Shown: in pieces, positions 1 through 64,000 of the stretch
Position numbering within the stretch: position 1 is the stretch's first letter
Layout: each line of letters begins with the position of its first letter
NCBI GenBank assembly: GCA_019456195.1
Contig: VRUK01000012.1
Location: forward strand, 1-64,000
Length of the DNA stretch: 64,000 nt
Reading direction: 5' to 3'
Source of the DNA: Planctomycetota bacterium
GTDB lineage: Bacteria; Planctomycetota; Phycisphaerae; Sedimentisphaerales; Anaerobacaceae
Notes under the pieces: model-generated
Databases searched by the model: none
The model's input: the letters and a program-made list of their open reading frames with translations, nothing else
What the model was told of the DNA's origin: nothing
Translations under genes and position numbers: made by a program

Positions 1-1
1 T

Positions 2-230
2 CATCCGAATTTTAAGTCGCTGATCTACTGGACAAAAGCAGGAATTGCGGTGCGATTAGTGCGGCCTTGATTGGCCTAATGTGGATATGGTGACTGGTGT
101 GGAAAACAGGCTCTCTTATTTTCCTGATGGTTCAATAGAGGAGATTCATTTCAGGAGTGTATTTTGAACACATAGAGAAATTTCGAAGATTTAAGGAGAG
201 AAAATATCAGGAATTTCAAAAGTGGCAGCT
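2..230 (+). pseudogene. Remnant of a SAM-dependent methyltransferase (frameshifted)
   Basis: No intact frame exists here, but three short plus-strand frames read on from one another. The first begins HPNFKSLIYWTKAG and stops at 70. The second contains SYFPDGSIEEIHFRSVF and stops near 165. The third continues EHIEKFRRFKERKYQEFQKW. Joined, the middle part resembles the stretch of small class I methyltransferases that reads 'lpFpDgSvdeIyashvlEHi'. Single-base shifts near 60 and 162 are needed to join them. The piece runs off the left edge, so its N-terminal part is not visible. The family assignment rests on this one motif and is tentative; it may equally be chance similarity. Confidence 0.3.
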
Positions 231-236
231 GGCGGA

Positions 237-977
237 TTATGAGCAGGTAGATACAATTATTTCCTGCATTTGGGGATTCAAGAAAATTGCATTTCCCCAC
301 CTAAGTTGGCCATTGCGTGCCCGTTTCAAATTGTAAAGATTAAACAATGTATAGTCATAGCGACTTAAAAAATCCGACACTTCATGGAAAAGACACCCGC
401 CCTCATAGTGAGCCACAAACATCACTTCGGCGAAAATTAGTCTTATCCGTTTGTCACTCAGTTTTCCAAGTGCTCCTTTGAGTACCTTTAATTCGGCACC
501 TTCGACGTCCAGTTTCAGGATGTCGATGTCAGCGATGCCTTCTGTGTTACAGAAAGTGTCCAGGGTTTGTGTTTCTACCTCTATTTGGCCGATGTAACGT
601 GAACTTTCCGAATAATACTTTGCTCCTGTAGTTGGCCTTGGAAACATTGAGTTACAGCTTCGGTCCGTATTGATCTGAAGATATGCCTGGCTGTTTTGGT
701 CGGAAAGGGCAATTTGAAAAGGCTTTATGGAACTACTTTTAGCCAGGTGGCTAAGTTTATTAAAGGAATTGGGAAAAGGTTCGAAGCAGTAAATTGTTGC
801 CTGAGGAAAGATTTTCGCATAGGTGGTTGCGATGTCGCCCACATATGCGCCAACGTCAAAGACTGCCAGGTCCTTTTCTCCGCCAAAAAGGAATTTTTGA
901 ACAAGAAATGGATCTTCAACTTTCAGAGACGGCTTGCCGGGCCTAAACCAAGTTCTAATGATGTTTTTCATACTCAT
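237..977 (-). CDS. FkbM family methyltransferase
   Basis: Predicted SAM-dependent O-methyltransferase of 246 residues that probably acts on a sugar of a surface glycan. Motif I reads VFDVGAYVGD at about residues 39-48 and is followed by the acidic loop YCFEPFPNSF near 63-72. The FkbM signature DILKLDVEGAELKVLKG lies near 152-168. The length is normal for a single-domain FkbM protein. Met3 could also be the start. The gene sits apart from the main polysaccharide run, with a decayed ORF upstream and a methyltransferase remnant downstream, so it may be a surviving piece of a rearranged glycan locus. The acceptor substrate cannot be read from the sequence. Confidence 0.85.
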   Translation of the reverse strand: MSMKNIIRTWFRPGKPSLKVEDPFLVQKFLFGGEKDLAVFDVGAYVGDIATTYAKIFPQATIYCFEPFPNSFNKLSHLAKSSSIKPFQIALSDQNSQAYLQINTDRSCNSMFPRPTTGAKYYSESSRYIGQIEVETQTLDTFCNTEGIADIDILKLDVEGAELKVLKGALGKLSDKRIRLIFAEVMFVAHYEGGCLFHEVSDFLSRYDYTLFNLYNLKRARNGQLRWGNAIFLNPQMQEIIVSTCS

Positions 978-1038
978 AAGTCAAACTATTGTTCTTTTAG
1001 GAATTCTTCCAGACCCAATATTCAATTGGTTTTTTCGC

Positions 1039-1387
1039 CTAAAGACCGGGCAGTCTAAGGATATTGTCATATAATTGTAATGTAACGAATAACCCTGCAG
1101 CTTTTTTAGCTGTTGGATAATACAATGGTCGGACAGAGAAAGCAAGATAGAACTTACTGATGATATTACCGATGGACCTTGCATCGATTTGTATACTCAG
1201 TTTAAGCATGAAGGCAACAGAGCCCTCTGTCATTATGACGTCAATATGATCAAAACGCCTGCAATTGTGGTAGTGTACGAAAAAAGCACACTTCTGTTTG
1301 AAATATTGTAGTAAATAGAGGGCATGTCTTAATCCGTATATCTGAAATGGCTCTGGAAGTTCAATTCTTTGTAATCTTAATCACCAT
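1039..1387 (-). pseudogene. Decayed ORF of unknown family
   Basis: On the minus strand a reading frame is open from about 1380 down to a stop at 1039. It reads ELPEPFQIYGLRHALYLLQ, then CAFFVHYHNCRRFDHIDVIM, and ends LYDNILRLPGL. It has the composition of a real protein rather than of random sequence. A likely ATG at 1387 starts MVIKIT in another frame and would join it after a one-base shift near 1368. No family is recognised. The interval 978-1487 otherwise holds nothing identifiable. Confidence 0.3.
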
Positions 1388-1487
1388 AAAATTATTGCGA
1401 GTCATAAAGTTTTAAGTTATCTTTGTGATTATTGGACATCATCTATATTGATTGAAAATACTTTTTTTGAATTATCACGGATGATAT

Positions 1488-3029
1488 ATGATAGCAATCA
1501 AATTCAAAGCCGGGCCCCAAAGGCATCAAGAAGATGCAGTCAACTTAATTATTCTTCTTTTTATAGCATTTTTGTTAGGAGTTTACTTGATTGTCACAAC
1601 CGTCCTTATTGCTCAGGATGGCATTTATTATATTGAGCGGGCCCAGAAGTTATCAAGTGAACCAAGCACTGTTATAATGTCACATCCTCCGGGTTACCCT
1701 TTTCTTGTATTCATAGCCCTCAAATTTGTTGGCTTATTCAATGGCAGTCCATCAGCGCAAGCCTGGGCATACACGGCTCAAAGTATGACTTTGTTATGTA
1801 GATTGCTTGCGATTATACCTTTGTATTTTATCGGTAAGCTTTTTGTTGGTCCTCGTAACAGCTTTTGGGCTCTGCTGATTCTGATCTTATTGCCTTATCC
1901 CGCGCGGTTCGGGAGTGATGTGCTGAGAGATTGGCCTTACATTTTATTTTTGGCTGTAGGTTTTCTGTTTTTGCTTTGGGGTGTAGAACAGGGCAAATGG
2001 TGGTTTTTTGGCATAACCGGTCTGGTTGCAGGACTTGGATTTACAATTCGGCCTGAATGTGCTCAGTTAGTGCTATATAGTATTTTGTGGCTATGTATGA
2101 AATTGCTGAAGCCGAACTGTAATATGAGCAGAGCCAAACTACTCTGTGCTTTGTTCATTCTTTTAATTGGATTTGCTCTTCCTTTAGCCCCCTATGTGCA
2201 AGAAAGAGGGAGAATCATCCCAACAAAATTGAGAAAACTTGTCGATTCCTCTAAAGAATATAGCGTTTCTTTTTTCCAGGCACAATCGGAACAAGAAGTA
2301 AACATTGAGAGTCACAACCGTATATATAGCATTATGAGCTTATTCGGCGACATAATAAAAGCTATTGGCAGACTCATTGGAGAAATTAGTGACAATTTAA
2401 TGCACTTTTTTTTGCCGGCACTGTTGATTGGTTTTTATTGCCGTTTCGGTAAACAATCCAAGGCAACGGCTGTAGAGAGGTTTTTTGTGCCTGTTTTTAT
2501 AGTGTTTAACGTAATTATGATGATTCTACTACATTATAGCCATGGATATATAAGCAGAAGACATTGTTTGCCGCTGGTTGTGTTCTCAATTTTCTATGTA
2601 CCTATTGGTTTACAAGTATTTGCCGAATGGCTCAGCAACAGGTTTTCAAAAGGTTGTTTAGGGAATAATCCGAAACCACAACTATGGTTTTTTATTCTCG
2701 TTGCAGTTGGTGTCACTATTTGTTTGCCTAAATTGGTAAGACCTATACGTATAGAAAAGCAAGGTTACAGGAATGCTGCGAGTTGGCTAAAGAACAATAC
2801 TGGCCGAGAAGACATTATCGCCGTTCCGGACAAACGAATAAGTTTTTATGCAGAACGAGAAGGATTGCTGTATCGCGAAAGTGTTCCGGAGAGGGCCAAA
2901 TACGTCGTTAGGATTGTGAAGAGTGAAAATGAAGAGCTTGGTACCGGAGAATCTGTGCGGAAAGAATTCTCGTTGTGGGTGAACGAAAAGAAGAAGGCAA
3001 AGAGAATTGTATTTTACAAAATTTTATAG
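1488..3029 (+). CDS. Polytopic membrane glycosyltransferase, GT39/ArnT-like
   Basis: A 513-residue integral membrane protein with about ten hydrophobic segments and a soluble C-terminal tail from about residue 400. The first extracytoplasmic loop carries AQDGIYYIERAQ (about 43-54) and then SHPPGYPFLVF (about 66-76). This is the acidic-loop plus HPPGYP arrangement of polyprenyl-phosphate-sugar dependent transferases (PMT_2 family). Such enzymes move a sugar from a lipid carrier onto a glycan, lipid or protein on the outer side of the membrane. The gene stands alone on the plus strand between remnants. The start at 1488 is the ATG that gives a short charged N-terminus before the first membrane segment; its ribosome site is weak. 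Donor and acceptor are unknown. Confidence 0.75.
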   Translation: MIAIKFKAGPQRHQEDAVNLIILLFIAFLLGVYLIVTTVLIAQDGIYYIERAQKLSSEPSTVIMSHPPGYPFLVFIALKFVGLFNGSPSAQAWAYTAQSMTLLCRLLAIIPLYFIGKLFVGPRNSFWALLILILLPYPARFGSDVLRDWPYILFLAVGFLFLLWGVEQGKWWFFGITGLVAGLGFTIRPECAQLVLYSILWLCMKLLKPNCNMSRAKLLCALFILLIGFALPLAPYVQERGRIIPTKLRKLVDSSKEYSVSFFQAQSEQEVNIESHNRIYSIMSLFGDIIKAIGRLIGEISDNLMHFFLPALLIGFYCRFGKQSKATAVERFFVPVFIVFNVIMMILLHYSHGYISRRHCLPLVVFSIFYVPIGLQVFAEWLSNRFSKGCLGNNPKPQLWFFILVAVGVTICLPKLVRPIRIEKQGYRNAASWLKNNTGREDIIAVPDKRISFYAEREGLLYRESVPERAKYVVRIVKSENEELGTGESVRKEFSLWVNEKKKAKRIVFYKIL

Positions 3030-3063
3030 CTGACAGCTACGTCTAATCGCAAGAGAGGGTGAA

Positions 3064-3186
3064 ATGAGAAAATATCTGCTCAGAAATATCTATAATAAAG
3101 TGAGCTCTCGAAATCTAAAGTCCTTGGCGATTAGAACTTTAGATTCATTGAACATTCCAATTTATAGAATCGGCTTGGGATACTAA
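3064..3186 (+). CDS. Possible 40-residue ORF, unknown
   Basis: A short frame beginning MRKYLLRNIYNKVSSRN and ending YRIGLGY. It has a purine-rich ribosome site (GAGAGGG) about 6 bases before the ATG and begins 34 bases after the GT39-like gene stops. It is basic and matches no family I know. It may be a small protein co-transcribed with that gene, or the 5' stump of a gene cut off by the adjacent IS30 remnant. The IS end lies only about 20 bases beyond its stop. Confidence 0.3.
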   Translation: MRKYLLRNIYNKVSSRNLKSLAIRTLDSLNIPIYRIGLGY

Positions 3187-3199
3187 TAACATAGGGGGA

Positions 3200-3450
3200 T
3201 TTAACTCCCAAGTGCAACTGAGTCAAATCCTGTTTTGTTATCCAGTTAATCTTTTCCGTTCATGAAATACTTCATTGGGTGTCAAATAGCCAAGTGATTT
3301 TCTTGGGCGATTATTCAGCCGATTCATGATGTGCCGTATCTGCTCATCTGTCAGCGTTCGAACATCACTTCTTTTGGGCACATACTGTCGGATCAAGCCA
3401 TTGGTATTTTCATCCAATCCCCGCCGTTTACAATGAAGCAAAAGAGGATT
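3200..3450 (-). mobile_element. IS30-family element remnant: transposase C-terminus and right end
   Basis: The minus-strand frame 3238-3441 encodes RRGLDENTNGLIRQY, then NNRPRKSLGYLTPNEVF, which is the C-terminal end of IS30-type DDE transposases, including the final catalytic Glu in the DENTNG region. Only about 67 of the roughly 320 residues remain; the helix-turn-helix and the two catalytic Asp residues are missing. Beyond the stop, at 3209-3220, CAAGTGCAACTG resembles the terminal inverted repeats of the family, so the right end appears intact and the left end is deleted. The remnant is inert by itself. It abuts the last gene of the polysaccharide run. Confidence 0.8.
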
Positions 3451-3477
3451 GTTCTTTGTTTCCGCGGTGCTTTAGCT

Positions 3478-4758
3478 CTACCAGCCTTTTTTTGAAAATA
3501 CAACTGGAATTGTTTGCAGCATGATTTTTAGATTTAGCCCAGGCGAGCGTCTCTGAATATATAAATAATCGTATTTGATCTTGTGCTTTGGATGCAGGTC
3601 ATAAAAATTTCTTATTTGTGCCAATCCGGTAAGTCCGGGTTTAACTGCAAGTCGTAGCCCTTGCAGGGTTTTGTGCAATTTAACAAAATGCGGTCGTTCC
3701 GGTCGCGGGCCTACAAGAGACATCTGGCCGCGTAATATATTGAATAGCTGGGGCAGTTCATCCAGTCTTGTTGTCCTCAATATTTTTCCCACCTTTGTTA
3801 CGCGTGGATCGTTTCTGCTTGCCAAAACAGGGCCGGCTGTCTTTTCTGCATCTTTTAGCATTGTCCTGAATTTATACAAAGTAAAGACTATGCCGTCTTT
3901 TCCAATCCTTTCCTGCTTGTAGATTATCGTCCCCCTGGATGTGAGCTTGATTAAAATAAAAATAATCAACATCGGCACCGCAGCTAAAATCAGCATTATC
4001 AATGAGATTGATATATCCAGAATCGTAATAAAAAACTCGTCAAGATCCGACTGCTTGCCAACAAAAGTACTCAGCAACTCAATTGAAGAATTCCCGTTTA
4101 TTCTTTCAGGCAAAAGGTTCATGTAAACGGATGGGCTGAATAGAATTTCAGCTTTTAAATTTTGCTCCAGATAGAGCAGTAAATTCAAGTCTTCTACATT
4201 AGTAATCTTCTCGCTTACGACTATTTCGTCAACATTCGGAGATTCAAGTAACTCTCGAATCTGGTCAATTCGTTTTCTTTCTACATTTGCCTTTTTGCTG
4301 ACAATATCATCTATGTTGCCTTCGCCGAGTATTATCACCTGCTTTTTGATTCTTTTCTTAGCTTTCAAAATAAACTGATTAACCTTGAAAATCAGGAGAA
4401 GATTGATAAAAAACGAAATAGCAAAAACACTCGTAGGAAATGCTCCCCATTGTACTCTGAAAACATAAACAAAAGCAACACTGAGTAATGTCCCCCAAAA
4501 TAATCCTGAAAAATATCTCTTGAATAACTCCCACGAAGAGCTAAACCTGCTCTTATAAACTCTGAAAAAAGATAATGCTGATATGTATATTAGTATTAGA
4601 AATAAAAAGCTCTTTTTGTAAGCTATGAAATTATTCTCAGGAAATGGAAATCCGTATCTAACAAGAAAAGTCATAACAAAACCTACGTTGATTAGAATTA
4701 TATTAGTCAAGAATAAAATGATTTGCAATATCATTTTCGAACGTGTAAAATTTCGCAA
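3478..4758 (-). CDS. Initiating sugar phosphotransferase (polyprenyl glycosylphosphotransferase)
   Basis: A 426-residue membrane enzyme that transfers a sugar-1-phosphate from a UDP-sugar to undecaprenyl phosphate, the first step of repeat-unit assembly. The N-terminus has four or five hydrophobic segments. A soluble middle part follows, shorter than usual. The catalytic bacterial sugar transferase domain fills about residues 235-426. Its diagnostic parts are all present: IYKQERIGKDGIVFTLYKFR, RLDELPQLFNILRGQ and SLVGPRPERP. It is the last gene of the 24-gene minus-strand run. The donor sugar cannot be told from sequence. In Wzx/Wzy systems this gene commonly sits at one end of the locus. Confidence 0.93.
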   Translation of the reverse strand: MRNFTRSKMILQIILFLTNIILINVGFVMTFLVRYGFPFPENNFIAYKKSFLFLILIYISALSFFRVYKSRFSSSWELFKRYFSGLFWGTLLSVAFVYVFRVQWGAFPTSVFAISFFINLLLIFKVNQFILKAKKRIKKQVIILGEGNIDDIVSKKANVERKRIDQIRELLESPNVDEIVVSEKITNVEDLNLLLYLEQNLKAEILFSPSVYMNLLPERINGNSSIELLSTFVGKQSDLDEFFITILDISISLIMLILAAVPMLIIFILIKLTSRGTIIYKQERIGKDGIVFTLYKFRTMLKDAEKTAGPVLASRNDPRVTKVGKILRTTRLDELPQLFNILRGQMSLVGPRPERPHFVKLHKTLQGLRLAVKPGLTGLAQIRNFYDLHPKHKIKYDYLYIQRRSPGLNLKIMLQTIPVVFSKKGW

Positions 4759-4782
4759 AGTGATACTTTCAATATTTAATAT

Positions 4783-5532
4783 TTATGGTTTTCTAAAAAG
4801 TTGTGATATCTTTGTTATTGGCTTGATTATGAAAAACCAAGGAGATAAACGAAGGTTGTTCAGTTGAAAAGACCTTATAATTTCCCAGTTACCGCGAATG
4901 ATGCCTAGTAAAACATTTGCCTTGCCTCCTGCGCGCATTTTTACGATTACTTTTGGTAAATAACCGACCCTGATTTGGTGTTTTTCAATGAAACGAAGCA
5001 ATAGCTCAAAATCTGCTGCAACTTGAAATTGTTCATTAAAATATCCGTACTTTTCAAAAACCTGCTTCCGGCAGAAAAATGTCGGATGCGGTATAATCCA
5101 GCCATGACTGAAGGCTCCCCTCTTATACACACCAGCCTTCCAGAATCGTCTAACACGACCACTGTTATCAGAGGCAGTGTACGCCAGGTCCCCGTACGCT
5201 GCATCCAATCCATTTTCTTGGATAAGTTCCACCATCCGGCACACAATGGTTTCGTCGGTGTACAGGTCATCACTGTTTAAGGTTGCTATAATATCGCCCG
5301 TCGCTAACCTGACTCCCTTATTCATCGCGTCATAAATACCCTTGTCCGGCTCGGATATGTACTTATGAATTCGATCGCGATACTTTGTCAGGATCTCAAG
5401 CGTGCCATCCGTAGAGCCGCCATCGACAACAATGTATTCAATGTCATTATAATTCTGGCTCAGGACACTTTTCATGGTATCTTCAATTGTCTCAACGCTG
5501 TTAAGGCAAACAGTTATAATTGAAATTTTCAT
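4783..5532 (-). CDS. Glycosyltransferase family 2
   Basis: A 249-residue GT-A fold transferase for the polysaccharide repeat unit. It begins MKISIITVCLNSVETIEDT. The nucleotide-binding segment IEYIVVDGGSTDGT lies near 33-46. PDKGIYDAMNKGV and the metal-binding NSDD near 90-93 follow, and the late acidic motif AADFELLLRF marks the acceptor side. This pattern is that of the WcaE/WcaA-like GT2 group. An upstream in-frame TTG would add four residues; the ATG is preferred. It lies 24 bases upstream of the sugar phosphotransferase and is probably in the same transcript. The linkage it makes is unknown. Confidence 0.9.
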   Translation of the reverse strand: MKISIITVCLNSVETIEDTMKSVLSQNYNDIEYIVVDGGSTDGTLEILTKYRDRIHKYISEPDKGIYDAMNKGVRLATGDIIATLNSDDLYTDETIVCRMVELIQENGLDAAYGDLAYTASDNSGRVRRFWKAGVYKRGAFSHGWIIPHPTFFCRKQVFEKYGYFNEQFQVAADFELLLRFIEKHQIRVGYLPKVIVKMRAGGKANVLLGIIRGNWEIIRSFQLNNLRLSPWFFIIKPITKISQLFRKP

Positions 5533-5594
5533 TAAATATTCCAATAATTTGATATCGTCTCAGTAATCGCAGGTCAACAGGAACCGGCTATTAT

Positions 5595-6746
5595 TCATGT
5601 TGTTAGTTCGATAAAAATATTATTCCAGCTTTTTTCATAGACAGAAATCGAAAATAGATTTCTGTATCGTTCAAGTGCTGTTTGAGTGAGAGAAATTCTC
5701 TTGTGTTGATTATTAATGAGATTGACGGTTTGTTTCGCAATTTCCTCATGGCTCAAATTCTCCAAGAGCACTGCAGCGTTGTCTTCTAACATTGATGGGA
5801 TCAGGCCTGCTTTGCTGCTGATAATCGCACATCCTGATGCCATTGCCTCAAGAAGTACGATAGGTTGAGCTTCTATTCGGCTGGGAAAAACAAAGATGTG
5901 CGATTTCCTGAACAACTCTTGTTTTTCTGTGCCATATGCTCCTTTTGTCCACGTAATACTGATGTTATCGTTATTATTAAGTTCTGTTATCAAGCCCTCA
6001 ATGTTTTTGACAGTTTCTACGGGTTCTTCTGAGAATCCTGCTTGCATAATGTTTCCACATAAAGTCGCTTCGATGTTCTTAGAACAATTTAAGTCCTTTA
6101 GTAACCCAAGCATACCAAGAAATTCTTTGTACCCTTTTGAGTCAATAAGATTGCTGAGAAACAATATTTTCACAGTGTTATCGGAAATATGTTTTGACTT
6201 TAGCTGATCATCCGAAAGAGGTTCGATATCGCATGTGTTGGCAATTACTCTGATGCTTTCTTTCTTCAGTCCGTATTCAACGAGAAGTTGTTTTTGGCTA
6301 TCACTAAGTACGACTATGAGTTTTGCAATCGAGAGAGTCTTAAGGAAAGAACGCATTTTCCAACTGGCTCTTGGCCACTCAGCAAACCACTGACCATGAA
6401 GTGATATGACTATGGGTATGTTGTTGCGAAATAATTTAAAGCAAATGAAAGGCAACCCGTCTCTTAAGATCGAATTCCAACTTTGCCCAAGATTTAAGTA
6501 GACAGATATGTTTTTGCGAAATGCGAGGCTTATTATATTTGCCCATAGCTGGAGAACCTTAAACACATATTTCAAGAAGGAATATAATTTGTATCTTTCC
6601 TTGCGATCTATGCCGGGGATCTGGTGTGGCTTGAAAGCCCATCTGTCCGACAGAGATTGCAGGATCAGCCGAGAGGCAACTTCTTGCCCCATGAGGTATT
6701 TACCTTGTGGGTAGAAAAAATGCACAGAATGGTTTATTTTATTCAT
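5595..6746 (-). CDS. Glycosyltransferase family 4 (GT-B fold)
   Basis: A 383-residue retaining glycosyltransferase with two Rossmann domains. The C-terminal nucleotide-sugar domain has VKILFLSNLIDSKGYKEFLG near residues 188-207 and the EX7E motif in SRIEAQPIVLLEAMASG near 292-308. The N-terminal acceptor domain is hydrophobic (FRNNIPIVISLHGQWF). It lies between the Wzy-like polymerase gene and the GT2 gene, 50-60 bases from each, and presumably adds one sugar of the repeat unit at the cytoplasmic face of the membrane. Substrates are unknown. Confidence 0.88.
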   Translation of the reverse strand: MNKINHSVHFFYPQGKYLMGQEVASRLILQSLSDRWAFKPHQIPGIDRKERYKLYSFLKYVFKVLQLWANIISLAFRKNISVYLNLGQSWNSILRDGLPFICFKLFRNNIPIVISLHGQWFAEWPRASWKMRSFLKTLSIAKLIVVLSDSQKQLLVEYGLKKESIRVIANTCDIEPLSDDQLKSKHISDNTVKILFLSNLIDSKGYKEFLGMLGLLKDLNCSKNIEATLCGNIMQAGFSEEPVETVKNIEGLITELNNNDNISITWTKGAYGTEKQELFRKSHIFVFPSRIEAQPIVLLEAMASGCAIISSKAGLIPSMLEDNAAVLLENLSHEEIAKQTVNLINNQHKRISLTQTALERYRNLFSISVYEKSWNNIFIELTT

Positions 6747-6808
6747 TTATTTAAAACGATTTTTAAAAATTTAGGACTTGATTATACCCCATTTGTTTTG
6801 CACCCAAA

Positions 6809-8098
6809 CTACCTGCCGGCACAATTTGTTTTCGAAAGACTGTTGCAATTCTTGTTCCGAATAGCTATTGCAAACATAGTATAAAACAAGAAAATATTTG
6901 TCGATCTAATCACCGATCCATAATGCCATAGGCTTAAAACTCCTACACCAACTGCGACTGTTGCCGGCAACATCATCTTTCTTGTATGCTTTGGACTTTT
7001 TAAAAAACAAAGAACAGGATACAGCATAAGTAATAATGACATCATCAATACAAAAAAACCAGAGTGATAAGCCATCTTTAACACAGCAAATTCAGTAACA
7101 GATGGCACATTGGAGATTCTAACAGTTTGGCTATGCCCGGCAAAAAGCATAAAAATGTCTGAGAAATAATCTGATCCACCTATCGCTGTCATGGTTTCCA
7201 ACTCGGCCTTTTGGAATTTTTTGGTCCACATTGTTATCAACGACCAATTAAAATTGAAAAAATGACTTGTCAAAAAGCACATAAGATAGCCAGCGATGCA
7301 AGCGCTAATTGCCACAAAAATATCTCTTGATTTTAAAGATCTCATTTTGTATATAATGATCACTGCAACACCTACAAATGCTGCGATAATATTAGACACT
7401 GAAAATGTCATTAACAGCGAGATGAAAAACGCTGGTACAAAAATAATTAGATACCGAGATTTTCTTGTCGCTAGCATTCCAAACCAAAAAACTGAAAGAA
7501 TAGCCATTAAATTTCCGGAATCATACGAATCTCCTGTAATACCCATAGCACGGTATATTGAAGCAACATGACGCAAAAGCGGTTTGCCATCCTGCCTTAA
7601 CAGTCTTTGATAAGCCAAATAGAAGTCTTTTCCATTCGCAATAACATTAGTATTTAGTAAGATAAAGTCTAATATACAGGACACAGAGACAATTACTGAG
7701 ACAACAAATAGCATTCGTATCAACACATTTTTATTTATGTCAAGAAACATATAAATTAGAAAAGGAATCAGTGCCATCCGCAAAAAGTAAGAAACTGATT
7801 CCTTATCCCCACCCAACGACATTTCAATTACTATCCAATAAATATACACCAATAGGTTTATTAGTAAAATCCGATGCAACATATTGCCGCCAATAATTTG
7901 ATTTTTTTTTCTAATCATGCCAATTAAAGAAACAGAGATGCAGAAAATTGTAACTCCATAATAAAACAATTGAGTCGATAGCCTTCCTCCTGCAAGCAAA
8001 ACTATCAAGCCCCTGTTTATGCTAAGAAATAACACAGTGAGCGGCAAAATATTGATGGCATGGGAAGATTTCATGAGAAAAAGGGACTCTGCTTTCAT
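6809..8098 (-). CDS. O-antigen polymerase/ligase-like membrane protein (Wzy candidate)
   Basis: A 429-residue protein with about eleven hydrophobic segments and a long extracytoplasmic loop around residues 280-340, the layout of Wzy polymerases and WaaL ligases. Primary sequence in this group is poorly conserved, so the call rests on topology and on position: it is the only such protein in a locus that also has a flippase, an initiating transferase and several glycosyltransferases. It would join lipid-linked repeat units on the outer side of the inner membrane. It begins two bases after the upstream radical SAM gene stops, suggesting translational coupling. Confidence 0.7.
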   Translation of the reverse strand: MKAESLFLMKSSHAINILPLTVLFLSINRGLIVLLAGGRLSTQLFYYGVTIFCISVSLIGMIRKKNQIIGGNMLHRILLINLLVYIYWIVIEMSLGGDKESVSYFLRMALIPFLIYMFLDINKNVLIRMLFVVSVIVSVSCILDFILLNTNVIANGKDFYLAYQRLLRQDGKPLLRHVASIYRAMGITGDSYDSGNLMAILSVFWFGMLATRKSRYLIIFVPAFFISLLMTFSVSNIIAAFVGVAVIIIYKMRSLKSRDIFVAISACIAGYLMCFLTSHFFNFNWSLITMWTKKFQKAELETMTAIGGSDYFSDIFMLFAGHSQTVRISNVPSVTEFAVLKMAYHSGFFVLMMSLLLMLYPVLCFLKSPKHTRKMMLPATVAVGVGVLSLWHYGSVIRSTNIFLFYTMFAIAIRNKNCNSLSKTNCAGR

Positions 8099-8100
8099 TA

Positions 8101-9564
8101 TTACCGATTTACTAACTTTGATCGTATATGGTTTATTATTGGAAGTTGAACAAATCTACGAAACAAAAAATTAGCGGTTGAATTGAAATAGATCTTAACC
8201 ATTGTGGTTTGAATCAAAATTTGCCAAAGAGGCCTGTGACCCTTATAAACACGGTAATTAAACCAAGTATGCGCATTTTGGATCTGTGTCTTCGTAAAAT
8301 CGGGAGAATCTATAACAGCGTGTGTACGTTCCATTCGAATATCACTGGCACTATTTATGAAACCTTTTTCAATACAAGTATTGTATAAATCTGTTCCAGG
8401 ATAGGGAAAGAATATACCAGTATAATGAGCATCCGGTTGGCATTGTCTGTTTAGCAATACTGTTTCCATATGGTCATCATATGTTTCTCCAGGAAGACCA
8501 ATCATATTAAATACCCAAATTTTGAGTCCGTGTTTACGGGCCATAGATACAACATCTAAGAAATTTTTATTTGAATAGTTTCGCTTTACTACTTCACGCC
8601 GAATTCGTTCACTCCCTGCTTCGAGACCAATATTGATTTTATAAAAGTTCGCTTTTTCCAGAAGGGTAAATATATTTTCATCGATTGATTGCGGAGAAAT
8701 TCGGAAATTACAACCGTAAGAGATCGAATTATCAATTGTCGAGTTGAACTCCTCGAGTTTGGCAAGTAATTCTATCAGCCAGGGTTTATCCAAGGTTATA
8801 GATTCTACTTCGAAATAAATCCGCTTCTGCGTAGGAAATTCGTCGTGAAGAAAAGTGATTTCTTTAATGATGTTTTCAGGAGAACGTGTTCTAACGTATT
8901 TTCCCGTAGCAATTTTTCTGACAGCATGATTACAACAATAAGTACAATTATATGGACAGCCTCGCCCGAGCAATACAGATAATTCAGCTCCAAGTTGTTC
9001 TTTCATCCACGGCTTCCACATTGCCCGATCTGGAAATGGTAAGCTGTCAAGTTTTTCAAGAAAGGGACGAGTAGGACTTTTCTCAACCGACCCATCGGGA
9101 GATTTAATCCACAAATTAGCTATCTCTCGTGGAAAGTGTTTCTTTTCTAATTGACCACATAATTCCACCATTGGATGCTCTCCCTCGCCTATACAAAGAG
9201 CATCAATAAAGTCAGAGAGCACTTCGGAAGGATTCAGCGTTGCGTGTACGCCCCCGATAATAAGAAATTTGTCGGGCCACTGGTTTTTTATAAAGCCTGC
9301 TGTTTTTTTAATAAAAGTATATTGAGAAGCGACAGCAGTAAAGCAGATGACCTGCGGGTCAAACACGTATAGAGTCGTTCTTACGAGCTTTTCATTATTC
9401 CGCCAATTGTTATTGCTTCCCAATACCAATAGTTGAGTTTGATGGCCATGAGCTTTTAATACAGATGAAATATAGGAGATTCCAAACTGGATATCTGACC
9501 ATGATCGAATAGGTTTTGATACCGACTGGGCATCCTCAAAAGAATATACAAACAATATTTTCAT
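8101..9564 (-). CDS. B12-binding domain radical SAM protein
   Basis: A 487-residue enzyme with an N-terminal cobalamin-binding-type domain (about 1-135, including GGVHATLNPSEVL) and a radical SAM barrel. The 4Fe-4S cluster motif is RGCPYNCTYCCNH (CxxxCxxC) near residue 205. A conserved EAGSERIRREVVKR segment and FNMIGLPGETYDDHM follow. Enzymes of this type methylate or rearrange unactivated carbons or act on sugar and lipid substrates. The N-terminal domain lacks a clear DxHxxG loop, so cobalamin binding is uncertain. The ATG at 9564 overlaps the stop of the upstream GT2 gene as ATGA; a TTG two codons earlier is less likely. The substrate is unknown; a branched or C-methylated sugar is one possibility. 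Confidence 0.85.
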   Translation of the reverse strand: MKILFVYSFEDAQSVSKPIRSWSDIQFGISYISSVLKAHGHQTQLLVLGSNNNWRNNEKLVRTTLYVFDPQVICFTAVASQYTFIKKTAGFIKNQWPDKFLIIGGVHATLNPSEVLSDFIDALCIGEGEHPMVELCGQLEKKHFPREIANLWIKSPDGSVEKSPTRPFLEKLDSLPFPDRAMWKPWMKEQLGAELSVLLGRGCPYNCTYCCNHAVRKIATGKYVRTRSPENIIKEITFLHDEFPTQKRIYFEVESITLDKPWLIELLAKLEEFNSTIDNSISYGCNFRISPQSIDENIFTLLEKANFYKINIGLEAGSERIRREVVKRNYSNKNFLDVVSMARKHGLKIWVFNMIGLPGETYDDHMETVLLNRQCQPDAHYTGIFFPYPGTDLYNTCIEKGFINSASDIRMERTHAVIDSPDFTKTQIQNAHTWFNYRVYKGHRPLWQILIQTTMVKIYFNSTANFLFRRFVQLPIINHIRSKLVNR

Positions 9565-10544
9565 TGACAATCATTCCTCGAAAGTTTTTTCGAACGAAGA
9601 TATCGCAATCTCTGTCGTAAAATAATCCCACCTCTCATTTCATGAAGCCAAACATAAAGCAACACCGGCATATAGGTCATTAAATACAATACAAAATACT
9701 TTGCACTTACAAACATATAAGATCGCAAAACGCTGCGTGCCTTGTTTATTTCTCCTTGCAATATATATTCTGCTGCCATTACAGATGCAATTCTGCTACG
9801 AAACAATCGGATCTCATCTTGATATTTTTCTTCAAAATTCGGAATGCTTTTGCGGAGCTTGTCCAATATATACAAGCATTCCTCTTCGATTTTATGAAAT
9901 TTCTTTACGGTGCTCATGTTTGAGTGTAGGCGGTACATAATTAATGGCTCCCTCTGATAACCGGCCTGTACATTGTGAAGAAATCTCAAGAAAAAGTCAT
10001 ACTCCTCGGAAAGATCGAGTTTCTTATCGAACCAATGATCCATGTTGTCTAATAATGTTTTTTTGATCACCACAGTTTGCATATTCACAGGATACCGAAC
10101 TAAAAAGGTTCTGAAAACCGAACCTTCCGGCATTGTTGTTTGCATGGAAAATATCAGTCGCTGCTTTTTGTCTTGAAGTACATAAGCATTTGAATATAGG
10201 AATCCACACTCCGGATGAGTTTGCAAATAACGTAGCTGGGTTTCGAGTTTATGAGGCAGCCACATGTCATCATGGTCGATAAAAGCAATATAATCTCCGC
10301 AAGAAAGTCTTATGGCCTCATTTCTGGAAGAACTAAGCCCTTGATTTTCCTGATATTTATATACGATTGGATAGCCCTGCTTAATATAGTGATCGATGAT
10401 AGATTCTGTGGAATCACAAGAGCCGTCGTTAATAATAATCAGTTCCCAATCCTTATAAGTCTGGTTGACAATGCTGTCTAATGTTTCTTTTAAATATTTC
10501 TCAGAGTTATAACAGCATAGATTTATGCTAATCTTGCGGCTCAT
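9561..10544 (-). CDS. Glycosyltransferase family 2
   Basis: A 327-residue GT-A transferase. It starts MSRKISINLCCYNSEKYL. The nucleotide-binding segment WELIIINDGSCDSTESI lies near 33-49, the metal-binding DHDDMW near 92-97, and the later motif DLSEEYDFFLRFL near 180. The C-terminal 80 residues contain hydrophobic segments that may attach it to the membrane. An in-frame TTG one codon upstream is an alternative start. The stop overlaps the ATG of the following radical SAM gene by ATGA. It presumably adds one residue of the polysaccharide repeat unit; specificity is unknown. Confidence 0.9.
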   Translation of the reverse strand: MSRKISINLCCYNSEKYLKETLDSIVNQTYKDWELIIINDGSCDSTESIIDHYIKQGYPIVYKYQENQGLSSSRNEAIRLSCGDYIAFIDHDDMWLPHKLETQLRYLQTHPECGFLYSNAYVLQDKKQRLIFSMQTTMPEGSVFRTFLVRYPVNMQTVVIKKTLLDNMDHWFDKKLDLSEEYDFFLRFLHNVQAGYQREPLIMYRLHSNMSTVKKFHKIEEECLYILDKLRKSIPNFEEKYQDEIRLFRSRIASVMAAEYILQGEINKARSVLRSYMFVSAKYFVLYLMTYMPVLLYVWLHEMRGGIILRQRLRYLRSKKLSRNDCQ

Positions 10545-10550
10545 CAACAG

Positions 10551-11663
10551 TTACCTTTTTGAAAATTCGGTCATTGATTTGATTACCAGATCAATGTCGG
10601 CATCGGACATGTCGTAATATAAAGGTAAGGTTAAAATTTCATTCCACACCTTTTCTGTTACAGGAAGTGGTTTATTATACTTTTGAAAATATGGCTGTAT
10701 GTGATTGGCTTTGTAATGGACTCCGCTACCTACTCCTTTTTCTTTCAAAAAAGAGATCGCCCCATCTCTTTTGTTGTGGAGTATGCGGACAATATAAGAA
10801 AACGGTGCTACACGATCTAAGTCCCATTTTAGTAATTCGATGCCTTCGAGACCGCTCAGTAGATCATTGTAGCGATTAACAATATTTCTTTTTCTTTCAA
10901 TAAACGAATCGAGCTTTGCGAGTTGAGCCAAGCCGATTGCTGCATTAAAGTTGCTCATATGATAGCGGTACCCTTGGGTGACAACATCGTAGAACCAGCT
11001 TCGTTGTTCCTTGTATCTATGCCATGTATCTTTGTCGATCCCTAATATACGTTTTTTGCGGATTTTTTCGGCAATATCGGGATCTGAAAGAACTACCGCG
11101 CCTCCTTCTCCGCAAGTAATATTCTTAATCGGGTCGAAACTAAAACAAGTTATGTCGCCAAAACTGCCGATTTTTTTATCTTTATATGAGGATCCAAAAG
11201 CATGGGCGGCATCTTCGATAATAAATATTTTACGTTTCCTGCCGATATCCAATAAGGCGTCCATATCACAAGCATTTCCACAATAATGAACCGGCATGAT
11301 GGCTTTGGTTTTCGAAGTTATTCGTTGTTTTACATCTTCGATGTCAATGTTTAAGGTGTTGATATCGATTTCGCAAAAAACCGGATCGGCTTTAAGTGCG
11401 GTAATAACCTGGATGCTGGCACAAAAAGTAAGTGATGGTACTATTACTTCATCTTTTTCCGTGATACCAATTGCATCCAGTGCAAGATGCAATGCACTGG
11501 TTCCGGTATTAACGGCGATCACATGTTCTGCATTTAAATACTCTTTGATCTTACTTTCAAATTCATAAACTGTTGTGCCCAAGCCAAGCCAGCCAGTATC
11601 AAAAACTTTTTTGATTTCTTTTAATTCTTCCTCCCCTATCGAAGGACGAGATGTTGGCAACAT
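10551..11663 (-). CDS. DegT/DnrJ/EryC1/StrS sugar aminotransferase
   Basis: A 370-residue PLP-dependent enzyme that converts a keto-sugar nucleotide to an amino sugar. The family features are present: NTGTSALHLALDAIG near 52-66, EDAAHAFGSSYKDKKIGSFGD near 150-170, and the PLP lysine in FDPIKNITCGEGG near 176-188. The N-terminal PTSRPSIGEEELKEIKKV is typical. The ATG follows a good ribosome site (GGAAGGG). It is the second sugar aminotransferase in the run, besides pseC, and has no dehydratase of its own nearby. It may use the PseB product or one made elsewhere, so a second amino sugar in the polymer is likely (inference). Confidence 0.9.
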   Translation of the reverse strand: MLPTSRPSIGEEELKEIKKVFDTGWLGLGTTVYEFESKIKEYLNAEHVIAVNTGTSALHLALDAIGITEKDEVIVPSLTFCASIQVITALKADPVFCEIDINTLNIDIEDVKQRITSKTKAIMPVHYCGNACDMDALLDIGRKRKIFIIEDAAHAFGSSYKDKKIGSFGDITCFSFDPIKNITCGEGGAVVLSDPDIAEKIRKKRILGIDKDTWHRYKEQRSWFYDVVTQGYRYHMSNFNAAIGLAQLAKLDSFIERKRNIVNRYNDLLSGLEGIELLKWDLDRVAPFSYIVRILHNKRDGAISFLKEKGVGSGVHYKANHIQPYFQKYNKPLPVTEKVWNEILTLPLYYDMSDADIDLVIKSMTEFSKR

Positions 11664-11687
11664 ATGAATCCCTTCCGTTAAAAACAG

Positions 11688-13163
11688 TTAAGTTGAAAAT
11701 CTCAACAGCTTTGCAGGGAAACCGACCGGATCATTCAAAAGCTTCCTGAAACCATCTACAACCAGCATATGAGGGTGTTTCCTGTATTTGGCTTTTCGAA
11801 GATAGTTGATCCCGTCATTTAGCACCTTTTTAAGGTCCTCACCTTTCCACTCTTCAGTATTAATGCAAAAACTGCGAATAAAAAGCTTATCCAGATCGAA
11901 TTCTGGATCGATATTACCATTTTTGACACAAGAATCATAAAGTTCAGATCCCGGGTAAGGGGTGGCTATGGAAATATGAGGCTCGTATATCTCCAGGTCT
12001 TCTGCCATGCGAAATGTTTCCTGGATTTGATCGAGTGTTTCTCCGGGCATGCCGATTATCAGGAAGATCAAAACCTTTAACTTTATTTTTTTTGCATATT
12101 CGACCAGAGGCTTTACTTTGTCTAATTTTAACGGTTTTTTGATTATGTTGTCTATAACATACTGACTTCCCGATTCCAGAGCCAGGTTCATTTGATAACA
12201 GCCGCTTTTCTTCATTTTCATGATTACAGATTCGGTCAAAGCGAAGGCAGCTACTCCATTTGGTGTGTCCCATGCGAAATTAAATTTCTCATTGACCATC
12301 GAATCGAATATTTGCTCTGCACGTTTAATGTTCAAAGTTAAATTGTCATCTTCAAACATTAACTCTTTGATACTATATATATCTTTTAGCTGCTTCATTT
12401 CGTCGGTTATATTTTCGCAGGAACGCATTCGGTAGCGTTTGCCCCAAACTCGATGGGCAGAACAAAAAGTACAGCCGGCACCGCAGCCGCGGGAAGTCAT
12501 AATAGGCATGAAACGGTTATGGCGTCTTCTGCCATGCGAAGATTTGAGCCCGAAATAGATATCTATGTTCATGACATCCCATGCAGGGAAGGGGATGCTG
12601 TCAACATCTTCTATATATTTTGTTTTAGGATATATGATGTTTTTCCCATCTTGCTTAAGCCCGATCCCATCTAGTTGAAGGTTGTTATCCTTTCCTTCAA
12701 TTATTTTAAGGATATCCAGGATTGTATTTTCTCCTTCGCCCAAAACGACAAAGTCGACGTTTTCGTTAGCTAAAACCATTTCTGGTAAAACGGTTGGGTG
12801 AGCGCCGCCTGCTATCGTAACGATTTCAGGGTCAACTTCTTTTGCCAATCGATATATCTCATGTGCATTATTCCGTTGCTTGGTGAATAAAGAATTTACG
12901 CCAACCATATCCGGTGCATAATCCGCAATGATCTTACATATATCCTCAAAGTTCAAACCAATTCTGATAAGATTATCGTCAACGTCAACTCTATTGTGCC
13001 AGCCCAGCATCAGGGCATCGACTATTTTAACCTCAATACCCTGTTGCTGCAAAACAGCGGCAATATAGCCTAATCCCAGCGGAGGAAGAGGGTTGATGTC
13101 CACACTGTCTTTCAAAGTAAACGCAGGTGGAATAAAAAGCATCGCCTTCTTAATACATCTCAT
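11688..13163 (-). CDS. B12-binding domain radical SAM protein
   Basis: A 491-residue protein of the same broad class as the one at 8101-9564. The N-terminal domain has PPLGLGYIAAVLQQQGIEV and AGGAHPTVLPEMVL. The radical SAM cluster is TSRGCGAGCTFCSAHRVWG (CxxxCxxC) near residue 228. ALESGSQYVIDNIIKKPLK and IFLIIGMPGETLDQIQ follow in the barrel. The ATG at 13163 starts MRCIKKAML; a GTG three codons upstream is possible. The two B12-type radical SAM proteins of this locus are clearly diverged from one another, so they probably do different chemistry on glycan precursors. Substrates are unknown. Confidence 0.85.
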   Translation of the reverse strand: MRCIKKAMLFIPPAFTLKDSVDINPLPPLGLGYIAAVLQQQGIEVKIVDALMLGWHNRVDVDDNLIRIGLNFEDICKIIADYAPDMVGVNSLFTKQRNNAHEIYRLAKEVDPEIVTIAGGAHPTVLPEMVLANENVDFVVLGEGENTILDILKIIEGKDNNLQLDGIGLKQDGKNIIYPKTKYIEDVDSIPFPAWDVMNIDIYFGLKSSHGRRRHNRFMPIMTSRGCGAGCTFCSAHRVWGKRYRMRSCENITDEMKQLKDIYSIKELMFEDDNLTLNIKRAEQIFDSMVNEKFNFAWDTPNGVAAFALTESVIMKMKKSGCYQMNLALESGSQYVIDNIIKKPLKLDKVKPLVEYAKKIKLKVLIFLIIGMPGETLDQIQETFRMAEDLEIYEPHISIATPYPGSELYDSCVKNGNIDPEFDLDKLFIRSFCINTEEWKGEDLKKVLNDGINYLRKAKYRKHPHMLVVDGFRKLLNDPVGFPAKLLRFST

Positions 13164-13217
13164 AGTAATCACATAGTTTCATTAATAGTTTTTTGTTAAT
13201 ATCAGAGTCAACGTTTA

Positions 13218-14435
13218 TTATGACAGTACATTATTGATGATCAGCTCCGCGTAATCTTGAGCCATTTTTTCTGCCGTAAAGAATTTTTGGTGTCGTTGAA
13301 ATCCTTTTTCTCCCTGTTCTTTCCTAAGATCCTTATCCAGAAGTAATTTTATAATATGATCGGCAAACAAACAAACATCAGTTTTCTCTACGCAATATCC
13401 GCCATCGTCATTAGCAACGACCTCTGGTATTCCTCCCACATTAGTTGCCACAACAGGCACTTTGTGTGCCATCGCTTCGATACTGGTAAAACCGAATGAT
13501 TCGTATGCCTGTGAAGGAACCAACAGGATGTTTGCATGGGATAACAAATTGGAAATATCTTTCCTGAAATCCATCAAATGGACATGGTTTTCCAATTGAA
13601 AATCCTGAACGTACTTTTGCACCAACGATATTTCATGCGGGAACCCATATCCGCAAATGAGCAGATGAGTGTCGGGGACTTTTTCTAATACCTTTCTAAA
13701 TGCCTTAAATAAGAAGTAATGCCCCTTTCTGGGCTCATATGTACATAATGTAAGGCAAAGAGGAGTTGAAGGAGAAATTCCTATTTCCTGACGAATATTT
13801 ATCTGCGGTTGCTGCTGAATGGGCATAATATCAAGCCCATTATGAATGTAGGTAGTCACATTTTTGTTATTTATTGTTGGCCTCAAACATATTGAGTCAG
13901 CCGCAGCACGCGAAACTGTTACAAAATGGCTCGTGAATCGGCAAAGGGCTATATCAATGAGATATTCCTGTAGACGAAAGTACCAAGGTGGCCTCATTAC
14001 AAGGTTGTGGAAATTATGGATGCTATATGGTTTTCTGCTAAAAATTCCCCAGGCTAAACCCGCAGCTCGACACGAGTCACCTCCAGGGTAACCTCCATTG
14101 ATAACCATAAGGAAATCCGGATTTTTGCATAGCAATATTTTCCGAAGAGCTAATATATTATAAATAATAAAAACATAACGGAGAACAGGCGACAAAAATT
14201 TTCTGATAGTTTTAAGAAGCCCTTTACTGAAACAGTTAGCGTAGACTGGAACATTATGCCGGACTATCTCACAGGGACGCGATACATTATCTTCAATAAT
14301 CTGCAAGCCAGGATAGTTTTCATTAGCAATAATTACAAACGAATCTTCGTCTCGCGGCCAATGATTGATAAGGTTTATTATAAATGTATCAACTCCCCCA
14401 CAATCATATATTTCAGTAAATAATAATATCCTCAA
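13218..14435 (-). CDS. Glycosyltransferase family 4 (probable TTG start)
   Basis: A retaining GT-B glycosyltransferase of 405 residues. Acceptor-domain motif LFTEIYDCGGVDTFI is at the N-terminus. The donor domain has PLCLTLCTYEPRKGHYFLFK, VHLMDFRKDISNLLSHA, and the EX7E motif in YESFGFTSIEAMAHKVP, then VVATNVGGIPEVV. The longest frame reaches an ATG at 14552 but would overlap the preceding gene by 79 bases with sequence unlike the family. A TTG at 14435, six bases after AGGTGAGG, places the start just before the conserved LRILLFTE strand and leaves a normal 38-base gap, so I prefer it. It is one of the repeat-unit transferases of the locus. Confidence 0.88.
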   Translation of the reverse strand: MRILLFTEIYDCGGVDTFIINLINHWPRDEDSFVIIANENYPGLQIIEDNVSRPCEIVRHNVPVYANCFSKGLLKTIRKFLSPVLRYVFIIYNILALRKILLCKNPDFLMVINGGYPGGDSCRAAGLAWGIFSRKPYSIHNFHNLVMRPPWYFRLQEYLIDIALCRFTSHFVTVSRAAADSICLRPTINNKNVTTYIHNGLDIMPIQQQPQINIRQEIGISPSTPLCLTLCTYEPRKGHYFLFKAFRKVLEKVPDTHLLICGYGFPHEISLVQKYVQDFQLENHVHLMDFRKDISNLLSHANILLVPSQAYESFGFTSIEAMAHKVPVVATNVGGIPEVVANDDGGYCVEKTDVCLFADHIIKLLLDKDLRKEQGEKGFQRHQKFFTAEKMAQDYAELIINNVLS

Positions 14436-14473
14436 CGGTCCCTCACCTTTTTGCGAATTACACTGCCGCAGGG

Positions 14474-15541
14474 TTAATTTTTTTTGAAGTACTTCCTTTT
14501 TTTCTGGAAATAAGGAAACCTGCCGTCGATCGCATTGTAATCGGTCCCCCACCCATACGTATTGAGACGGAAAGACAAAAAGTTCCCTATCGCCTTTAAT
14601 ATCTGTCCAAGCTTATTAACATATCTATTATTAAACAATATCTTTTGCCAAACTGGGATTTGGCTTATTTCCGATAACATTTTTGTCAGTTCTGCTTTTT
14701 CCTCATTGCTTAGCGGTGAAGAGCTATGATCAATGTAATCGATTGCAGAATCAAAAAAACCATACAATGAAAGCGCGAGAACTATCTTCAGTAACTTTTC
14801 TTTTCTTTCTTCCGAAGACAGATCCATAGAGTAAAAGGAATTCTTGGAGCGGAAATATATCGCATCACCAAACACTATCTGGCCTCTGTTCAAATGGTAT
14901 TTGCTCAAATTAGATCTATTGGCCCAATATCTGTTTAGATCGAACAGCTCAAAACCTTTTTCTCTGACAAAAGTATCTATATCGGCAAAAAGCGGCTGAC
15001 CCTTATAAAGATCAAGAAACTCCACTTCTAACTCCAACCCAACAATACGGTCAAGGTGAGTTTGTGCCCCCTTTAATATATTTAATTCAGAACCCTGAGT
15101 ATCGATCTTTATGAAATCGGGATCAACCTTGTTTTCGTTAAAAACATTATTAAGTGTAGTCGTTTTTAATTTGATTTCCTTTTTTATATTCCATTGTTCT
15201 TTAAAAAAATATCTGTTTATGACTTTGTAGTTCGGTTTGTATATAGAAGAGCAACCCTCCTCCTCTGTCAGATAAAGAGTCTCATCGGATTCCTTGTCAA
15301 GAACAGCGGCGGGGTAATAAACGACGGAAGCATTGTCTTTATTCATACTATTTAATCTTTTACATTCTTCAGCATCTGCATCTATACCGAAATATCTCAA
15401 ATGCTTTTCAGGAAAGTAATTCCACGGCCTTTGAGCTCCCCATCTTGCGCCGATATCTACCAAAACTATTGGACTTATCGGATAAATATTTCTGGCTGCT
15501 ATTAATATTTTATTCATATTACTTCCGGTATATTGGGCCAT
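14474..15541 (-). CDS. FkbM family methyltransferase, long form
   Basis: A 355-residue protein with a class I methyltransferase domain in about residues 20-230. Motif I is VLVDIGARWGAQRPW, followed by RYFGIDADAEECKRL, and the FkbM signature FIKIDTQGSELNILKGAQ. A C-terminal extension of about 120 mostly helical residues has no recognised family. Met9 (ATG at 15517, with GGAAG just upstream) may be the real start. It sits among the glycosyltransferases and probably O-methylates a sugar of the repeat unit. This is a second FkbM protein in the window, well diverged from the one at 237-977. Confidence 0.85.
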   Translation of the reverse strand: MAQYTGSNMNKILIAARNIYPISPIVLVDIGARWGAQRPWNYFPEKHLRYFGIDADAEECKRLNSMNKDNASVVYYPAAVLDKESDETLYLTEEEGCSSIYKPNYKVINRYFFKEQWNIKKEIKLKTTTLNNVFNENKVDPDFIKIDTQGSELNILKGAQTHLDRIVGLELEVEFLDLYKGQPLFADIDTFVREKGFELFDLNRYWANRSNLSKYHLNRGQIVFGDAIYFRSKNSFYSMDLSSEERKEKLLKIVLALSLYGFFDSAIDYIDHSSSPLSNEEKAELTKMLSEISQIPVWQKILFNNRYVNKLGQILKAIGNFLSFRLNTYGWGTDYNAIDGRFPYFQKKRKYFKKN

Positions 15542-15611
15542 TTATTATTTTTCATTTAATTTATCAAAGAGAAGTTAATCGGATATGAACGAACTCTTTT
15601 AAAAACTGCTT

Positions 15612-16358
15612 TTACTTTTTTTGCACGACCAACAAATAATTCAAACATAATTTCTCGTCCCAAAAATATCTGTCCAACTTTAGAGCCGAATAATTCAATA
15701 CCGTGAAAAGGACGGTGTTTATAAGTTTTTTTATTGCCCTAAACAATACATTTCTAAAGCCAGGCCGATTACATAAAAATACGATTAAATGCTGGATTGT
15801 TGACGCCAATGCACCCTCGATTTCCCGCAACTCTACTATCTCAAATCCATTTTCCGTGAATATTTTCTCCAGAGAATATTTTGTAAAACGATGATAATCG
15901 TAAGGTTCCGCATGGCACCTCCAGGACATGGGGATAGTAAATATACCTTTGCCCCCTTTTTTCAGCAATCTGTGACATTCTTTTACATACTTATCGGTAT
16001 CATAAACATGTTCCATTACCTGTGTAGACAAAACAGTATCAAAAGATTCTTCGTCTATACCTGTTTCGGTACAATCGACATACAAATCAGCTCTCGTCTG
16101 ATCGCCATAATTTGACTCTGCCGAAGACTCATAATCAATACCAAAATAACTATCGACATATGGCTTGAATATTGTTTCATAAGGCCTTGTGCCACATCCA
16201 AGATCCACAAGTTTACCTTCTGCATATTTAGGAGCGACTGCCAACATGCTACTTAAAAGCCCCTCATTGGCTATTTTGATCGGCGACCTGTATGGGATTT
16301 TCAGAAAATGATATCTGTTTTGCATTATTTTAAAGACACCTCCTTGCAGGTCTGGCAT
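15612..16358 (-). CDS. Class I SAM-dependent methyltransferase
   Basis: A roughly 248-residue methyltransferase. Motif I reads LVDLGCGTRPYETIF, with the acidic end of the second strand in YFGIDYES. Motif II lies in FDTVLSTQVMEHVYDTD and motif III in LLKKGGKGIFTIPMSW. It belongs to the methyltransferase 11/UbiE-like group common in glycan clusters. Candidate starts are the ATG at 16358, seven bases after AAAGG, and the ATG at 16325, after a GGAGG placed rather far upstream. A frame open to 16412 would need a TTG. It follows the gene at 16421 closely in the same transcript. The methyl acceptor is unknown. Confidence 0.85.
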   Translation of the reverse strand: MPDLQGGVFKIMQNRYHFLKIPYRSPIKIANEGLLSSMLAVAPKYAEGKLVDLGCGTRPYETIFKPYVDSYFGIDYESSAESNYGDQTRADLYVDCTETGIDEESFDTVLSTQVMEHVYDTDKYVKECHRLLKKGGKGIFTIPMSWRCHAEPYDYHRFTKYSLEKIFTENGFEIVELREIEGALASTIQHLIVFLCNRPGFRNVLFRAIKKLINTVLFTVLNYSALKLDRYFWDEKLCLNYLLVVQKK

Positions 16359-16420
16359 ACAAATGCCTTTTATGGTAATGACTTGATCAAACGAAACTAA
16401 TAAAGGAGTCAATTGAAATC

Positions 16421-17587
16421 TTAATTGTTAATAATTTCACGCCAGAATATCTCCAGTGCCGTTGTGTGTTCGGATTCTCGTGTGGTCAAATAATTATATT
16501 TATACTTCTCATAGCATTCCAAATTGATGTCGCTTACATCAATTTGATCACATCTGGACATCTCATCAATGTTGTAGATCTTGGCATCAAGATAATTAGC
16601 AAAATCGTGTATCTTCATCGCAAGAGAATCCTTATATGGTCGTTTCATATCATCTGTATAGATAAAAATGGCTGGTTTCTCATTCAGTACTGCATAGCTA
16701 ATGGATGTGCTATAATGAGAGATGACAATTTCAGCGTCCCGTACAAGTTCTTCAGTTCGACCGCTGTAAATTTTTCGTCCTTGGAAGGTATCATTATCGT
16801 AGTCTGATTGCGGATGAGCAGCAATGACAACTTTCATTCCAAATCTTTTCTCTAGTAGGTTTAAAAAGCGATTGAGTGATAAAAAATAACGATTTGCATC
16901 AGCAATTCCAAAACCTTTGATTTTTAAGTCCGGATGGAGAGGGCCATACGCATCTATAAACACAATATAACGTCCATCTACAAGATTAGTTGTTTTAGTC
17001 TTCGCCTTCACATATTGATCATAATCAGGCAAATTTGTAGGCACCACCTTGAGGGCATCTGGGAAATTCTTAAGAATAGCATAGCCCGCTCCAAAAACAA
17101 CATCGAATGGTTTAATGAGTTTCAACTTTTTGTATAAGAAGGCTTTTGCTTTGCCGAGCACTCTCTCAGTTAATTTCAAAGGGTCAAAAAGGCCATGGAT
17201 TGTTTTCTGCCAGTTTGGCTTAGTTCTATATGGAAACGCTCCCCAAGCCATGAAAAAAAGCTTACAATTATATCTACTCAGTAGCCGGTACAGCCTAACA
17301 ACGCGGCCATAATAATTGACAAGTATTATATACGTTGCATCCTTGTTTTCTGGATAACGCAACCTCTTCTCAATTTCATCATAGGTTCTGATTGTAAATA
17401 GATAATCCGTATGTATTGTGTTTGCTTCAATCAACTTGTCAAATAAAAGGTGGGTAAGGTCCCAGAATTCAACATTCATCCCTTTTAATCGCAGATCGTC
17501 TATATACCAGTCACGCACTATTTTTTCGGAAAGTTGGGCGTGAGAAATGTAAATAACTTTTTTAATAGAACCGTTCATCATTTGCAA
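16421..17587 (-). CDS. Putative GT-B glycosyltransferase-like protein
   Basis: A 388-residue soluble protein of no named family that I can assign with confidence. Its C-terminal half shows GT-B features: a strand-loop VVIAAHPQSDYDND near 252-265, then GRTEELVRDAEIVISHYST and SYAVLNEKPAIFIYTDD, a layout shared by CDP-glycerol transferases and 2-epimerase-like glycosyltransferases. The N-terminal half begins KKVIYISHAQLSEKIVRDW. It sits between the flippase gene (15 bases away) and the methyltransferase gene. A sugar or polyol-phosphate transferase acting on the repeat unit is the likely role (inference). Confidence 0.55.
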   Translation of the reverse strand: MQMMNGSIKKVIYISHAQLSEKIVRDWYIDDLRLKGMNVEFWDLTHLLFDKLIEANTIHTDYLFTIRTYDEIEKRLRYPENKDATYIILVNYYGRVVRLYRLLSRYNCKLFFMAWGAFPYRTKPNWQKTIHGLFDPLKLTERVLGKAKAFLYKKLKLIKPFDVVFGAGYAILKNFPDALKVVPTNLPDYDQYVKAKTKTTNLVDGRYIVFIDAYGPLHPDLKIKGFGIADANRYFLSLNRFLNLLEKRFGMKVVIAAHPQSDYDNDTFQGRKIYSGRTEELVRDAEIVISHYSTSISYAVLNEKPAIFIYTDDMKRPYKDSLAMKIHDFANYLDAKIYNIDEMSRCDQIDVSDINLECYEKYKYNYLTTRESEHTTALEIFWREIINN

Positions 17588-17602
17588 TTGTATCTCACAA
17601 CT

Positions 17603-19099
17603 TTACACGGGTGTTGTCTTTTTAAAGACGGCCTGGATCGCTGACCGCAGTACTTCGTCTTTCTTTAAATATATGCCATAATATATCATACAACTGACAG
17701 TGATAATTGCTATCAGAACTAGGGGAGAAAGATCGAAGAAGAACTTAGCGGTAGCTATTACACTGATAACAGGCAAGCAAGATACAAAACAGTTTGATAG
17801 CATTTTGAATATTTTTAATAATGATACGTCACCGATTTTGAACATATATAAGCCAAACGCTAGGGTTGCCAAGCCATTTAATAATGAAAATAAACACAAT
17901 GCTACGTAGACATTGTTTGCTAAACCGCCGATTATTACTGATGCCCCACTTACTATGATAGAAACGATATGAAAAACAAGCAAGACTTCTTGCCTTTCTA
18001 AAATATTTGCAAGAGCGTTGGCAGGGGTCATTATAAAAGCGATAAATATTTGAAAAGTGAGAATTTGGGTATATACTCCTGCTTCACTCCAGTTTGCCCC
18101 GAAAATAAAAGCAAAAAAGTCCTCTCCTGCAACGGCAAGCACCAAAAATGCCAACATGCCCAGCTTAACCATTTGGCTAAATAGCTTCTCAATCAATGAA
18201 CCATTTGTTCCGTCATGTCTTGCTCTTGCACCCCTTTGGTAAAACACTTCGCTGATTGAGCCGGCAATGAAAGTCATTGGAAGACTTAAGACCGCAATAC
18301 ATAAACCATAGTAGCCGATAACTGTTTTTGAAAAATAAAATGAAAAAGAAAAAATCACGACCGTAGCCGCAAGACGGCTGATAAGATCGGTCCAAAGATT
18401 ATACATAGGAAACTTACGGTACCGCTTAATGCCTTGCAGCATGCTATGCCAACGAATACTAGTTTTAAATAATCGGGCGTTTTCTTGCCAGATTCGTGCT
18501 CCGAGAACACTACTCATTGAGATCGATCCGACCAACCTCCCTGCGATTAAACTGCCAGATGTTGCAAAACCACAAAGTCCGGCACCAATAAGCACACCTT
18601 TATTTACCGCAGCATCTGAGATTCTGGAGGCAGCAATGCGCCCGAAATTTCTATGACGAACATTCCATGAACGGAGTGAGAGATATAGGCCATGCGCAAA
18701 TACATTTACAGGAATCACCCAAAGATATGCTTTAAGACCAGGAGCTTTTAGCCATTCTAAAAGATACCCCGATCCAAAATAAATGAACAGTATTGACAGC
18801 AAGGTTATAATCAGTGTAAAGCTAAGACTGACGAATAACATATTCGCCGCCATCCCATCTTTTTGAGGTAAAACTATCGAGCTGCTATAGCCTAAGCCGA
18901 CAAAAACAGCAATTGGCATTACAATAGACGCATATAACTGGAATGTTCCATAAACATCAGGGATATACATCCGGGTTATTATAGGCATTAGGATTATTCC
19001 TAAAATCTGCGTACACAGCGGAGCCGAAGCCATTTTTAGTACATCCTTTGCGAATGTATTTTTATGTGATGCTGAGTTCAGTTTTGTGTTTTCTACCAT
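17603..19099 (-). CDS. Wzx-type polysaccharide flippase
   Basis: A 498-residue integral membrane protein with about twelve to fourteen hydrophobic segments, of the polysaccharide biosynthesis/MATE-like exporter superfamily. The N-terminal FAKDVLKMASAPLCTQILGI followed by MPIITRMYIPDVYGTFQLYA is the characteristic first repeat, and an LPQKDGMAANML stretch follows. Its role is to move undecaprenyl-linked repeat units across the inner membrane before Wzy polymerisation. It is the only flippase seen in the locus. It lies after the pseudaminic acid genes and before the glycosyltransferases in transcription order. Confidence 0.92.
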   Translation of the reverse strand: MVENTKLNSASHKNTFAKDVLKMASAPLCTQILGIILMPIITRMYIPDVYGTFQLYASIVMPIAVFVGLGYSSSIVLPQKDGMAANMLFVSLSFTLIITLLSILFIYFGSGYLLEWLKAPGLKAYLWVIPVNVFAHGLYLSLRSWNVRHRNFGRIAASRISDAAVNKGVLIGAGLCGFATSGSLIAGRLVGSISMSSVLGARIWQENARLFKTSIRWHSMLQGIKRYRKFPMYNLWTDLISRLAATVVIFSFSFYFSKTVIGYYGLCIAVLSLPMTFIAGSISEVFYQRGARARHDGTNGSLIEKLFSQMVKLGMLAFLVLAVAGEDFFAFIFGANWSEAGVYTQILTFQIFIAFIMTPANALANILERQEVLLVFHIVSIIVSGASVIIGGLANNVYVALCLFSLLNGLATLAFGLYMFKIGDVSLLKIFKMLSNCFVSCLPVISVIATAKFFFDLSPLVLIAIITVSCMIYYGIYLKKDEVLRSAIQAVFKKTTPV

Positions 19100-19227
19100 T
19101 GCTTTTATGCGTTACCACTGATTCTCTAAAAGATTCCATTGAGCGTTAAAAAAAACATAAAGTCCGAGTTGGCCTACACTTTTGAGCGAGGTGGAAAAGT
19201 CAGGAAAAATGATTTGTTATGGGTTTT

Positions 19228-21408
19228 TTATTGTAAAGACAATTTGCCCGGCGATACGAAATAGAAGTTTTTGCTGGAGGAATCCAGAAGTGTATCCGCT
19301 TCGAAAGAATCAAATTTCCTGCCTTTAAATAATTTTAGCCACTCATTCGGATGAAGCAGTGTGTCTGGATCGTGGTGTTCATATGTAATTAATGCTATTG
19401 CAGAATCTTTTGACTCGGGTAATCTTTTAAAGTTATCAATATAATTTTTGACCGTATCTTTTGGCATTTCAGCAAAAGACCGTGAGTTCATAAATATATC
19501 TACAGGGCTCTCAATTCTTTCAATTTGCCATGGAGCAATACAAAAAATTTCAAGATTATCATTTGCAGAAAATTTTATTGAATCCTGATTTCTTAGAGAC
19601 CTGAAATCAATGACTGCGTCTCCGTAAAATGCTTTCAGGTATTGTGTCCCAACATAAAGATTGGGAGGTATGTCGAGATATAAGATCTTTCTGATGTTTT
19701 TGTAATTTTCAAGTAAAAGGTGTACGTTGGTGCCAAAACCTCCTCCTATTTCAAATGCCGATTTAGCTTCATTAAAGTTGATGTGCGAAGCAATATTGTC
19801 GTGATGCTCAAGGATGTCTAAATAATGAATAGATAAGTCTTGTCCGTCAATATTGGCCTTTGCCAAACAGTCACCAAGGAGGGAATAAGGGAAATGATAT
19901 TTCCTGAGGAGTTCTTTTGTTCTTTCCTTTAGATTGAGAATCTCTTGGGCGTAAACTATGCTCTTGTTTGCGTGTGATTCCGTACATCGAATTTGTGCTT
20001 TGAGAATAATGTTCAGTGGGTAAGTATTGGCTAAGCACCGAAGGAACCGCTTCTTAAAATCATGATTATACAAATCACGAACATCTACCAGCAAGTTGTC
20101 AGCATAGCTCAATCCGACGGCATTGTTAGAACCTCTGAATTCTCCTAAGCCGCATCTTTTAATCTCAATTTCCGTGTTTTTAGATTTGGTTGCCCAATAG
20201 GGACCTGGCTGATAAAGAGGCGGTTGGCTTTTTGAATCATTGAGCATGATGTCAAGAAGTTCAAAGTCATCTTTTATCGCTATTTTTTGTTCCGATTCTT
20301 TTGGAAGTAAAAGGTGTTTTTCCATGTCCTCGTCATCCCCTTTGCTTTGTATGCAATTGGCGGTGTTGCCTGACAATATTTTGGATTCAATCTCCTGCCA
20401 ACTTATTTTCTCATAAACTGGACTCGCAAATCCATCAGGAACAACATTGTATATTTTAATCCCTTGAGATTTTACATAATTGTTTAATAATTGGTGCATA
20501 TTCATATACGAGCCGCCCTTTGTTCTGTCGACAGCAACAACTCTATAAAGATCATCCTTTTCGGACAGCCCATAATATTCGAGAGTTGAACCAAATTTGT
20601 GGTTGTGAGCTTCGATAGCTTTTATGGCTTCAGTTTTGGCCTTTTCTTTTCCCATGCTTTTGGGAAATACGAGATTGTCATAGAAATGCCAAAGATGTGC
20701 AGGTTCATACGTGTAGCCGGCACCGCATAAATAAATTTCCTTAAATCCCATATACATCATGATCATAATAGCAAAAAATACAGACCCGCCCCCAGAGACA
20801 CTCCGCTTTGTCAGATCCGTTACAACTTCATAAGGTATTTGATCGTTTAGACAGAGATCCTTTTTCGTTTTAATGAAATATGTTGTTTTATCTCTAAAAA
20901 GAAGTTTGCTTGCAGCATCCTTATAGTTATCACTATTTAAAATTAATGTCGTGCTATCGTCGAGCCTTTCATCTATCTCTCTATGAAACTGCGTTATCCC
21001 ATCTTGTCCGAGCGGCCCCAGGCAAGACTTCGGCCAATTAGGATTGTCTGAATTTAAACTTTTGCTCGGCTCAGCATTCATATAAAAAGTCAGATTTATA
21101 TTTCTGATATCTTTATGAAGAAAAATAAAACCTATGCCAAAAGTGTTTTCATCTTTAAGTTTAACAATGTCATTTTGTTGAAGGGACTCGCCGGTTAATA
21201 ACAAAAAACATCTTTCCCCTTTGTGCAGGTTCTTAAGAACAATATTCTTCCGCAGTCTTTTTTTGCCAGGAAGATCAAAGAGGTCCTTGGTGAAATGGTA
21301 TCCCGGCCTTAATAAATCTTTTATCTTATTTATATAAAATTCTTTCATAAGTCGAATCTTTGGATCCTCTAGCAATTGGCTATACTTCATATTTCTCGTT
21401 AAATACAT
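19228..21408 (-). CDS. Two-domain fusion: DUF115/MptE-like domain plus putative sugar O-methyltransferase
   Basis: A 726-residue protein made of two parts. Residues about 60-345 form a Rossmann-like domain with KGERCFLLLTGESL and SGGGSVFFAIMIMMYMGFK then EIYLCGAGYTYEPAHLW. This resembles the DUF115/MptE-like and motility-associated (Maf) transferase group, which handle sialic-acid-like sugars. A linker of about 50 charged residues follows. Residues about 395-726 match the putative sugar O-methyltransferase (NanM-like) group: PPLYQPGPYWA, then SAFEIGGGFGTNVHLLLENY (551-570) and LYLDIPPNLYVGTQYL. It directly follows pseF in transcription. The simplest reading is transfer of activated pseudaminic acid and its methylation by one polypeptide (inference). 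The ATG at 21390 (Met7) is an alternative start. Confidence 0.7.
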   Translation of the reverse strand: MYLTRNMKYSQLLEDPKIRLMKEFYINKIKDLLRPGYHFTKDLFDLPGKKRLRKNIVLKNLHKGERCFLLLTGESLQQNDIVKLKDENTFGIGFIFLHKDIRNINLTFYMNAEPSKSLNSDNPNWPKSCLGPLGQDGITQFHREIDERLDDSTTLILNSDNYKDAASKLLFRDKTTYFIKTKKDLCLNDQIPYEVVTDLTKRSVSGGGSVFFAIMIMMYMGFKEIYLCGAGYTYEPAHLWHFYDNLVFPKSMGKEKAKTEAIKAIEAHNHKFGSTLEYYGLSEKDDLYRVVAVDRTKGGSYMNMHQLLNNYVKSQGIKIYNVVPDGFASPVYEKISWQEIESKILSGNTANCIQSKGDDEDMEKHLLLPKESEQKIAIKDDFELLDIMLNDSKSQPPLYQPGPYWATKSKNTEIEIKRCGLGEFRGSNNAVGLSYADNLLVDVRDLYNHDFKKRFLRCLANTYPLNIILKAQIRCTESHANKSIVYAQEILNLKERTKELLRKYHFPYSLLGDCLAKANIDGQDLSIHYLDILEHHDNIASHINFNEAKSAFEIGGGFGTNVHLLLENYKNIRKILYLDIPPNLYVGTQYLKAFYGDAVIDFRSLRNQDSIKFSANDNLEIFCIAPWQIERIESPVDIFMNSRSFAEMPKDTVKNYIDNFKRLPESKDSAIALITYEHHDPDTLLHPNEWLKLFKGRKFDSFEADTLLDSSSKNFYFVSPGKLSLQ

Positions 21409-21511
21409 TTCTGTTCATTTTAGCAACACGAGCTTTAAACTGTGGTTCTTTGATTATGATTGACCGGTTAACACAGCGGTAATGCCGCAAAAATCAGTTA
21501 TTGTGATAGTA

Positions 21512-22210
21512 TTACAACAACCCCTTGCTTTTGCAGACATTAAACAGTAGCTCTGCTGTCTCCCAGTCTTCGACTGTATCGACATCCTGCACCATATATC
21601 GAGGTAGAACCAACGGAAGCGACTTTTCCGAAAAAAGTGTTTTGCTTTTGAGAAACTTGTCGCTGTCAAACCAATAAAGTTGCCCCGCATCATGATAAAC
21701 GTCCTCAAAATCCTGTGACCTCTTAAGTTTGTTTTCGGGCCAAAGCATTTTAATGTGACCGTTTGCTGTGACCTTAAGTCCGCGGAAAACACAGGACTCA
21801 AATGTTGTCACAGTAAACACCGTTGATGCTTTGCTTTGAGATAACAACGAAAAACCATCCTGTATAGATTTGCTCGTTACAAAAGGAGATGCCGCATAAA
21901 TGCAGCAGCAATATTTCACTTTCTCTCCATGATCATTTAGCCAGTTGATCGCATGTTCCAATACTGGGGCAGTTGGGGTGTTATCGTCTGAAAGTGAACC
22001 AGGCCGAATAAAAGGAACCTCCGCGCCGGCTTTTCTTGCAATATCAGCTATTTCCTCTGAGTCAGTGGAAACTATTATCTTTTCGAAAAGATCGCTTTCA
22101 ATTGCCGCTTTTATCGAGTAATGGATTATTGGCTTACCGGCAAAGTCCTTGATGTTTTTACCGGGTATACGCTTGCTTCCACCTCTGGCTGGAATTATCG
22201 CTACATTCAT
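21512..22210 (-). CDS. pseF: Pseudaminic acid cytidylyltransferase
   Basis: A 232-residue enzyme that activates pseudaminic acid with CTP to give CMP-pseudaminic acid. The nucleotide-binding start IPARGGSKRIPGKNIKDFAG is the hallmark of CMP-sialate synthetases. KIIVSTDSEEIADIARKAGA, PFIRPGSLSDDNTPTAPVL and MVQDVDTVEDWETAELL follow in normal order. The length fits the family. Its ATG overlaps the pseI stop as ATGA, so the two are probably translated together. Assignment to PseF rather than NeuA or LegF rests on the surrounding pse genes. Confidence 0.9.
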   Translation of the reverse strand: MNVAIIPARGGSKRIPGKNIKDFAGKPIIHYSIKAAIESDLFEKIIVSTDSEEIADIARKAGAEVPFIRPGSLSDDNTPTAPVLEHAINWLNDHGEKVKYCCCIYAASPFVTSKSIQDGFSLLSQSKASTVFTVTTFESCVFRGLKVTANGHIKMLWPENKLKRSQDFEDVYHDAGQLYWFDSDKFLKSKTLFSEKSLPLVLPRYMVQDVDTVEDWETAELLFNVCKSKGLL

Positions 22211-23265
22211 TTACTGATTTTTCCTTCCAAATGATCCGAATTAAGAGGTGTACCCATAGGTATATCTTTTAAAAAACGCTTCCCTATTATTTCTTTCTGA
22301 TATTTCGGAGCAAGCCCATGGCCGGGACGAATGCTGCGAATATTTTCAGAAGTCACTTTTTCACCTGCTTTAACATCTTTAACGACAAAAAGAGACCTTC
22401 TGAAAACGCTGCTGTTTCTTTCGTCATCGGTTAATCCGTAATGTATTTTCCCGACGGCTTTTTTAGCAATTCTAACTTCCTCCACAAGTTGCCTTAATTC
22501 CTGAGGTTCAATGGAAAAGAAACTGTCCGGCGTCTTATCGTCTCTGGATAATGTAAAGTGTTTTTCAATAACACACGCCCCGAAAGCAACCGAACTAACC
22601 GCCGCTACGATACCTAAACTGTGATCGGAAAGACCGACTGGGCAATTAAATCGCTCTCGCATATTGGGTATGGTTGCAAGATTCATCTCTTCAGGTTTAG
22701 CTGGGTAGCCGGATACGCATTTTAAAAGTATCACTTCTTTTGCCCCCGCACTCTTGGCGGCGTCTACTGCATCCTGTATCTCTTCAATGCTACCCATCCC
22801 CGTCGATATAATTAACGGCTTACCGGTCTGTGCCGCATATTCGATCAACGGCAGATCCACTAATTCAAACGAAGCGATCTTGTGTGCACAAATATCCAGC
22901 TTTTCTAACATGTCAATGCTGGACGGGTCAAATGCAGAGCACAAAAAGATCAACCCAAGATCGTCTGCCAACTTTTTTAACTCGGGAAACCACTCCCACG
23001 GTGTGTACGCTTTTTTGTATAGTTCGTATAGTGTCTGTCCGCCCCATTCCGGATGATCGATCACAAAACAATCTTTGTCGGAGTTTATGGTCATTGTGTC
23101 AGCGGTATAGGCTTGAAATTTAACTGCATTGGCGCCGCAGTCCTTAGCGGCCCTTATCATTTCTACTGCACAGTCGAAATCCTGCCTGTGATTCGCAGAA
23201 ATTTCGGCGACTATCAATATTGAAGAATCGCTTTCTTTTTTTATATCAAGAACAGAAGTAGTCAT
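22207..23265 (-). CDS. pseI: Pseudaminic acid synthase
   Basis: A 352-residue NeuB-family enzyme that condenses phosphoenolpyruvate with the 2,4-diacylamino-2,4,6-trideoxy-altrose released by PseG. The barrel starts IVAEISANHRQDFDCAVEMI and has GANAVKFQAYTADTMTIN, KIASFELVDLPLIEYAA and PLIISTGMGSIEEIQDAV. A C-terminal SAF (antifreeze-like) domain runs from about residue 285: SLFVVKDVKAGEKVTSENI and RPGHGLAPKY. The E-IEPQELRQLVEEVR region and the PDSFFSIEP segment suit PseI. Start ATG at 23265 overlaps the end of pseH by 20 bases. Confidence 0.93.
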   Translation of the reverse strand: MTTSVLDIKKESDSSILIVAEISANHRQDFDCAVEMIRAAKDCGANAVKFQAYTADTMTINSDKDCFVIDHPEWGGQTLYELYKKAYTPWEWFPELKKLADDLGLIFLCSAFDPSSIDMLEKLDICAHKIASFELVDLPLIEYAAQTGKPLIISTGMGSIEEIQDAVDAAKSAGAKEVILLKCVSGYPAKPEEMNLATIPNMRERFNCPVGLSDHSLGIVAAVSSVAFGACVIEKHFTLSRDDKTPDSFFSIEPQELRQLVEEVRIAKKAVGKIHYGLTDDERNSSVFRRSLFVVKDVKAGEKVTSENIRSIRPGHGLAPKYQKEIIGKRFLKDIPMGTPLNSDHLEGKISK

Positions 23266-23785
23266 TAAATAAACTCTCTTTGTGTTTTGTCCAGTCGCTT
23301 ATGGTGAAAACTAATTCAGTTAAATTCATAGAGATATCAGGCTCATCCGTCTCAACCTCAGTAAAGTAAAACTTTTTGTAAATTGCCAATGCGGTGGAAT
23401 TGCTAGAATAAACAATTGTTTTAAGAGTCTCTAAATGTATGTTTTCGAAAAATTCTTGCAATAGCATAAAAAGCATCTTTTTCCCTAAACCTTTTCGCCT
23501 ATAACTTCCTTCCCCAATATAAAAACCCCAACTTGAAGAAAGATCTTGCTTATTTATATTATGAAGATAAACAGAGCCTATGGGCGTTTCATTAAAAAAA
23601 ACAACCCAGAATTTTTGCCTATTATTGTTTTTAAGACTACTTAACCACTGGAGATGTTCCTCTTCTGTTATTATATGGCCGTCCAGCATGTAATCTCTGA
23701 CATCTTTGCTATTTCGCCATAGCCTGACTTTAAATTTTAGATCATCTTTGACATCGAGTATGTTAACAAAGCTAAGGTTATTCAT
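23246..23785 (-). CDS. pseH: PseH-like GNAT N-acetyltransferase
   Basis: A 179-residue acetyltransferase of the GNAT fold. In the pathway PseH acetylates the 4-amino group of UDP-4-amino-4,6-dideoxy-N-acetyl-altrosamine. The PseH-type start is visible: RLWRNSKDVRDYMLDGHIIT then EEEHLQWLSSL. The acetyl-CoA loop GEGSYRRKGLGKKMLF (motif A, Q/RxxGxG/A) lies near 116-131, and NSTALAIYKKFYFTEVE near 148-164. The ATG at 23785 overlaps the deacetylase stop as ATGA; a longer frame to 23845 would overlap that gene by 64 bases and is not needed. The acyl group could also be other than acetyl. Confidence 0.85.
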   Translation of the reverse strand: MNNLSFVNILDVKDDLKFKVRLWRNSKDVRDYMLDGHIITEEEHLQWLSSLKNNNRQKFWVVFFNETPIGSVYLHNINKQDLSSSWGFYIGEGSYRRKGLGKKMLFMLLQEFFENIHLETLKTIVYSSNSTALAIYKKFYFTEVETDEPDISMNLTELVFTISDWTKHKESLFNDYFCS

Positions 23786-24456
23786 TTTATAATCCTGACA
23801 CATTCGAAAGCTTCTGCAAATCTCAATCCTGTCTTCACGCCCCAATTCTTCGCATTTAGTTCAACCGCATCAAGGCTGCGCGGATGCGGGAACTCCCTCA
23901 TCTCGGATTTATAATGCTCTAACGCTTGCAACTTCAGTTTGATCGTTTCCGATACATCGAAAAACGTATCCGGCGAAAAGCTTAATGGATACCTCCATTC
24001 CGTCGACGACATTACCTCAAACGAATATATTTCACGAACACTTTCGCCAGTCGTCGGCCGGGTTGCGGTTAGAACCGCTTCGTATGTCAAACGATGATCA
24101 ATATTTAAGTCATTGCAATAATGCGTCAAGATAACATCGGGTTCAACCTTGCCCTTTATCTCTTCGATCACCTTTATGATATCAAGCAATGCAACAGTAT
24201 CAAAGCTATTGTCAGGAAAATCGAAACCAAACACTTCCTTCACGCCAACAGCTTTATTGGCTGCGTTCATGCAGTTGTTCAACTCTTCGATCTGCTTCTT
24301 TGCTTCCTGCCCGTCATGGCCCCGTGCGGCAATACCTCTGCCAAGGATCAATGTATAAACTTCATCGCCTTGTTGGGCCATCTTAGCCATGGTTCCGCCG
24401 CAGCCAAGTATTTCATCGTCGGGATGAGCCGCTATAACCAATACTTTATTTCCCAT
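23782..24456 (-). CDS. PIG-L family (LmbE-like) deacetylase
   Basis: A 224-residue zinc-dependent N-deacetylase. The metal-binding motif VIAAHPDDEILGCGGTMAKM is at residues about 6-25, and the later zinc histidine lies in HYCNDLNIDHRLTYEAV near 112-128. Typical substrates are N-acetylglucosaminyl groups on nucleotide sugars or lipids. Here it lies inside the pse operon, between a formyltransferase-fold gene and pseH, overlapping both. That placement suggests removal of an acetyl group from a pathway intermediate or from the finished sugar, so that another acyl group can be put on (inference). It is not part of the standard Campylobacter or Helicobacter pseudaminic acid route. Confidence 0.9.
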   Translation of the reverse strand: MGNKVLVIAAHPDDEILGCGGTMAKMAQQGDEVYTLILGRGIAARGHDGQEAKKQIEELNNCMNAANKAVGVKEVFGFDFPDNSFDTVALLDIIKVIEEIKGKVEPDVILTHYCNDLNIDHRLTYEAVLTATRPTTGESVREIYSFEVMSSTEWRYPLSFSPDTFFDVSETIKLKLQALEHYKSEMREFPHPRSLDAVELNAKNWGVKTGLRFAEAFECVRIIK

Positions 24457-25150
24457 TTTTTATCCTTATCTTTGCCCGCGCCAGAACATATCCATCCGCT
24501 TTGCAGGCTTCTGAAAATTCTATTTTCAAACCTTCCGTTTCTACAAATGCCTTAGGATATCCCTCGCCATCTAACATTCGTATATAATCGTAAACTTCGG
24601 AAATATTCCCCAAACCGGATATGTCACTCTGGTCGGGCGTACGACGATTAAAAAGAACCGCCTCTCCCTGCTGAGGTTTTGCTCCGAGAGGCTCATTTAA
24701 CAGTATAGGGATCATCTCACCAAAAATCACTTCAGCTCCCCTGACAAATATCTCTGTCGCTGTCCCTTCCAAACCAAGATCGCTTTTAAGATAGATCGGC
24801 CCTGCGTCAATATCCTTAACTACGCGAATCGCTGATATCTTTGTTTCTTTTAAGCCACGGACTATAAGATTCTGTAAAGGACTCCCGCCCCTGCCGAACG
24901 GAAGATCGGTCATGTGGAAAACAATGCATTCAAAGTTCTCATAGATATTTTTCGGTATGGTCCATGACCAATGTGGAAAGAAAATATACTTCGGCTTAAA
25001 CTTGCTTACCTTTTCATAAGTAAGCTCGTCTTTATCACTGATAAGTTGTATATTAAATTGTGGATAATCAGTGATCAGCTTTTCGGCTTTTTCAATGTTC
25101 CACGATTTTATCGTAGCTATTAAGATATTGTTATTTTCTGTTATTTTCAT
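24446..25150 (-). CDS. Formyltransferase-fold protein of the pse operon
   Basis: A 234-residue protein related to the formyl-tetrahydrofolate dependent transferases (methionyl-tRNA formyltransferase, ArnA, VioF). The catalytic histidine loop reads CIVFHMTDLPFGRGGSPLQN near residues 80-99, and the aspartate lies in IRVVKDIDAGPIYLKSDL near 117-134. The usual Asn two residues before the His is Val here. The C-terminal third, with RRTPDQSDISG and IRMLDGEGYPKAFV, matches the ArnA/FMT-type tail. The start overlaps the pseG stop as ATGA. A role in N-formylating the amino group of a pseudaminic acid precursor is likely (inference). N-formyl pseudaminic acid is known from Pseudomonas pilin glycan. Confidence 0.8.
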   Translation of the reverse strand: MKITENNNILIATIKSWNIEKAEKLITDYPQFNIQLISDKDELTYEKVSKFKPKYIFFPHWSWTIPKNIYENFECIVFHMTDLPFGRGGSPLQNLIVRGLKETKISAIRVVKDIDAGPIYLKSDLGLEGTATEIFVRGAEVIFGEMIPILLNEPLGAKPQQGEAVLFNRRTPDQSDISGLGNISEVYDYIRMLDGEGYPKAFVETEGLKIEFSEACKADGYVLARAKIRIKNGK

Positions 25151-26130
25151 TGTAAAAGTAGGTCACATACTCTTTGGGCTCCACGGCCATCAATGAGTTC
25201 TCTGCTTTTGACTGAGTACTCGAGTCTTTTATCGTAAGACATCATTACCTTTAAAGCCGTGTCCAGATTAGACAAAAACCTTTTATCTCTATATATCTCT
25301 GTATATTCCATTGATCCTGATTTATTCCATCCGGAGATGTTTTGCAGTTGATTTTCGGCTACACAAATCGCTACCGTAGGCACCCCCACGCTTGCAAGCT
25401 CGTATAGGGTTTGTCCGCCGGCGGAGATCGCAATATCACTGTCCTGCATTACCGACCTGAAATCAACGGCATTTAGATCACACAGCAACTCAGTGTTATC
25501 GCCTTGCAGCTTTTTTATTTCAGCGAGATTTGAAAATAAACGGGTGACAATTATCTTTTTTTGCAGATTGGGATAAGTCTTATTTAGGAAGGTTTGGATT
25601 GCAGGTGTCAGATTAAGCATATCCGATCCGCCGCAGGTAACCATCAATGTTTCAACTTCTCGTCGTATCTTTTTTACGGGAACATTGCAAAACTCTTTTC
25701 TTAAAGGAAAATATGATGCGCCCAATAGATACCTGTCCCCCTCCCTTGCAGGGTAATTCAGTTCTTCAGCAGAAATGGCCCCATTAAGAACAATGCCCTT
25801 TGGGTAGTCGATTCTTAAGTCGTCATCAAAATAAACCGCGGCACCAACTTGCTCAGAAACCAGTTCATATATCTCAGCCCCTGCCAGATAGGAATCTACA
25901 AACGCAATGTCGCAATCCCTAAGAACTTCAATAAGAAGTTCCCTGTTGTTGATCCAATCAAAGAGTTGATAACGCTTGCCCGCAAGCAATCCTTCAATAT
26001 GGTTTTCGCCATGAACGATCAGCTCGGGCATTAATCCACGTTCTTCAAAGGCTTGATAAATGGAGGTGCACCTGGATATATGTCCATATCCAATATCACC
26101 ACCATATTCTGTTAGTATTAATATTTTCAT
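25147..26130 (-). CDS. pseG: UDP-2,4-diacetamido-2,4,6-trideoxy-beta-L-altropyranose hydrolase
   Basis: A 327-residue GT-B fold hydrolase that removes UDP from the pathway intermediate, giving the free sugar for PseI. N-terminal YGGDIGYGHISRCTSIYQAF carries the catalytic His17-type residue of the PseG/SpsG family. VDSYLAGAEIYELV and YFDDDLRIDYPKGIVLNG follow. The nucleotide-binding part is TCGGSDMLNLTP and ISAGGQTLYELASVGVPTV. The length is close to that of characterised PseG once its acetyltransferase-free form is considered. It is followed by the formyltransferase gene with a 4-base overlap and preceded by a 113-base gap that holds an aminotransferase scrap. Confidence 0.92.
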   Translation of the reverse strand: MKILILTEYGGDIGYGHISRCTSIYQAFEERGLMPELIVHGENHIEGLLAGKRYQLFDWINNRELLIEVLRDCDIAFVDSYLAGAEIYELVSEQVGAAVYFDDDLRIDYPKGIVLNGAISAEELNYPAREGDRYLLGASYFPLRKEFCNVPVKKIRREVETLMVTCGGSDMLNLTPAIQTFLNKTYPNLQKKIIVTRLFSNLAEIKKLQGDNTELLCDLNAVDFRSVMQDSDIAISAGGQTLYELASVGVPTVAICVAENQLQNISGWNKSGSMEYTEIYRDKRFLSNLDTALKVMMSYDKRLEYSVKSRELIDGRGAQRVCDLLLQ

Positions 26131-26153
26131 AAAAATGACACATAAAAATGGTC

Positions 26154-26228
26154 AGATCTTTTTGAAAACCTGAGATATGGTTTCGACAACATAATCAATG
26201 TCTTCTTGAGACGTAGCTGGGACCAATC
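26154..26228 (-). pseudogene. C-terminal scrap of a sugar aminotransferase
   Basis: In the gap between the methylase and pseG, the minus strand encodes ATSQEDIDYVVETISQVF followed by KKI and a stop. It aligns with the end of the PseC-like protein in this window (TNDEVDHVIKTVLNVFES). Upstream the frame meets a stop, and a neighbouring frame reads TVIGP, suggesting decay. It is most simply the tail of a lost DegT- or class III-type aminotransferase. The evidence is a short match and could mislead. Confidence 0.35.
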
Positions 26229-26243
26229 ACCGTTTTTGGCCTT

Positions 26244-26900
26244 CTAAACTTTACGCTTCTTGAGTAGAAACATCGTGTCAACATTCTCATCCTCTAAATA
26301 CTTAATCTTCTCTTCTTTAACAAGTTCAAGATCGTCAAAGGAATCAAGATACAACCTAGCAAAGTCTGTTTTCCACAAAAGATCTTTATTATCCCTGTAA
26401 GTTACTTCTGTATATTCATCTGCGTAATATTCAAATCCCCATATATACTCTTTGCTGCATCTATGTATTTCATTGAGAGCTTTATGAATATCAGAAGGCG
26501 AAATATGAATTAAAACACCTGAAGTAAAGGCCATATCGAAATAATCATCTTTAAAAGGAATATCAAATGCACTGCCATGAATAATATTAATTTTTTTTGT
26601 TCTTGCCTTGGAGCGTCCAATAGCATACTCGTTTATCTCGATACCATGGAGGTCTTTGAAGCCCATTTTTTGTAAACTTAACAGTTGATTACCAACATTT
26701 GCTCCAACTTCCAAAATCCTCATTGATTTGTCAAAATCCCCCAAAAATAAAGTGTTTAGTTCTGTCTTGGTCTTCCCATATTTTTGGTTATATAATTCAT
26801 CTAATTCTTCTAAAGTCAGGAGGTTTCTATCAGAGTATTCTTTGCCAAAATTTCCTGCCCATCGTTTTATTTGAGAACTAGAGGATTTATTAACTTGCAT
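26244..26900 (-). CDS. Pseudaminic acid biosynthesis-associated methylase
   Basis: A 218-residue class I methyltransferase of the group that NCBI names pseudaminic acid biosynthesis-associated methylase. The N-terminal RWAGNFGKEYSDRNLLT is characteristic. Motif I is MRILEVGANVGNQLLSLQ, followed by DLHGIEINEYAIGRSK, then DMAFTSGVLIHISPSDIHKA and YIWGFEYYADEYTEVTYR. It sits between a radical SAM gene and pseG. The reaction is not established for the family; O- or N-methylation of the nonulosonate or of a precursor is the usual suggestion. The length is normal. Confidence 0.85.
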   Translation of the reverse strand: MQVNKSSSSQIKRWAGNFGKEYSDRNLLTLEELDELYNQKYGKTKTELNTLFLGDFDKSMRILEVGANVGNQLLSLQKMGFKDLHGIEINEYAIGRSKARTKKINIIHGSAFDIPFKDDYFDMAFTSGVLIHISPSDIHKALNEIHRCSKEYIWGFEYYADEYTEVTYRDNKDLLWKTDFARLYLDSFDDLELVKEEKIKYLEDENVDTMFLLKKRKV

Positions 26901-26930
26901 AGGTTTCTTCCTTTGTCACAATGTTATATT

Positions 26931-27920
26931 CTATCTGCGTTTGACCACGTACCCGAGCGGTTGAATATTATTACAATTCGCACATAAAGGAATAAATTTG
27001 CCTAAATGTATGCTTTCACGAAGGGCTTTATATCGCTTGTTGTTCCATATTTCTTCCAGTGAATGCTCCATGATATTACCAATAACGTACTGCCCGGCTA
27101 TATCATAACAACATGGGACAACATCGCCGTTCCACCTAAAGGTAATAAGCTCTGTCACGTGATCACAATAATTTAAAGGCTCTGAACGCGGAGAAATCGG
27201 GAACTGTATTATTTTATATTGGTCAGAACAATCAAAGGCTGGCCACTTTATCATATAGCTAGACTTAAATGTTATTTCCTCTTTAAATTCCGAAAAATCA
27301 TCAAGAAGATATTTTGGTATTGCAACTTCTTCCGTGCTTCTAACCTGCTCTTCTGAGGGGATTTGTACGTTTACGATATGTATATCTTTTAATGCGCTAT
27401 ACTTTTCTTTTCTTCTCAAACGCAACAGTTTCTTTATTGTCGACGCCACTTTATGATAATCACATCCCCTTCTTATTTCGTTGTTTTCCTCGGGGCTCAA
27501 GCCGTCTATAGAAAACTCTATTCTCGTTAAACCAGAATTTACAATTTTCTCCAACATGTCATCTGTAATGATACATCCATTAGTGTTAGTTTGTATTCGG
27601 GGTATTTCCATTTCTTTAAAAAAGGATATCATTTTAAATATATTTTTGTTAAGAAAAGATTCGCCACCGTGATAGAGAACAACTACATCAACCCCCATGT
27701 ATTTCTTGATTTCATCAACAATTCTATCGAATACATCCCAAGACATAATCCCTCCCTTATCGCCCTTTTGTACACCGGTAGGGCAATGAATGCAGCGCAA
27801 ATTGCATAAACCAGAAACCTCGATCCGTATAACTCTTGGTAAAGAACTTACAGAAAAGTCAGGAGATAATTCAAATGTCTTGTTTTTATCTTTAGGCAAT
27901 CGCAAAACTCTCAAACACAT
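26931..27920 (-). CDS. Radical SAM/SPASM domain protein in the pse operon
   Basis: A 329-residue enzyme with an N-terminal radical SAM cluster CNLRCIHCPTGVQ (CxxxCxxC) near residues 37-49. GGESFLNKNIFKMISFF and IQTNTNGCIITDD follow in the barrel. A SPASM-type C-terminus binds auxiliary clusters: YCDHVTELITFRWNGDVVPC then CYDIAGQYVIGNIM and PLCANCNNI. Its first 29 bases overlap pseC. SPASM proteins oxidise peptides, amino groups or sugar alcohols; some aminoglycoside dehydrogenases are of this type. Its substrate is unknown. The position between pseC and the methylase suggests oxidation or rearrangement of an amino sugar (inference). Confidence 0.82.
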   Translation of the reverse strand: MCLRVLRLPKDKNKTFELSPDFSVSSLPRVIRIEVSGLCNLRCIHCPTGVQKGDKGGIMSWDVFDRIVDEIKKYMGVDVVVLYHGGESFLNKNIFKMISFFKEMEIPRIQTNTNGCIITDDMLEKIVNSGLTRIEFSIDGLSPEENNEIRRGCDYHKVASTIKKLLRLRRKEKYSALKDIHIVNVQIPSEEQVRSTEEVAIPKYLLDDFSEFKEEITFKSSYMIKWPAFDCSDQYKIIQFPISPRSEPLNYCDHVTELITFRWNGDVVPCCYDIAGQYVIGNIMEHSLEEIWNNKRYKALRESIHLGKFIPLCANCNNIQPLGYVVKRR

Positions 27921-29061
27921 TTAAAACAGTTTTGATTACATGATCAACTTCATCATTTGTCATAGATGGAAATAACGGCAAACTTATTTCAGAATGATAA
28001 AATTCTTCCGCATTTGGACACAAACTCTTTTTGTATCCAAGATGTTGGTAGTAAGGCTGAAGATGCACAGGAATATAATGTACCTGAACACCCAAACCGT
28101 TTTCTCTAAGCTTAGTAAAGATTTCTTTCTTTTTGCTTTTATGCTTATCTTTCAGCCGTATCGGGTACAGGTGCCACCCCGATTTGGCATAGTACTTCTC
28201 GACAGAGAAGTCAAAGTGATCGTTACAGTCAAAAGCCTTACGGTATATTTCAACTATCTCTCTTCTTCTTGCGATGAACATATCTAGTTTTTTTAGCTGG
28301 CTGCAGCCCAACGCAGCTTGAATGTCGGTTATGCGATAATTGTAGCCGAGATGTTGCATCTCATAATACCATCCACAGTCAGATTCTGTTTTGTTTATAA
28401 GCTTATCAGGGGCTTTGGTAACTCCGTGCTGACGAAACATTATAAGCTTGTCATAAAACTTTTCATCATTAGTCAAAACTGATCCGCCTTCGCCGGTTGT
28501 GATCGTTTTGACCGGATGAAAACTAAAAACTACCATATCCGAATACTTGCAACTTCCGGTTTTTGTCTCAAGGTGCTCTGCACCCAAGGCATGGCAGGCA
28601 TCTTCTACGACAAACAGGTTGTTTGCCTTTGCGATCGCATTTATCTTATCAAGTTCACATGGATGGCCGGCAAAATGCACGGGGACGATTGCCTTGGTCT
28701 TACCGGTTATTGCCTGCTCAATAAGATTCGCGTCAATATTACCCGTATCGGGTTCGACGTCAACAAAAACAGGCTTGCCTCCCAAAAACAGCGCTGCGTT
28801 AGAAGTTGCAAGGAAAGTCATCGGAGAAGTTACGATCTCATCACCTTCACCTAAACCCATTGCAAAATAAGCACCGTGTAATGCTGCGGTACCGGAGGAA
28901 AATGCAACTGCATATCCTGCACCACAATATCGGGTAAGCGAGTTTTCAAACTCTTTTACCTTTGGTCCTTGTGTAAGAAAATCAGACTTTAGTGTTTCCA
29001 CAACAGACTGGATGTCATCTTCTTCAATGCACTGCCTGCCATAGTTTATAAATCTAGTCAA
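27892..29061 (-). CDS. pseC: UDP-4-amino-4,6-dideoxy-N-acetyl-beta-L-altrosamine transaminase
   Basis: A 389-residue PLP enzyme of the DegT family, second step of the pathway; it aminates the 4-keto sugar made by PseB. NYGRQCIEEDDIQSVVETLK at the N-terminus is typical of PseC. FSSGTAALHGAYFAMGLGEG, VPVHFAGHPCELDKI, VEDACHALGAEHLETKTGSC and the PLP lysine in FHPVKTITTGEGGSVLT follow. The C-terminus has VQVHYIPVHLQPYYQHLGY. The start overlaps the pseB end by 8 bases. Length and motif order fit characterised PseC. Confidence 0.93.
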   Translation of the reverse strand: MTRFINYGRQCIEEDDIQSVVETLKSDFLTQGPKVKEFENSLTRYCGAGYAVAFSSGTAALHGAYFAMGLGEGDEIVTSPMTFLATSNAALFLGGKPVFVDVEPDTGNIDANLIEQAITGKTKAIVPVHFAGHPCELDKINAIAKANNLFVVEDACHALGAEHLETKTGSCKYSDMVVFSFHPVKTITTGEGGSVLTNDEKFYDKLIMFRQHGVTKAPDKLINKTESDCGWYYEMQHLGYNYRITDIQAALGCSQLKKLDMFIARRREIVEIYRKAFDCNDHFDFSVEKYYAKSGWHLYPIRLKDKHKSKKKEIFTKLRENGLGVQVHYIPVHLQPYYQHLGYKKSLCPNAEEFYHSEISLPLFPSMTNDEVDHVIKTVLNVFESFAIA

Positions 29062-30046
29062 ATTTCATCCCACCTATCATTTCGCGAAGTTCTTCTTGGC
29101 TAAGCCATTTCTTGTTAAGATTACTGCTAAAGACAAAACCTTCGGGAACCGCATCATACTTTTCGTATTTATCATGAGTCTTATCGCTGACTTTAAACTG
29201 CGGAATGACTACATACACACCGTCAACCTTTTTTGTACTTCGCGACTCGTCGCTCGAAATTAGGCTCTCGTGAAGTTTTTCGCCAGGCCTTATCCCTGTG
29301 ATATTAAAGGTGCACTTTGGCAAAATGGCTTTTGCCAGATCGGTTACTTTCATTGACGGGATATCCGGAACGAAAACCTCCCCGCCCTCGGTCTCTTTGA
29401 TCGCGATCATCACCAGTTCAACAGCTTGTTCAAGTGTTATCCAAAAGCGGGTCATCTTGTCATCAGTTATTGGAAATTCGGTCACACCGTCATTTTTAAA
29501 CTTTACGAACAACGGAATAACACTTCCGCGAGAACCCATTACATTACCATAACGAACTGCCGAGAACCGAGTGCGGCCGCCACCGGATGCGTTAGCTGCA
29601 ATAAAAACCTTTTCAGCGACAAGTTTGGTTGCACCATAGAGATTCACCGGGTTAACTGCCTTGTCTGTTGACAGAGTGATCACCTTTTTGACGCCTTGGC
29701 TTAACGCTGCCGAAACTATGTTCTCTGCGCCGATCACATTCGTTTTGACAGCTTCCATAGGGTTATATTCTAATGCCGGAACCTGCTTTAGTGCTGCTGC
29801 ATGGATCACATAATCAACACCTTCAAAAGCTCTTTGCAATCTCGCTTCATCACGAATATCACCGAGTAAATACCTCATCTGCTTGGCCCATTTCGAAAAT
29901 CTTTTCTGCATTTGATATTGCTTAAATTCATCTCTTGAAAAAACAATAACCTTTTTGGGCTTATAATCTTCAAGGACTTTTTTTATGAATTCATGGCCAA
30001 AGGAACCCGTGCCGCCTGTAACCAAAATTGTCTTATCATTTAGCAT
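29054..30046 (-). CDS. pseB: UDP-N-acetylglucosamine 4,6-dehydratase (inverting)
   Basis: A 330-residue short-chain dehydrogenase-type enzyme and the first step of the pathway: UDP-GlcNAc to UDP-2-acetamido-2,6-dideoxy-beta-L-arabino-hexos-4-ulose, with C5 inversion. The NADP site is LVTGGTGSFGHEFIKKVLED (residues 8-27). The catalytic region reads LSTDKAVNPVNLYGATKLVA, with the D-K pair and Y-x3-K of FlaA1/PseB. MGSRGSVIPLFVKF and FWITLEQAVELV complete the family pattern. It is the first gene after the promoter at 30250-30278 and leads the long polysaccharide transcript. Confidence 0.94.
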   Translation of the reverse strand: MLNDKTILVTGGTGSFGHEFIKKVLEDYKPKKVIVFSRDEFKQYQMQKRFSKWAKQMRYLLGDIRDEARLQRAFEGVDYVIHAAALKQVPALEYNPMEAVKTNVIGAENIVSAALSQGVKKVITLSTDKAVNPVNLYGATKLVAEKVFIAANASGGGRTRFSAVRYGNVMGSRGSVIPLFVKFKNDGVTEFPITDDKMTRFWITLEQAVELVMIAIKETEGGEVFVPDIPSMKVTDLAKAILPKCTFNITGIRPGEKLHESLISSDESRSTKKVDGVYVVIPQFKVSDKTHDKYEKYDAVPEGFVFSSNLNKKWLSQEELREMIGGMKFD

Positions 30047-30065
30047 TTATTATTCTCCATTTCAA

Positions 30066-30197
30066 TCAATATTCTTTGAAGGTATTGTTTAAAATTCCCA
30101 GATTGCCGTCTCCGTCCCCGACAGTTACGATCAGCTCTTCTTTGATAGAATCAAAATAGTTTATAATTATGAGGCCAACTACACTTTTAACTGCCAT
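30066..30197 (-). CDS. Possible 43-residue leader ORF ahead of pseB
   Basis: Between the predicted promoter and pseB there is a short frame that starts MAVKSVVGLIIINYFDSIK and ends LGILNNTFKEY. The ATG is preceded by AGGG at a rather short distance. The middle, TVGDGDGNLG, is reminiscent of an FG-GAP repeat end, so it may instead be a scrap of an exported repeat protein. If translated, it would lie in the 5' leader of the pse transcript. There is no further support. Confidence 0.22.
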   Translation of the reverse strand: MAVKSVVGLIIINYFDSIKEELIVTVGDGDGNLGILNNTFKEY

Positions 30198-30249
30198 TAA
30201 CCCTAAAATAATCTACAAACGCTTATGCGCGGGTTTAACACATAAACAC

Positions 30250-30278
30250 ATTATAAATAGCGTATAATCCTCTATCAA
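30250..30278 (-). promoter_or_regulatory. Sigma-70-type promoter for the pse/polysaccharide operon
   Basis: On the minus strand TTGATA (30278-30273) and TATAAT (30255-30250) are separated by exactly 17 bases. Transcription would start near 30243, leaving a leader of about 200 bases before pseB. No equally good promoter was noticed at later gene starts in the minus-strand run. Confidence 0.6.
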
Positions 30279-31239
30279 TAAATAAAAGCGATTCTCACAT
30301 ATTTACAAATGGAGTGTTTCTCAAATAAGAACTAAGCACAATATGTCGATGCCCTAAGTTAAAAGTGGAATGACTAAGACTCAATCATGTATTTTGAACA
30401 CACTCCATCCCCGTGGGTTGCAATATAACCCTTTGAATAATAAAAAAGTTTGGTTATTAGACAGCGATGAACTGCCCAATAATATACAACAAGTAATATG
30501 TCCTGAACAGCCCCAAATCCACTTGTTTTTCTGCTTAGGCCTTTCGGTATGACCTCTCTCAATGTTTATCAATTAGGGCCTATTATACCAGGAAGATTTA
30601 GTTCTTTTGTAATTTCATAATTATTCAAATAAATCCAATGGTCCATGTGTGGGGATAATCTGATTTAAGAAGCCTCACAAAACAGGCAAATTATCGTCTC
30701 CCCTGACTCCCGATATATTATAGATTATGATTCCATCCACTTTCCGAATAAATGATAGTCTCGCAGCAGGGACATTATTGCTGAATGAAAGTATTTTGTG
30801 GACGATTGCCCTAATTCTTCCACTTGTGTGTTTTCCATTTGTCAGCTTATCCTCCATGAAAAAAACAAGCACCCTAAGCATCTTTAGAATATAAAAATGT
30901 GCCGGGACACAATCTGAAAGAATTCCCCTCTATCATTACTTGATTTGCTTATGACAAGAGTCATTCCTTGGAAAGCGATTCCTTTCGGCTCTGACCGCAT
31001 AATTAGGCCAATACATTCGATTCTATTTCAATCCTTTTTCTAAGGATTTTTACGTGTAAGGAAAAAAAGTCAAGTGAAATATGATTTGAATCGCGTTTTT
31101 TTGTGAGAACTCTCTTCAGAGGGATTCAATTCAAGAGGTTCTTCCTCTTAATTACCAGGAAAGAGATACCGAATTCCAGTTAGGTTTTTGATTGGTTTTT
31201 CAAAAGAATCATTGGGCTGCTTATGATGGCACAGCAGGC
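30279..31239. other. Gene-poor interval between the polysaccharide and lipid A loci
   Basis: No recognisable gene lies here. Several 60-70 codon frames exist on the minus strand (for example at 30374-30562 and 30675-30881) but none shows a family motif or convincing ribosome site. A small perfect hairpin, AAGAGG-ttctt-CCTCTT, is at 31133-31149, downstream of the kinase gene, without a T tract on the minus strand. Frames that resemble broken coding sequence suggest an eroded spacer. Confidence 0.5.
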
Positions 31240-32598
31240 CTATTCATATTTTATGAATCGCTGCAAGTCCTTTGCTCGACCACTTTTATAGGTCCAGCTC
31301 AATTTATGTGCTTTCATCCCATCAAGGTCTGTCAGGACAGGCCCATTATCTGTAACCAAAATATTAGTGTGTTTCAAATCCCCGTGAGTGATATGGTACT
31401 CCCCCATTTTATCGAGCAGCCCTTTAATCTGTTGGATTATCATTGAGTGTTGTTCTTTGGTAACATTACTGTTCTGCAGGAAATCATGAAGTTTCTGTCC
31501 ATCAACATATTCAGTAACCAGATAAGATTTCCATATAAGCTTTTCTTTAAGCTGCTCTATATAGGCCAATGGTTTCGGAGTAGCTATGTTAAGCATCCCG
31601 AGCCTATGTCCTTGAAGCCAACCTCGTCGGGCACGGGATTTCTTGATGGTATGACGCAATGAATGAATAAAACCTTTATGATTATAGCGTTTAACCACCA
31701 CATCCAGGCCATTCAACATTAGGCGGGAAACATAACAGGTGTTGCCGTTTTTCAGAATCTGTCCTTCGTCCATTAGTTTATCTAATTCCTCTATAAAACC
31801 AAGAGATTTGGTTTCCTGACAAAAAACTTTATCAAACATAGCAATATACCTGTTTGTTTTAACTCGAAACTGTCTCTTACTTGTTCGCATGCACTTTTTC
31901 AGCCCTTTTCTGAGCATTCTTCTTTGATGTGCAGCTAATTGTTTTTGAAATACTGTTTGGTCTGATTTTCCAAAACGCCAGCCGCGAGCTTTGAAATACT
32001 CCTCACAAAACGCCGTGATGGATTGCGTATTGTTATCCGGCAAATAGAACGCCAGCATCGCTAACTGAGAAATGCTGCTTTTTCTATCAGCCTCACGCCG
32101 CAGGAATTGCATCTGTCCGGCATCAAGCGCAAAAACCTTATCTTCTCTTAATAAATAATTTCCCAAATGCAAATCTTTTTGTAAAACCCCCTTGGAGTGT
32201 TGTTTGGCCATCTCCTTGCAAATCAAAGCTAACAATCTCAATTTCTTGGCTGGGTCCGGTGTTTTGAGAAATATATCCAAAATCGTTGATGATTCAGGTA
32301 TTTTTTGAACCACAACTACCCAATGACCATCTTCAGTATGTCCGTAAAATAAAGGCTCCGGTGCACTAACTCCATGGCTCGCCAGCAGTTTCAAGCCCTG
32401 CCATTCTCGTTTTAAATGGCGCCTTGCACTAATCTTGTGAGAAAACACCTTTGCAATAACACTTTTGTTGCCCCACGAGGCATCATAAACCTTTCGTCTG
32501 CCGGGAACGGTTCTGAGAAGGGCGGTACATAATAGACATTCCCTACGTTTCCGTGGATAAGTGCAGTTGATTACAAGTTGAAATGGATATTCAGCCAT
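31240..32598 (-). CDS. Tandem Kdo-kinase-like (InaA/WaaP-type) protein
   Basis: A 452-residue protein with two protein-kinase-fold domains in a row. Domain 1 (about 30-230) has the lysine strand SVIAKVFSHKISARRHLKRE, the catalytic loop LQKDLHLGNYLL and the metal-binding DAG in VFALDAGQMQF. Domain 2 (about 255-450) has the lysine strand LDVVVKRYNHKG, the catalytic loop ITHGDLKHTNILV and VLTDLDGMKA. Both loops keep the catalytic Asp and Asn, so both may be active. It is last in the lipid A group, after lpxI, which points to phosphorylation of Kdo, heptose or another lipopolysaccharide inner-core sugar. The duplication in one chain is unusual. Confidence 0.78.
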   Translation of the reverse strand: MAEYPFQLVINCTYPRKRRECLLCTALLRTVPGRRKVYDASWGNKSVIAKVFSHKISARRHLKREWQGLKLLASHGVSAPEPLFYGHTEDGHWVVVVQKIPESSTILDIFLKTPDPAKKLRLLALICKEMAKQHSKGVLQKDLHLGNYLLREDKVFALDAGQMQFLRREADRKSSISQLAMLAFYLPDNNTQSITAFCEEYFKARGWRFGKSDQTVFQKQLAAHQRRMLRKGLKKCMRTSKRQFRVKTNRYIAMFDKVFCQETKSLGFIEELDKLMDEGQILKNGNTCYVSRLMLNGLDVVVKRYNHKGFIHSLRHTIKKSRARRGWLQGHRLGMLNIATPKPLAYIEQLKEKLIWKSYLVTEYVDGQKLHDFLQNSNVTKEQHSMIIQQIKGLLDKMGEYHITHGDLKHTNILVTDNGPVLTDLDGMKAHKLSWTYKSGRAKDLQRFIKYE

Positions 32599-32643
32599 AC
32601 GCTTTCACTTTGGGATACGTGTTCCGGTAAAAATTATATCGCC

Positions 32644-33465
32644 TCAATGCCCAAAAATGGTTATGCCTAATTGATTGGCAAGTTTAATTGTTTCGGGTTT
32701 ATCGATAATTATCGTTTTATCTGTTTCCACTACCAGGCATTTGCTTCCGTTCTCGGATAAACTTCTGATAGTATCTGGTCCCACGCATGGCACATCAAAT
32801 CGCATATCCTGTTGAGGCTTGGAGGCCTTGATTAGTGTCCAGCCTCCGGACTTGCAAAATTTGCCGGCCCGCTTAATCATCTCGGCCGTACCTTCTATCG
32901 CTTCGATGGCAATCACTTCCTTTTCTTTCACTGCAATTGCCTGGCCTATATCAAGTTCGCCAAGTTTTTTGACTATTTCCCAGCCGAATTCAATATCTCC
33001 TTTGACTGAGGGCCGAAGAGGGTCTGCTGTCATCGCTCCTGCCGTTGCTAAGTGTTCTTTGCAATACATAATTGAATTCTCCAATATTATCCCTCCGCTT
33101 GCCAGTTCGTCGGCCAAGGCACATAAGAGTGAATCCGTTAGTTTGTTTTTATTGCGTAACCGCCAGTAGTATATTCTGAATGCCCGCCAGTCGGGCAGAT
33201 ACCGCAGTATGCGCCAGGGAGTGAAAAGTCGTCCTTTTGAAACTCGCCCGACCATAATCGTTCTGGTTATACTGTGCTTTCTTAACTTCCGTATCCATGC
33301 TCCGGGCCGGGCAAGCGCAACTCTGTAAAATACATCAACTTCGTCAACCAGGCCATCCTCCGGCGTTTCCGCAAGGCCGACACAAATAACTTTTAATCCC
33401 GCCTTTTTCGCCCCGGCAGCTACAAGAAAAGGCAATCTACCCTCTCCGGCAATTAAGCCAAGCAC
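32644..33465 (-). CDS. lpxI: UDP-2,3-diacylglucosamine pyrophosphatase LpxI
   Basis: Cleaves UDP-2,3-diacylglucosamine to lipid X and UMP in lipid A synthesis; the alternative to LpxH found in alphaproteobacteria, planctomycetes and others. The N-terminus LGLIAGEGRLPFLVAAGAKK and AGLKVICVGLAE is diagnostic. The C-terminal DUF1009 catalytic part has TAGAMTADPLRPSVKGDIEF, AIEGTAEMIKRAGKFCKSGG and FDVPCVGPDTI. A longer frame reaches an ATG at 33555, but a GTG at 33465, eight bases after GAGG, gives about 273 residues, the normal family length, beginning right at the conserved strand. I prefer the GTG. Confidence 0.92.
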   Translation of the reverse strand: MLGLIAGEGRLPFLVAAGAKKAGLKVICVGLAETPEDGLVDEVDVFYRVALARPGAWIRKLRKHSITRTIMVGRVSKGRLFTPWRILRYLPDWRAFRIYYWRLRNKNKLTDSLLCALADELASGGIILENSIMYCKEHLATAGAMTADPLRPSVKGDIEFGWEIVKKLGELDIGQAIAVKEKEVIAIEAIEGTAEMIKRAGKFCKSGGWTLIKASKPQQDMRFDVPCVGPDTIRSLSENGSKCLVVETDKTIIIDKPETIKLANQLGITIFGH

Positions 33466-33618
33466 ATCTGGTGCCTCATAGCTCGTATCTCGTATCTCGC
33501 TCAAGGAAATGTCCTGTTCAAAATTTGATACACTTCTCAAAAGTGCATTTGTCAATATTTTCTGTTCGATATTCGTATTCCATTTCCCTTGTTTTATCGC
33601 CGGCTGGTGTGTTGGGCT

Positions 33619-34692
33619 TTACGAGCCGTGATCCAGCTCAGACTTTTTTTCAGAGTTGGGTTCGGCAGGTGAGGCAATTCGTTCAATCCGGTTCTGGAGG
33701 TTACGAATATTTTGACGCATTTCAGGCAAGTTTTGTATTATGCCGTATGCTCGCCTGCCTTGGGTTGCATCGATAGCAGGTGCTCCCAGAACCACTTTGC
33801 CGTCTGGAATGTTATTAATGACACCAGACTGGGCTGCAATTGTAACGTTATTTCCAATATTAATATGACCTACGATACCTGCCTGCCCGCCAACTGTGCA
33901 ATGATGGCCAAGGCTGGTCGAGCCGGCAACTCCCACCAGAGCCACAAGTAGGCAATGTGGACCGATTCTTGTACCATGACCTATTGCAACAAGGTCTCCC
34001 AGCTTACTACCCTGGCCTATTACAGTATCGCTGAGTGTACCTCGCTCGATCCCGCAACATGCACCGATTTCAACATCATCTTCTATAGTAACAATGCCGG
34101 TTTGTGGTATTTTGTGGTGTATGCCCTTATGGGTGGCATAGCCAAAGCCATCTTCTCCGACTGTAGAATTCGCATTTATAATTACACGATTACCTATTTT
34201 GCAGCCATCATAGAGAGTAACATTGGGATATATGATACTGTCATTACCAATTTGTACTCCTTCACCAACATGTACACAGGGATATATTATACAGCCGTCG
34301 CCGATCCTTACATCATCAGCTATTGTTACAAAATCATGAATGTGGCAGTCCGCACCAATTTTCGCACTGTCGGAAATTGAAGCTTGTTGGCTTATCCCTA
34401 CTTTTTTATGCTTACGATGTCCATGAAGCAGCACCATTATCTGCATAAAGGTATAGTAAGGATCATCTGCTATCAGAAGGGGAACCGAGGCAGTGGGTGT
34501 ATCTTTACTTACGATTACCGCACTTGCTTTTGTTGTTCGTAGTTGTTTTTCATATTTGCGATTGGCCAGAAAACTGATATCACCTTCGCTGGCCCGTGCA
34601 AGTGTCGAGGCAGATTTGATTCTCACATCAGAGTCTCCGCAGATCCTCCCCCCCACATATTCTGCTAATTCACCCAAAGTTCTTTCCTGCAT
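33619..34692 (-). CDS. lpxD: UDP-3-O-acylglucosamine N-acyltransferase LpxD
   Basis: A 357-residue left-handed beta-helix acyltransferase that adds the N-linked hydroxyacyl chain in lipid A synthesis. Residues about 1-100 are the uridine-binding domain (TLGELAEYVGGRICGDSDV, EGDISFLANRKYEKQL). About 25 hexapeptide repeats follow (IGADCHIHDFVTIADDVRIG and on). The catalytic histidine segment is GFGYATHKGIHHKIPQTG. The C-terminal part has a charged tail of about 40 residues. It precedes lpxI by 63 bases in the same direction. Confidence 0.95.
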   Translation of the reverse strand: MQERTLGELAEYVGGRICGDSDVRIKSASTLARASEGDISFLANRKYEKQLRTTKASAVIVSKDTPTASVPLLIADDPYYTFMQIMVLLHGHRKHKKVGISQQASISDSAKIGADCHIHDFVTIADDVRIGDGCIIYPCVHVGEGVQIGNDSIIYPNVTLYDGCKIGNRVIINANSTVGEDGFGYATHKGIHHKIPQTGIVTIEDDVEIGACCGIERGTLSDTVIGQGSKLGDLVAIGHGTRIGPHCLLVALVGVAGSTSLGHHCTVGGQAGIVGHINIGNNVTIAAQSGVINNIPDGKVVLGAPAIDATQGRRAYGIIQNLPEMRQNIRNLQNRIERIASPAEPNSEKKSELDHGS

Positions 34693-34875
34693 ATCGATAC
34701 CTTTATGAGAATGTTGGGATACTCAACTGCCATAAATTAAAGGGCAATACAAAAACCAGTTTATTATAGCAGAGAAACTCACTGATGGTCAACTGTTCGG
34801 ATTTATCTCTATTGAAAAAAGAGTTTCTTGCGTGATATATTGGATAATCTGGTCTGAATGGGACTTTTTGGATAT

Positions 34876-35931
34876 TCATTCCGCTATTAAAACATCCCAA
34901 AGTTCACTCTGCAGGCTTGCTGATGGTTCCTTTGCGAAAATTGCTGTTTTGTCCACAAATACTGTTACATCCGGCCCAATGGGTTTATATACAACCGGAT
35001 TGGTCGGGCCAAATATAGCTAATGTTCTGACTCCCAAACTCCCAGCCAAGTGCGTAATTCCACTATCGTTGCCGATAAACGCATTTGCATGACTCAACAG
35101 TTCCAATATCTGCTCCAGGGACAAATCCCTTAGATACTTTGCAATACTGCCTATTTTCTTAATTGCTGCATTACTGAATCTGTCCAGTTCGGCCGGTCCT
35201 AATAAGAAAATGACCTCAATACCTTCTGAATCGAGCTTTTTAGCTACAGCCAAAAAATTGTCCAGGTGCCAGCATTTGTGTAATCCACCGCTGCCGGGCT
35301 GAATAACCACTAATTTCTTACCAGATCCAAGTCCCATTCCTTTTAGCAGTTCTTTACCTCGTGCGATATCCACCTCGGTTGTTTTTATTAAGCAATCACC
35401 GTGCGGAACCTGCCCTGGTTGCAAAGACAAACCGCTATGGCTGATAAAATGTTGTATGTAAAAGTCGGTTAAATGTCCGGAAAAACTTTTTGGCGGTTTC
35501 AAAAACAGGGTTATAACTTCTGCACTGTGGCTGCAATTAGCTGTGAAAATCAGGTTTTGTTCAAAGTTACTGTCCGGCTCACCTAAAAAGGTCGCTATCC
35601 AGGCATAACCCGAAAATATATTTATCAGAGGATCCCTGTCAGTGAGATTAAATGCTTCAGTTTCCATAAATAATCGATGTAAATCGATCGAATCTATGGA
35701 GCTAATGCTGTCAATGCAGGTTCTACCCGGTAAAATGCCGACATATTCACTGTGTCCAAGAATATCGACACCGCCCAATCCGAGGATTTCTTTCATAAAT
35801 GCAGCCAGCGGCAGCGTTAAAATACAATCACCTATCGCCCCCGGCTGTAAAATTACCCCTCGTTGTGCTTTCCGAGCAGCTTCAGCTCCCTTTTCTCTGA
35901 GCAAGTCCAAAATGTCATCATTTACTCTCAT
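34876..35931 (-). CDS. Glycosyltransferase family 9 (heptosyltransferase-like)
   Basis: A 351-residue GT-B inverting transferase. N-terminal RGVILQPGAIGDCILTLPLA is the GT9 opening signature. The donor site reads VVIQPGSGGLHKCWHLDNFL, and the end contains FIGNDSGITHLAGSLGVRTL then AIFGPTNPVVYKP, as in WaaC and WaaF. It leads a group with lpxD, lpxI and the Kdo-kinase-like gene, so transfer of a heptose or similar sugar to the lipid A inner core is the likely job. The true sugar is uncertain because planctomycete cores are little known. Confidence 0.85.
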   Translation of the reverse strand: MRVNDDILDLLREKGAEAARKAQRGVILQPGAIGDCILTLPLAAFMKEILGLGGVDILGHSEYVGILPGRTCIDSISSIDSIDLHRLFMETEAFNLTDRDPLINIFSGYAWIATFLGEPDSNFEQNLIFTANCSHSAEVITLFLKPPKSFSGHLTDFYIQHFISHSGLSLQPGQVPHGDCLIKTTEVDIARGKELLKGMGLGSGKKLVVIQPGSGGLHKCWHLDNFLAVAKKLDSEGIEVIFLLGPAELDRFSNAAIKKIGSIAKYLRDLSLEQILELLSHANAFIGNDSGITHLAGSLGVRTLAIFGPTNPVVYKPIGPDVTVFVDKTAIFAKEPSASLQSELWDVLIAE

Positions 35932-35961
35932 ATTATACAGCTATATTATATTGTTGTTAGT

Positions 35962-35991
35962 ATCATACCAACTAATTTGATGAATTGTCAA
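35962..35991 (-). promoter_or_regulatory. Sigma-70-type promoter for the lipid A gene group
   Basis: On the minus strand TTGACA (35991-35986) and TATGAT (35967-35962) are 18 bases apart. The start of transcription would be near 35955, about 25 bases before the GT9 gene. Confidence 0.55.
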
Positions 35992-36063
35992 TCCATCTAT
36001 CACTCGGTGCGACACAACTCTTTTGTCAATAACTTACTATTCAACTCAACGTGCAAAACGAAA

Positions 36064-38512
36064 TTAATCTTGAGGATAAATAATTATACGGTCGTGGACA
36101 ACAGTTACTAAATCATCTTTGCCGTCGCTTGTGATGTCAAAGACCTTTAGCTCTCGCGGCTCAACTCTGGACTTAGGGAGCCCCTTACTATCGCGATAAT
36201 TTTTCTGCTCGAATATCTTAAATCGCATTGCCGGAATCGGCTTGAAACCAGTATCCAAGGCAAGTAATTCAATGTGATTGTTCCTGTATTCTACCATAAT
36301 AATATCGGTTCTGAAGTCTTTGTTTATATCTCCTGCAGTAAGGTTGCCGTAGACCCCGTCTTTTATTTTTGTCTCGTAGCTAAACAACTGTTCCAAATGC
36401 TGCGTGATATTGCTGCCGCTGGGTGGAGTTATAAGTGCATACTTCCCACTGTCAAACAGTAGGAGAGTATAGGCGTGGTTGCCTGTAAGCTGCGCAAAAA
36501 GCATTTTGAGATGTAAAGCATCATTCCATCTGCCGACATCCAATTCTTTCTCAACCCGATAGGTTTTGTCATCACTGGCTTTAAGTATCTGAAGCTGTCC
36601 TTTTCTACCGTCCAGCAGTAAAATTGCAGGCCCGGTTTCCAAACATTCACCGTAAATATTAAAAGCTGCAACAGCCGATATTTGGTTCTCTGTGTTCTTG
36701 GCGTTGTATTGGTCGATAATACTCCAGTTTTGGCCTTCTGAGAAAACCAGACTTCTTGCGAAGTTCTTTTGTGCTACTAAAAGCTCTTGACCCGACTTGC
36801 CATCCACATTGGCCATAGCAGTTGAACGCAGAGACGCATCTTTAATCAGACTGGAAAGAGCTTTCGGCGAGTCAACTATTTCAAATTGTCTCTTTTGCAC
36901 CTGGCGAACTAATATTGGAAGCTCATAGCTGACGAATATCAGAACATCCTGTAAGCCATCCTGGTCAACATCGAGCACTTTCAAGCCATCCGGGTTGGAG
37001 GTGAGCTTCTTAAGCTCTAAAGCAGACTCGTTTTCATCGACGTTTTCGACAATATTAGACTTTCTAACGGTAACTCTTGTCAAATTGATTCTCTGTTTCT
37101 CTTTTGCCGCGAGATTATAAATAGTTCTTAGGCTTCTAACATCACTTTCGTCTATCGATATATAAAGGCAATCCACGTTGCCATCATTATCAACATCCGC
37201 CAGCTCCATTGCCACCGGCTGGCCTGTTAAATCGACAGGCCGTGGAAATGATAGTCTATCGTCTTCGAACTTAGTTAAGCCGACTACTTTTTCCTTAATG
37301 CTTAAGATGCCCAGTTCGGTTTTCCCGTCACCGTTAATATCGGCCGCGGATAAGCTCGTGATATCTGTAAAAGCTGGAAATCTAACCGGCTCAGCAAGTC
37401 CAATTTTGGGTGTTTGTTTGTAGAAAATAAGCTCAGCTGCACCTGGGTCGCTAATTGTGATATCAGATAGGCCGTCTCCGTCGAAATCGCCGATTACCAA
37501 ATCGCGTGTTGTGTCCGCCTCACTTGAAGTAAGAGGATAAAAAAGAATTGGCCAGTCGGTATCTTTCTGGTTTTCTAAGGAAAATTTATAACAGATTAAC
37601 CGTCCGCTCCTGCCGTCAACAGTCAGTATTTCATCACCCGGTGCATCATCGATGTTGTGAATCTTAAAGGTGAACGGTCTTTCAATAAAGAATCGTACTT
37701 GTGGGCCTAATTGTCCCGTTTTAAGGCCGAATCGAACATGGATCGGTTTTTCCATATCATTCGTCATAAGTATAAGATCATTTATATTATCGCCGTTCAG
37801 GTCGCCGGTTTTAAGGCTTAATGTTTGTGTAGATGTTGGATATTTTACTGGTTCAGCCATCGAGCCGGTTTCTTTTTGCACAACGATATAAACACCATCG
37901 CGGCCGGCCAGAGCCAGGTCCTCAGCACCATCATTATTCAGGTCTGCACATGCCAATATATTGGAAGTTAACAGACCATCATCAATCTCAAATCTCTTTT
38001 TTGTTCGCCAACTCAATGGTTTTATTGATGCTCTCTGTGGACCCGTTTCGGCTGTGTCGGCCTTTTGTAATAACACATACAGCCCCTTAGGCTCACCATA
38101 AAAAGCCAAATCTGTCATTCCATCTGAATTCAAATCCCCACAAACAAGGCTATACACTTTTTCTGAAGCCGCGATACTCTGTTTATCAAAACGAGTAAGG
38201 GGGGTGATTGTATTTACATCTATGTCATTAAGATCAACCGCAATGTCTGTTTCATCGGGCCCGACAGTTTCTTTTTGAATCAGCAGTTCTATCTTGGCCT
38301 TTGTGTTGTTTACGACTGCAATATCATTTCGACCGTCACCATTAAAGTCAGCGACCGTTAAGTTTTTTATCCCCCAGTCTAACTTGATTATCTCTATTTC
38401 TCCGAATCCATAATATGCTGATATGTCATCTAAGCCGGTCTGTTGAGCGTTTACATTGGCCAGAATTATACTTGCTAAGTAGAGCTGCGATTATTGCTTT
38501 ATTTAACGGCAT
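36064..38512 (-). CDS. Exported FG-GAP/VCBS repeat protein, frameshift in the signal peptide
   Basis: A protein of about 816 residues built of roughly ten calcium-binding FG-GAP/VCBS-type repeats. Examples are DFNGDGRNDIAVVN, DLNSDGMTDLAFYG, DLNNDGAEDLALAG, DFDGDGLSDITISD and DVDQDGLQDVLIFV. It would fold as a beta-propeller outside the cytoplasm. The open frame runs upstream of its first ATG to 38494, reading ASIILANVNAQQTGLDD, the end of a signal peptide. The start of that peptide, MPLNKAIIAALL, lies in another frame from an ATG at 38512, nine bases after AGAGG. One extra base near 38476 separates them. It may be a real mutation, a phase-variable site or a sequence error. Confidence 0.8.
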
Positions 38513-38568
38513 AGTGAAAAACCTCTATTTTTATCACGTTTGTTGTTTTTCTTCGATAAATAATGCAA

Positions 38569-40047
38569 TCACCCGCTTTTTGGTAATAGCCGAATCCGCA
38601 GAGCGATATCGTCAACATATTTAGATGAAGACAGTGTCCGATTGCCGTTGTTGTGTTGAAACGTTTCGGCCTTGTCAATCTTTCCAGTTTTTGTATTTAT
38701 CCATTCTGCTCTATAAGTTCCTTTGGGTAACTCCACGATTAGTTTTGCTTCATTACCGCCATTAATATAAATAGCATAAGTACGGCCAACCTGGACCAGA
38801 GTACGTGCGGTTGCCTTATACGTAATTCCACCTTTGATAACCGAATTGTCCGGCTTCATTTTGATAAAATCGAAACTGTTGATGAAATCCTTTAGAATCT
38901 CCAGTTGCTTGTGCAGTACTGAACCACCGCTGCCCGGGGCATTGATTTCTGCTGTTCCATCTTCGTGACCAACTGTGAACGAATAGTCGAGATTATCATA
39001 GACTGCACCGCCCGCGATGATAAAGTCCCAGCCTTCGAGCCGATACGGTTTGGGTTCGCTGCCTGCAAAGCCCGTCTCGTCGTCGCCGATTACTTTGTTT
39101 AAGCCATAGTTCTCTGTTACGGCCTTTGGTGGCTTGGCATAATGAAAGTTGAAAATCGAAATATATGGATTCGGCTTGACCACTTTCTCGGACTTATTGG
39201 CAATGTTCTGGGCGATTAAGTGTTTTCTTATAAACTTTGCTTCGGCCTTGACTATGGTCTCAGCGATGTGGTTTTGCCAATCGAGCGTTACTCCACCGAA
39301 GTACGGCTCATTGCAGATTTCATAATAAACGTTATCGAAGTTCCTTAATTCCTTCACTATCCTGCGTACCATTGAATCCTGTACAGCAAGCAGCCTTGGG
39401 TGATTTAGCGTGTAAACCTCAGTGCGTTCCATTTTGCCGGTGTCGTTGATATTATTGACGGCATTCATAGGGCTGAGTTTCCACATATCGTCTTTGTAAA
39501 ATGGGCAAAATAATACCAGTTCAACCACAACGTCGTGTTTGCCCGCTTCCTTAACGAAGTTTCGCAGCCGTTCGAAGTAAGCACTATTCCACTTCGTAAG
39601 GTCGAACTTATTACCGCCATTTGCATAACCAGGTACATTGCTTCGTGCCCAGGGGCAGATCAGTTGTTCTTTTGCCGGTGCCAAAGTATTGTTTTGAATC
39701 TTAAATGCCCCAACAGGTTCACAGTATGCTCCACTGAATGTCCGAGTCAGATTAAAGCCATACGATTTGAGAGTTTTAAGATATTTCTTGTAATCGAAGG
39801 CTTGATTGAGCACTGCCCCGTAATGTTCACCGGATGTTATCAAAACCGTTGGCTTGCCGCGCCACAGAAAGTAGTGGGGATTGTCCGGATGTAACTGAAT
39901 CGGCTTCAGTCTTTTGGCAGGCTGTGCGGCATTTACAGGTAAAATATTGCCGGTAAATCTTAACAATACCACACATACGAGAATTCCAAGTTTAAGGTAA
40001 ATGTTGAACTTTGTTGATGATTCTGGTTTTTGTTTGGTTAATGGCAT
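38569..40047 (-). CDS. Secreted clan GH-A glycoside hydrolase (GH5-like)
   Basis: A 492-residue secreted protein. A basic start and hydrophobic segment (about 17-40, ending LPVNAAQP) form a signal peptide or anchor. The barrel begins HPDNPHYFLWRGKPTVLITS, and the acid/base Glu lies in VYYEICNEPYF (Glu247). The nucleophile is probably Glu324 in GDDETGF. GRTYAIYINGGNEAKLIVEL near 425-445 begins a C-terminal beta domain of the collagen-binding type found with DUF4038-like enzymes. It lies directly upstream of the FG-GAP gene in the same direction. The polysaccharide it cuts is unknown. Confidence 0.8.
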   Translation of the reverse strand: MPLTKQKPESSTKFNIYLKLGILVCVVLLRFTGNILPVNAAQPAKRLKPIQLHPDNPHYFLWRGKPTVLITSGEHYGAVLNQAFDYKKYLKTLKSYGFNLTRTFSGAYCEPVGAFKIQNNTLAPAKEQLICPWARSNVPGYANGGNKFDLTKWNSAYFERLRNFVKEAGKHDVVVELVLFCPFYKDDMWKLSPMNAVNNINDTGKMERTEVYTLNHPRLLAVQDSMVRRIVKELRNFDNVYYEICNEPYFGGVTLDWQNHIAETIVKAEAKFIRKHLIAQNIANKSEKVVKPNPYISIFNFHYAKPPKAVTENYGLNKVIGDDETGFAGSEPKPYRLEGWDFIIAGGAVYDNLDYSFTVGHEDGTAEINAPGSGGSVLHKQLEILKDFINSFDFIKMKPDNSVIKGGITYKATARTLVQVGRTYAIYINGGNEAKLIVELPKGTYRAEWINTKTGKIDKAETFQHNNGNRTLSSSKYVDDIALRIRLLPKSG

Positions 40048-40239
40048 CTTGATTACCTGTTCAAAATATTTTACAGTTCGTTCAATTCATGCATTTTAAC
40101 ATACCTCGGGGTAATTTATAGGATAAACTTGGACGCAATCAATTCGGCTTTGCTTGCCCTGAATCCGCAAAGAAGAAGCAGGGAGGTGCTTAAGAAAGAA
40201 TCAGCTTTTTAACTGGCTTTTGAACGGCAAAGGAGTAAG

Positions 40240-40293
40240 ATGACAGCAGTTTGGTCAAGAAGGACCGAAGCTGCATTTGGACCAGGTAAGTGA
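40240..40293 (+). CDS. Possible 17-residue leader peptide
   Basis: An ATG seven bases after a perfect AGGAG core starts MTAVWSRRTEAAFGPGK and stops at 40293, 40 bases before the next gene. The ribosome site is stronger than at many real genes here, but the frame is very short and there is no comparative support. Confidence 0.2.
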   Translation: MTAVWSRRTEAAFGPGK

Positions 40294-40333
40294 GAAACTA
40301 TTGAACGTATATTGAAATACGGGAGGCGGGCTT

Positions 40334-42268
40334 ATGAAACCGGCTGCATTGATTAGTTTGATAGCACTCGTAGTAATAAACATATCTGGGCATTGCTTCG
40401 CCCAAGGTCAACTTGAGAAAGCTCGGGTACGGATGCGTGATTTGCGTTTTGGCTCTTATGCTACATCGCGACATGTCGAGCAACTTGCGACTGATGAGAC
40501 TGTTCGCGGACGCGCATGGGATACTATCCAGCGCATGGGAATTACTAAACTTTACATCGAAGTCTATCGTGGCGGTCATGTCGTGCTGCCCGAACACCTG
40601 ATATTTGTCCGAAACTGGCTCCGGGAAAAAAATATCGATGTAGTTGGAGGTATCGCCACAGTGCCCGGTGGTGATTTCGGCGTGCGCCAAAAAGGTCCCC
40701 TTAGTTGGTTCAACTGGCAAAATAAAAAGACCCAACGTGATATCGAGAAAGTAATCCGGACGGCGGCGGGTATCTTTGATACTTTTATCGTTGATGATTT
40801 TCTCTGCACAGGTGACGTAAGCGACGAATCGAAGGCCGCAAAGGGCAACCGTTCCTGGGGTGAATATCGGCGTGCTTTGCTAACCGAACTGGCTAAATCG
40901 ATCTTTGTCGAACCTGCGAGGCAGGTCAATCCAACTATCACGATGATAGTCAAATATCCCCAGTGGTACGACCGGTTCCATTTGTTTGGCTATGACACCG
41001 AGACGTTTCCTCAAATCTTTGATAAAGTCTGGGTAGGTACGGAAACCCGCGGCCGCAACACACAGCGATTTGGTTTTGTGCAGCCCTATGAAGGATTTGT
41101 CAATTATCGCTGGCTTGCGGGCATTGCCGGCGACAAGATTGGTGGTGCCTGGTTTGACCATGGTGACTGTCTCGAATACGATTTCCTCGACCAGGCCTAC
41201 ATGAGTGTGCTTGCCGGTGCGCCAGAGCTGGTCTTCTTCAACTTCAACAATATTATGCAGGATCACCCGGACCACGAAAAGGTAATAGCTGAGTTCGACC
41301 AGCTTGCCGAACTGGCCGCTTTCGTCCGCGAACACCCTGTAATCGGCATCCCTGCCTACAAGCCTCCCAATAGCGACCCCGGCGGTGATATGTATATCAT
41401 GGACTTTCTCGGAATGCTTGGTGTCCCCCTCGTACCGGTGCACAAGTTTCCTGAAAGTGCTCCGGTTATCTTTCTGCCTGCACAGGCGGCTTCAGACCCA
41501 TATCTTCTCAATCATATAAAAAGGGCACGTGCCAGAGGTGCTTATATCATAATCACCACAAGTCTTTTAATTGCATCACCCGACGCGGATGAGCTTAAGC
41601 GTATTGCGGGAATCAACTCGAAGGTAAAATCAGAGCCGATTCGTGCACGGCTATTGTCTTATTCACCGAAGACTCAGAATTTTGAAAATACGGATACGAT
41701 GATTAATTTAGAGTCACCTATAGAAGCCGGACTCCTGTCGAAAGAAATAGTGTGCACTGCCGGAGGTAAACAGCTTGCACTTCTTTCTGTGAATGAAACG
41801 CCAGGGGGGCGTATTGCACTGCTAAACACACACACCTACAATCAAGCAGACTTTGATGCCGTAGGAGAGGTTTTGCTCTGTCCTCGGCCCATGGGCCTGC
41901 TCGATATGGAGGGATCGGCTCTTTCCGCTTTTCGTGCGGTATTCGGCAATCGTATAATAACAGAGAATAATAAGACTATTACGCCAAAACCTTTGACTCC
42001 TGTTCTTGATGGTCCGGCTTGTGTTACCATACATCCTTTTGACGATGGGAATTGTGTTGTCCAAAACTTCAATGATGAAGAGGTGAGAGTTGCTGTTACC
42101 ATTCAGATTCAGAACAATAAATCTAATCGATTTATTGACGGATTTACTAAAAAGCCAATCTCCGCCCGAACAGCTAACTCCAAAAGCACTGTATCGCTGG
42201 ACTTGCTCATTCCTGCAAGGGATCGAGTCTGGATTCGGCGTGTTGATTTTGCAGTCAAAGACAATTAA
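40334..42268 (+). CDS. Large exported protein, putative glycoside hydrolase-like barrel
   Basis: A 644-residue protein with a clear signal peptide (MKPAALISLIALVVINISGH, cleavage after CFAQ). Residues about 30-340 look like a TIM barrel: RAWDTIQRMGITKLYIEVYR, WLREKNIDVVGGIATVPGG, TFIVDDFLCTGD, WVGTETRGRN and ELVFFNFNNI. Residues about 340-560 resemble a Rossmann-like trimerisation domain of GH42-type enzymes (VPLVPVHKFPESAPVIFLPA, GRIALLNTHTYN). The end is a small beta domain (CVVQNFNDEEVRVAVTI). No named family is assigned. The start ATG follows GGAGGCGGG. It lies 82 bases upstream of the DUF5107-TPR gene and is probably expressed with it. Confidence 0.6.
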   Translation: MKPAALISLIALVVINISGHCFAQGQLEKARVRMRDLRFGSYATSRHVEQLATDETVRGRAWDTIQRMGITKLYIEVYRGGHVVLPEHLIFVRNWLREKNIDVVGGIATVPGGDFGVRQKGPLSWFNWQNKKTQRDIEKVIRTAAGIFDTFIVDDFLCTGDVSDESKAAKGNRSWGEYRRALLTELAKSIFVEPARQVNPTITMIVKYPQWYDRFHLFGYDTETFPQIFDKVWVGTETRGRNTQRFGFVQPYEGFVNYRWLAGIAGDKIGGAWFDHGDCLEYDFLDQAYMSVLAGAPELVFFNFNNIMQDHPDHEKVIAEFDQLAELAAFVREHPVIGIPAYKPPNSDPGGDMYIMDFLGMLGVPLVPVHKFPESAPVIFLPAQAASDPYLLNHIKRARARGAYIIITTSLLIASPDADELKRIAGINSKVKSEPIRARLLSYSPKTQNFENTDTMINLESPIEAGLLSKEIVCTAGGKQLALLSVNETPGGRIALLNTHTYNQADFDAVGEVLLCPRPMGLLDMEGSALSAFRAVFGNRIITENNKTITPKPLTPVLDGPACVTIHPFDDGNCVVQNFNDEEVRVAVTIQIQNNKSNRFIDGFTKKPISARTANSKSTVSLDLLIPARDRVWIRRVDFAVKDN

Positions 42269-42350
42269 ACTATAGACTTTCAGGATGTGAAGTATTTCAA
42301 TAATATGAGTGCTGAATCATATTTGATAGTGTACATGTGAGGTGATAATT

Positions 42351-45300
42351 ATGAGAAATCTTTTCAAACATTTCTGTTTAATCTTGCTTACCACCGGCTT
42401 ACCTTTAATGCTGTCGAGTCAGAGTTGGGCGAAGACAAGAGCATGGGAAGGTACTATAACGATTCCCACCTATGGATGGTCTGAAGATGTTAACCCCAAG
42501 TTTTGGGCTCTCGAAGGTGGTGTGAAATATTCAACCACACTCAAAGGCACTATCGTTTATCCTTATACAATGCAGGACCATCTGTACAGAACCAAAGCAG
42601 ATCGAACTTACAAAGCCCTGTTTCTTGAAAACGAATATCTGAAAGTTACCTGCCTTCCCGAGTTAGGTGGCCGTCTGCATTCGGTTTTCGATAAAACTGA
42701 AGGCAAGGAAATGTTCCATCTTAATGATGTGATAAAACCGGGTATGATAGCGATGCGTGGGGCCTGGATTAGTGGAGGTGTCGAATGGAACACTGGGCCG
42801 CATGGGCACACTGTAACAATATTGTCACCTGTCGATGCTCTTATCGGCCAAAACAAAGATGGCTCGGCTTACCTTGAGATTAATAATCTGGAAAAGAGTC
42901 AACGCACACAATGGACAGTGCGGGTGACTTTGCATCCGGGCAAGGCTTATCTGGATGAGAAGATTCGCATTTTTAATCCCACAGATGCGATTAGTCCGTA
43001 CTATTTCTGGAACTGCACGGCTTTTCCTTGTCGGGAAGGAACACGCTTTATATATCCTATGACACTCGGAACAGACCATAACGGCGTTGAGTTCTTTTCC
43101 TGGCCTATTCATGAAGATAAGGATATATCATGGTTGAAGAACTATGAAACCTATGCTTCTGTTTTTTCCGTTGACTGTGTGTTTGATTTCTTTGGTGCTT
43201 ACGATGTGGATATGGATCGTGGTATTGTGCAGGTGGCCGACCATCACGAACTAAGCGGCAAAAAAGCATGGACATGGGGGACCTGGGATTTTGGTCTGGT
43301 AAGCCAAAAGAACCTGACCGATAATGACGGTCCGTATATCGAGGTCCAGAGCGGACCACTGCCGACTCAGTCTGATTACGGCATGTTGCTGCCGAGAGCA
43401 GAAGTATCATGGCAGGAATATTGGTATCCAGTGCACGGACTCGCCGACGGTTTCGAATATGCAACGAAGGACGTAGCCATTCAAACTGCCCGTGAAGATG
43501 AAAAGCTCCAACTGCGTATCCTCTCTACGAGTAAGTTCTCCGGGGCTAACTGCACCTTTTCTCAGGGATCCCGGAAACTTCTCAGAAAAACAATAAACCT
43601 AACCCCTGAAAGTCCACAAATGCTGACGCTTTTCTCAGCTCCACGCTCGCCGGTTGATATAACAATCAAGACTAATAAAGGGCAGGTTCTTGCTTCCTTT
43701 ACTACGCCTTTACCTATTCCTAAGATTTCTCCACCTGAGACGTCTAAGTTAATGACAAAACCTGATGAACAGCTTACTTTAGAGGAAAAGTACCTCAAAG
43801 CCAGAAAGTATGACCTTGCGACAGACCGCAGGAAGGCAAGCGAATACTATGAAAAGGCATTGAAAGAAGATGCGCAGTATTCACCTGCACTTCGGGCTTT
43901 AGCTGTGCTTGATATAGAAGCGGGGCTCTATTCGCAGGCGGTCCGGCGGCTAAAGAAGGCCCTGGATAGAGATGCCGCCGATGGATCCTCCTGGATATTC
44001 CTTGGTATGAGTCATTTAAGATTAGCAGACAATAAAGAAGCTCTTAGGTGTGCTTATGAGGCGGTAAAATATCATGGTACGGCTTCTCTCGGTTATGACC
44101 TGGCGGGGCGTGCTTATATGCGATTGGGAGAATACTTAAAAGCCGTCGAGGCCTTTGAGACAGCGGTCCGATTAAACCCGAGAGATACTAAGGCAAAGAA
44201 TCATCTGCTCTTGGCTTTGTATGCTGCGGGAAAAACAAAACTGGCGTACAGATATGCTGAAGAAAGAATCGTTCAAAATCCCACGGATTTGGTTCCAAGG
44301 GCTCTGATTGCACTGCAAAACAAAGGCCGGATGAACCGCTTTGTGAGTGAAGCACGAGCTTTCGTAGGAGAGGATGATTTTCAGATGTTGGAGACCAGTC
44401 TTGTTTTTGGGCAGCTCGGGTTGGCAAAAGAAGCTGAAGAGTTGCTTTCAGCAGTGTGTGTCGAGGCAGTGGCGGAAAACGAACGCAGCCCATTGCCAAT
44501 CTATTATTTAGCCTATTTTGCATCGCTGCAGAAAGACCGCACAAAAGCCAGAGCGTATCTCGACCAGGCTGCCGGGATTTACAGGGATTATATTTTTCCA
44601 TCCCGCCTTGAAGCGATTGAGGTATTTAAGTACGCCATTGAACAAAATCCTGATGATGCTAACGCACATCTCTACATTGGGAATCTTTATGGTCACCTTG
44701 GCCGGTTATCTGAGGCTGTTCGGCACTGGCAAAGGGCGGCTGATTTAGACTCATCATTGAGTGTAGCATTTCGTAATCTTGGCCTTTATGTCTGGGCTAT
44801 CGAGAACGACCTGTCGAAGGTTGAAGAACTGTATCGTAAAGCCATAGCTGCCCGGCCGAAAGACCAAACTCTGTATCGGGACCTGGCGGACGTTTTACTG
44901 GCGGCAAACAAACGCACAGAAGCGATAACGGTTCTCGAATCGACACCGTTTGACAAACTCAGACGTGCCGATGTTATTATTATGTTAGCTCAGGCTTATC
45001 TTGATGAACGAAGATACGCTAAAGCTGTTGACTTACTCGAATCAACGCCGTACTTTGTTAACTGGGAAGGCCAGACAGTCACGTGGGACTTATTCCATAA
45101 AGCTCATTTGGAAAGGGGCAAAAGACGCTTTGAAAATAAGGATATGGAAGGGGCCTTGCATGATTTTGAGGCGGCTTTAACCTATCCGGAAAATATAGGT
45201 GTCGGACGCTCGAATAAACCTCAGGAAGCACAGGCGCAGTACTGGCGGGGAAGGGCGCTGGAAGCCCTTGAACGTCTTGAAGATGCACGCTTGGCTTGGA

Positions 45301-45386
45301 AAGAAGGGGCCGCCGGACATGAGGGCTCAAACGAGCAGAATAAGTATCGTCAACTCTGTAAAAAGGCGCTTTCGATACAAAATTAA
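42351..45386 (+). CDS. Exported DUF5107 domain protein with TPR repeats
   Basis: A 1011-residue secreted protein. A signal peptide ends near SSQSWAKT. Residues about 30-340 are the DUF5107 beta-sandwich: TYGWSEDVNPKFWALEGGVK, LENEYLKVTCLPELGGRLHS, SGGVEWNTGPHGHTV and YYFWNCTAFPC. This resembles galactose-mutarotase-like domains. From about residue 450 to the end come at least ten tetratricopeptide repeats (for example KASEYYEKALKEDAQYSPAL and AVEAFETAVRLNPRDTKAKN). Proteins of this form occur widely next to glycoside hydrolases in Bacteroidota and planctomycetes; a role in oligosaccharide binding or hydrolysis is assumed. The ATG at 42351 is eight bases after GAGG; an in-frame GTG three codons earlier is less likely. 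Confidence 0.85.
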   Translation: MRNLFKHFCLILLTTGLPLMLSSQSWAKTRAWEGTITIPTYGWSEDVNPKFWALEGGVKYSTTLKGTIVYPYTMQDHLYRTKADRTYKALFLENEYLKVTCLPELGGRLHSVFDKTEGKEMFHLNDVIKPGMIAMRGAWISGGVEWNTGPHGHTVTILSPVDALIGQNKDGSAYLEINNLEKSQRTQWTVRVTLHPGKAYLDEKIRIFNPTDAISPYYFWNCTAFPCREGTRFIYPMTLGTDHNGVEFFSWPIHEDKDISWLKNYETYASVFSVDCVFDFFGAYDVDMDRGIVQVADHHELSGKKAWTWGTWDFGLVSQKNLTDNDGPYIEVQSGPLPTQSDYGMLLPRAEVSWQEYWYPVHGLADGFEYATKDVAIQTAREDEKLQLRILSTSKFSGANCTFSQGSRKLLRKTINLTPESPQMLTLFSAPRSPVDITIKTNKGQVLASFTTPLPIPKISPPETSKLMTKPDEQLTLEEKYLKARKYDLATDRRKASEYYEKALKEDAQYSPALRALAVLDIEAGLYSQAVRRLKKALDRDAADGSSWIFLGMSHLRLADNKEALRCAYEAVKYHGTASLGYDLAGRAYMRLGEYLKAVEAFETAVRLNPRDTKAKNHLLLALYAAGKTKLAYRYAEERIVQNPTDLVPRALIALQNKGRMNRFVSEARAFVGEDDFQMLETSLVFGQLGLAKEAEELLSAVCVEAVAENERSPLPIYYLAYFASLQKDRTKARAYLDQAAGIYRDYIFPSRLEAIEVFKYAIEQNPDDANAHLYIGNLYGHLGRLSEAVRHWQRAADLDSSLSVAFRNLGLYVWAIENDLSKVEELYRKAIAARPKDQTLYRDLADVLLAANKRTEAITVLESTPFDKLRRADVIIMLAQAYLDERRYAKAVDLLESTPYFVNWEGQTVTWDLFHKAHLERGKRRFENKDMEGALHDFEAALTYPENIGVGRSNKPQEAQAQYWRGRALEALERLEDARLAWKEGAAGHEGSNEQNKYRQLCKKALSIQN

Positions 45387-45482
45387 CCGGTTTTCTTCCG
45401 AAAAAAGCAAACGCGTTATTTTGTTATTTGCCTAATGGTCAAAAGGCACACGGACGGTTCAGAGACGTAATAAGTTTAGTAG

Positions 45483-46835
45483 TTATAGACTCCATCCTTT
45501 TCGGTATTTTCGTCGGACGTATGCATTTGCTTCGGCGTCATTAGTAACTTTCATTTTCAATCCATCCCAAAGCAGCTTCCGTCCCGGGTAGCGAACGGCA
45601 AGATTCCCCATCAAAACCATTTCCGAAAGTGGTCCGGAATAGTCGAAATTTGAGCTTGCAGGCTTTCCACCTTTGCAGGCTCTGAGCCAATCTTGTTCGT
45701 GTCCGTCAATTCCCTCCGGTATCCTGTCGATTGTCTGCGATGGTCTTTTATATTGTCTCATTTTCGTCTCTGGTATCAGTCGCGGACTCTTGCCATAACA
45801 GCCGCACATCAATATTCCTTTATCTCCTATGAAAAGAACGCCACCGTCGCTATCTCCCATTTGCCGTCCTTCCTCGAGTTCTTCAGGTATCGGCGGTGTC
45901 ATCCCACCATCCCACCAGGTCAAATCAACTTCAGGCATATCCCAGCGGGCGGGAAACTTATAACGAACAATTGTTGACCGAGGATAAGTTTCATTTTTCG
46001 GCTCTGTCTTCGTCCAAAACTCATGCCAATAGGTGGAAATGCAGGCCTCAACGCTTACCGGATATTTAAGCTTAAGTGCCCAGAATATCGGGTCCAAAAT
46101 ATGGCATCCCAAATCACCCAGTGAACCGGTCCCAAAATCCCACCATGCCCGCCAACTCTCAGGCAAATAAGTTGGATGATAGGGCCGGTGTGGAGCCGGT
46201 CCGAGCCACTTGTCCCAGTCCAGTGTTGATGGAACGGGCGGTCTGTCCTTTGGCCTGTCTACCTCGACACCCTGCGGCCAGACAGGGCGATTTGTCCAGG
46301 CATGCACTTTTCGAACCGGACCGATGGCTCCATCCCATATCCATTCGCATATCAACCGGGTGCCGTCACCAGAATGGCCCTGATTGCCCATCTGCGTAGC
46401 AAGTCTATTTTTTCGGGCGGTCTCAGTGAGAATACGAGCTTCATAAACTGAATGTGACAATGGTTTTTGGACATAAACGTGTTTGCCTCTGTTCATTGCT
46501 GCCATAGCGATAACAGCATGTGAGTGGTCAGGGGTGGCGATTATGACCGCATCGATATCTTTCTGTTTGTCGAGCATTATGCGAAAATCGCGATATACTT
46601 TGGCTTTGGGGTATTTCTTGTATGTCTTGGCGGCATATTCCTGGTCAATATCACACAATGCAACGATGTTTTCATCGGCACAACGGCTGAGATTATTTCT
46701 ACCCATGCCGCCAACGCCTATGCCGGCGATATTGAGTTTCTCGTTCGGTGACTGACCTCTTAGGATTCCGGACTTAAGAACAGCGAACCCTGTTCCAATT
46801 GCAGTGCTTTGTTTAAGGAATGTACGACGTTTCAT
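45483..46835 (-). CDS. Tat-exported Gfo/Idh/MocA family oxidoreductase
   Basis: A 450-residue oxidoreductase with a twin-arginine signal (MKRRTFLKQSTAIGTGFAVL). The NAD(P) site follows as NIAGIGVGGMGRNNLSRCAD. The cofactor-sugar motif is GKHVYVQKPLSHSVYEARIL, with Gln replacing the usual Glu of EKP. QMGNQGHSGDGTRLICEWIW and the W-rich middle (HRPYHPTYLPESWRAWWDFG) are typical of the large planctomycete paralogue group. Such enzymes oxidise, epimerise or hydrolyse sugars in the periplasm. The substrate is unknown. It has a strong ribosome site (GGAGG) and is transcribed opposite to the neighbouring genes on each side. Confidence 0.9.
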   Translation of the reverse strand: MKRRTFLKQSTAIGTGFAVLKSGILRGQSPNEKLNIAGIGVGGMGRNNLSRCADENIVALCDIDQEYAAKTYKKYPKAKVYRDFRIMLDKQKDIDAVIIATPDHSHAVIAMAAMNRGKHVYVQKPLSHSVYEARILTETARKNRLATQMGNQGHSGDGTRLICEWIWDGAIGPVRKVHAWTNRPVWPQGVEVDRPKDRPPVPSTLDWDKWLGPAPHRPYHPTYLPESWRAWWDFGTGSLGDLGCHILDPIFWALKLKYPVSVEACISTYWHEFWTKTEPKNETYPRSTIVRYKFPARWDMPEVDLTWWDGGMTPPIPEELEEGRQMGDSDGGVLFIGDKGILMCGCYGKSPRLIPETKMRQYKRPSQTIDRIPEGIDGHEQDWLRACKGGKPASSNFDYSGPLSEMVLMGNLAVRYPGRKLLWDGLKMKVTNDAEANAYVRRKYRKGWSL

Positions 46836-46997
46836 TGGTTACCTCCTTTGTAATCACTATATTTATGAAAATGTGATTTCAAGTACACTAACAGAATAAA
46901 TGAAATAAAGGTAAGGCTCAAGATGTTTTTGAAGTAATTTAACGAGTTGCTCAGGTATAACCATAATTGCAAATCGCTATACAACAGAATAAAATCA

Positions 46998-47026
46998 TTG
47001 TTATCTTTCAAGTTATTTGATATTCT
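46998..47026 (+). promoter_or_regulatory. Possible promoter for the gene at 47092
   Basis: TTGTTA and TATTCT are 17 bases apart and end 66 bases before the ATG at 47092. The match is fair, not strong. Confidence 0.35.
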
Positions 47027-47091
47027 TTTGCAGTTACCGATTTATCAAAGCAAGTGACGGTTCCGGACATGAAATATCAGGGACTAATACT

Positions 47092-47502
47092 ATGACTTCA
47101 CAAAACAAGATAGACTATAAGACTACGGTAGAGGATGAGCACTGGCGAGATGAGGAGTTTCAATGGGCACGAATTTTTTCCTCAGGAGACCCCGCAAAGG
47201 GTATAGTCCTCTTATACATACAGAAGGCTTGCACTGCGTTCCATGAATTTGAACCATCCTGGAAAGAGGGTGCCTTGGATGAAGAACAGGTCGGGTTTTT
47301 TCGTAAGCGTTTGGCAAAGAGGGTCAGGCAGATAATGGTAACTATGAAGAACAATGATCTTGATAAGATTAATGGAGCCGCTGAACTGGCGGAGGTTCTG
47401 CGCTCTATCGAATCGGCAAAAAACCTGGACGAATTGGCCGAGTTAACTGAGACAATGCATTCCGTCAACCACTTGCTATCGGATTCGTTAGAAGAGAAAT
47501 AG
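47092..47502 (+). CDS. Hypothetical 136-residue soluble protein
   Basis: A highly charged, helical protein without signal peptide, starting MTSQNKIDYKTTVEDEHWRD. The middle reads LLYIQKACTAFHEFEPSWKE and the end is rich in Glu, Leu and Ala, with a predicted coiled-coil character (AAELAEVLRSIESAKNLDEL). No family is recognised. A longer frame from 47017 begins with hydrophobic residues but has a poor ribosome site, so I use the ATG at 47092. It lies 104 bases before the Tat oxidoreductase gene at 47607 and may share its transcript. Confidence 0.6.
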   Translation: MTSQNKIDYKTTVEDEHWRDEEFQWARIFSSGDPAKGIVLLYIQKACTAFHEFEPSWKEGALDEEQVGFFRKRLAKRVRQIMVTMKNNDLDKINGAAELAEVLRSIESAKNLDELAELTETMHSVNHLLSDSLEEK

Positions 47503-47606
47503 CAGGGGGACATAAACGGACATCTTGCTGGATTGCTGGCAGATGGTATTGCTTTGAGTACGGCATATGGTCTCTTACTTAGTGGAGTTGAAAGGAGGAA
47601 TAAATT

Positions 47607-49040
47607 ATGAAAGGTGTAACTCGTCGAGATTTCGTAAAAAGTACCGTTGCAGCGGGGCTTGTAGCTGCGCTGCCGTATTCGCGCGTACGAGGGGCAAATG
47701 ACCGTATTCGTGTGGGGCTGGTCGGTTGCGGCGGTCGCGGCAAAGGGGCCCATGTGCCGTCATTCGAGAAGCAGGAAGGCGTAACCATTGTGGCTCTTAG
47801 CGACCCCGATCAGCAGCGTATGGCAGATACAGCCAAGCTGATCGAATCAAAGTATAATCACAGTGTTGCCCAATATGTCAATATGCGTGAGATGTTCGAC
47901 CACAAAGACATAGATGTGATTGCTAACGCGACACAGAACTATTGGCACGGACTCAGTACAATCTGGGCATGCCAGGCAGGCAAGCATGTTTATGTCGAGA
48001 AACCACTGTCGCATTATATCTGGGAAGGCAGGCAGATGGTCAATGCTGCCATAAAGTACAACCGTATCGTTCAGTGCGGCACACAACGTCGCTCACAGAG
48101 TTCCATCGCTAAGGCAATACAGTGGATTCAGGAAGGAAACCTCGGCAGGATCAGATACATCACGGCTTTTGCCAACAAGCAGCGTTCTTCGTGCGGTAAG
48201 CGCAACACTCCACTCCCGATCCACGATTCCATCGACTATGACCTTTGGTGTGGCCCCGCCAGAAAGGTGCCAATCTATCGGAATAAACTCCAATATGACT
48301 GTAGCTTTGACTGGAACACCGGTGACGGAGAATCGTGCAATCAGGGTGTCCACGAGGTGGATGTAGCTCGATGGTGCCTTGGAGAGAAGATGCTTCCGCG
48401 CCGAGTGATGAGTATTGGGGGGCGCTTCGTATTCAACGATGCCTGTGATGTGCCGAATACGCAGATAATTTATTATGATTTTCCTAAGGCACCACTGTTT
48501 TATGAGGTTCACAATCTAACGAAAGCCAAAGGTTCTGATGAAATGCCGGAGTTTCGTGGTGAACGGGTGGGCGTGATTGTGGATTGTGAAGGCGGCTCGG
48601 TCAGTCTTTATCGTGGCATAGCGTGGGATAACGAAGGTAAAGAGGTTAAAAAATTCGGCGGTGGTGGAGATCATTTTGTCAACTTCATTGAGGCGGTTCG
48701 TAAAGGCCGTCGGGAAGATCTCAACGCCGAAATTCTTGAGGGACATATTTCTACTGCGATTACCCATGCTGGTAATATTTCGTACAGGCTTGGTGTGAAA
48801 GCTTCTCGGAAAGAGATGCGCACTCAGATCCGGGACATTCCGATATTCAGAAACATGTTCGAGCGGATGCTTGAGCACCTTAAGGGCCAAGAAATCAATG
48901 TAAACGCCAGAACAGTATCACTCGGACCGTGGCTGGAAATCGACCGGCAGAACGAGTGCTTCAAGAATAATGAACAAGCAAACCGTTTGGTTCATGGTTT
49001 TTATTGTGAACCTTATGTTGTGCCGGATTTGTCGGCTTGA
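47607..49040 (+). CDS. Tat-exported Gfo/Idh/MocA family oxidoreductase
   Basis: A 477-residue oxidoreductase. The twin-arginine signal is MKGVTRRDFVKSTVAAGLVA. The NAD(P) site is RVGLVGCGGRGKGAHVPSFE, and the canonical EKP motif is present in HVYVEKPLSHYIWEGRQMVN. HGLSTIWACQAG, VQCGTQRRSQSSIAKA and WNTGDGESCNQGVHEVDVAR follow, the last with the catalytic-site His and Asp positions of the family. It is clearly diverged from the paralogue at 45483-46835. The ribosome site GGAGGA is strong. It is followed 139 bases later by a polytopic membrane protein gene. Confidence 0.92.
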   Translation: MKGVTRRDFVKSTVAAGLVAALPYSRVRGANDRIRVGLVGCGGRGKGAHVPSFEKQEGVTIVALSDPDQQRMADTAKLIESKYNHSVAQYVNMREMFDHKDIDVIANATQNYWHGLSTIWACQAGKHVYVEKPLSHYIWEGRQMVNAAIKYNRIVQCGTQRRSQSSIAKAIQWIQEGNLGRIRYITAFANKQRSSCGKRNTPLPIHDSIDYDLWCGPARKVPIYRNKLQYDCSFDWNTGDGESCNQGVHEVDVARWCLGEKMLPRRVMSIGGRFVFNDACDVPNTQIIYYDFPKAPLFYEVHNLTKAKGSDEMPEFRGERVGVIVDCEGGSVSLYRGIAWDNEGKEVKKFGGGGDHFVNFIEAVRKGRREDLNAEILEGHISTAITHAGNISYRLGVKASRKEMRTQIRDIPIFRNMFERMLEHLKGQEINVNARTVSLGPWLEIDRQNECFKNNEQANRLVHGFYCEPYVVPDLSA

Positions 49041-49179
49041 TCGCCGCGTATTTGTGTCTATTGGCTTGATATTCAATTGTCACTAAATCATATAACATAG
49101 AAAGCAAAAGAACTATTTTGATGGATGGAACTTCTTTCTTAAATCCGGATAGTATTTTTTTGTTTTGTCTGAGGTGGTA

Positions 49180-50736
49180 ATGGATACAAAAACTCACACA
49201 TCTGAATTGGCAGTGGTTGGGATTGTGTTGTCGGCACTGGCAATGTCGGTTGGCTGGGGTTTCCGAGGTGATTATGGCCATGAGGCCGGAGCGATGGTTC
49301 CGGGTGCACTGTTAGGGCTTTCTATTTGTTTGGCTTCCGGAAGGCAGGACTGGTGGCAGCGCTCAACTATTATGGCAATGTGCGGTGCTATCGGATGGGC
49401 GTTCGGGGGACAGATGAGCTACGGTCGAGTTATTGGCTACACAGCAAGTTCTTCATTTCCGGACGTCGCTTATGGTTATGCCAGTTTATTCCTGATTGGA
49501 GGCTTATGGGCGGGGATTGGCGCAGCGATTCTTTCACTCAGCATTACTAAATCTCGCTCATATCTGGAGAGTTTCGCCGGTCCTCTGGTCATATTATGGC
49601 TCGTTTGGTTTGCTATGGACTTTAGCGGTTTAACCGAATGGCTTGCGGACAACTGGTCTTTTAATGATACGGACTGGTATGCAGCTTTGTCCGCTTTGCT
49701 TATAGCTGGTTTGTACGCAGCTATCGTTCCCCGCCATCGGCAGGCTTGCGTATTCATTATACTGTTAGCCGGTGGCTGGTTGGTGGGATATTTTATTTTG
49801 ACTGAATTATTGGGATTGCGTATGACCCCGCCACGTAGTGACAATTGGTCGGGTTGTGTCGGTCTGTTCATAGCGATTGTTTTATATCTCATTTATCAGC
49901 AGAACCGAGCGGCATTAAAAGTAACGCTTTGCGGCTTTTTAACGGGTGGGATTGGTTTTGCAGTGGGGGATTTTTTCAACATGCTTGGCCGTGCTCAATG
50001 GGGGCCAATCGGCAGCTTAAGTGCACTGAAGGGCTTGGACTATTGGAAATGGATGGAGCAGCTTTTCGGTTTGATTATGGGAATAGGAGTAGGCTTAGCT
50101 TTTCTTCGGTTTCTGCGACGAAACTTGGCTCGACCGGAGGAAGATACAAGCAATGGAGGTCTTAATACTGTTGGGCTGGTGTTCTTGCTGTTAGTCATGA
50201 TGTGGAGCAACCTATATAAAAATGTTACAAACTGGGCCAAAGGGAAGCATATTCCAGAACACTCTTTTGGCATCCCAATTCAGTGGTGGTTTCTTCTTGT
50301 TGGATTTTTACTCTCCGCAATGGTATTAATAGCAATCATTCGGCACGGTCGTCAGGAATTACCTTTGGCGCCATCCACAGCATTTGGAAGGGGTCAGTTG
50401 TTGTTCCTCATTATTCTTTGGGTTGCTGTTGTCGGCGCTTTCGTGCAGGCCTTTCCTGGAATGGCCCGCAAGGGAGTATTCTTTGTACACGCGACATTCT
50501 GGATAACTGGTGGGATTTGTTCTCTGATTGTGTTGAGTTTGTCCGGCAAGCCCGGATGCCAGCCTGATCAGCAACTGGCTGCATCCGATTATTTTTGGAG
50601 ACCCGGCGTGCGACATTGGATAGGCTGGCTCCTGATTCCGGTCCTCATCATCCTATTGACATATCTTACTGTGTCATTGGATGAAGAACCCCTGTCCGGA
50701 AGTCACCTACGCTTTGAAAAGACTCTTCAGAACTGA
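49180..50736 (+). CDS. Polytopic membrane protein of unknown function
   Basis: A 518-residue protein with about twelve to thirteen hydrophobic segments. Near the N-terminus it has GWGFRGDYGHEAGAMVPGAL, with charged Arg, Asp, His and Glu within a membrane region, and later GRAQWGPIGSLSALKGLDYW. I do not recognise the family; similar proteins are known to me only as planctomycete and verrucomicrobial hypothetical membrane proteins. The ATG at 49180 follows GAGG by five bases; an in-frame TTG five codons upstream is less likely. Its position after a Tat Gfo/Idh/MocA gene suggests transport or sensing of a related compound (inference). Confidence 0.6.
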   Translation: MDTKTHTSELAVVGIVLSALAMSVGWGFRGDYGHEAGAMVPGALLGLSICLASGRQDWWQRSTIMAMCGAIGWAFGGQMSYGRVIGYTASSSFPDVAYGYASLFLIGGLWAGIGAAILSLSITKSRSYLESFAGPLVILWLVWFAMDFSGLTEWLADNWSFNDTDWYAALSALLIAGLYAAIVPRHRQACVFIILLAGGWLVGYFILTELLGLRMTPPRSDNWSGCVGLFIAIVLYLIYQQNRAALKVTLCGFLTGGIGFAVGDFFNMLGRAQWGPIGSLSALKGLDYWKWMEQLFGLIMGIGVGLAFLRFLRRNLARPEEDTSNGGLNTVGLVFLLLVMMWSNLYKNVTNWAKGKHIPEHSFGIPIQWWFLLVGFLLSAMVLIAIIRHGRQELPLAPSTAFGRGQLLFLIILWVAVVGAFVQAFPGMARKGVFFVHATFWITGGICSLIVLSLSGKPGCQPDQQLAASDYFWRPGVRHWIGWLLIPVLIILLTYLTVSLDEEPLSGSHLRFEKTLQN

Positions 50737-50790
50737 TAACTTTTCTACTTTTGCTGCCATAGCATAAACAAGGTAACTTTACTATGGTTG

Positions 50791-51000
50791 TTACTTATCG
50801 GGTGGTTGTTCAGAGTTTTTTATAAAAGCCATTAACAATCCTATAGCTAAAAGAACTGTTCCGACAAGATAGGAAAACCATATATTTACGAATTTTACAG
50901 ATGGTGTGATTATTTGATATATAAAGCAAACTGTAAGCATGAGTATGGCAAAAGCCATTAAGCTTATTCCCAACACTTTTCTTTGATTCATTTCTTCCAT
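50791..51000 (-). CDS. Small two-helix membrane protein paired with the symporter
   Basis: A 69-residue protein beginning MEEMNQRKVLGISLMAFAIL. It has two hydrophobic segments at about 10-31 and 38-60 and a charged tail. It follows the symporter gene by 8 bases, with GGTGATAAT just before its ATG, so it is almost surely co-translated. Small partners of this kind are known for some sodium:solute symporters (DUF4212 type), but this sequence is not clearly of that family. The longer frame to 51468 in this phase is an artefact over the symporter gene. Confidence 0.65.
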   Translation of the reverse strand: MEEMNQRKVLGISLMAFAILMLTVCFIYQIITPSVKFVNIWFSYLVGTVLLAIGLLMAFIKNSEQPPDK

Positions 51001-51008
51001 ATTATCAC

Positions 51009-52601
51009 CTATAAAACCAGCCAGAAGATTAATGTCAGCGATACTCCAATCGCTAAAGATACGACGCTCCAGAAGCGCCAATCCATTATCAGTTTCGGTT
51101 TTTCTTCTTCCTTTTCTTCTATGGTTCCCCAGCAGAGCCCCTTTAATTTTTCTTCCGAGTATGGTTCGGTAAAATGGCTGCCGCCAATAGTAATTACTGC
51201 CGTCAGGATTCCTCCCGCCCATCCGGCCCATACAAATGACCACCAATATGGCGTTATCTGAGGGCCGATGAACCTGTCCAAAATGAAGGCAGATATTGAA
51301 CCTGCCAGCAAACCTATAAATGCCGGCAGGGCGGTTGCTCTTTTGTAAAATATCCCAAGTGCCAGGGTAACGAACAATGGGAATTGAATATACGAAAGCA
51401 CAGACTGCCATGCAACGTACGCTGCACCAAAAACGGGAAAAACCACGGTTGCGAATAGTGTGCCGCAAATCAAAAGTAAAATTATAAATGCTCTCCCAGT
51501 CCAGACATAATGCATATCCGGTTTATTCTTAACTATAAACCTCTGATATATGTCTCTGGTTAAAACTGTGGACATGGAAGTCAATAATGAATCGCAGGAT
51601 GACATTCCCGCTGCATAAAGTGCGGTAATCGCGGCACCGGCGGTGCCGACCGGAAGCAAAGTAGTGACGACTTTCGGCATAGCATTATCTGGATTTTCCG
51701 CAATTATATCCTTGAATAGTACGGCTGCACAAAGGCCGACAAGCCCCCAGATAAATGTCATTGGGAACTTCATTATGCTCCCTACGACTAATGCGGTTCT
51801 GGAATCTTCAACTGTTTTACAGGCAAAAGTCCTTTGCAGGGTGTTTTGGTCTGTACACCAATACGCCAAACCCAAAGAGAGAGAGCCTATGAACATAGCT
51901 CCCCACCATGTGTCTGGAGTGCCTTCGGCCCTGCTCAATACTACGTGAAACATTTGTGGGGAATCAGCCAGTGCTTCACGAAGACCAGCCCACCCTCCAA
52001 CTGCCCGCATAGAAAAAAAGACTAATCCTGTCGCGCAGACGATCATGATGATAAATTGAAGAACATCAGTAATCATCACGCCTTTAAGGCCGCCCAAAAA
52101 GCAATATGCACCTGTCACACCAGCGGCTACGAGTAACGACACCCACGAAGGCCACCCGATAATCAATGACATTGGCAGCGACATCGTATAGAGTACGATA
52201 CCCAGGGTGAGTGTCCTTACTAAAACGAATAATATCCCCCATAGTGCCCTCATTGAAGGGTCGTATCTTCTTTCCATGAATTCAGGTATTGTATAGACTC
52301 CGCTTCTCCAATAATGCCTGATAAAAAACCACGCTGAGATTATACACGGTATGGCACAAGCAGGCAGCCAATCATAGTTCAACCACGCCAATCCACCGGT
52401 CGCGACTATTCCTGTAACACCTATATAAGTTTCCGGGCCTATGTCTGTTGCTTGCAAGGAACAGGCCGCTATCCACCATGGCATATTTTTCCCGGCAAGG
52501 AAAAAATCCTTTTGCGATTTCATATACCGGCTGAAATATACCCCCAAACTCAGCACGATTACGAAATAGCCAATGATTATTACAATGTCCGGCCAGGCCA
52601 T
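51009..52601 (-). CDS. Sodium:solute symporter family protein
   Basis: A 530-residue inner membrane transporter of the SSS family with about thirteen to fourteen hydrophobic segments. The first helices read MAWPDIVIIIGYFVIVLSLG then FFLAGKNMPWWIAACSLQAT, with DIGPETYIGVTG. WLPACAIPCIISAWFFIRHY, TIPEFMERRYDPSMR and AGMSSCDSLLTSMSTVLTRD (the sodium-site helix 8) follow. It probably imports a sugar or sugar acid released by the hydrolases around it (inference). The ATG follows TAGGAGA. It is transcribed away from the large secreted protein gene at 53040. Confidence 0.92.
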   Translation of the reverse strand: MAWPDIVIIIGYFVIVLSLGVYFSRYMKSQKDFFLAGKNMPWWIAACSLQATDIGPETYIGVTGIVATGGLAWLNYDWLPACAIPCIISAWFFIRHYWRSGVYTIPEFMERRYDPSMRALWGILFVLVRTLTLGIVLYTMSLPMSLIIGWPSWVSLLVAAGVTGAYCFLGGLKGVMITDVLQFIIMIVCATGLVFFSMRAVGGWAGLREALADSPQMFHVVLSRAEGTPDTWWGAMFIGSLSLGLAYWCTDQNTLQRTFACKTVEDSRTALVVGSIMKFPMTFIWGLVGLCAAVLFKDIIAENPDNAMPKVVTTLLPVGTAGAAITALYAAGMSSCDSLLTSMSTVLTRDIYQRFIVKNKPDMHYVWTGRAFIILLLICGTLFATVVFPVFGAAYVAWQSVLSYIQFPLFVTLALGIFYKRATALPAFIGLLAGSISAFILDRFIGPQITPYWWSFVWAGWAGGILTAVITIGGSHFTEPYSEEKLKGLCWGTIEEKEEEKPKLIMDWRFWSVVSLAIGVSLTLIFWLVL

Positions 52602-53039
52602 CTATAATCTCCTAAGAAAACAATGTTGCTGTTGTATCAGTATTTATATTAGGTCTCTCAGTCGCGTGATAATAACACATCTGTCTTGACAGTGCCAACA
52701 CTATGAATGGGTTCTCACTGATTTACCGCCGTAGCTGGTTTGTTCCTTGATTTAATAATTCTCTCAATCTCCATACCAAATCCCTGTAAGTGGTAAGTAC
52801 GAGCGTTTTTAAGTTTTTTAAGATTTCCTTTGACAGGATGAACGGAAATTTAGTATAAATAAACTAATAGGTTACATTGATTTCAATTTCTTATTATTGG
52901 GAAATTATGCAGCTTTCCATTTGAGGAGGAGTTGTTGTGTATGAACGCAGAGCTTCAGGAAGAACAATGTTTCTTGGAGTTAAGGTGTTTTCATTTCAAT
53001 AGAAATTCAGTTTTCATATTTGAAGAAGGAGGATTAATG
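52602..53039. other. Divergent intergenic region with promoters and a small inverted repeat
   Basis: This spacer separates the symporter gene (minus) from the large secreted protein gene (plus). On the minus strand TTGGCA and TATTAT are 18 bases apart near 52668-52697. Between them lies an inverted repeat CTGTC-tt-GACAG at 52681-52692, a possible operator. The plus-strand promoter is listed separately. Nothing else is recognised; an in-frame ATG at 52951 is a less likely start of the plus-strand gene. Confidence 0.4.
52830..52859 (+). promoter_or_regulatory. Sigma-70-type promoter for the secreted protein at 53040
   Basis: TTGACA (52830-52835) and TATAAA (52854-52859) are 18 bases apart. Transcription would begin near 52866, giving a leader of about 170 bases. 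Confidence 0.55.
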
Positions 53040-55175
53040 ATGTGTAGAAAATTGACGTATTGGGTATTTATTGTTTTAATTCTTGGTTCTGTCAGTAATG
53101 CTGCGGACGTCCATTGGTCTGGCGGTGGTGGTGACAAGCTCTGGAACAATCCGGCCAACTGGGATTCCAATAAAGTCCCCGGTGCCGGCGATAATGTTTT
53201 CGTCGATGTACCAGCCGCAAAAGCGCCAAACGGCCCGATTATTCGAGACGGGATTAATGCGAAAATTAACGGCCTGTCCTGTGAAGTGTCTGGTGAGCCT
53301 ACGATGACTATGACGGGCGGAACTCTTGAGTTAGGAAGTTACATTTGGTGGGGTGATGGAGCAGGATCCCATGGCACATTTAATATGAGTGGTGGTACTA
53401 TAACGGTCGGTTCAGAATTTGAGCTTGGATGGGGCGGTGGTACAGGTACCTGGAATATGACTGGTGGTACCATCACCTGTGGCGAATTGATAATTCCGAC
53501 AGGTAGTGGAGAGGGGGGACAGTTATACCTTAGTGGAGGTACTGTTAATGTTGGCACTCCCCTTGAAATGAATGCAAACGGCCTGATAGATGTTGGCGAT
53601 GGTACATTAGTGTTAGAGGGTGATCAGACGGAAATAATCAACGGCCTTATCGAAGCAGAACAGATTATTTTCTACGGTGGCGGGGGCCTTTCCAGTCTGG
53701 ACTTTGACAGCAGAAATCCTGGAAAGACCACATTAACAGCCAGATCGACCGGAAAAGCCTACAATCCTGTTCCGGCTGATGGTGCCTTCCATGAGGATAC
53801 ATGGGCAAGCCTGGGCTGGTCGCCGGCAGAATCTGCGGCTTCGCATGATTTGTACTTTGGTGAAAGTTATGATAATGTGAACGATGGCACAGCTGATACA
53901 TTTGTGGGAAACCAGCCCGCAACATTTCTCGTCGTCGGCTTTCCCGGATTCCCATATCCGGACGGTCTTATTCCGGGTACGATATACTACTGGCGGATTG
54001 ATGAGATTGAAGACGACGGCACGATAATCAAAGGCGATATCTGGAGCTTTAGGGTTCCTCCAAAGACTGCCTACAATCCCAATCCTGCTGATGCTGCCGA
54101 GTCTGTTGATCCGGATGTAGTTCTTGAATGGACTGTAGGTTTTGGTGCCAAGCTGCACACTATATATTTTGGAAACAATTTTGATGATGTGGACAATGCC
54201 TCCGGTGGACTTCCTCAGGGGGCTACGACTTATACACCAGGTCCACTTGGATTGGGAAATACTTACTACTGGCGTGTTGATGAGTTTGATGCTGTCGCTA
54301 CGTATAAAGGCGATGTCTGGAGTTTGACGACTCAGGGAGCTGTTGGAAGTGCGAAGCCGGCTAACGGTGCTGTGGATGTAAAGCAGACAACTGTTCTTAC
54401 ATGGACACCGGGCTTCGGTGCTTCACATGAAGTCTATTTTGGTGCCGATGCAGCCTCTCTGGAGTTAAAAAGCAGTGGCAACCTTGGCTCTGAAAGCTAT
54501 GATCCAGGAACACTCGAGTGGGATACTACTTACTACTGGCGTATTGATGAGGTCAATAATGCCAACTCAGACAGTCCGTGGACAGGTCCTCTATGGAGCT
54601 TTACAACTGCCAATTTCCTTGTCGTGGATGATTTTGAGAGCTACAACAACCTTGACCCCGAGGACCCGGCGAGCAACAGGATATTTCTTGCTTGGATAGA
54701 TGGGTTCGACGAACCGGCGGCAAATGGTTCTGTCGTTGGTTATGCTAATCCTCCTTTTGCCGAACAGGCTAATGTTCACAGTGGCAATCAGTCGATGCCG
54801 TTAGCCTATGACAACGCTGTTGGAAAATCTGAGGCGACTTTGGCCTTGACTTACCCGCGTGACTGGACAGAGAAAGGCGTCAATACGCTGACGGTTTGGT
54901 ATGCAGGCGCTGCAGGCAACGCTGCTGAGACTATGTATGTTGTTCTCAATAACAGCGCGGTCGTCACTAATGATAATCCGGATGCAGCACTTATAGACTC
55001 CTGGACCCAATGGGATATTGACCTCCAGTTATTTGCAGATCAGGGTGTGAATCTTGCCAATGTAAATTCGATTACTCTTGGTCTTGGCAACAGAAGCAAT
55101 CCTGTCGCTGGCGGTGCAGGTATGGTGTTCTTCGATGATATTCGTTTATCTGTACAGGAGCCTGAAGCACCGTAA
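53040..55175 (+). CDS. Large secreted protein: beta-solenoid, three FN3-like repeats, C-terminal jelly roll
   Basis: A 711-residue exported protein. The signal peptide ends SVSNAADVHW. Residues about 20-225 are Gly- and Thr-rich repeats (GTFNMSGGTITVG, GTWNMTGGTITCG, LYLSGGTVNVG) that suggest a beta-solenoid. Three tandem beta-sandwich repeats of about 90-100 residues follow, each opening near NPxPADxA or KPANGA and closing with YYWRIDE or YYWRVDE plus WSF/WSL. From about residue 526, VVDDFESYNNLDPEDPASNR begins a C-terminal domain resembling those that bind carbohydrate in planctomycete secreted proteins, ending FFDDIRLSVQEPEAP. The ATG at 53040 is seven bases after GGAGG; an adjacent ATG at 53037 is closer than normal. 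Function unknown, probably surface or polysaccharide binding. Confidence 0.75.
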   Translation: MCRKLTYWVFIVLILGSVSNAADVHWSGGGGDKLWNNPANWDSNKVPGAGDNVFVDVPAAKAPNGPIIRDGINAKINGLSCEVSGEPTMTMTGGTLELGSYIWWGDGAGSHGTFNMSGGTITVGSEFELGWGGGTGTWNMTGGTITCGELIIPTGSGEGGQLYLSGGTVNVGTPLEMNANGLIDVGDGTLVLEGDQTEIINGLIEAEQIIFYGGGGLSSLDFDSRNPGKTTLTARSTGKAYNPVPADGAFHEDTWASLGWSPAESAASHDLYFGESYDNVNDGTADTFVGNQPATFLVVGFPGFPYPDGLIPGTIYYWRIDEIEDDGTIIKGDIWSFRVPPKTAYNPNPADAAESVDPDVVLEWTVGFGAKLHTIYFGNNFDDVDNASGGLPQGATTYTPGPLGLGNTYYWRVDEFDAVATYKGDVWSLTTQGAVGSAKPANGAVDVKQTTVLTWTPGFGASHEVYFGADAASLELKSSGNLGSESYDPGTLEWDTTYYWRIDEVNNANSDSPWTGPLWSFTTANFLVVDDFESYNNLDPEDPASNRIFLAWIDGFDEPAANGSVVGYANPPFAEQANVHSGNQSMPLAYDNAVGKSEATLALTYPRDWTEKGVNTLTVWYAGAAGNAAETMYVVLNNSAVVTNDNPDAALIDSWTQWDIDLQLFADQGVNLANVNSITLGLGNRSNPVAGGAGMVFFDDIRLSVQEPEAP

Positions 55176-55222
55176 GCTTGCAAGTAGGAATGAACAAATT
55201 GCATGCTTGATATTACAAATTC

Positions 55223-55255
55223 GGAGCCTGTACCGATTAGGTATAGGCTCCTTTA
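55223..55255 (+). terminator. Intrinsic terminator
   Basis: A 12-base-pair hairpin with one G-T pair: GGAGCCTGTACC, loop GATTA, GGTATAGGCTCC, followed by TTT. It lies 47 bases after the stop of the secreted protein gene. The T tract is short. Confidence 0.7.
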
Positions 55256-55340
55256 CATTGCAGGATAGTTTTTCTTCTCACTTTCGAGAGATATTCTAAC
55301 CGTCGTATCTCACCCCAGGTAATCGTATGAGCGAAAGTTA

Positions 55341-55370
55341 TTGACTTTATAGCTCTTTATATGGTAGAAT
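55341..55370 (+). promoter_or_regulatory. Sigma-70-type promoter for the CotH-lamin tail gene
   Basis: TTGACT (55341-55346) and TAGAAT (55365-55370) are 18 bases apart, about 70 bases before the ATG at 55440. Confidence 0.5.
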
Positions 55371-55439
55371 ATCTAAGGTTAATAAGCTATGAAGATTAAA
55401 TAGCAGTCCAAAATATCAATGAGGAAGGGCTTGGTTAAT

Positions 55440-58400
55440 ATGCGCAGTTTGTTATCAATCTCAATACTTGCTTTGTTATTATTACTATTTTTAATTGGCT
55501 CTACGAATGCAGCCTATCTGCCCAATGATCTCGATAATGATACGATCAATATGGCTGATTTAATTTTGCAGGCTGACCAGTTGCAACAGACTGACGTCCC
55601 GCTGGTAATAAATGAGTTCGTAGCTTCCAACAACAGTTCCGCCCTGGATCCACAGGGACAATATGATGACTGGATTGAAATCTATAATTATGGATCTGAT
55701 CCTATTAATCTTGCTGATATGTATCTGACGGATAACCTCTCTGTTACTGATAAGTGGCGGATTCACAGTGATACTCGAGGAGCTACTATCATTCAGCCTG
55801 GTGGCTTTCTGGTGATATGGGCGGACAACGACACCGCCGACGAAGGGCTGCATGCCAATTTCAGGCTTAGTGCCGGTGGTGAGGAGATCGGCCTGTTCGA
55901 TACAGATGGAAGTACTCTGATTGACAGCGTTATCTTTCTCGACCAGACCACTGATATTTCCTACGGCCGCTATCCTGATGCTAATGATGTTTGGCGGTTC
56001 ATTGCTGATCCTACCCCGGGAGCGGAAAATGCCGGTGGATATTTGGGTTTTGTTGATGAACCTAAATTTAGCCATGAACACGGTTTTTATACCACGCCTT
56101 TCTCTGTTACACTTGCTACCGAAACCAAAGATGCCATAATATACTATACGCTCGATGGCAGTGAGCCGTATGATACTACTGGTGGTGGGCGGGCCCCGGG
56201 AGGGACGGTCTATACTGACCCTATTCTCATCACCACGACCACGAATCTGCGGGCCAAGGCAATTAAGCCGGGCTGGCAGCTATCAAATGTCAAGACAAAG
56301 GCTTATGTCTTTCTTGAACCGGATATCCAAAATTTTAGTTCTAACTTGCCCATAGCCGTCATTGATACATTCGGTAAAGGTGTAGGCCAATCGACCGAGA
56401 CTCAGACATTGAGTTTTGCCGAATTTATTGATATTCAGGACCGCGGCAGGGCCAGAATAACCAACACGCCGGATTTCATGGGTAAAACCGGGCTTAATAT
56501 TCGTGGCAAAAGTTCAGAAGGTTTTGCCAAAAAGCAGTACCACCTTGAAACTTTAGACGAAAATAATACGGATAAAGATGTTTCTATTCTTGGCTTTCCC
56601 GCCGAATCAGACTGGGTTCTCTCTGCTCCCTATTCGGACAAATCACTAATGCGTAATTTTCTGACCTATAAGTGGAGTAATGATTTGGGGCAATATGCAG
56701 TCCGCACACGGTATATCGAGTTGTTCCTGAACACCAACGGCGGTGGTGTTTCGATGGACGATTATGTGGGCGTGTACATACTGATGGAAAAAATTAAAGT
56801 GGGTAAAAATCGCGTTAATATTGCAAAACTTGAACCATCTGATAACGCTGAACCTGAAATAACCGGCGGGTACATTGTCAAGAAAGACAAACTCGACCCG
56901 GGCGATCTGACATTTAGTACCAGCAAGGGGCTGAGTCTAATACACCTGGAGCCAGAAAGAGCAGAAATTACACAAGAGCAGATGGACTGGATCAAGGGCT
57001 ATATAAATGAGTTCGAGGCAGCGCTGTACGGACCGAACTTTACTGACCCTGTCGATGGATATGCTAAATATATAGATGTCGATTCATTTATTAACATACA
57101 CATTCTTGTCGAACTTACTAAAAACATTGATGGCTTTCGCCTCAGTACCTATATGTTCAAAGACAGAGGCGGGAAGCTGAATATGGGCCCTGCATGGGAT
57201 TATAACTTATCACTCGGCAATGCCGATTATCTTGAGGGCTGGAAACCCACCGGTTGGTACTATGACCTGATAAGTGCTGGCGACTATCCCTGGTGGCGCC
57301 GCTTATTCCAGGATCCGGAATTTCAAATGCGTTACGCCGACAGGTGGTTTGTTCTGCGCCAAAATATGTTTGATACGGGTATGTTGCTTCAGGATATTGA
57401 TGATATCGTCGAGCTGCTCGGTGAAGCACAGGTCCGCAACTTTGATCGCTGGAATATTCTTGGTACTTATGTTTGGCCGAACTGGTTTATCGCTCGGACT
57501 TATCAGGAAGAAATCAACTGGATGAAAGGTTGGCTTGATGACCGGCTGACGTGGATGGATGCTCAAATCGCCACTGAATTTGCCACTGCTCCGCCACTTT
57601 TCAACCGGCAGGGGGGGCAGGTTGATCCGGGATTCAATCTTGCGATGTCTGCTTCGTTTGGCACTATTCATTACACTCTCGATGGTTCCGACCCGCGTCT
57701 GACAATAATCGAGCCGGGAGATAAAATCACTACCAGCCTTGTTGGCGAAAGTGACACTAAGCGTGCGTTTGTGCCGACTGACCCTATCAGCAACAACTGG
57801 AAAGGTGGCCAGCCCTTCGATGACTCAGCATGGCTGGTTAGCCTCGGAAGCCCGGGAGGCATCGGATATGAAAGGGGTTTAGGATATGAAAACCTCATCA
57901 GCCTTGATGTCGGAGGACTGATGGCCAGAAAAAATGCTACTTGTTATATCCGCATTCCGTTTACTTTTGACGGCAGTCCTGGCAACTATGATTTTATGAC
58001 GCTCAAAGTCCGCTATGACGATGGCTTTATCGCATACATCAATGGCATCGAAGTGGCCAGACGCAATTTTGCCGGCACTCCGGAATGGAATTCAAGCGCC
58101 GATGCCGGCCGCTCCGACTCTGAGGCCGTTAACTTCGAGAGCATAAACATCTCTGCTTTCCTCGAAGCGCTTCAACCTGATAATAATATTTTGGCCATCC
58201 AGGGTTTGAATTCATCCACTGTGGATTCTGATTTTCTAATCTCTGCCGAACTAATTGCCGAGGAAAACATTCCTTCTCAGGGCGGCGGTTCTTTGCCTAA
58301 TGTATTTCAATATAATGAGCCAATCACTCTGGACCACAGTACTCACGTCAAAGCCTGCATATTTAAAGGCGACACGTGGAGTTCGTTGAACGAGGCGATC

Positions 58401-59909
58401 TTTGCTATAGACCCATTAGCAGACAATCTGCGCATCACAGAGATTATGTATAATCCATACAATCCTAATGCCGAATACGTTGAGTTGAAAAACATTGGGG
58501 CCGAAACGATTAATTTGAATTTGACTAAATTCACAAACGGAATTGATTTTACCTTCCCGAATATCGAGCTTGCATCCAACGAATATGTAGTAGTTGTTCA
58601 GGACCGCCAGGCTTTCGAAACCAGATACGGCACAGCCTTAAATATAGCCGGCGAATACTCCGGCAGATTAAATGATGCAGGAGAGCGTATAGAACTGGAA
58701 GACGCTGTCGGCCAAACCATACTGGACTTTGACTACAAAGACGGCTGGCGATCTATTACAGATGGAGATGGTTTCTCTCTGACAGTAATTGACCCTGCCA
58801 ACACTGACCCTTATGACTGGAACGAGAAAGACTCATGGCGACCTAGTGCATATCTCAGCGGTTCACCTGGCGAAGATGACAGCGGTATTGTCCCCGAGCC
58901 GGGTGCGGTGGTTATTAATGAGATACTGGCCCATTCACACGCCGACGCGACGGACTGGATAGAGCTGCATAATACTACCGGAACTGCAATATATATTGGC
59001 GGCTGGTTCCTCAGCGACGGCAGCTCTGATCTTATGAAATATCAGATTGTCCCGGGGACAATAATTGCTCCGAATGGATATATTGTTTTCTACGAAGACC
59101 AGCATTTCGACAACATAGCTGCCCCGGGCTCTTATCAGACCTTTTCTTTGAGCGAGAACGGTGAACGGCTGTCCCTAAGCTCCGCCGAAGGCAGCCTTTT
59201 AACAGGCTATAGACAGGTCGAGGATTTCGGTGGTTCTGAGACCGGCGTATCTTTTGGCCGTTATTACAAGCCAAGTACCGGCAATTATAACTTTGTTCCG
59301 ATGTCGCAGAACACTCCGGGCTCAGCTAATGCCTATCCGAAGGTCGGCCCGATAGTCATCAACGAGATTATGTACAATCCATCTTGGCCCGTTGGCAGCT
59401 CATATACCAATGACCAGTATGAATATATAGAGTTGCATAACATCAGCAACGAACCTGTCTCTTTATATCATTTTGACACTGCTCAGCCGTGGAAGTTCAC
59501 CGATGGTATTGAATTTACCTTCCCGGCTGATATTCCTGTAGCGATACCTGCTGGCGGTTATCTATTGGTTGTCAAAGACCCGGAGGCGTTTGCTTGGCGG
59601 TACCCGGCTGTTCCTGTTGAGAAAATTCTTGGTCCTTATAGCGGTAGCTTAAGCAATGCTGGCGAGAGGCTCCAGCTTTCGATGCCCGGTGACGTGAACG
59701 ACTCCGGCAAGCTTTATGACATTCGCGTTGACAGAGTAAGTTACAGTGATGGTTCTCATCCTGAGAAATCTCCAGATAGAGTTGACCACTGGCCGACAGC
59801 CCCGAACGACGGCTTGGTATCTTTGTCCCGGGTGCCCTCGCAGAACTACGGCAACGACCCCGAAAACTGGACTGCCTCTGCACCTTCACCCGGAGCTGTC
59901 AATCCATAA
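55440..59909 (+). CDS. Giant secreted CotH kinase-like protein with lamin-tail domains
   Basis: A 1489-residue exported mosaic. A signal peptide (MRSLLSISILALLLLLFLIG) ends near NAAYLP. A dockerin-like EF-hand scrap, DLDNDTINMADLILQADQ, follows. A lamin-tail domain begins PLVINEFVASNNSS, then comes a chitobiase C-terminal-like domain with IIYYTLDGSEPYDT and NLRAKAIKPGW. The CotH domain covers about 310-690: FMGKTGLNIRGKSSEGFAKK, VYILMEKIKVGKNRVNIAKL and GPAWDYNLSLGNADYLEGWK, the last holding the Asp motif of the spore-coat kinase. A second YTLDGSDPR domain and three more lamin-tail domains (LRITEIMYNPYN, VVINEILAHSHAD, IVINEIMYNPSW) follow. The ATG at 55440 has AAGGG upstream. A protein kinase-like enzyme attached to the cell surface or matrix is the best guess. 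Confidence 0.85.
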   Translation: MRSLLSISILALLLLLFLIGSTNAAYLPNDLDNDTINMADLILQADQLQQTDVPLVINEFVASNNSSALDPQGQYDDWIEIYNYGSDPINLADMYLTDNLSVTDKWRIHSDTRGATIIQPGGFLVIWADNDTADEGLHANFRLSAGGEEIGLFDTDGSTLIDSVIFLDQTTDISYGRYPDANDVWRFIADPTPGAENAGGYLGFVDEPKFSHEHGFYTTPFSVTLATETKDAIIYYTLDGSEPYDTTGGGRAPGGTVYTDPILITTTTNLRAKAIKPGWQLSNVKTKAYVFLEPDIQNFSSNLPIAVIDTFGKGVGQSTETQTLSFAEFIDIQDRGRARITNTPDFMGKTGLNIRGKSSEGFAKKQYHLETLDENNTDKDVSILGFPAESDWVLSAPYSDKSLMRNFLTYKWSNDLGQYAVRTRYIELFLNTNGGGVSMDDYVGVYILMEKIKVGKNRVNIAKLEPSDNAEPEITGGYIVKKDKLDPGDLTFSTSKGLSLIHLEPERAEITQEQMDWIKGYINEFEAALYGPNFTDPVDGYAKYIDVDSFINIHILVELTKNIDGFRLSTYMFKDRGGKLNMGPAWDYNLSLGNADYLEGWKPTGWYYDLISAGDYPWWRRLFQDPEFQMRYADRWFVLRQNMFDTGMLLQDIDDIVELLGEAQVRNFDRWNILGTYVWPNWFIARTYQEEINWMKGWLDDRLTWMDAQIATEFATAPPLFNRQGGQVDPGFNLAMSASFGTIHYTLDGSDPRLTIIEPGDKITTSLVGESDTKRAFVPTDPISNNWKGGQPFDDSAWLVSLGSPGGIGYERGLGYENLISLDVGGLMARKNATCYIRIPFTFDGSPGNYDFMTLKVRYDDGFIAYINGIEVARRNFAGTPEWNSSADAGRSDSEAVNFESINISAFLEALQPDNNILAIQGLNSSTVDSDFLISAELIAEENIPSQGGGSLPNVFQYNEPITLDHSTHVKACIFKGDTWSSLNEAIFAIDPLADNLRITEIMYNPYNPNAEYVELKNIGAETINLNLTKFTNGIDFTFPNIELASNEYVVVVQDRQAFETRYGTALNIAGEYSGRLNDAGERIELEDAVGQTILDFDYKDGWRSITDGDGFSLTVIDPANTDPYDWNEKDSWRPSAYLSGSPGEDDSGIVPEPGAVVINEILAHSHADATDWIELHNTTGTAIYIGGWFLSDGSSDLMKYQIVPGTIIAPNGYIVFYEDQHFDNIAAPGSYQTFSLSENGERLSLSSAEGSLLTGYRQVEDFGGSETGVSFGRYYKPSTGNYNFVPMSQNTPGSANAYPKVGPIVINEIMYNPSWPVGSSYTNDQYEYIELHNISNEPVSLYHFDTAQPWKFTDGIEFTFPADIPVAIPAGGYLLVVKDPEAFAWRYPAVPVEKILGPYSGSLSNAGERLQLSMPGDVNDSGKLYDIRVDRVSYSDGSHPEKSPDRVDHWPTAPNDGLVSLSRVPSQNYGNDPENWTASAPSPGAVNP

Positions 59910-59953
59910 AATTTCAAGGCAGACAGAAAAAAACTCTGATAAGAAGCGGGCCA

Positions 59954-61105
59954 CTATTGGCTTTCCTTCAGGATCGCCATCAATTCATCATCTGTCAATG
60001 AAATCGGATTCCCTTTCATACTGCTTGACTTTTGAGATTTCTCTATCACTATTGAAAAATCTTGCTCTTTCAATCCAAACTCCGATAGTGGCGGCACTTT
60101 TAATACCAGGCAAATATCTCGTACCCACTCTACTCCATCAACTGTTTTTGCCGTAATACCGGTTAGTAGTTGGGCTATCTCATCATAACGGGCTAAAGTT
60201 GGAGAACTGGGTGCTCGGTTCTGCAAAGCTTGCACATTGGCTTCCATAACGTATGGCAAAAGCCGGGCGCATATTGTTCCATGAGGAGCGGAAATCATAC
60301 CTCCTAACGGACCAGCCAAGCCATGCACAGCTCCTAATTTTGCGTTTGCGAGAGCTAATCCGCTAAAGAGACTTGCTAAGGCCATGTCTTCACGGGCAGT
60401 AGAGTCGTTGCCGTTTTCATAAGCTTGCAGTAAAGAACGACCCGCTCGCTTAAGACCCTCTCGGCATATACCATCTGTCAGTGGATTTGCCTTATTGGAA
60501 ATATATGCTTCCATGAGTTGAGTGAGCGCATCCAAACCTGTACTGGCGGTAATAGACGGTGGCATTGAATGAGTCAGTTCTGGATCAACCACGGCCAAAT
60601 GGGGATATATCAATGGACCGCGCAAACTTACTTTGACCTGATGTTCAGGCACACTCAGCACGGCATTTTGGGTGACTTCGGCGCCTGTTCCTGCTGTAGT
60701 TGGAATAGCAATGTAAGGTACTGGGCTTTGAGTTAGCGGCTTACCATGACCGACAACCTCAAGGTAATCCTCCAGTTCACCGATGTTGGTTAGCATTGCG
60801 GCAATGACTTTACCGGTATCTAATGCGCTTCCGCCTCCAATGCCGATGACTAAATCACTTTTGGCCCGTCGGGCCTGTTCAATACCTGCCTTTGCAATAA
60901 TTGTAGTCGGCTCACCGGTAATACTGAATGTGGCATATTCAATTCCCCGTTTATTTAGCTTTTCGAGGAGCGGTTTGGCTCGTTCGAGACTTTGTCCTGT
61001 GACAACAAAAGCACGTTTTCCCAGCTCGGCCGCTAAGGGCGCGACGTCCCGGATTGTCCCGGGGCCGAAGATTATGTGAGTAGTGGTCGCAAATTCAAAT
61101 CTCAT
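59954..61105 (-). CDS. Iron-containing alcohol dehydrogenase
   Basis: A 383-residue group III alcohol dehydrogenase. The N-terminus TTHIIFGPGTIRDVAPLAAE is typical. The NAD site is VIGIGGGSALDTGKVIAAML, followed by IPTTAGTGAEVTQNAVLSV. Metal ligands are present in order: the Asp of TASTGLDALTQLMEAY, with the His residues in AVHGLAGPLGGMISAPHGTI. Members act on propanediol, lactaldehyde, glycerol, hydroxy acids and similar compounds. It lies 31 bases after a small ABM-fold gene, and the two are probably one operon. The substrate is not readable from sequence; an aldehyde or keto product of sugar breakdown is likely. Confidence 0.93.
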   Translation of the reverse strand: MRFEFATTTHIIFGPGTIRDVAPLAAELGKRAFVVTGQSLERAKPLLEKLNKRGIEYATFSITGEPTTIIAKAGIEQARRAKSDLVIGIGGGSALDTGKVIAAMLTNIGELEDYLEVVGHGKPLTQSPVPYIAIPTTAGTGAEVTQNAVLSVPEHQVKVSLRGPLIYPHLAVVDPELTHSMPPSITASTGLDALTQLMEAYISNKANPLTDGICREGLKRAGRSLLQAYENGNDSTAREDMALASLFSGLALANAKLGAVHGLAGPLGGMISAPHGTICARLLPYVMEANVQALQNRAPSSPTLARYDEIAQLLTGITAKTVDGVEWVRDICLVLKVPPLSEFGLKEQDFSIVIEKSQKSSSMKGNPISLTDDELMAILKESQ

Positions 61106-61136
61106 TATCTCTCATGCTAAAGGTTAAATGCTGCAA

Positions 61137-61445
61137 CTAATCCCAGCTCTGTTCATCAGGAAATACATTCGTGTATTTAATACTGGTCCGCGGTTCAGCC
61201 ATCATATCTGTCACGGTATCTCGCCATTTTTGATAATGAGCTGTTTCTTTGTGCATGGCCGGGTCATCTGGAGTTCGATAGACTTCGACCAGCACAAAAT
61301 GTGTTAAATCATCTTGTTGTTGGATAATGTCGAACCGTGCAATGCCCGGTTCCTGGATGCTGTTACGGGCGTTTTCAAGGGTGGCATTCCGAAATGCCTC
61401 AACTTGATTAGATTTTACGTGAATAAAAACGTGGACTATCAACAT
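61137..61445 (-). CDS. ABM-fold (YgiN/LsrG-like) protein
   Basis: A 102-residue ferredoxin-like fold protein of the antibiotic biosynthesis monooxygenase family. It reads [20 protein letters not shown], then [20 protein letters not shown] and [20 protein letters not shown], with the HKxTxHYxxW pattern of the LsrG/YgiN group. The ATG is seven bases after AAGGGG. It precedes the alcohol dehydrogenase. Some members are quinol monooxygenases and some isomerise small sugars, so the role here is open. Confidence 0.85.
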
Positions 61446-61691
61446 AACATTCCCCTTACAGTTTCATCCAAAGATATGAAGTTTACCAAATAAGCTGCCT
61501 GTAAACAAATGATTCTTACGGTCTCCAAAATCGGCTCATTTTATTTGTGAATTTTCACGAGATGTCCATCAATGATAAGATCCTAAATGCTAATTAAAGG
61601 ACGAAATCATCCTTCGGGATTTCATAAGGTTAGTTTTCGAATATCGGACTTTAAAAATCGCTTAGAATATCCGCCAAATCACTAAATATTC
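61446..61691. other. Non-coding spacer
   Basis: No coding frame or motif is recognised between the ABM-fold gene and the promoter at 61692. The minus-strand promoter of the ABM-alcohol dehydrogenase pair presumably lies here but I could not place it. Confidence 0.4.
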
Positions 61692-61720
61692 TTGACATAG
61701 CTGTTGATATTTTATATACT
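61692..61720 (+). promoter_or_regulatory. Strong sigma-70-type promoter
   Basis: A consensus TTGACA (61692-61697) and TATACT (61715-61720) are exactly 17 bases apart, the best promoter match found in the window. Transcription would start near 61727, nearly 285 bases before the GH92 gene. Confidence 0.65.
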
Positions 61721-61726
61721 TATTAT

Positions 61727-61859
61727 GTTGTAAGTGCAAGTAAAGTGGCTTACGCTGAAACGCATTGACCATTATAATAATGCACGAGAAGGCACTATGC
61801 AATATGGAGACTGGGTGAAGAAAAGCTGAACACTTATAGCCTTTGTCTCCTTCTTTTTT
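61727..61859 (+). ncRNA. Candidate small RNA or attenuating leader of about 130 nt
   Basis: Between the strong promoter and an intrinsic terminator lies a short non-coding segment with three possible helices. Helix 1 pairs GTAAG (61730-61734) with CTTAC (61749-61753). Helix 2 pairs GCATT (61762-61766) with AATGC (61779-61783). Helix 3 is the terminator at 61806-61850. No frame of useful length with a ribosome site is seen. It matches no riboswitch or small RNA family that I can recognise by eye. It could be a free-standing small RNA or a regulated leader for the GH92 gene. Confidence 0.45.
61806..61859 (+). terminator. Intrinsic terminator upstream of GH92
   Basis: GGAGAC (61806-61811) pairs with GTCTCC (61845-61850). 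An inner helix pairs AAAAGCT with AGCCTTT, with one A-C mismatch, around a 10-base loop. TTCTTTTTT follows directly. The asymmetric bulge of 9 bases on the left arm is unusual and might allow an alternative fold. Confidence 0.55.
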
Positions 61860-62010
61860 GCGCTTCTGAAAAATTTATCTTCAATCGCCCCATCTCCCTC
61901 GTTCTTTTCATCAGAACATTGATATTGTATTTTATCGACATTTGTGGTTAACTAACGCCATTACTGAAAGTATTTTCGGTACCACCCTAACGACTTGAAA
62001 GGAGAAACGC

Positions 62011-64000
62011 ATGTCCAGAACTTCTGCTTATTTTATATTTTTCACGTTAATGTTTTCACTGACAGCAGGGTGTTCATCCGGCGTTTTTGCAGTTGAAAAG
62101 AAACAGCCCGTCGATTGGGTGGATCCGATACTTGGGACAGTGAGTTCAAGGTGGATGCTTTATCCCGGCCCGAGTATGCCCTTTGGAATGGTAAAGCTAA
62201 GCCCTGACAATACAGAAAAATCTGGTTTAGATGCAGGATATGAATACACGATTGAGAGCATAGCGGGATTTGGCTGCGTTCATTCGTGGGGAATGGGCAG
62301 TTTTCTCACAACGCCGACTACCGGAGAACTCAAGGTAATACCCGGCCCTGAAGATGACCCCGACAAGGGATACAGATCGAGGTTCAGCCATAATAAGGAA
62401 ATTGCTTCCCCGGGATATTATGCTGTTACCCTTGAAGATTATAATATCAAAGCGGAACTGACCGCAACGACCCGGGTCGGTTTCCAGCGCTACACCTTTC
62501 CCAAAGCGAATAAAGCACATATTCTCTTTGACCTTCGAATACCCGAAGGACACCGTATTAAGGTTGTAAATGCCCGGGTAAGGAAAGTAAGTAATACCGA
62601 GATTGAAGGATATGCACAACGCAGTTCCAGTTGGAATGATTATACTCTTTATTTTGTTGCCAGGTTCAGCAGGCCATTCAAGTCCTTCGGCGGTTGGGTA
62701 GGCGAAAAGATTTACCGGAACATAGACGAAGTATCCGGTAAGGACAATATTGATATTGGGGCCTTCGTCAATTACTCAACTAATGAAGATGAAGTTATTA
62801 AGATTCAAACCGGCATTTCGCTTGTTAGTATTGAGCAGGCACGCTTAAATCTCGAAACTGAAATGTCGGGATTTGGCTGGGACTTTGAGGCGGTACGAAA
62901 TGATGCCCGAAACACCTGGAACGACCTGTTGAACAAAATTAAGATTGAAGGGGGCACTGAAACCGATAAAACCAAGTTCTATACCAACCTGTATCGTTCC
63001 TATTGTGCCAGGACAATCTGGAGTGATGTTAACGGAAAATACGTGGATATGTATGAGAATATCCAGCAACTAAAAGACCCAGACTCGCCCGTTTATGGTT
63101 GTGATGCCTTTTGGAATACGTTCTGGAACTTAAATCAGCTATGGGCGTTGATAACTCCGGAAACGGCAAATAAATGGGTAAAGTCACTGTTAGAGATATA
63201 TGACCGTGGTGGATGGCTGCCCAAAGGCCCCGGAGGCATCGAATATTCAAGTATAATGGTGGCATCTCACGAAATTTCGCTGATTGTAAGTGCATATCAG
63301 AAGGGGATTCGAAATTTTGATATTGAGAAGGCTTATAAAGCAATAAAACATAATCAGACCGAACCAGGCAGGCGCCATGAAGGCGGCGGCCATGTAGGAA
63401 ACCATCAGTTGAAACCCTATAAAGAACTTGGATATGTACCGGTTGAAAAAGGGCCGGTTTCAAATACTTTAGAGTATGCCTATGATGACTGGTGTGTAGC
63501 TCAGATGGCAAAGGCCCTCAATAGAAAAGACGATTATAAACACTTTATAGGAAGGGCTGAAAATTATAAAAACGTATTCGACCCGGTGGTAGGATTTACC
63601 CGGCCAAAGTGTGCCAATGGCTCATGGGTTAAAGGCTTCAATCCGTTGGTCAAGGCCGTAGGCAAAGAAGATGATTTCCAAACAAAAGATTTTGTTGAGG
63701 GCAATTCATGGCAATACACATGGTTTGTTCCCCACGATGTAAAAGGACTCGTCAACCTGCTCGGTAAGGAAAAATTCAACAGAAGGTTAGTGGATGGCTT
63801 TGAGGAGTCTCGTCCAAACTTTGTGAGCCACTACGTTAACCATAGCAACCAGCCTAATATGCAGGCCCCCTGGCTTTTCAATTATTCGAGTGCTCCCTGG
63901 CTGACCCAGAAGTGGGTGAGTCAGATAATGGAAAACTATTACGGTACTGGCCCTGTTAACGGCTACCCCGGTGATGAGGACCAGGGTCAAATGGGAGCCT
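62011..64000 (+). CDS. GH92 family alpha-mannosidase lipoprotein (runs off the window)
   Basis: The first 663 residues of a GH92 exo-mannosidase. The lipoprotein signal ends in the lipobox LTAGC with Cys21, so it should be anchored to a membrane. The N-terminal beta domain has VDWVDPILGTVSSRW, PGPSMPFGMVKLSPDN and AGFGCVHSWGMGSF. The (alpha/alpha)6 barrel follows with PVYGCDAFWNTFWNLNQLWA, EGNSWQYTWFVPHDVKGLVN and, at the window end, NGYPGDEDQGQMGA, the calcium- and catalysis-linked loop. Family members remove alpha-mannose from glycans. GGAGA precedes the ATG by six bases. About 80-100 C-terminal residues should lie beyond the window. Confidence 0.94.
   Translation, partial: MSRTSAYFIFFTLMFSLTAGCSSGVFAVEKKQPVDWVDPILGTVSSRWMLYPGPSMPFGMVKLSPDNTEKSGLDAGYEYTIESIAGFGCVHSWGMGSFLTTPTTGELKVIPGPEDDPDKGYRSRFSHNKEIASPGYYAVTLEDYNIKAELTATTRVGFQRYTFPKANKAHILFDLRIPEGHRIKVVNARVRKVSNTEIEGYAQRSSSWNDYTLYFVARFSRPFKSFGGWVGEKIYRNIDEVSGKDNIDIGAFVNYSTNEDEVIKIQTGISLVSIEQARLNLETEMSGFGWDFEAVRNDARNTWNDLLNKIKIEGGTETDKTKFYTNLYRSYCARTIWSDVNGKYVDMYENIQQLKDPDSPVYGCDAFWNTFWNLNQLWALITPETANKWVKSLLEIYDRGGWLPKGPGGIEYSSIMVASHEISLIVSAYQKGIRNFDIEKAYKAIKHNQTEPGRRHEGGGHVGNHQLKPYKELGYVPVEKGPVSNTLEYAYDDWCVAQMAKALNRKDDYKHFIGRAENYKNVFDPVVGFTRPKCANGSWVKGFNPLVKAVGKEDDFQTKDFVEGNSWQYTWFVPHDVKGLVNLLGKEKFNRRLVDGFEESRPNFVSHYVNHSNQPNMQAPWLFNYSSAPWLTQKWVSQIMENYYGTGPVNGYPGDEDQGQMGA

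Follow-up and report, generated by a model that had tools for sequence, protein, structure and literature searches.

A predicted stand-alone small RNA family found mainly in one order of the planctomycete class Phycisphaerae

We describe a conserved small RNA gene in the window (the whole 64,000-nucleotide stretch of planctomycete DNA analyzed) that, judging from comparison of its homologues, almost certainly stands alone, with its own promoter and its own terminator. It represents a predicted small RNA family whose members come mostly from a single planctomycete order of the class Phycisphaerae. The family is new; its kind, bacterial small RNA, is already known. Very few regulatory RNAs have been described for planctomycetes, and a review puts the number of annotated sRNAs in the PVC group as a whole at 8 (PMC9029176). 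Within one order, two families carry the RNA in the majority of their genomes, often in multiple copies, and neither Hfq nor ProQ was detected in this lineage. It offers a concrete RNA for asking how small RNAs work without the classical chaperones, and its covariance model is ready for a new Rfam entry.

Promoter, predicted transcript, and terminator in the window

The features of the locus are collected in Table 1. The 5′ end of the small RNA was placed at or beside G61727 from the promoter spacing, and the 3′ end was placed in the U-run from the terminator. The original prediction had named this promoter as the best in the window. The promoter is present, with a score of 11/12, but it is not the unique top scorer, as eight other sites in the window equal it (nine in all). 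The bulged intrinsic terminator that had been described downstream is also there, as a GGAGAC/GTCTCC hairpin followed by a U-run, and the two further helices placed between promoter and terminator correspond to the closing helix (P1a and P1b) and the inner hairpin hp2. The upper stem of the terminator carries one mismatch in the window copy and its apical loop is large; the hairpin was missed by a strict terminator scan because this loop exceeds the scan's size limit.

Table 1. Predicted features of the small RNA locus (positions in the window)
Feature	Position	Strand	Remarks
Sigma-70-type promoter TTGACA-17-TATACT	61692..61720	+	11/12 consensus match
Small RNA, ~133 nt	61727..61859	+	R1/R2/R3 covariance-model matches at 61726-61862
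Closing helix P1a, 5′ arm GUUGUA	61727..61732	+	Pairs with 61798-61803
Closing helix P1b, 5′ arm GUGC	61734..61737	+	Pairs with 61792-61795
Hairpin hp2, GCAUUG ... UAAUGC	61762..61783	+	6/6 pairs with both-sided changes, 82% of cells paired
3′ arms of P1b (GCAC) and P1a (UGCAAU), separated by internal loop UA	61792..61803	+	
Intrinsic terminator hairpin: base GGAGAC/GUCUCC, upper stem GGUGA/UAGCC, apical loop AGAAAAGCUGAACACUUA	61806..61850	+	
Terminator U-run TTCTTTTTT	61851..61859	+	Read from sequence; U conserved across family

The minimum-energy fold of 61727-61859 comprises the closing helix, the inner hairpin, and the terminator hairpin. Nearly all consensus pairs reach a predicted probability of 0.8-0.99 in the window copy, with values of 0.83-0.94 for P1a and 0.99 for the terminator base. 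The folding energy of the single sequence did not stand out from shuffled sequences (z -0.5 and -0.6; z -0.62 for 61727-61859). As these z-scores are ordinary, stability alone cannot separate the RNA from chance, and the evidence that goes beyond chance is comparative.

Two other observations were made in these genomes. Some intrinsic terminators of the order, those of the small RNA among them, have ATGCG(C) directly after the U-run (L226-L229, L203, L211, L215, L222, and L225). Outside the small RNA, TATGCG comes after 3.3% of the U-runs that belong to a hairpin and after 0.06% of the rest; in the window's own genome, all four sites of TTTTTTATGCGC (L226-L229) lie behind a strong hairpin, compared with none for the reversed pattern. 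Separately, window positions 55419-59909 (+) encode a large protein of 1496 aa that combines one CotH kinase domain and one chitobiase C-terminal-type domain with four lamin-tail domains.

Distribution, covariation, and novelty of the family

Searching by blastn with 191 bases recovered the whole element and its promoter in three genomes of the same genus, at 83-87% identity, and diverged versions in more distant relatives. Aligned by strand, these homologues had the closing helix and terminator in common, with changes on both sides. We built a covariance model, R1, from nine sequences and refined it to R2 and R3. R1 gave matches in 66 of the 89 genomes of the family, with up to six per genome and E values mostly from 1e-8 to 1e-36. 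With the refined models, the small RNA was found in 105/161 genomes of the order, amounting to approximately 130 well-supported copies. Copy number ranged from one to six per genome and was often two to six, while in the second family of the order nearly all genomes were positive, usually with one copy each.

A scan of 392 genomes across the phylum yielded only two matches outside the order (L130 and L131), both weak and promoterless; the model is therefore specific. One strong match with a promoter, L201, lies in another order of the same class. L130 and L131 were rejected, as were the weak R3 matches L203-L225, since all of them lacked a good, correctly placed promoter and they had a terminator at most. 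A strict DNA pattern matched 23 records in the named genome collection, 21 of which are planctomycete MAGs labeled Phycisphaerae, Phycisphaerales, Sedimentisphaerales (an order of Phycisphaerae), or Planctomycetota only. The remaining two records are proteobacterial and were taken as chance. We also looked for carriage by phages, and the exact pattern had no match in viral contigs.

The helices proposed from the single sequence could then be compared across copies, and covarying homologues were indeed found. Among 90 matches, 91.5% of pair cells were standard, and 162 cells had changed on both sides; shuffled alignments had 40 such cells and slid structures no more than 43. In a set of 91 copies dereplicated below 87% identity, 89.3% of pair cells were standard, 26 of 27 pairs had compensatory change on both sides, and both-sided cells numbered 217, compared with 58 ± 6.6 in shuffled alignments and no more than 65 in slid structures; as pairs were counted on alignments that had been fitted to the structure of the model, all these figures lean towards it. 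This bias was checked against the independent promoter signal, an unfitted alignment of nine sequences, and the slid controls. By helix, the 91 copies had both-sided changes in 6/6 pairs of P1a (96.7% of cells paired), in 3/4 pairs of P1b (97.9%), and in 6/6 pairs of the terminator base (98.1%). The upper stem of the terminator was paired in only 69.8% of cells.

The resulting family architecture consists of a closing helix (GUUGCG/CGCAAC plus GUGC/GCAC), a first hairpin, a second hairpin, a one-base linker, and the terminator. Read by eye, the first hairpin is short and variable in sequence, for example GGCG-GUUU-CGCC or GAGAUC-AGUG-GGUCUC. Some copies are without the second hairpin, hp2, which is missing from some shorter homologues, or without the inner part of the closing helix. 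Conservation among unpaired positions falls in the loop of the terminator and in that of the second hairpin, which is AUCCGCGGU in many homologues. The apical loop of the terminator is of a GGGUGAYGAAAAG type in the window copy and of a GGCCYACAAY type in sister copies, and the two types occur together in the same genomes (G003, G005, G001, G040, and G058, for example). Internal open reading frames of at least 20 aa (maximum 41) in 37/130 copies might suggest a short coding gene or a dual-function RNA. We consider this exceedingly improbable, given that the longest frame has a median of 15 aa, that insertions and deletions in the hairpins shift the frame among copies, and that constraint tracks the base pairs.

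Rfam 15 covariance models gave nothing above gathering threshold in the window and no match on the small RNA in 19 homologous loci, in keeping with the earlier statement that no known family was recognized in it. At E ≤ 10, the search gave two sub-threshold matches, lysM-TM7 (E 5) and ST7-OT3_1 (E 9.3), which are both on the other strand and were put down to chance. A search of openly accessible published papers found no description of the RNA.

Independence from neighboring genes

We then asked how the RNA relates to its surroundings. A promoter scoring at least 9/12 stands at the expected distance in 123 of 130 copies (94.6%), compared with 2.0% of control windows, and in 103/130 copies the -10 box ends 6 nt before model position 1. 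The upstream 45 bases are outside the covariance model, and the promoter signal is thus independent of it. At the other end, the U-run is conserved and the paired terminator base indicates that the RNA would end in an intrinsic terminator across the family. Neighboring genes, which were called by a simple longest-ORF rule so that single cases may be wrong, had no fixed orientation: the nearest downstream gene was on the same strand in 65 copies and on the opposite strand in 56, and counts for the nearest upstream gene were 69 and 57. The identity of the neighbors varies from copy to copy, and those that recur are confined to close relatives. By eye, these resemble RibD, LigA, Gfo/Idh-type oxidoreductases, a sulfatase, and DUF1080-type proteins; as they have nothing in common, a conserved neighbor or operon was rejected.

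The original prediction left open whether the stretch held a small RNA or a ligand-responsive leader controlling the mannosidase gene approximately 150 bases on. The gene itself is as described: it starts at 62011 on the same strand, 151 bases after the U-run, and Pfam identifies it as GH92 (PF07971 and PF17678). A cis-acting attenuator or riboswitch of this gene, for which the position of the window terminator before a same-strand start codon speaks, is nevertheless very improbable. GH92 follows only the window copy, 1 of 130, and at the orthologous locus of the same-genus genomes G003, G001, and G005, the place downstream is taken by an unrelated, convergent gene. Across the family, downstream orientation is random, with no consistent same-strand gene or pathway. 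Furthermore, the terminator stem and the closing helix do not overlap, and no alternative antiterminator is therefore apparent. With orientation random, neighbors varying, and orthologous loci free of GH92, comparison of the loci excludes an attenuator for the family and makes one very unlikely at the window copy. Of the two earlier options, it is thus the undescribed small RNA that stands, with no Rfam match and as part of a covarying family with its own promoter, and the leader that falls. The same observations make the gene a stand-alone one rather than an attenuator.

Candidate modes of action and comparison with known RNAs

Profile searches of 26 relatives found Hfq (PF17209) in none and ProQ (PF04352) in none, while control genomes were matched in both cases. 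CsrA was present in 22/26. Proteins other than Hfq and ProQ may thus carry post-transcriptional regulation in this lineage. From the comparison of copies, a strong promoter would start the RNA at the closing helix, this helix encloses one or two hairpins, and the RNA would end at its own intrinsic terminator. With both ends in or beside helices, the RNA could be expected to remain stable with no chaperone to protect it, in line with Hfq and ProQ being absent. It would act in trans, most probably through base pairing between mRNAs and its conserved unpaired loops. The candidate pairing loops are the apical loop of the terminator and the hairpin loop, and paralogues of one genome that differ in these loops would address different targets; both the pairing and the targets are inferred. 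We hold it evenly balanced whether chaperone-independent base pairing in trans is the mode of action.

The conservation of the loops is equally compatible with protein binding. On the main alternative reading, the RNA could be a structured, 6S-like platform in which closing helix, junction, and terminator hairpin titrate or modulate a protein, as suggested by the conserved loops, by the unpaired junction positions A13 and G91 of A6 (conserved at 0.85 and 0.96), by the lack of a detected Hfq or ProQ, and by a closed architecture whose hairpins vary in length. We regard this as possible but rather doubtful: loop types differ between paralogues of one genome, a pattern more readily explained by different targets than by a single shared protein, and the RNA is not 6S itself, which is separately present in 33/41 relatives. 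We would only tentatively entertain the broader proposal, on a similar footing, that the family is a new class of RNA, protein-binding or regulatory, acting as a main post-transcriptional regulator in an order without Hfq and ProQ, with loop-diversified paralogues within one genome.

A sponge sequestering CsrA, of the CsrB/RsmZ kind, would suit a lineage in which most relatives carry CsrA, and many copies have ACARGGA straddling the boundary between the closing helix and the terminator stem. However, 117/130 copies have at most two GGA motifs, the sole constant one lies inside the terminator stem and not in a hairpin loop, and no Csr/Rsm family matches the RNA. With GGA too few and misplaced, we rejected this reading as improbable. 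Separately, just upstream of one small RNA copy, L062:1313-1443 (-) gave a sub-threshold PrrB_RsmZ match (26.6 bits, gathering 44, E 0.038); this may reflect either a CsrA-binding RNA that has diverged or a chance match.

Since Hfq and ProQ were not found, GGA is unsuitable, 6S RNA is separate, and the loops are conserved yet diversified among paralogues, we favor a loop-pairing RNA acting in trans. Overall, a stand-alone, trans-acting small RNA of an unnamed family, pairing through its loops, is the explanation towards which we lean by a little.

Among known systems, trans-acting, Hfq-dependent sRNAs of enterobacteria end in an intrinsic terminator. The present RNA resembles them in its own sigma-70 promoter, its length class of about 100-150 nt, its intrinsic terminator, its intergenic position unlinked to any one neighbor, and its paralogues within a genome. 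It differs in occurring in relatives without detected Hfq or ProQ (26 searched), in a 5′ end locked in a closing helix around a junction, and in having no Rfam match. The CsrB/RsmZ-type sponges (RF00166 and relatives) are likewise stand-alone, terminator-ended RNAs of CsrA-carrying genomes, whereas the present RNA usually has one or two GGA only, with the constant one in a stem, and matches no Rfam family. 6S RNA, which binds RNA polymerase, was rejected as an identity: RF00013 has no match in the window, and a separate 6S gene lies elsewhere in the same genome (G000:C100:48392-48576, 55.3 bits, above cut-off). 6S RNA is also stand-alone, structured, and widespread in these genomes. However, it forms one long helix with a central bubble, whereas the present RNA is shorter and combines a junction with a terminator hairpin.
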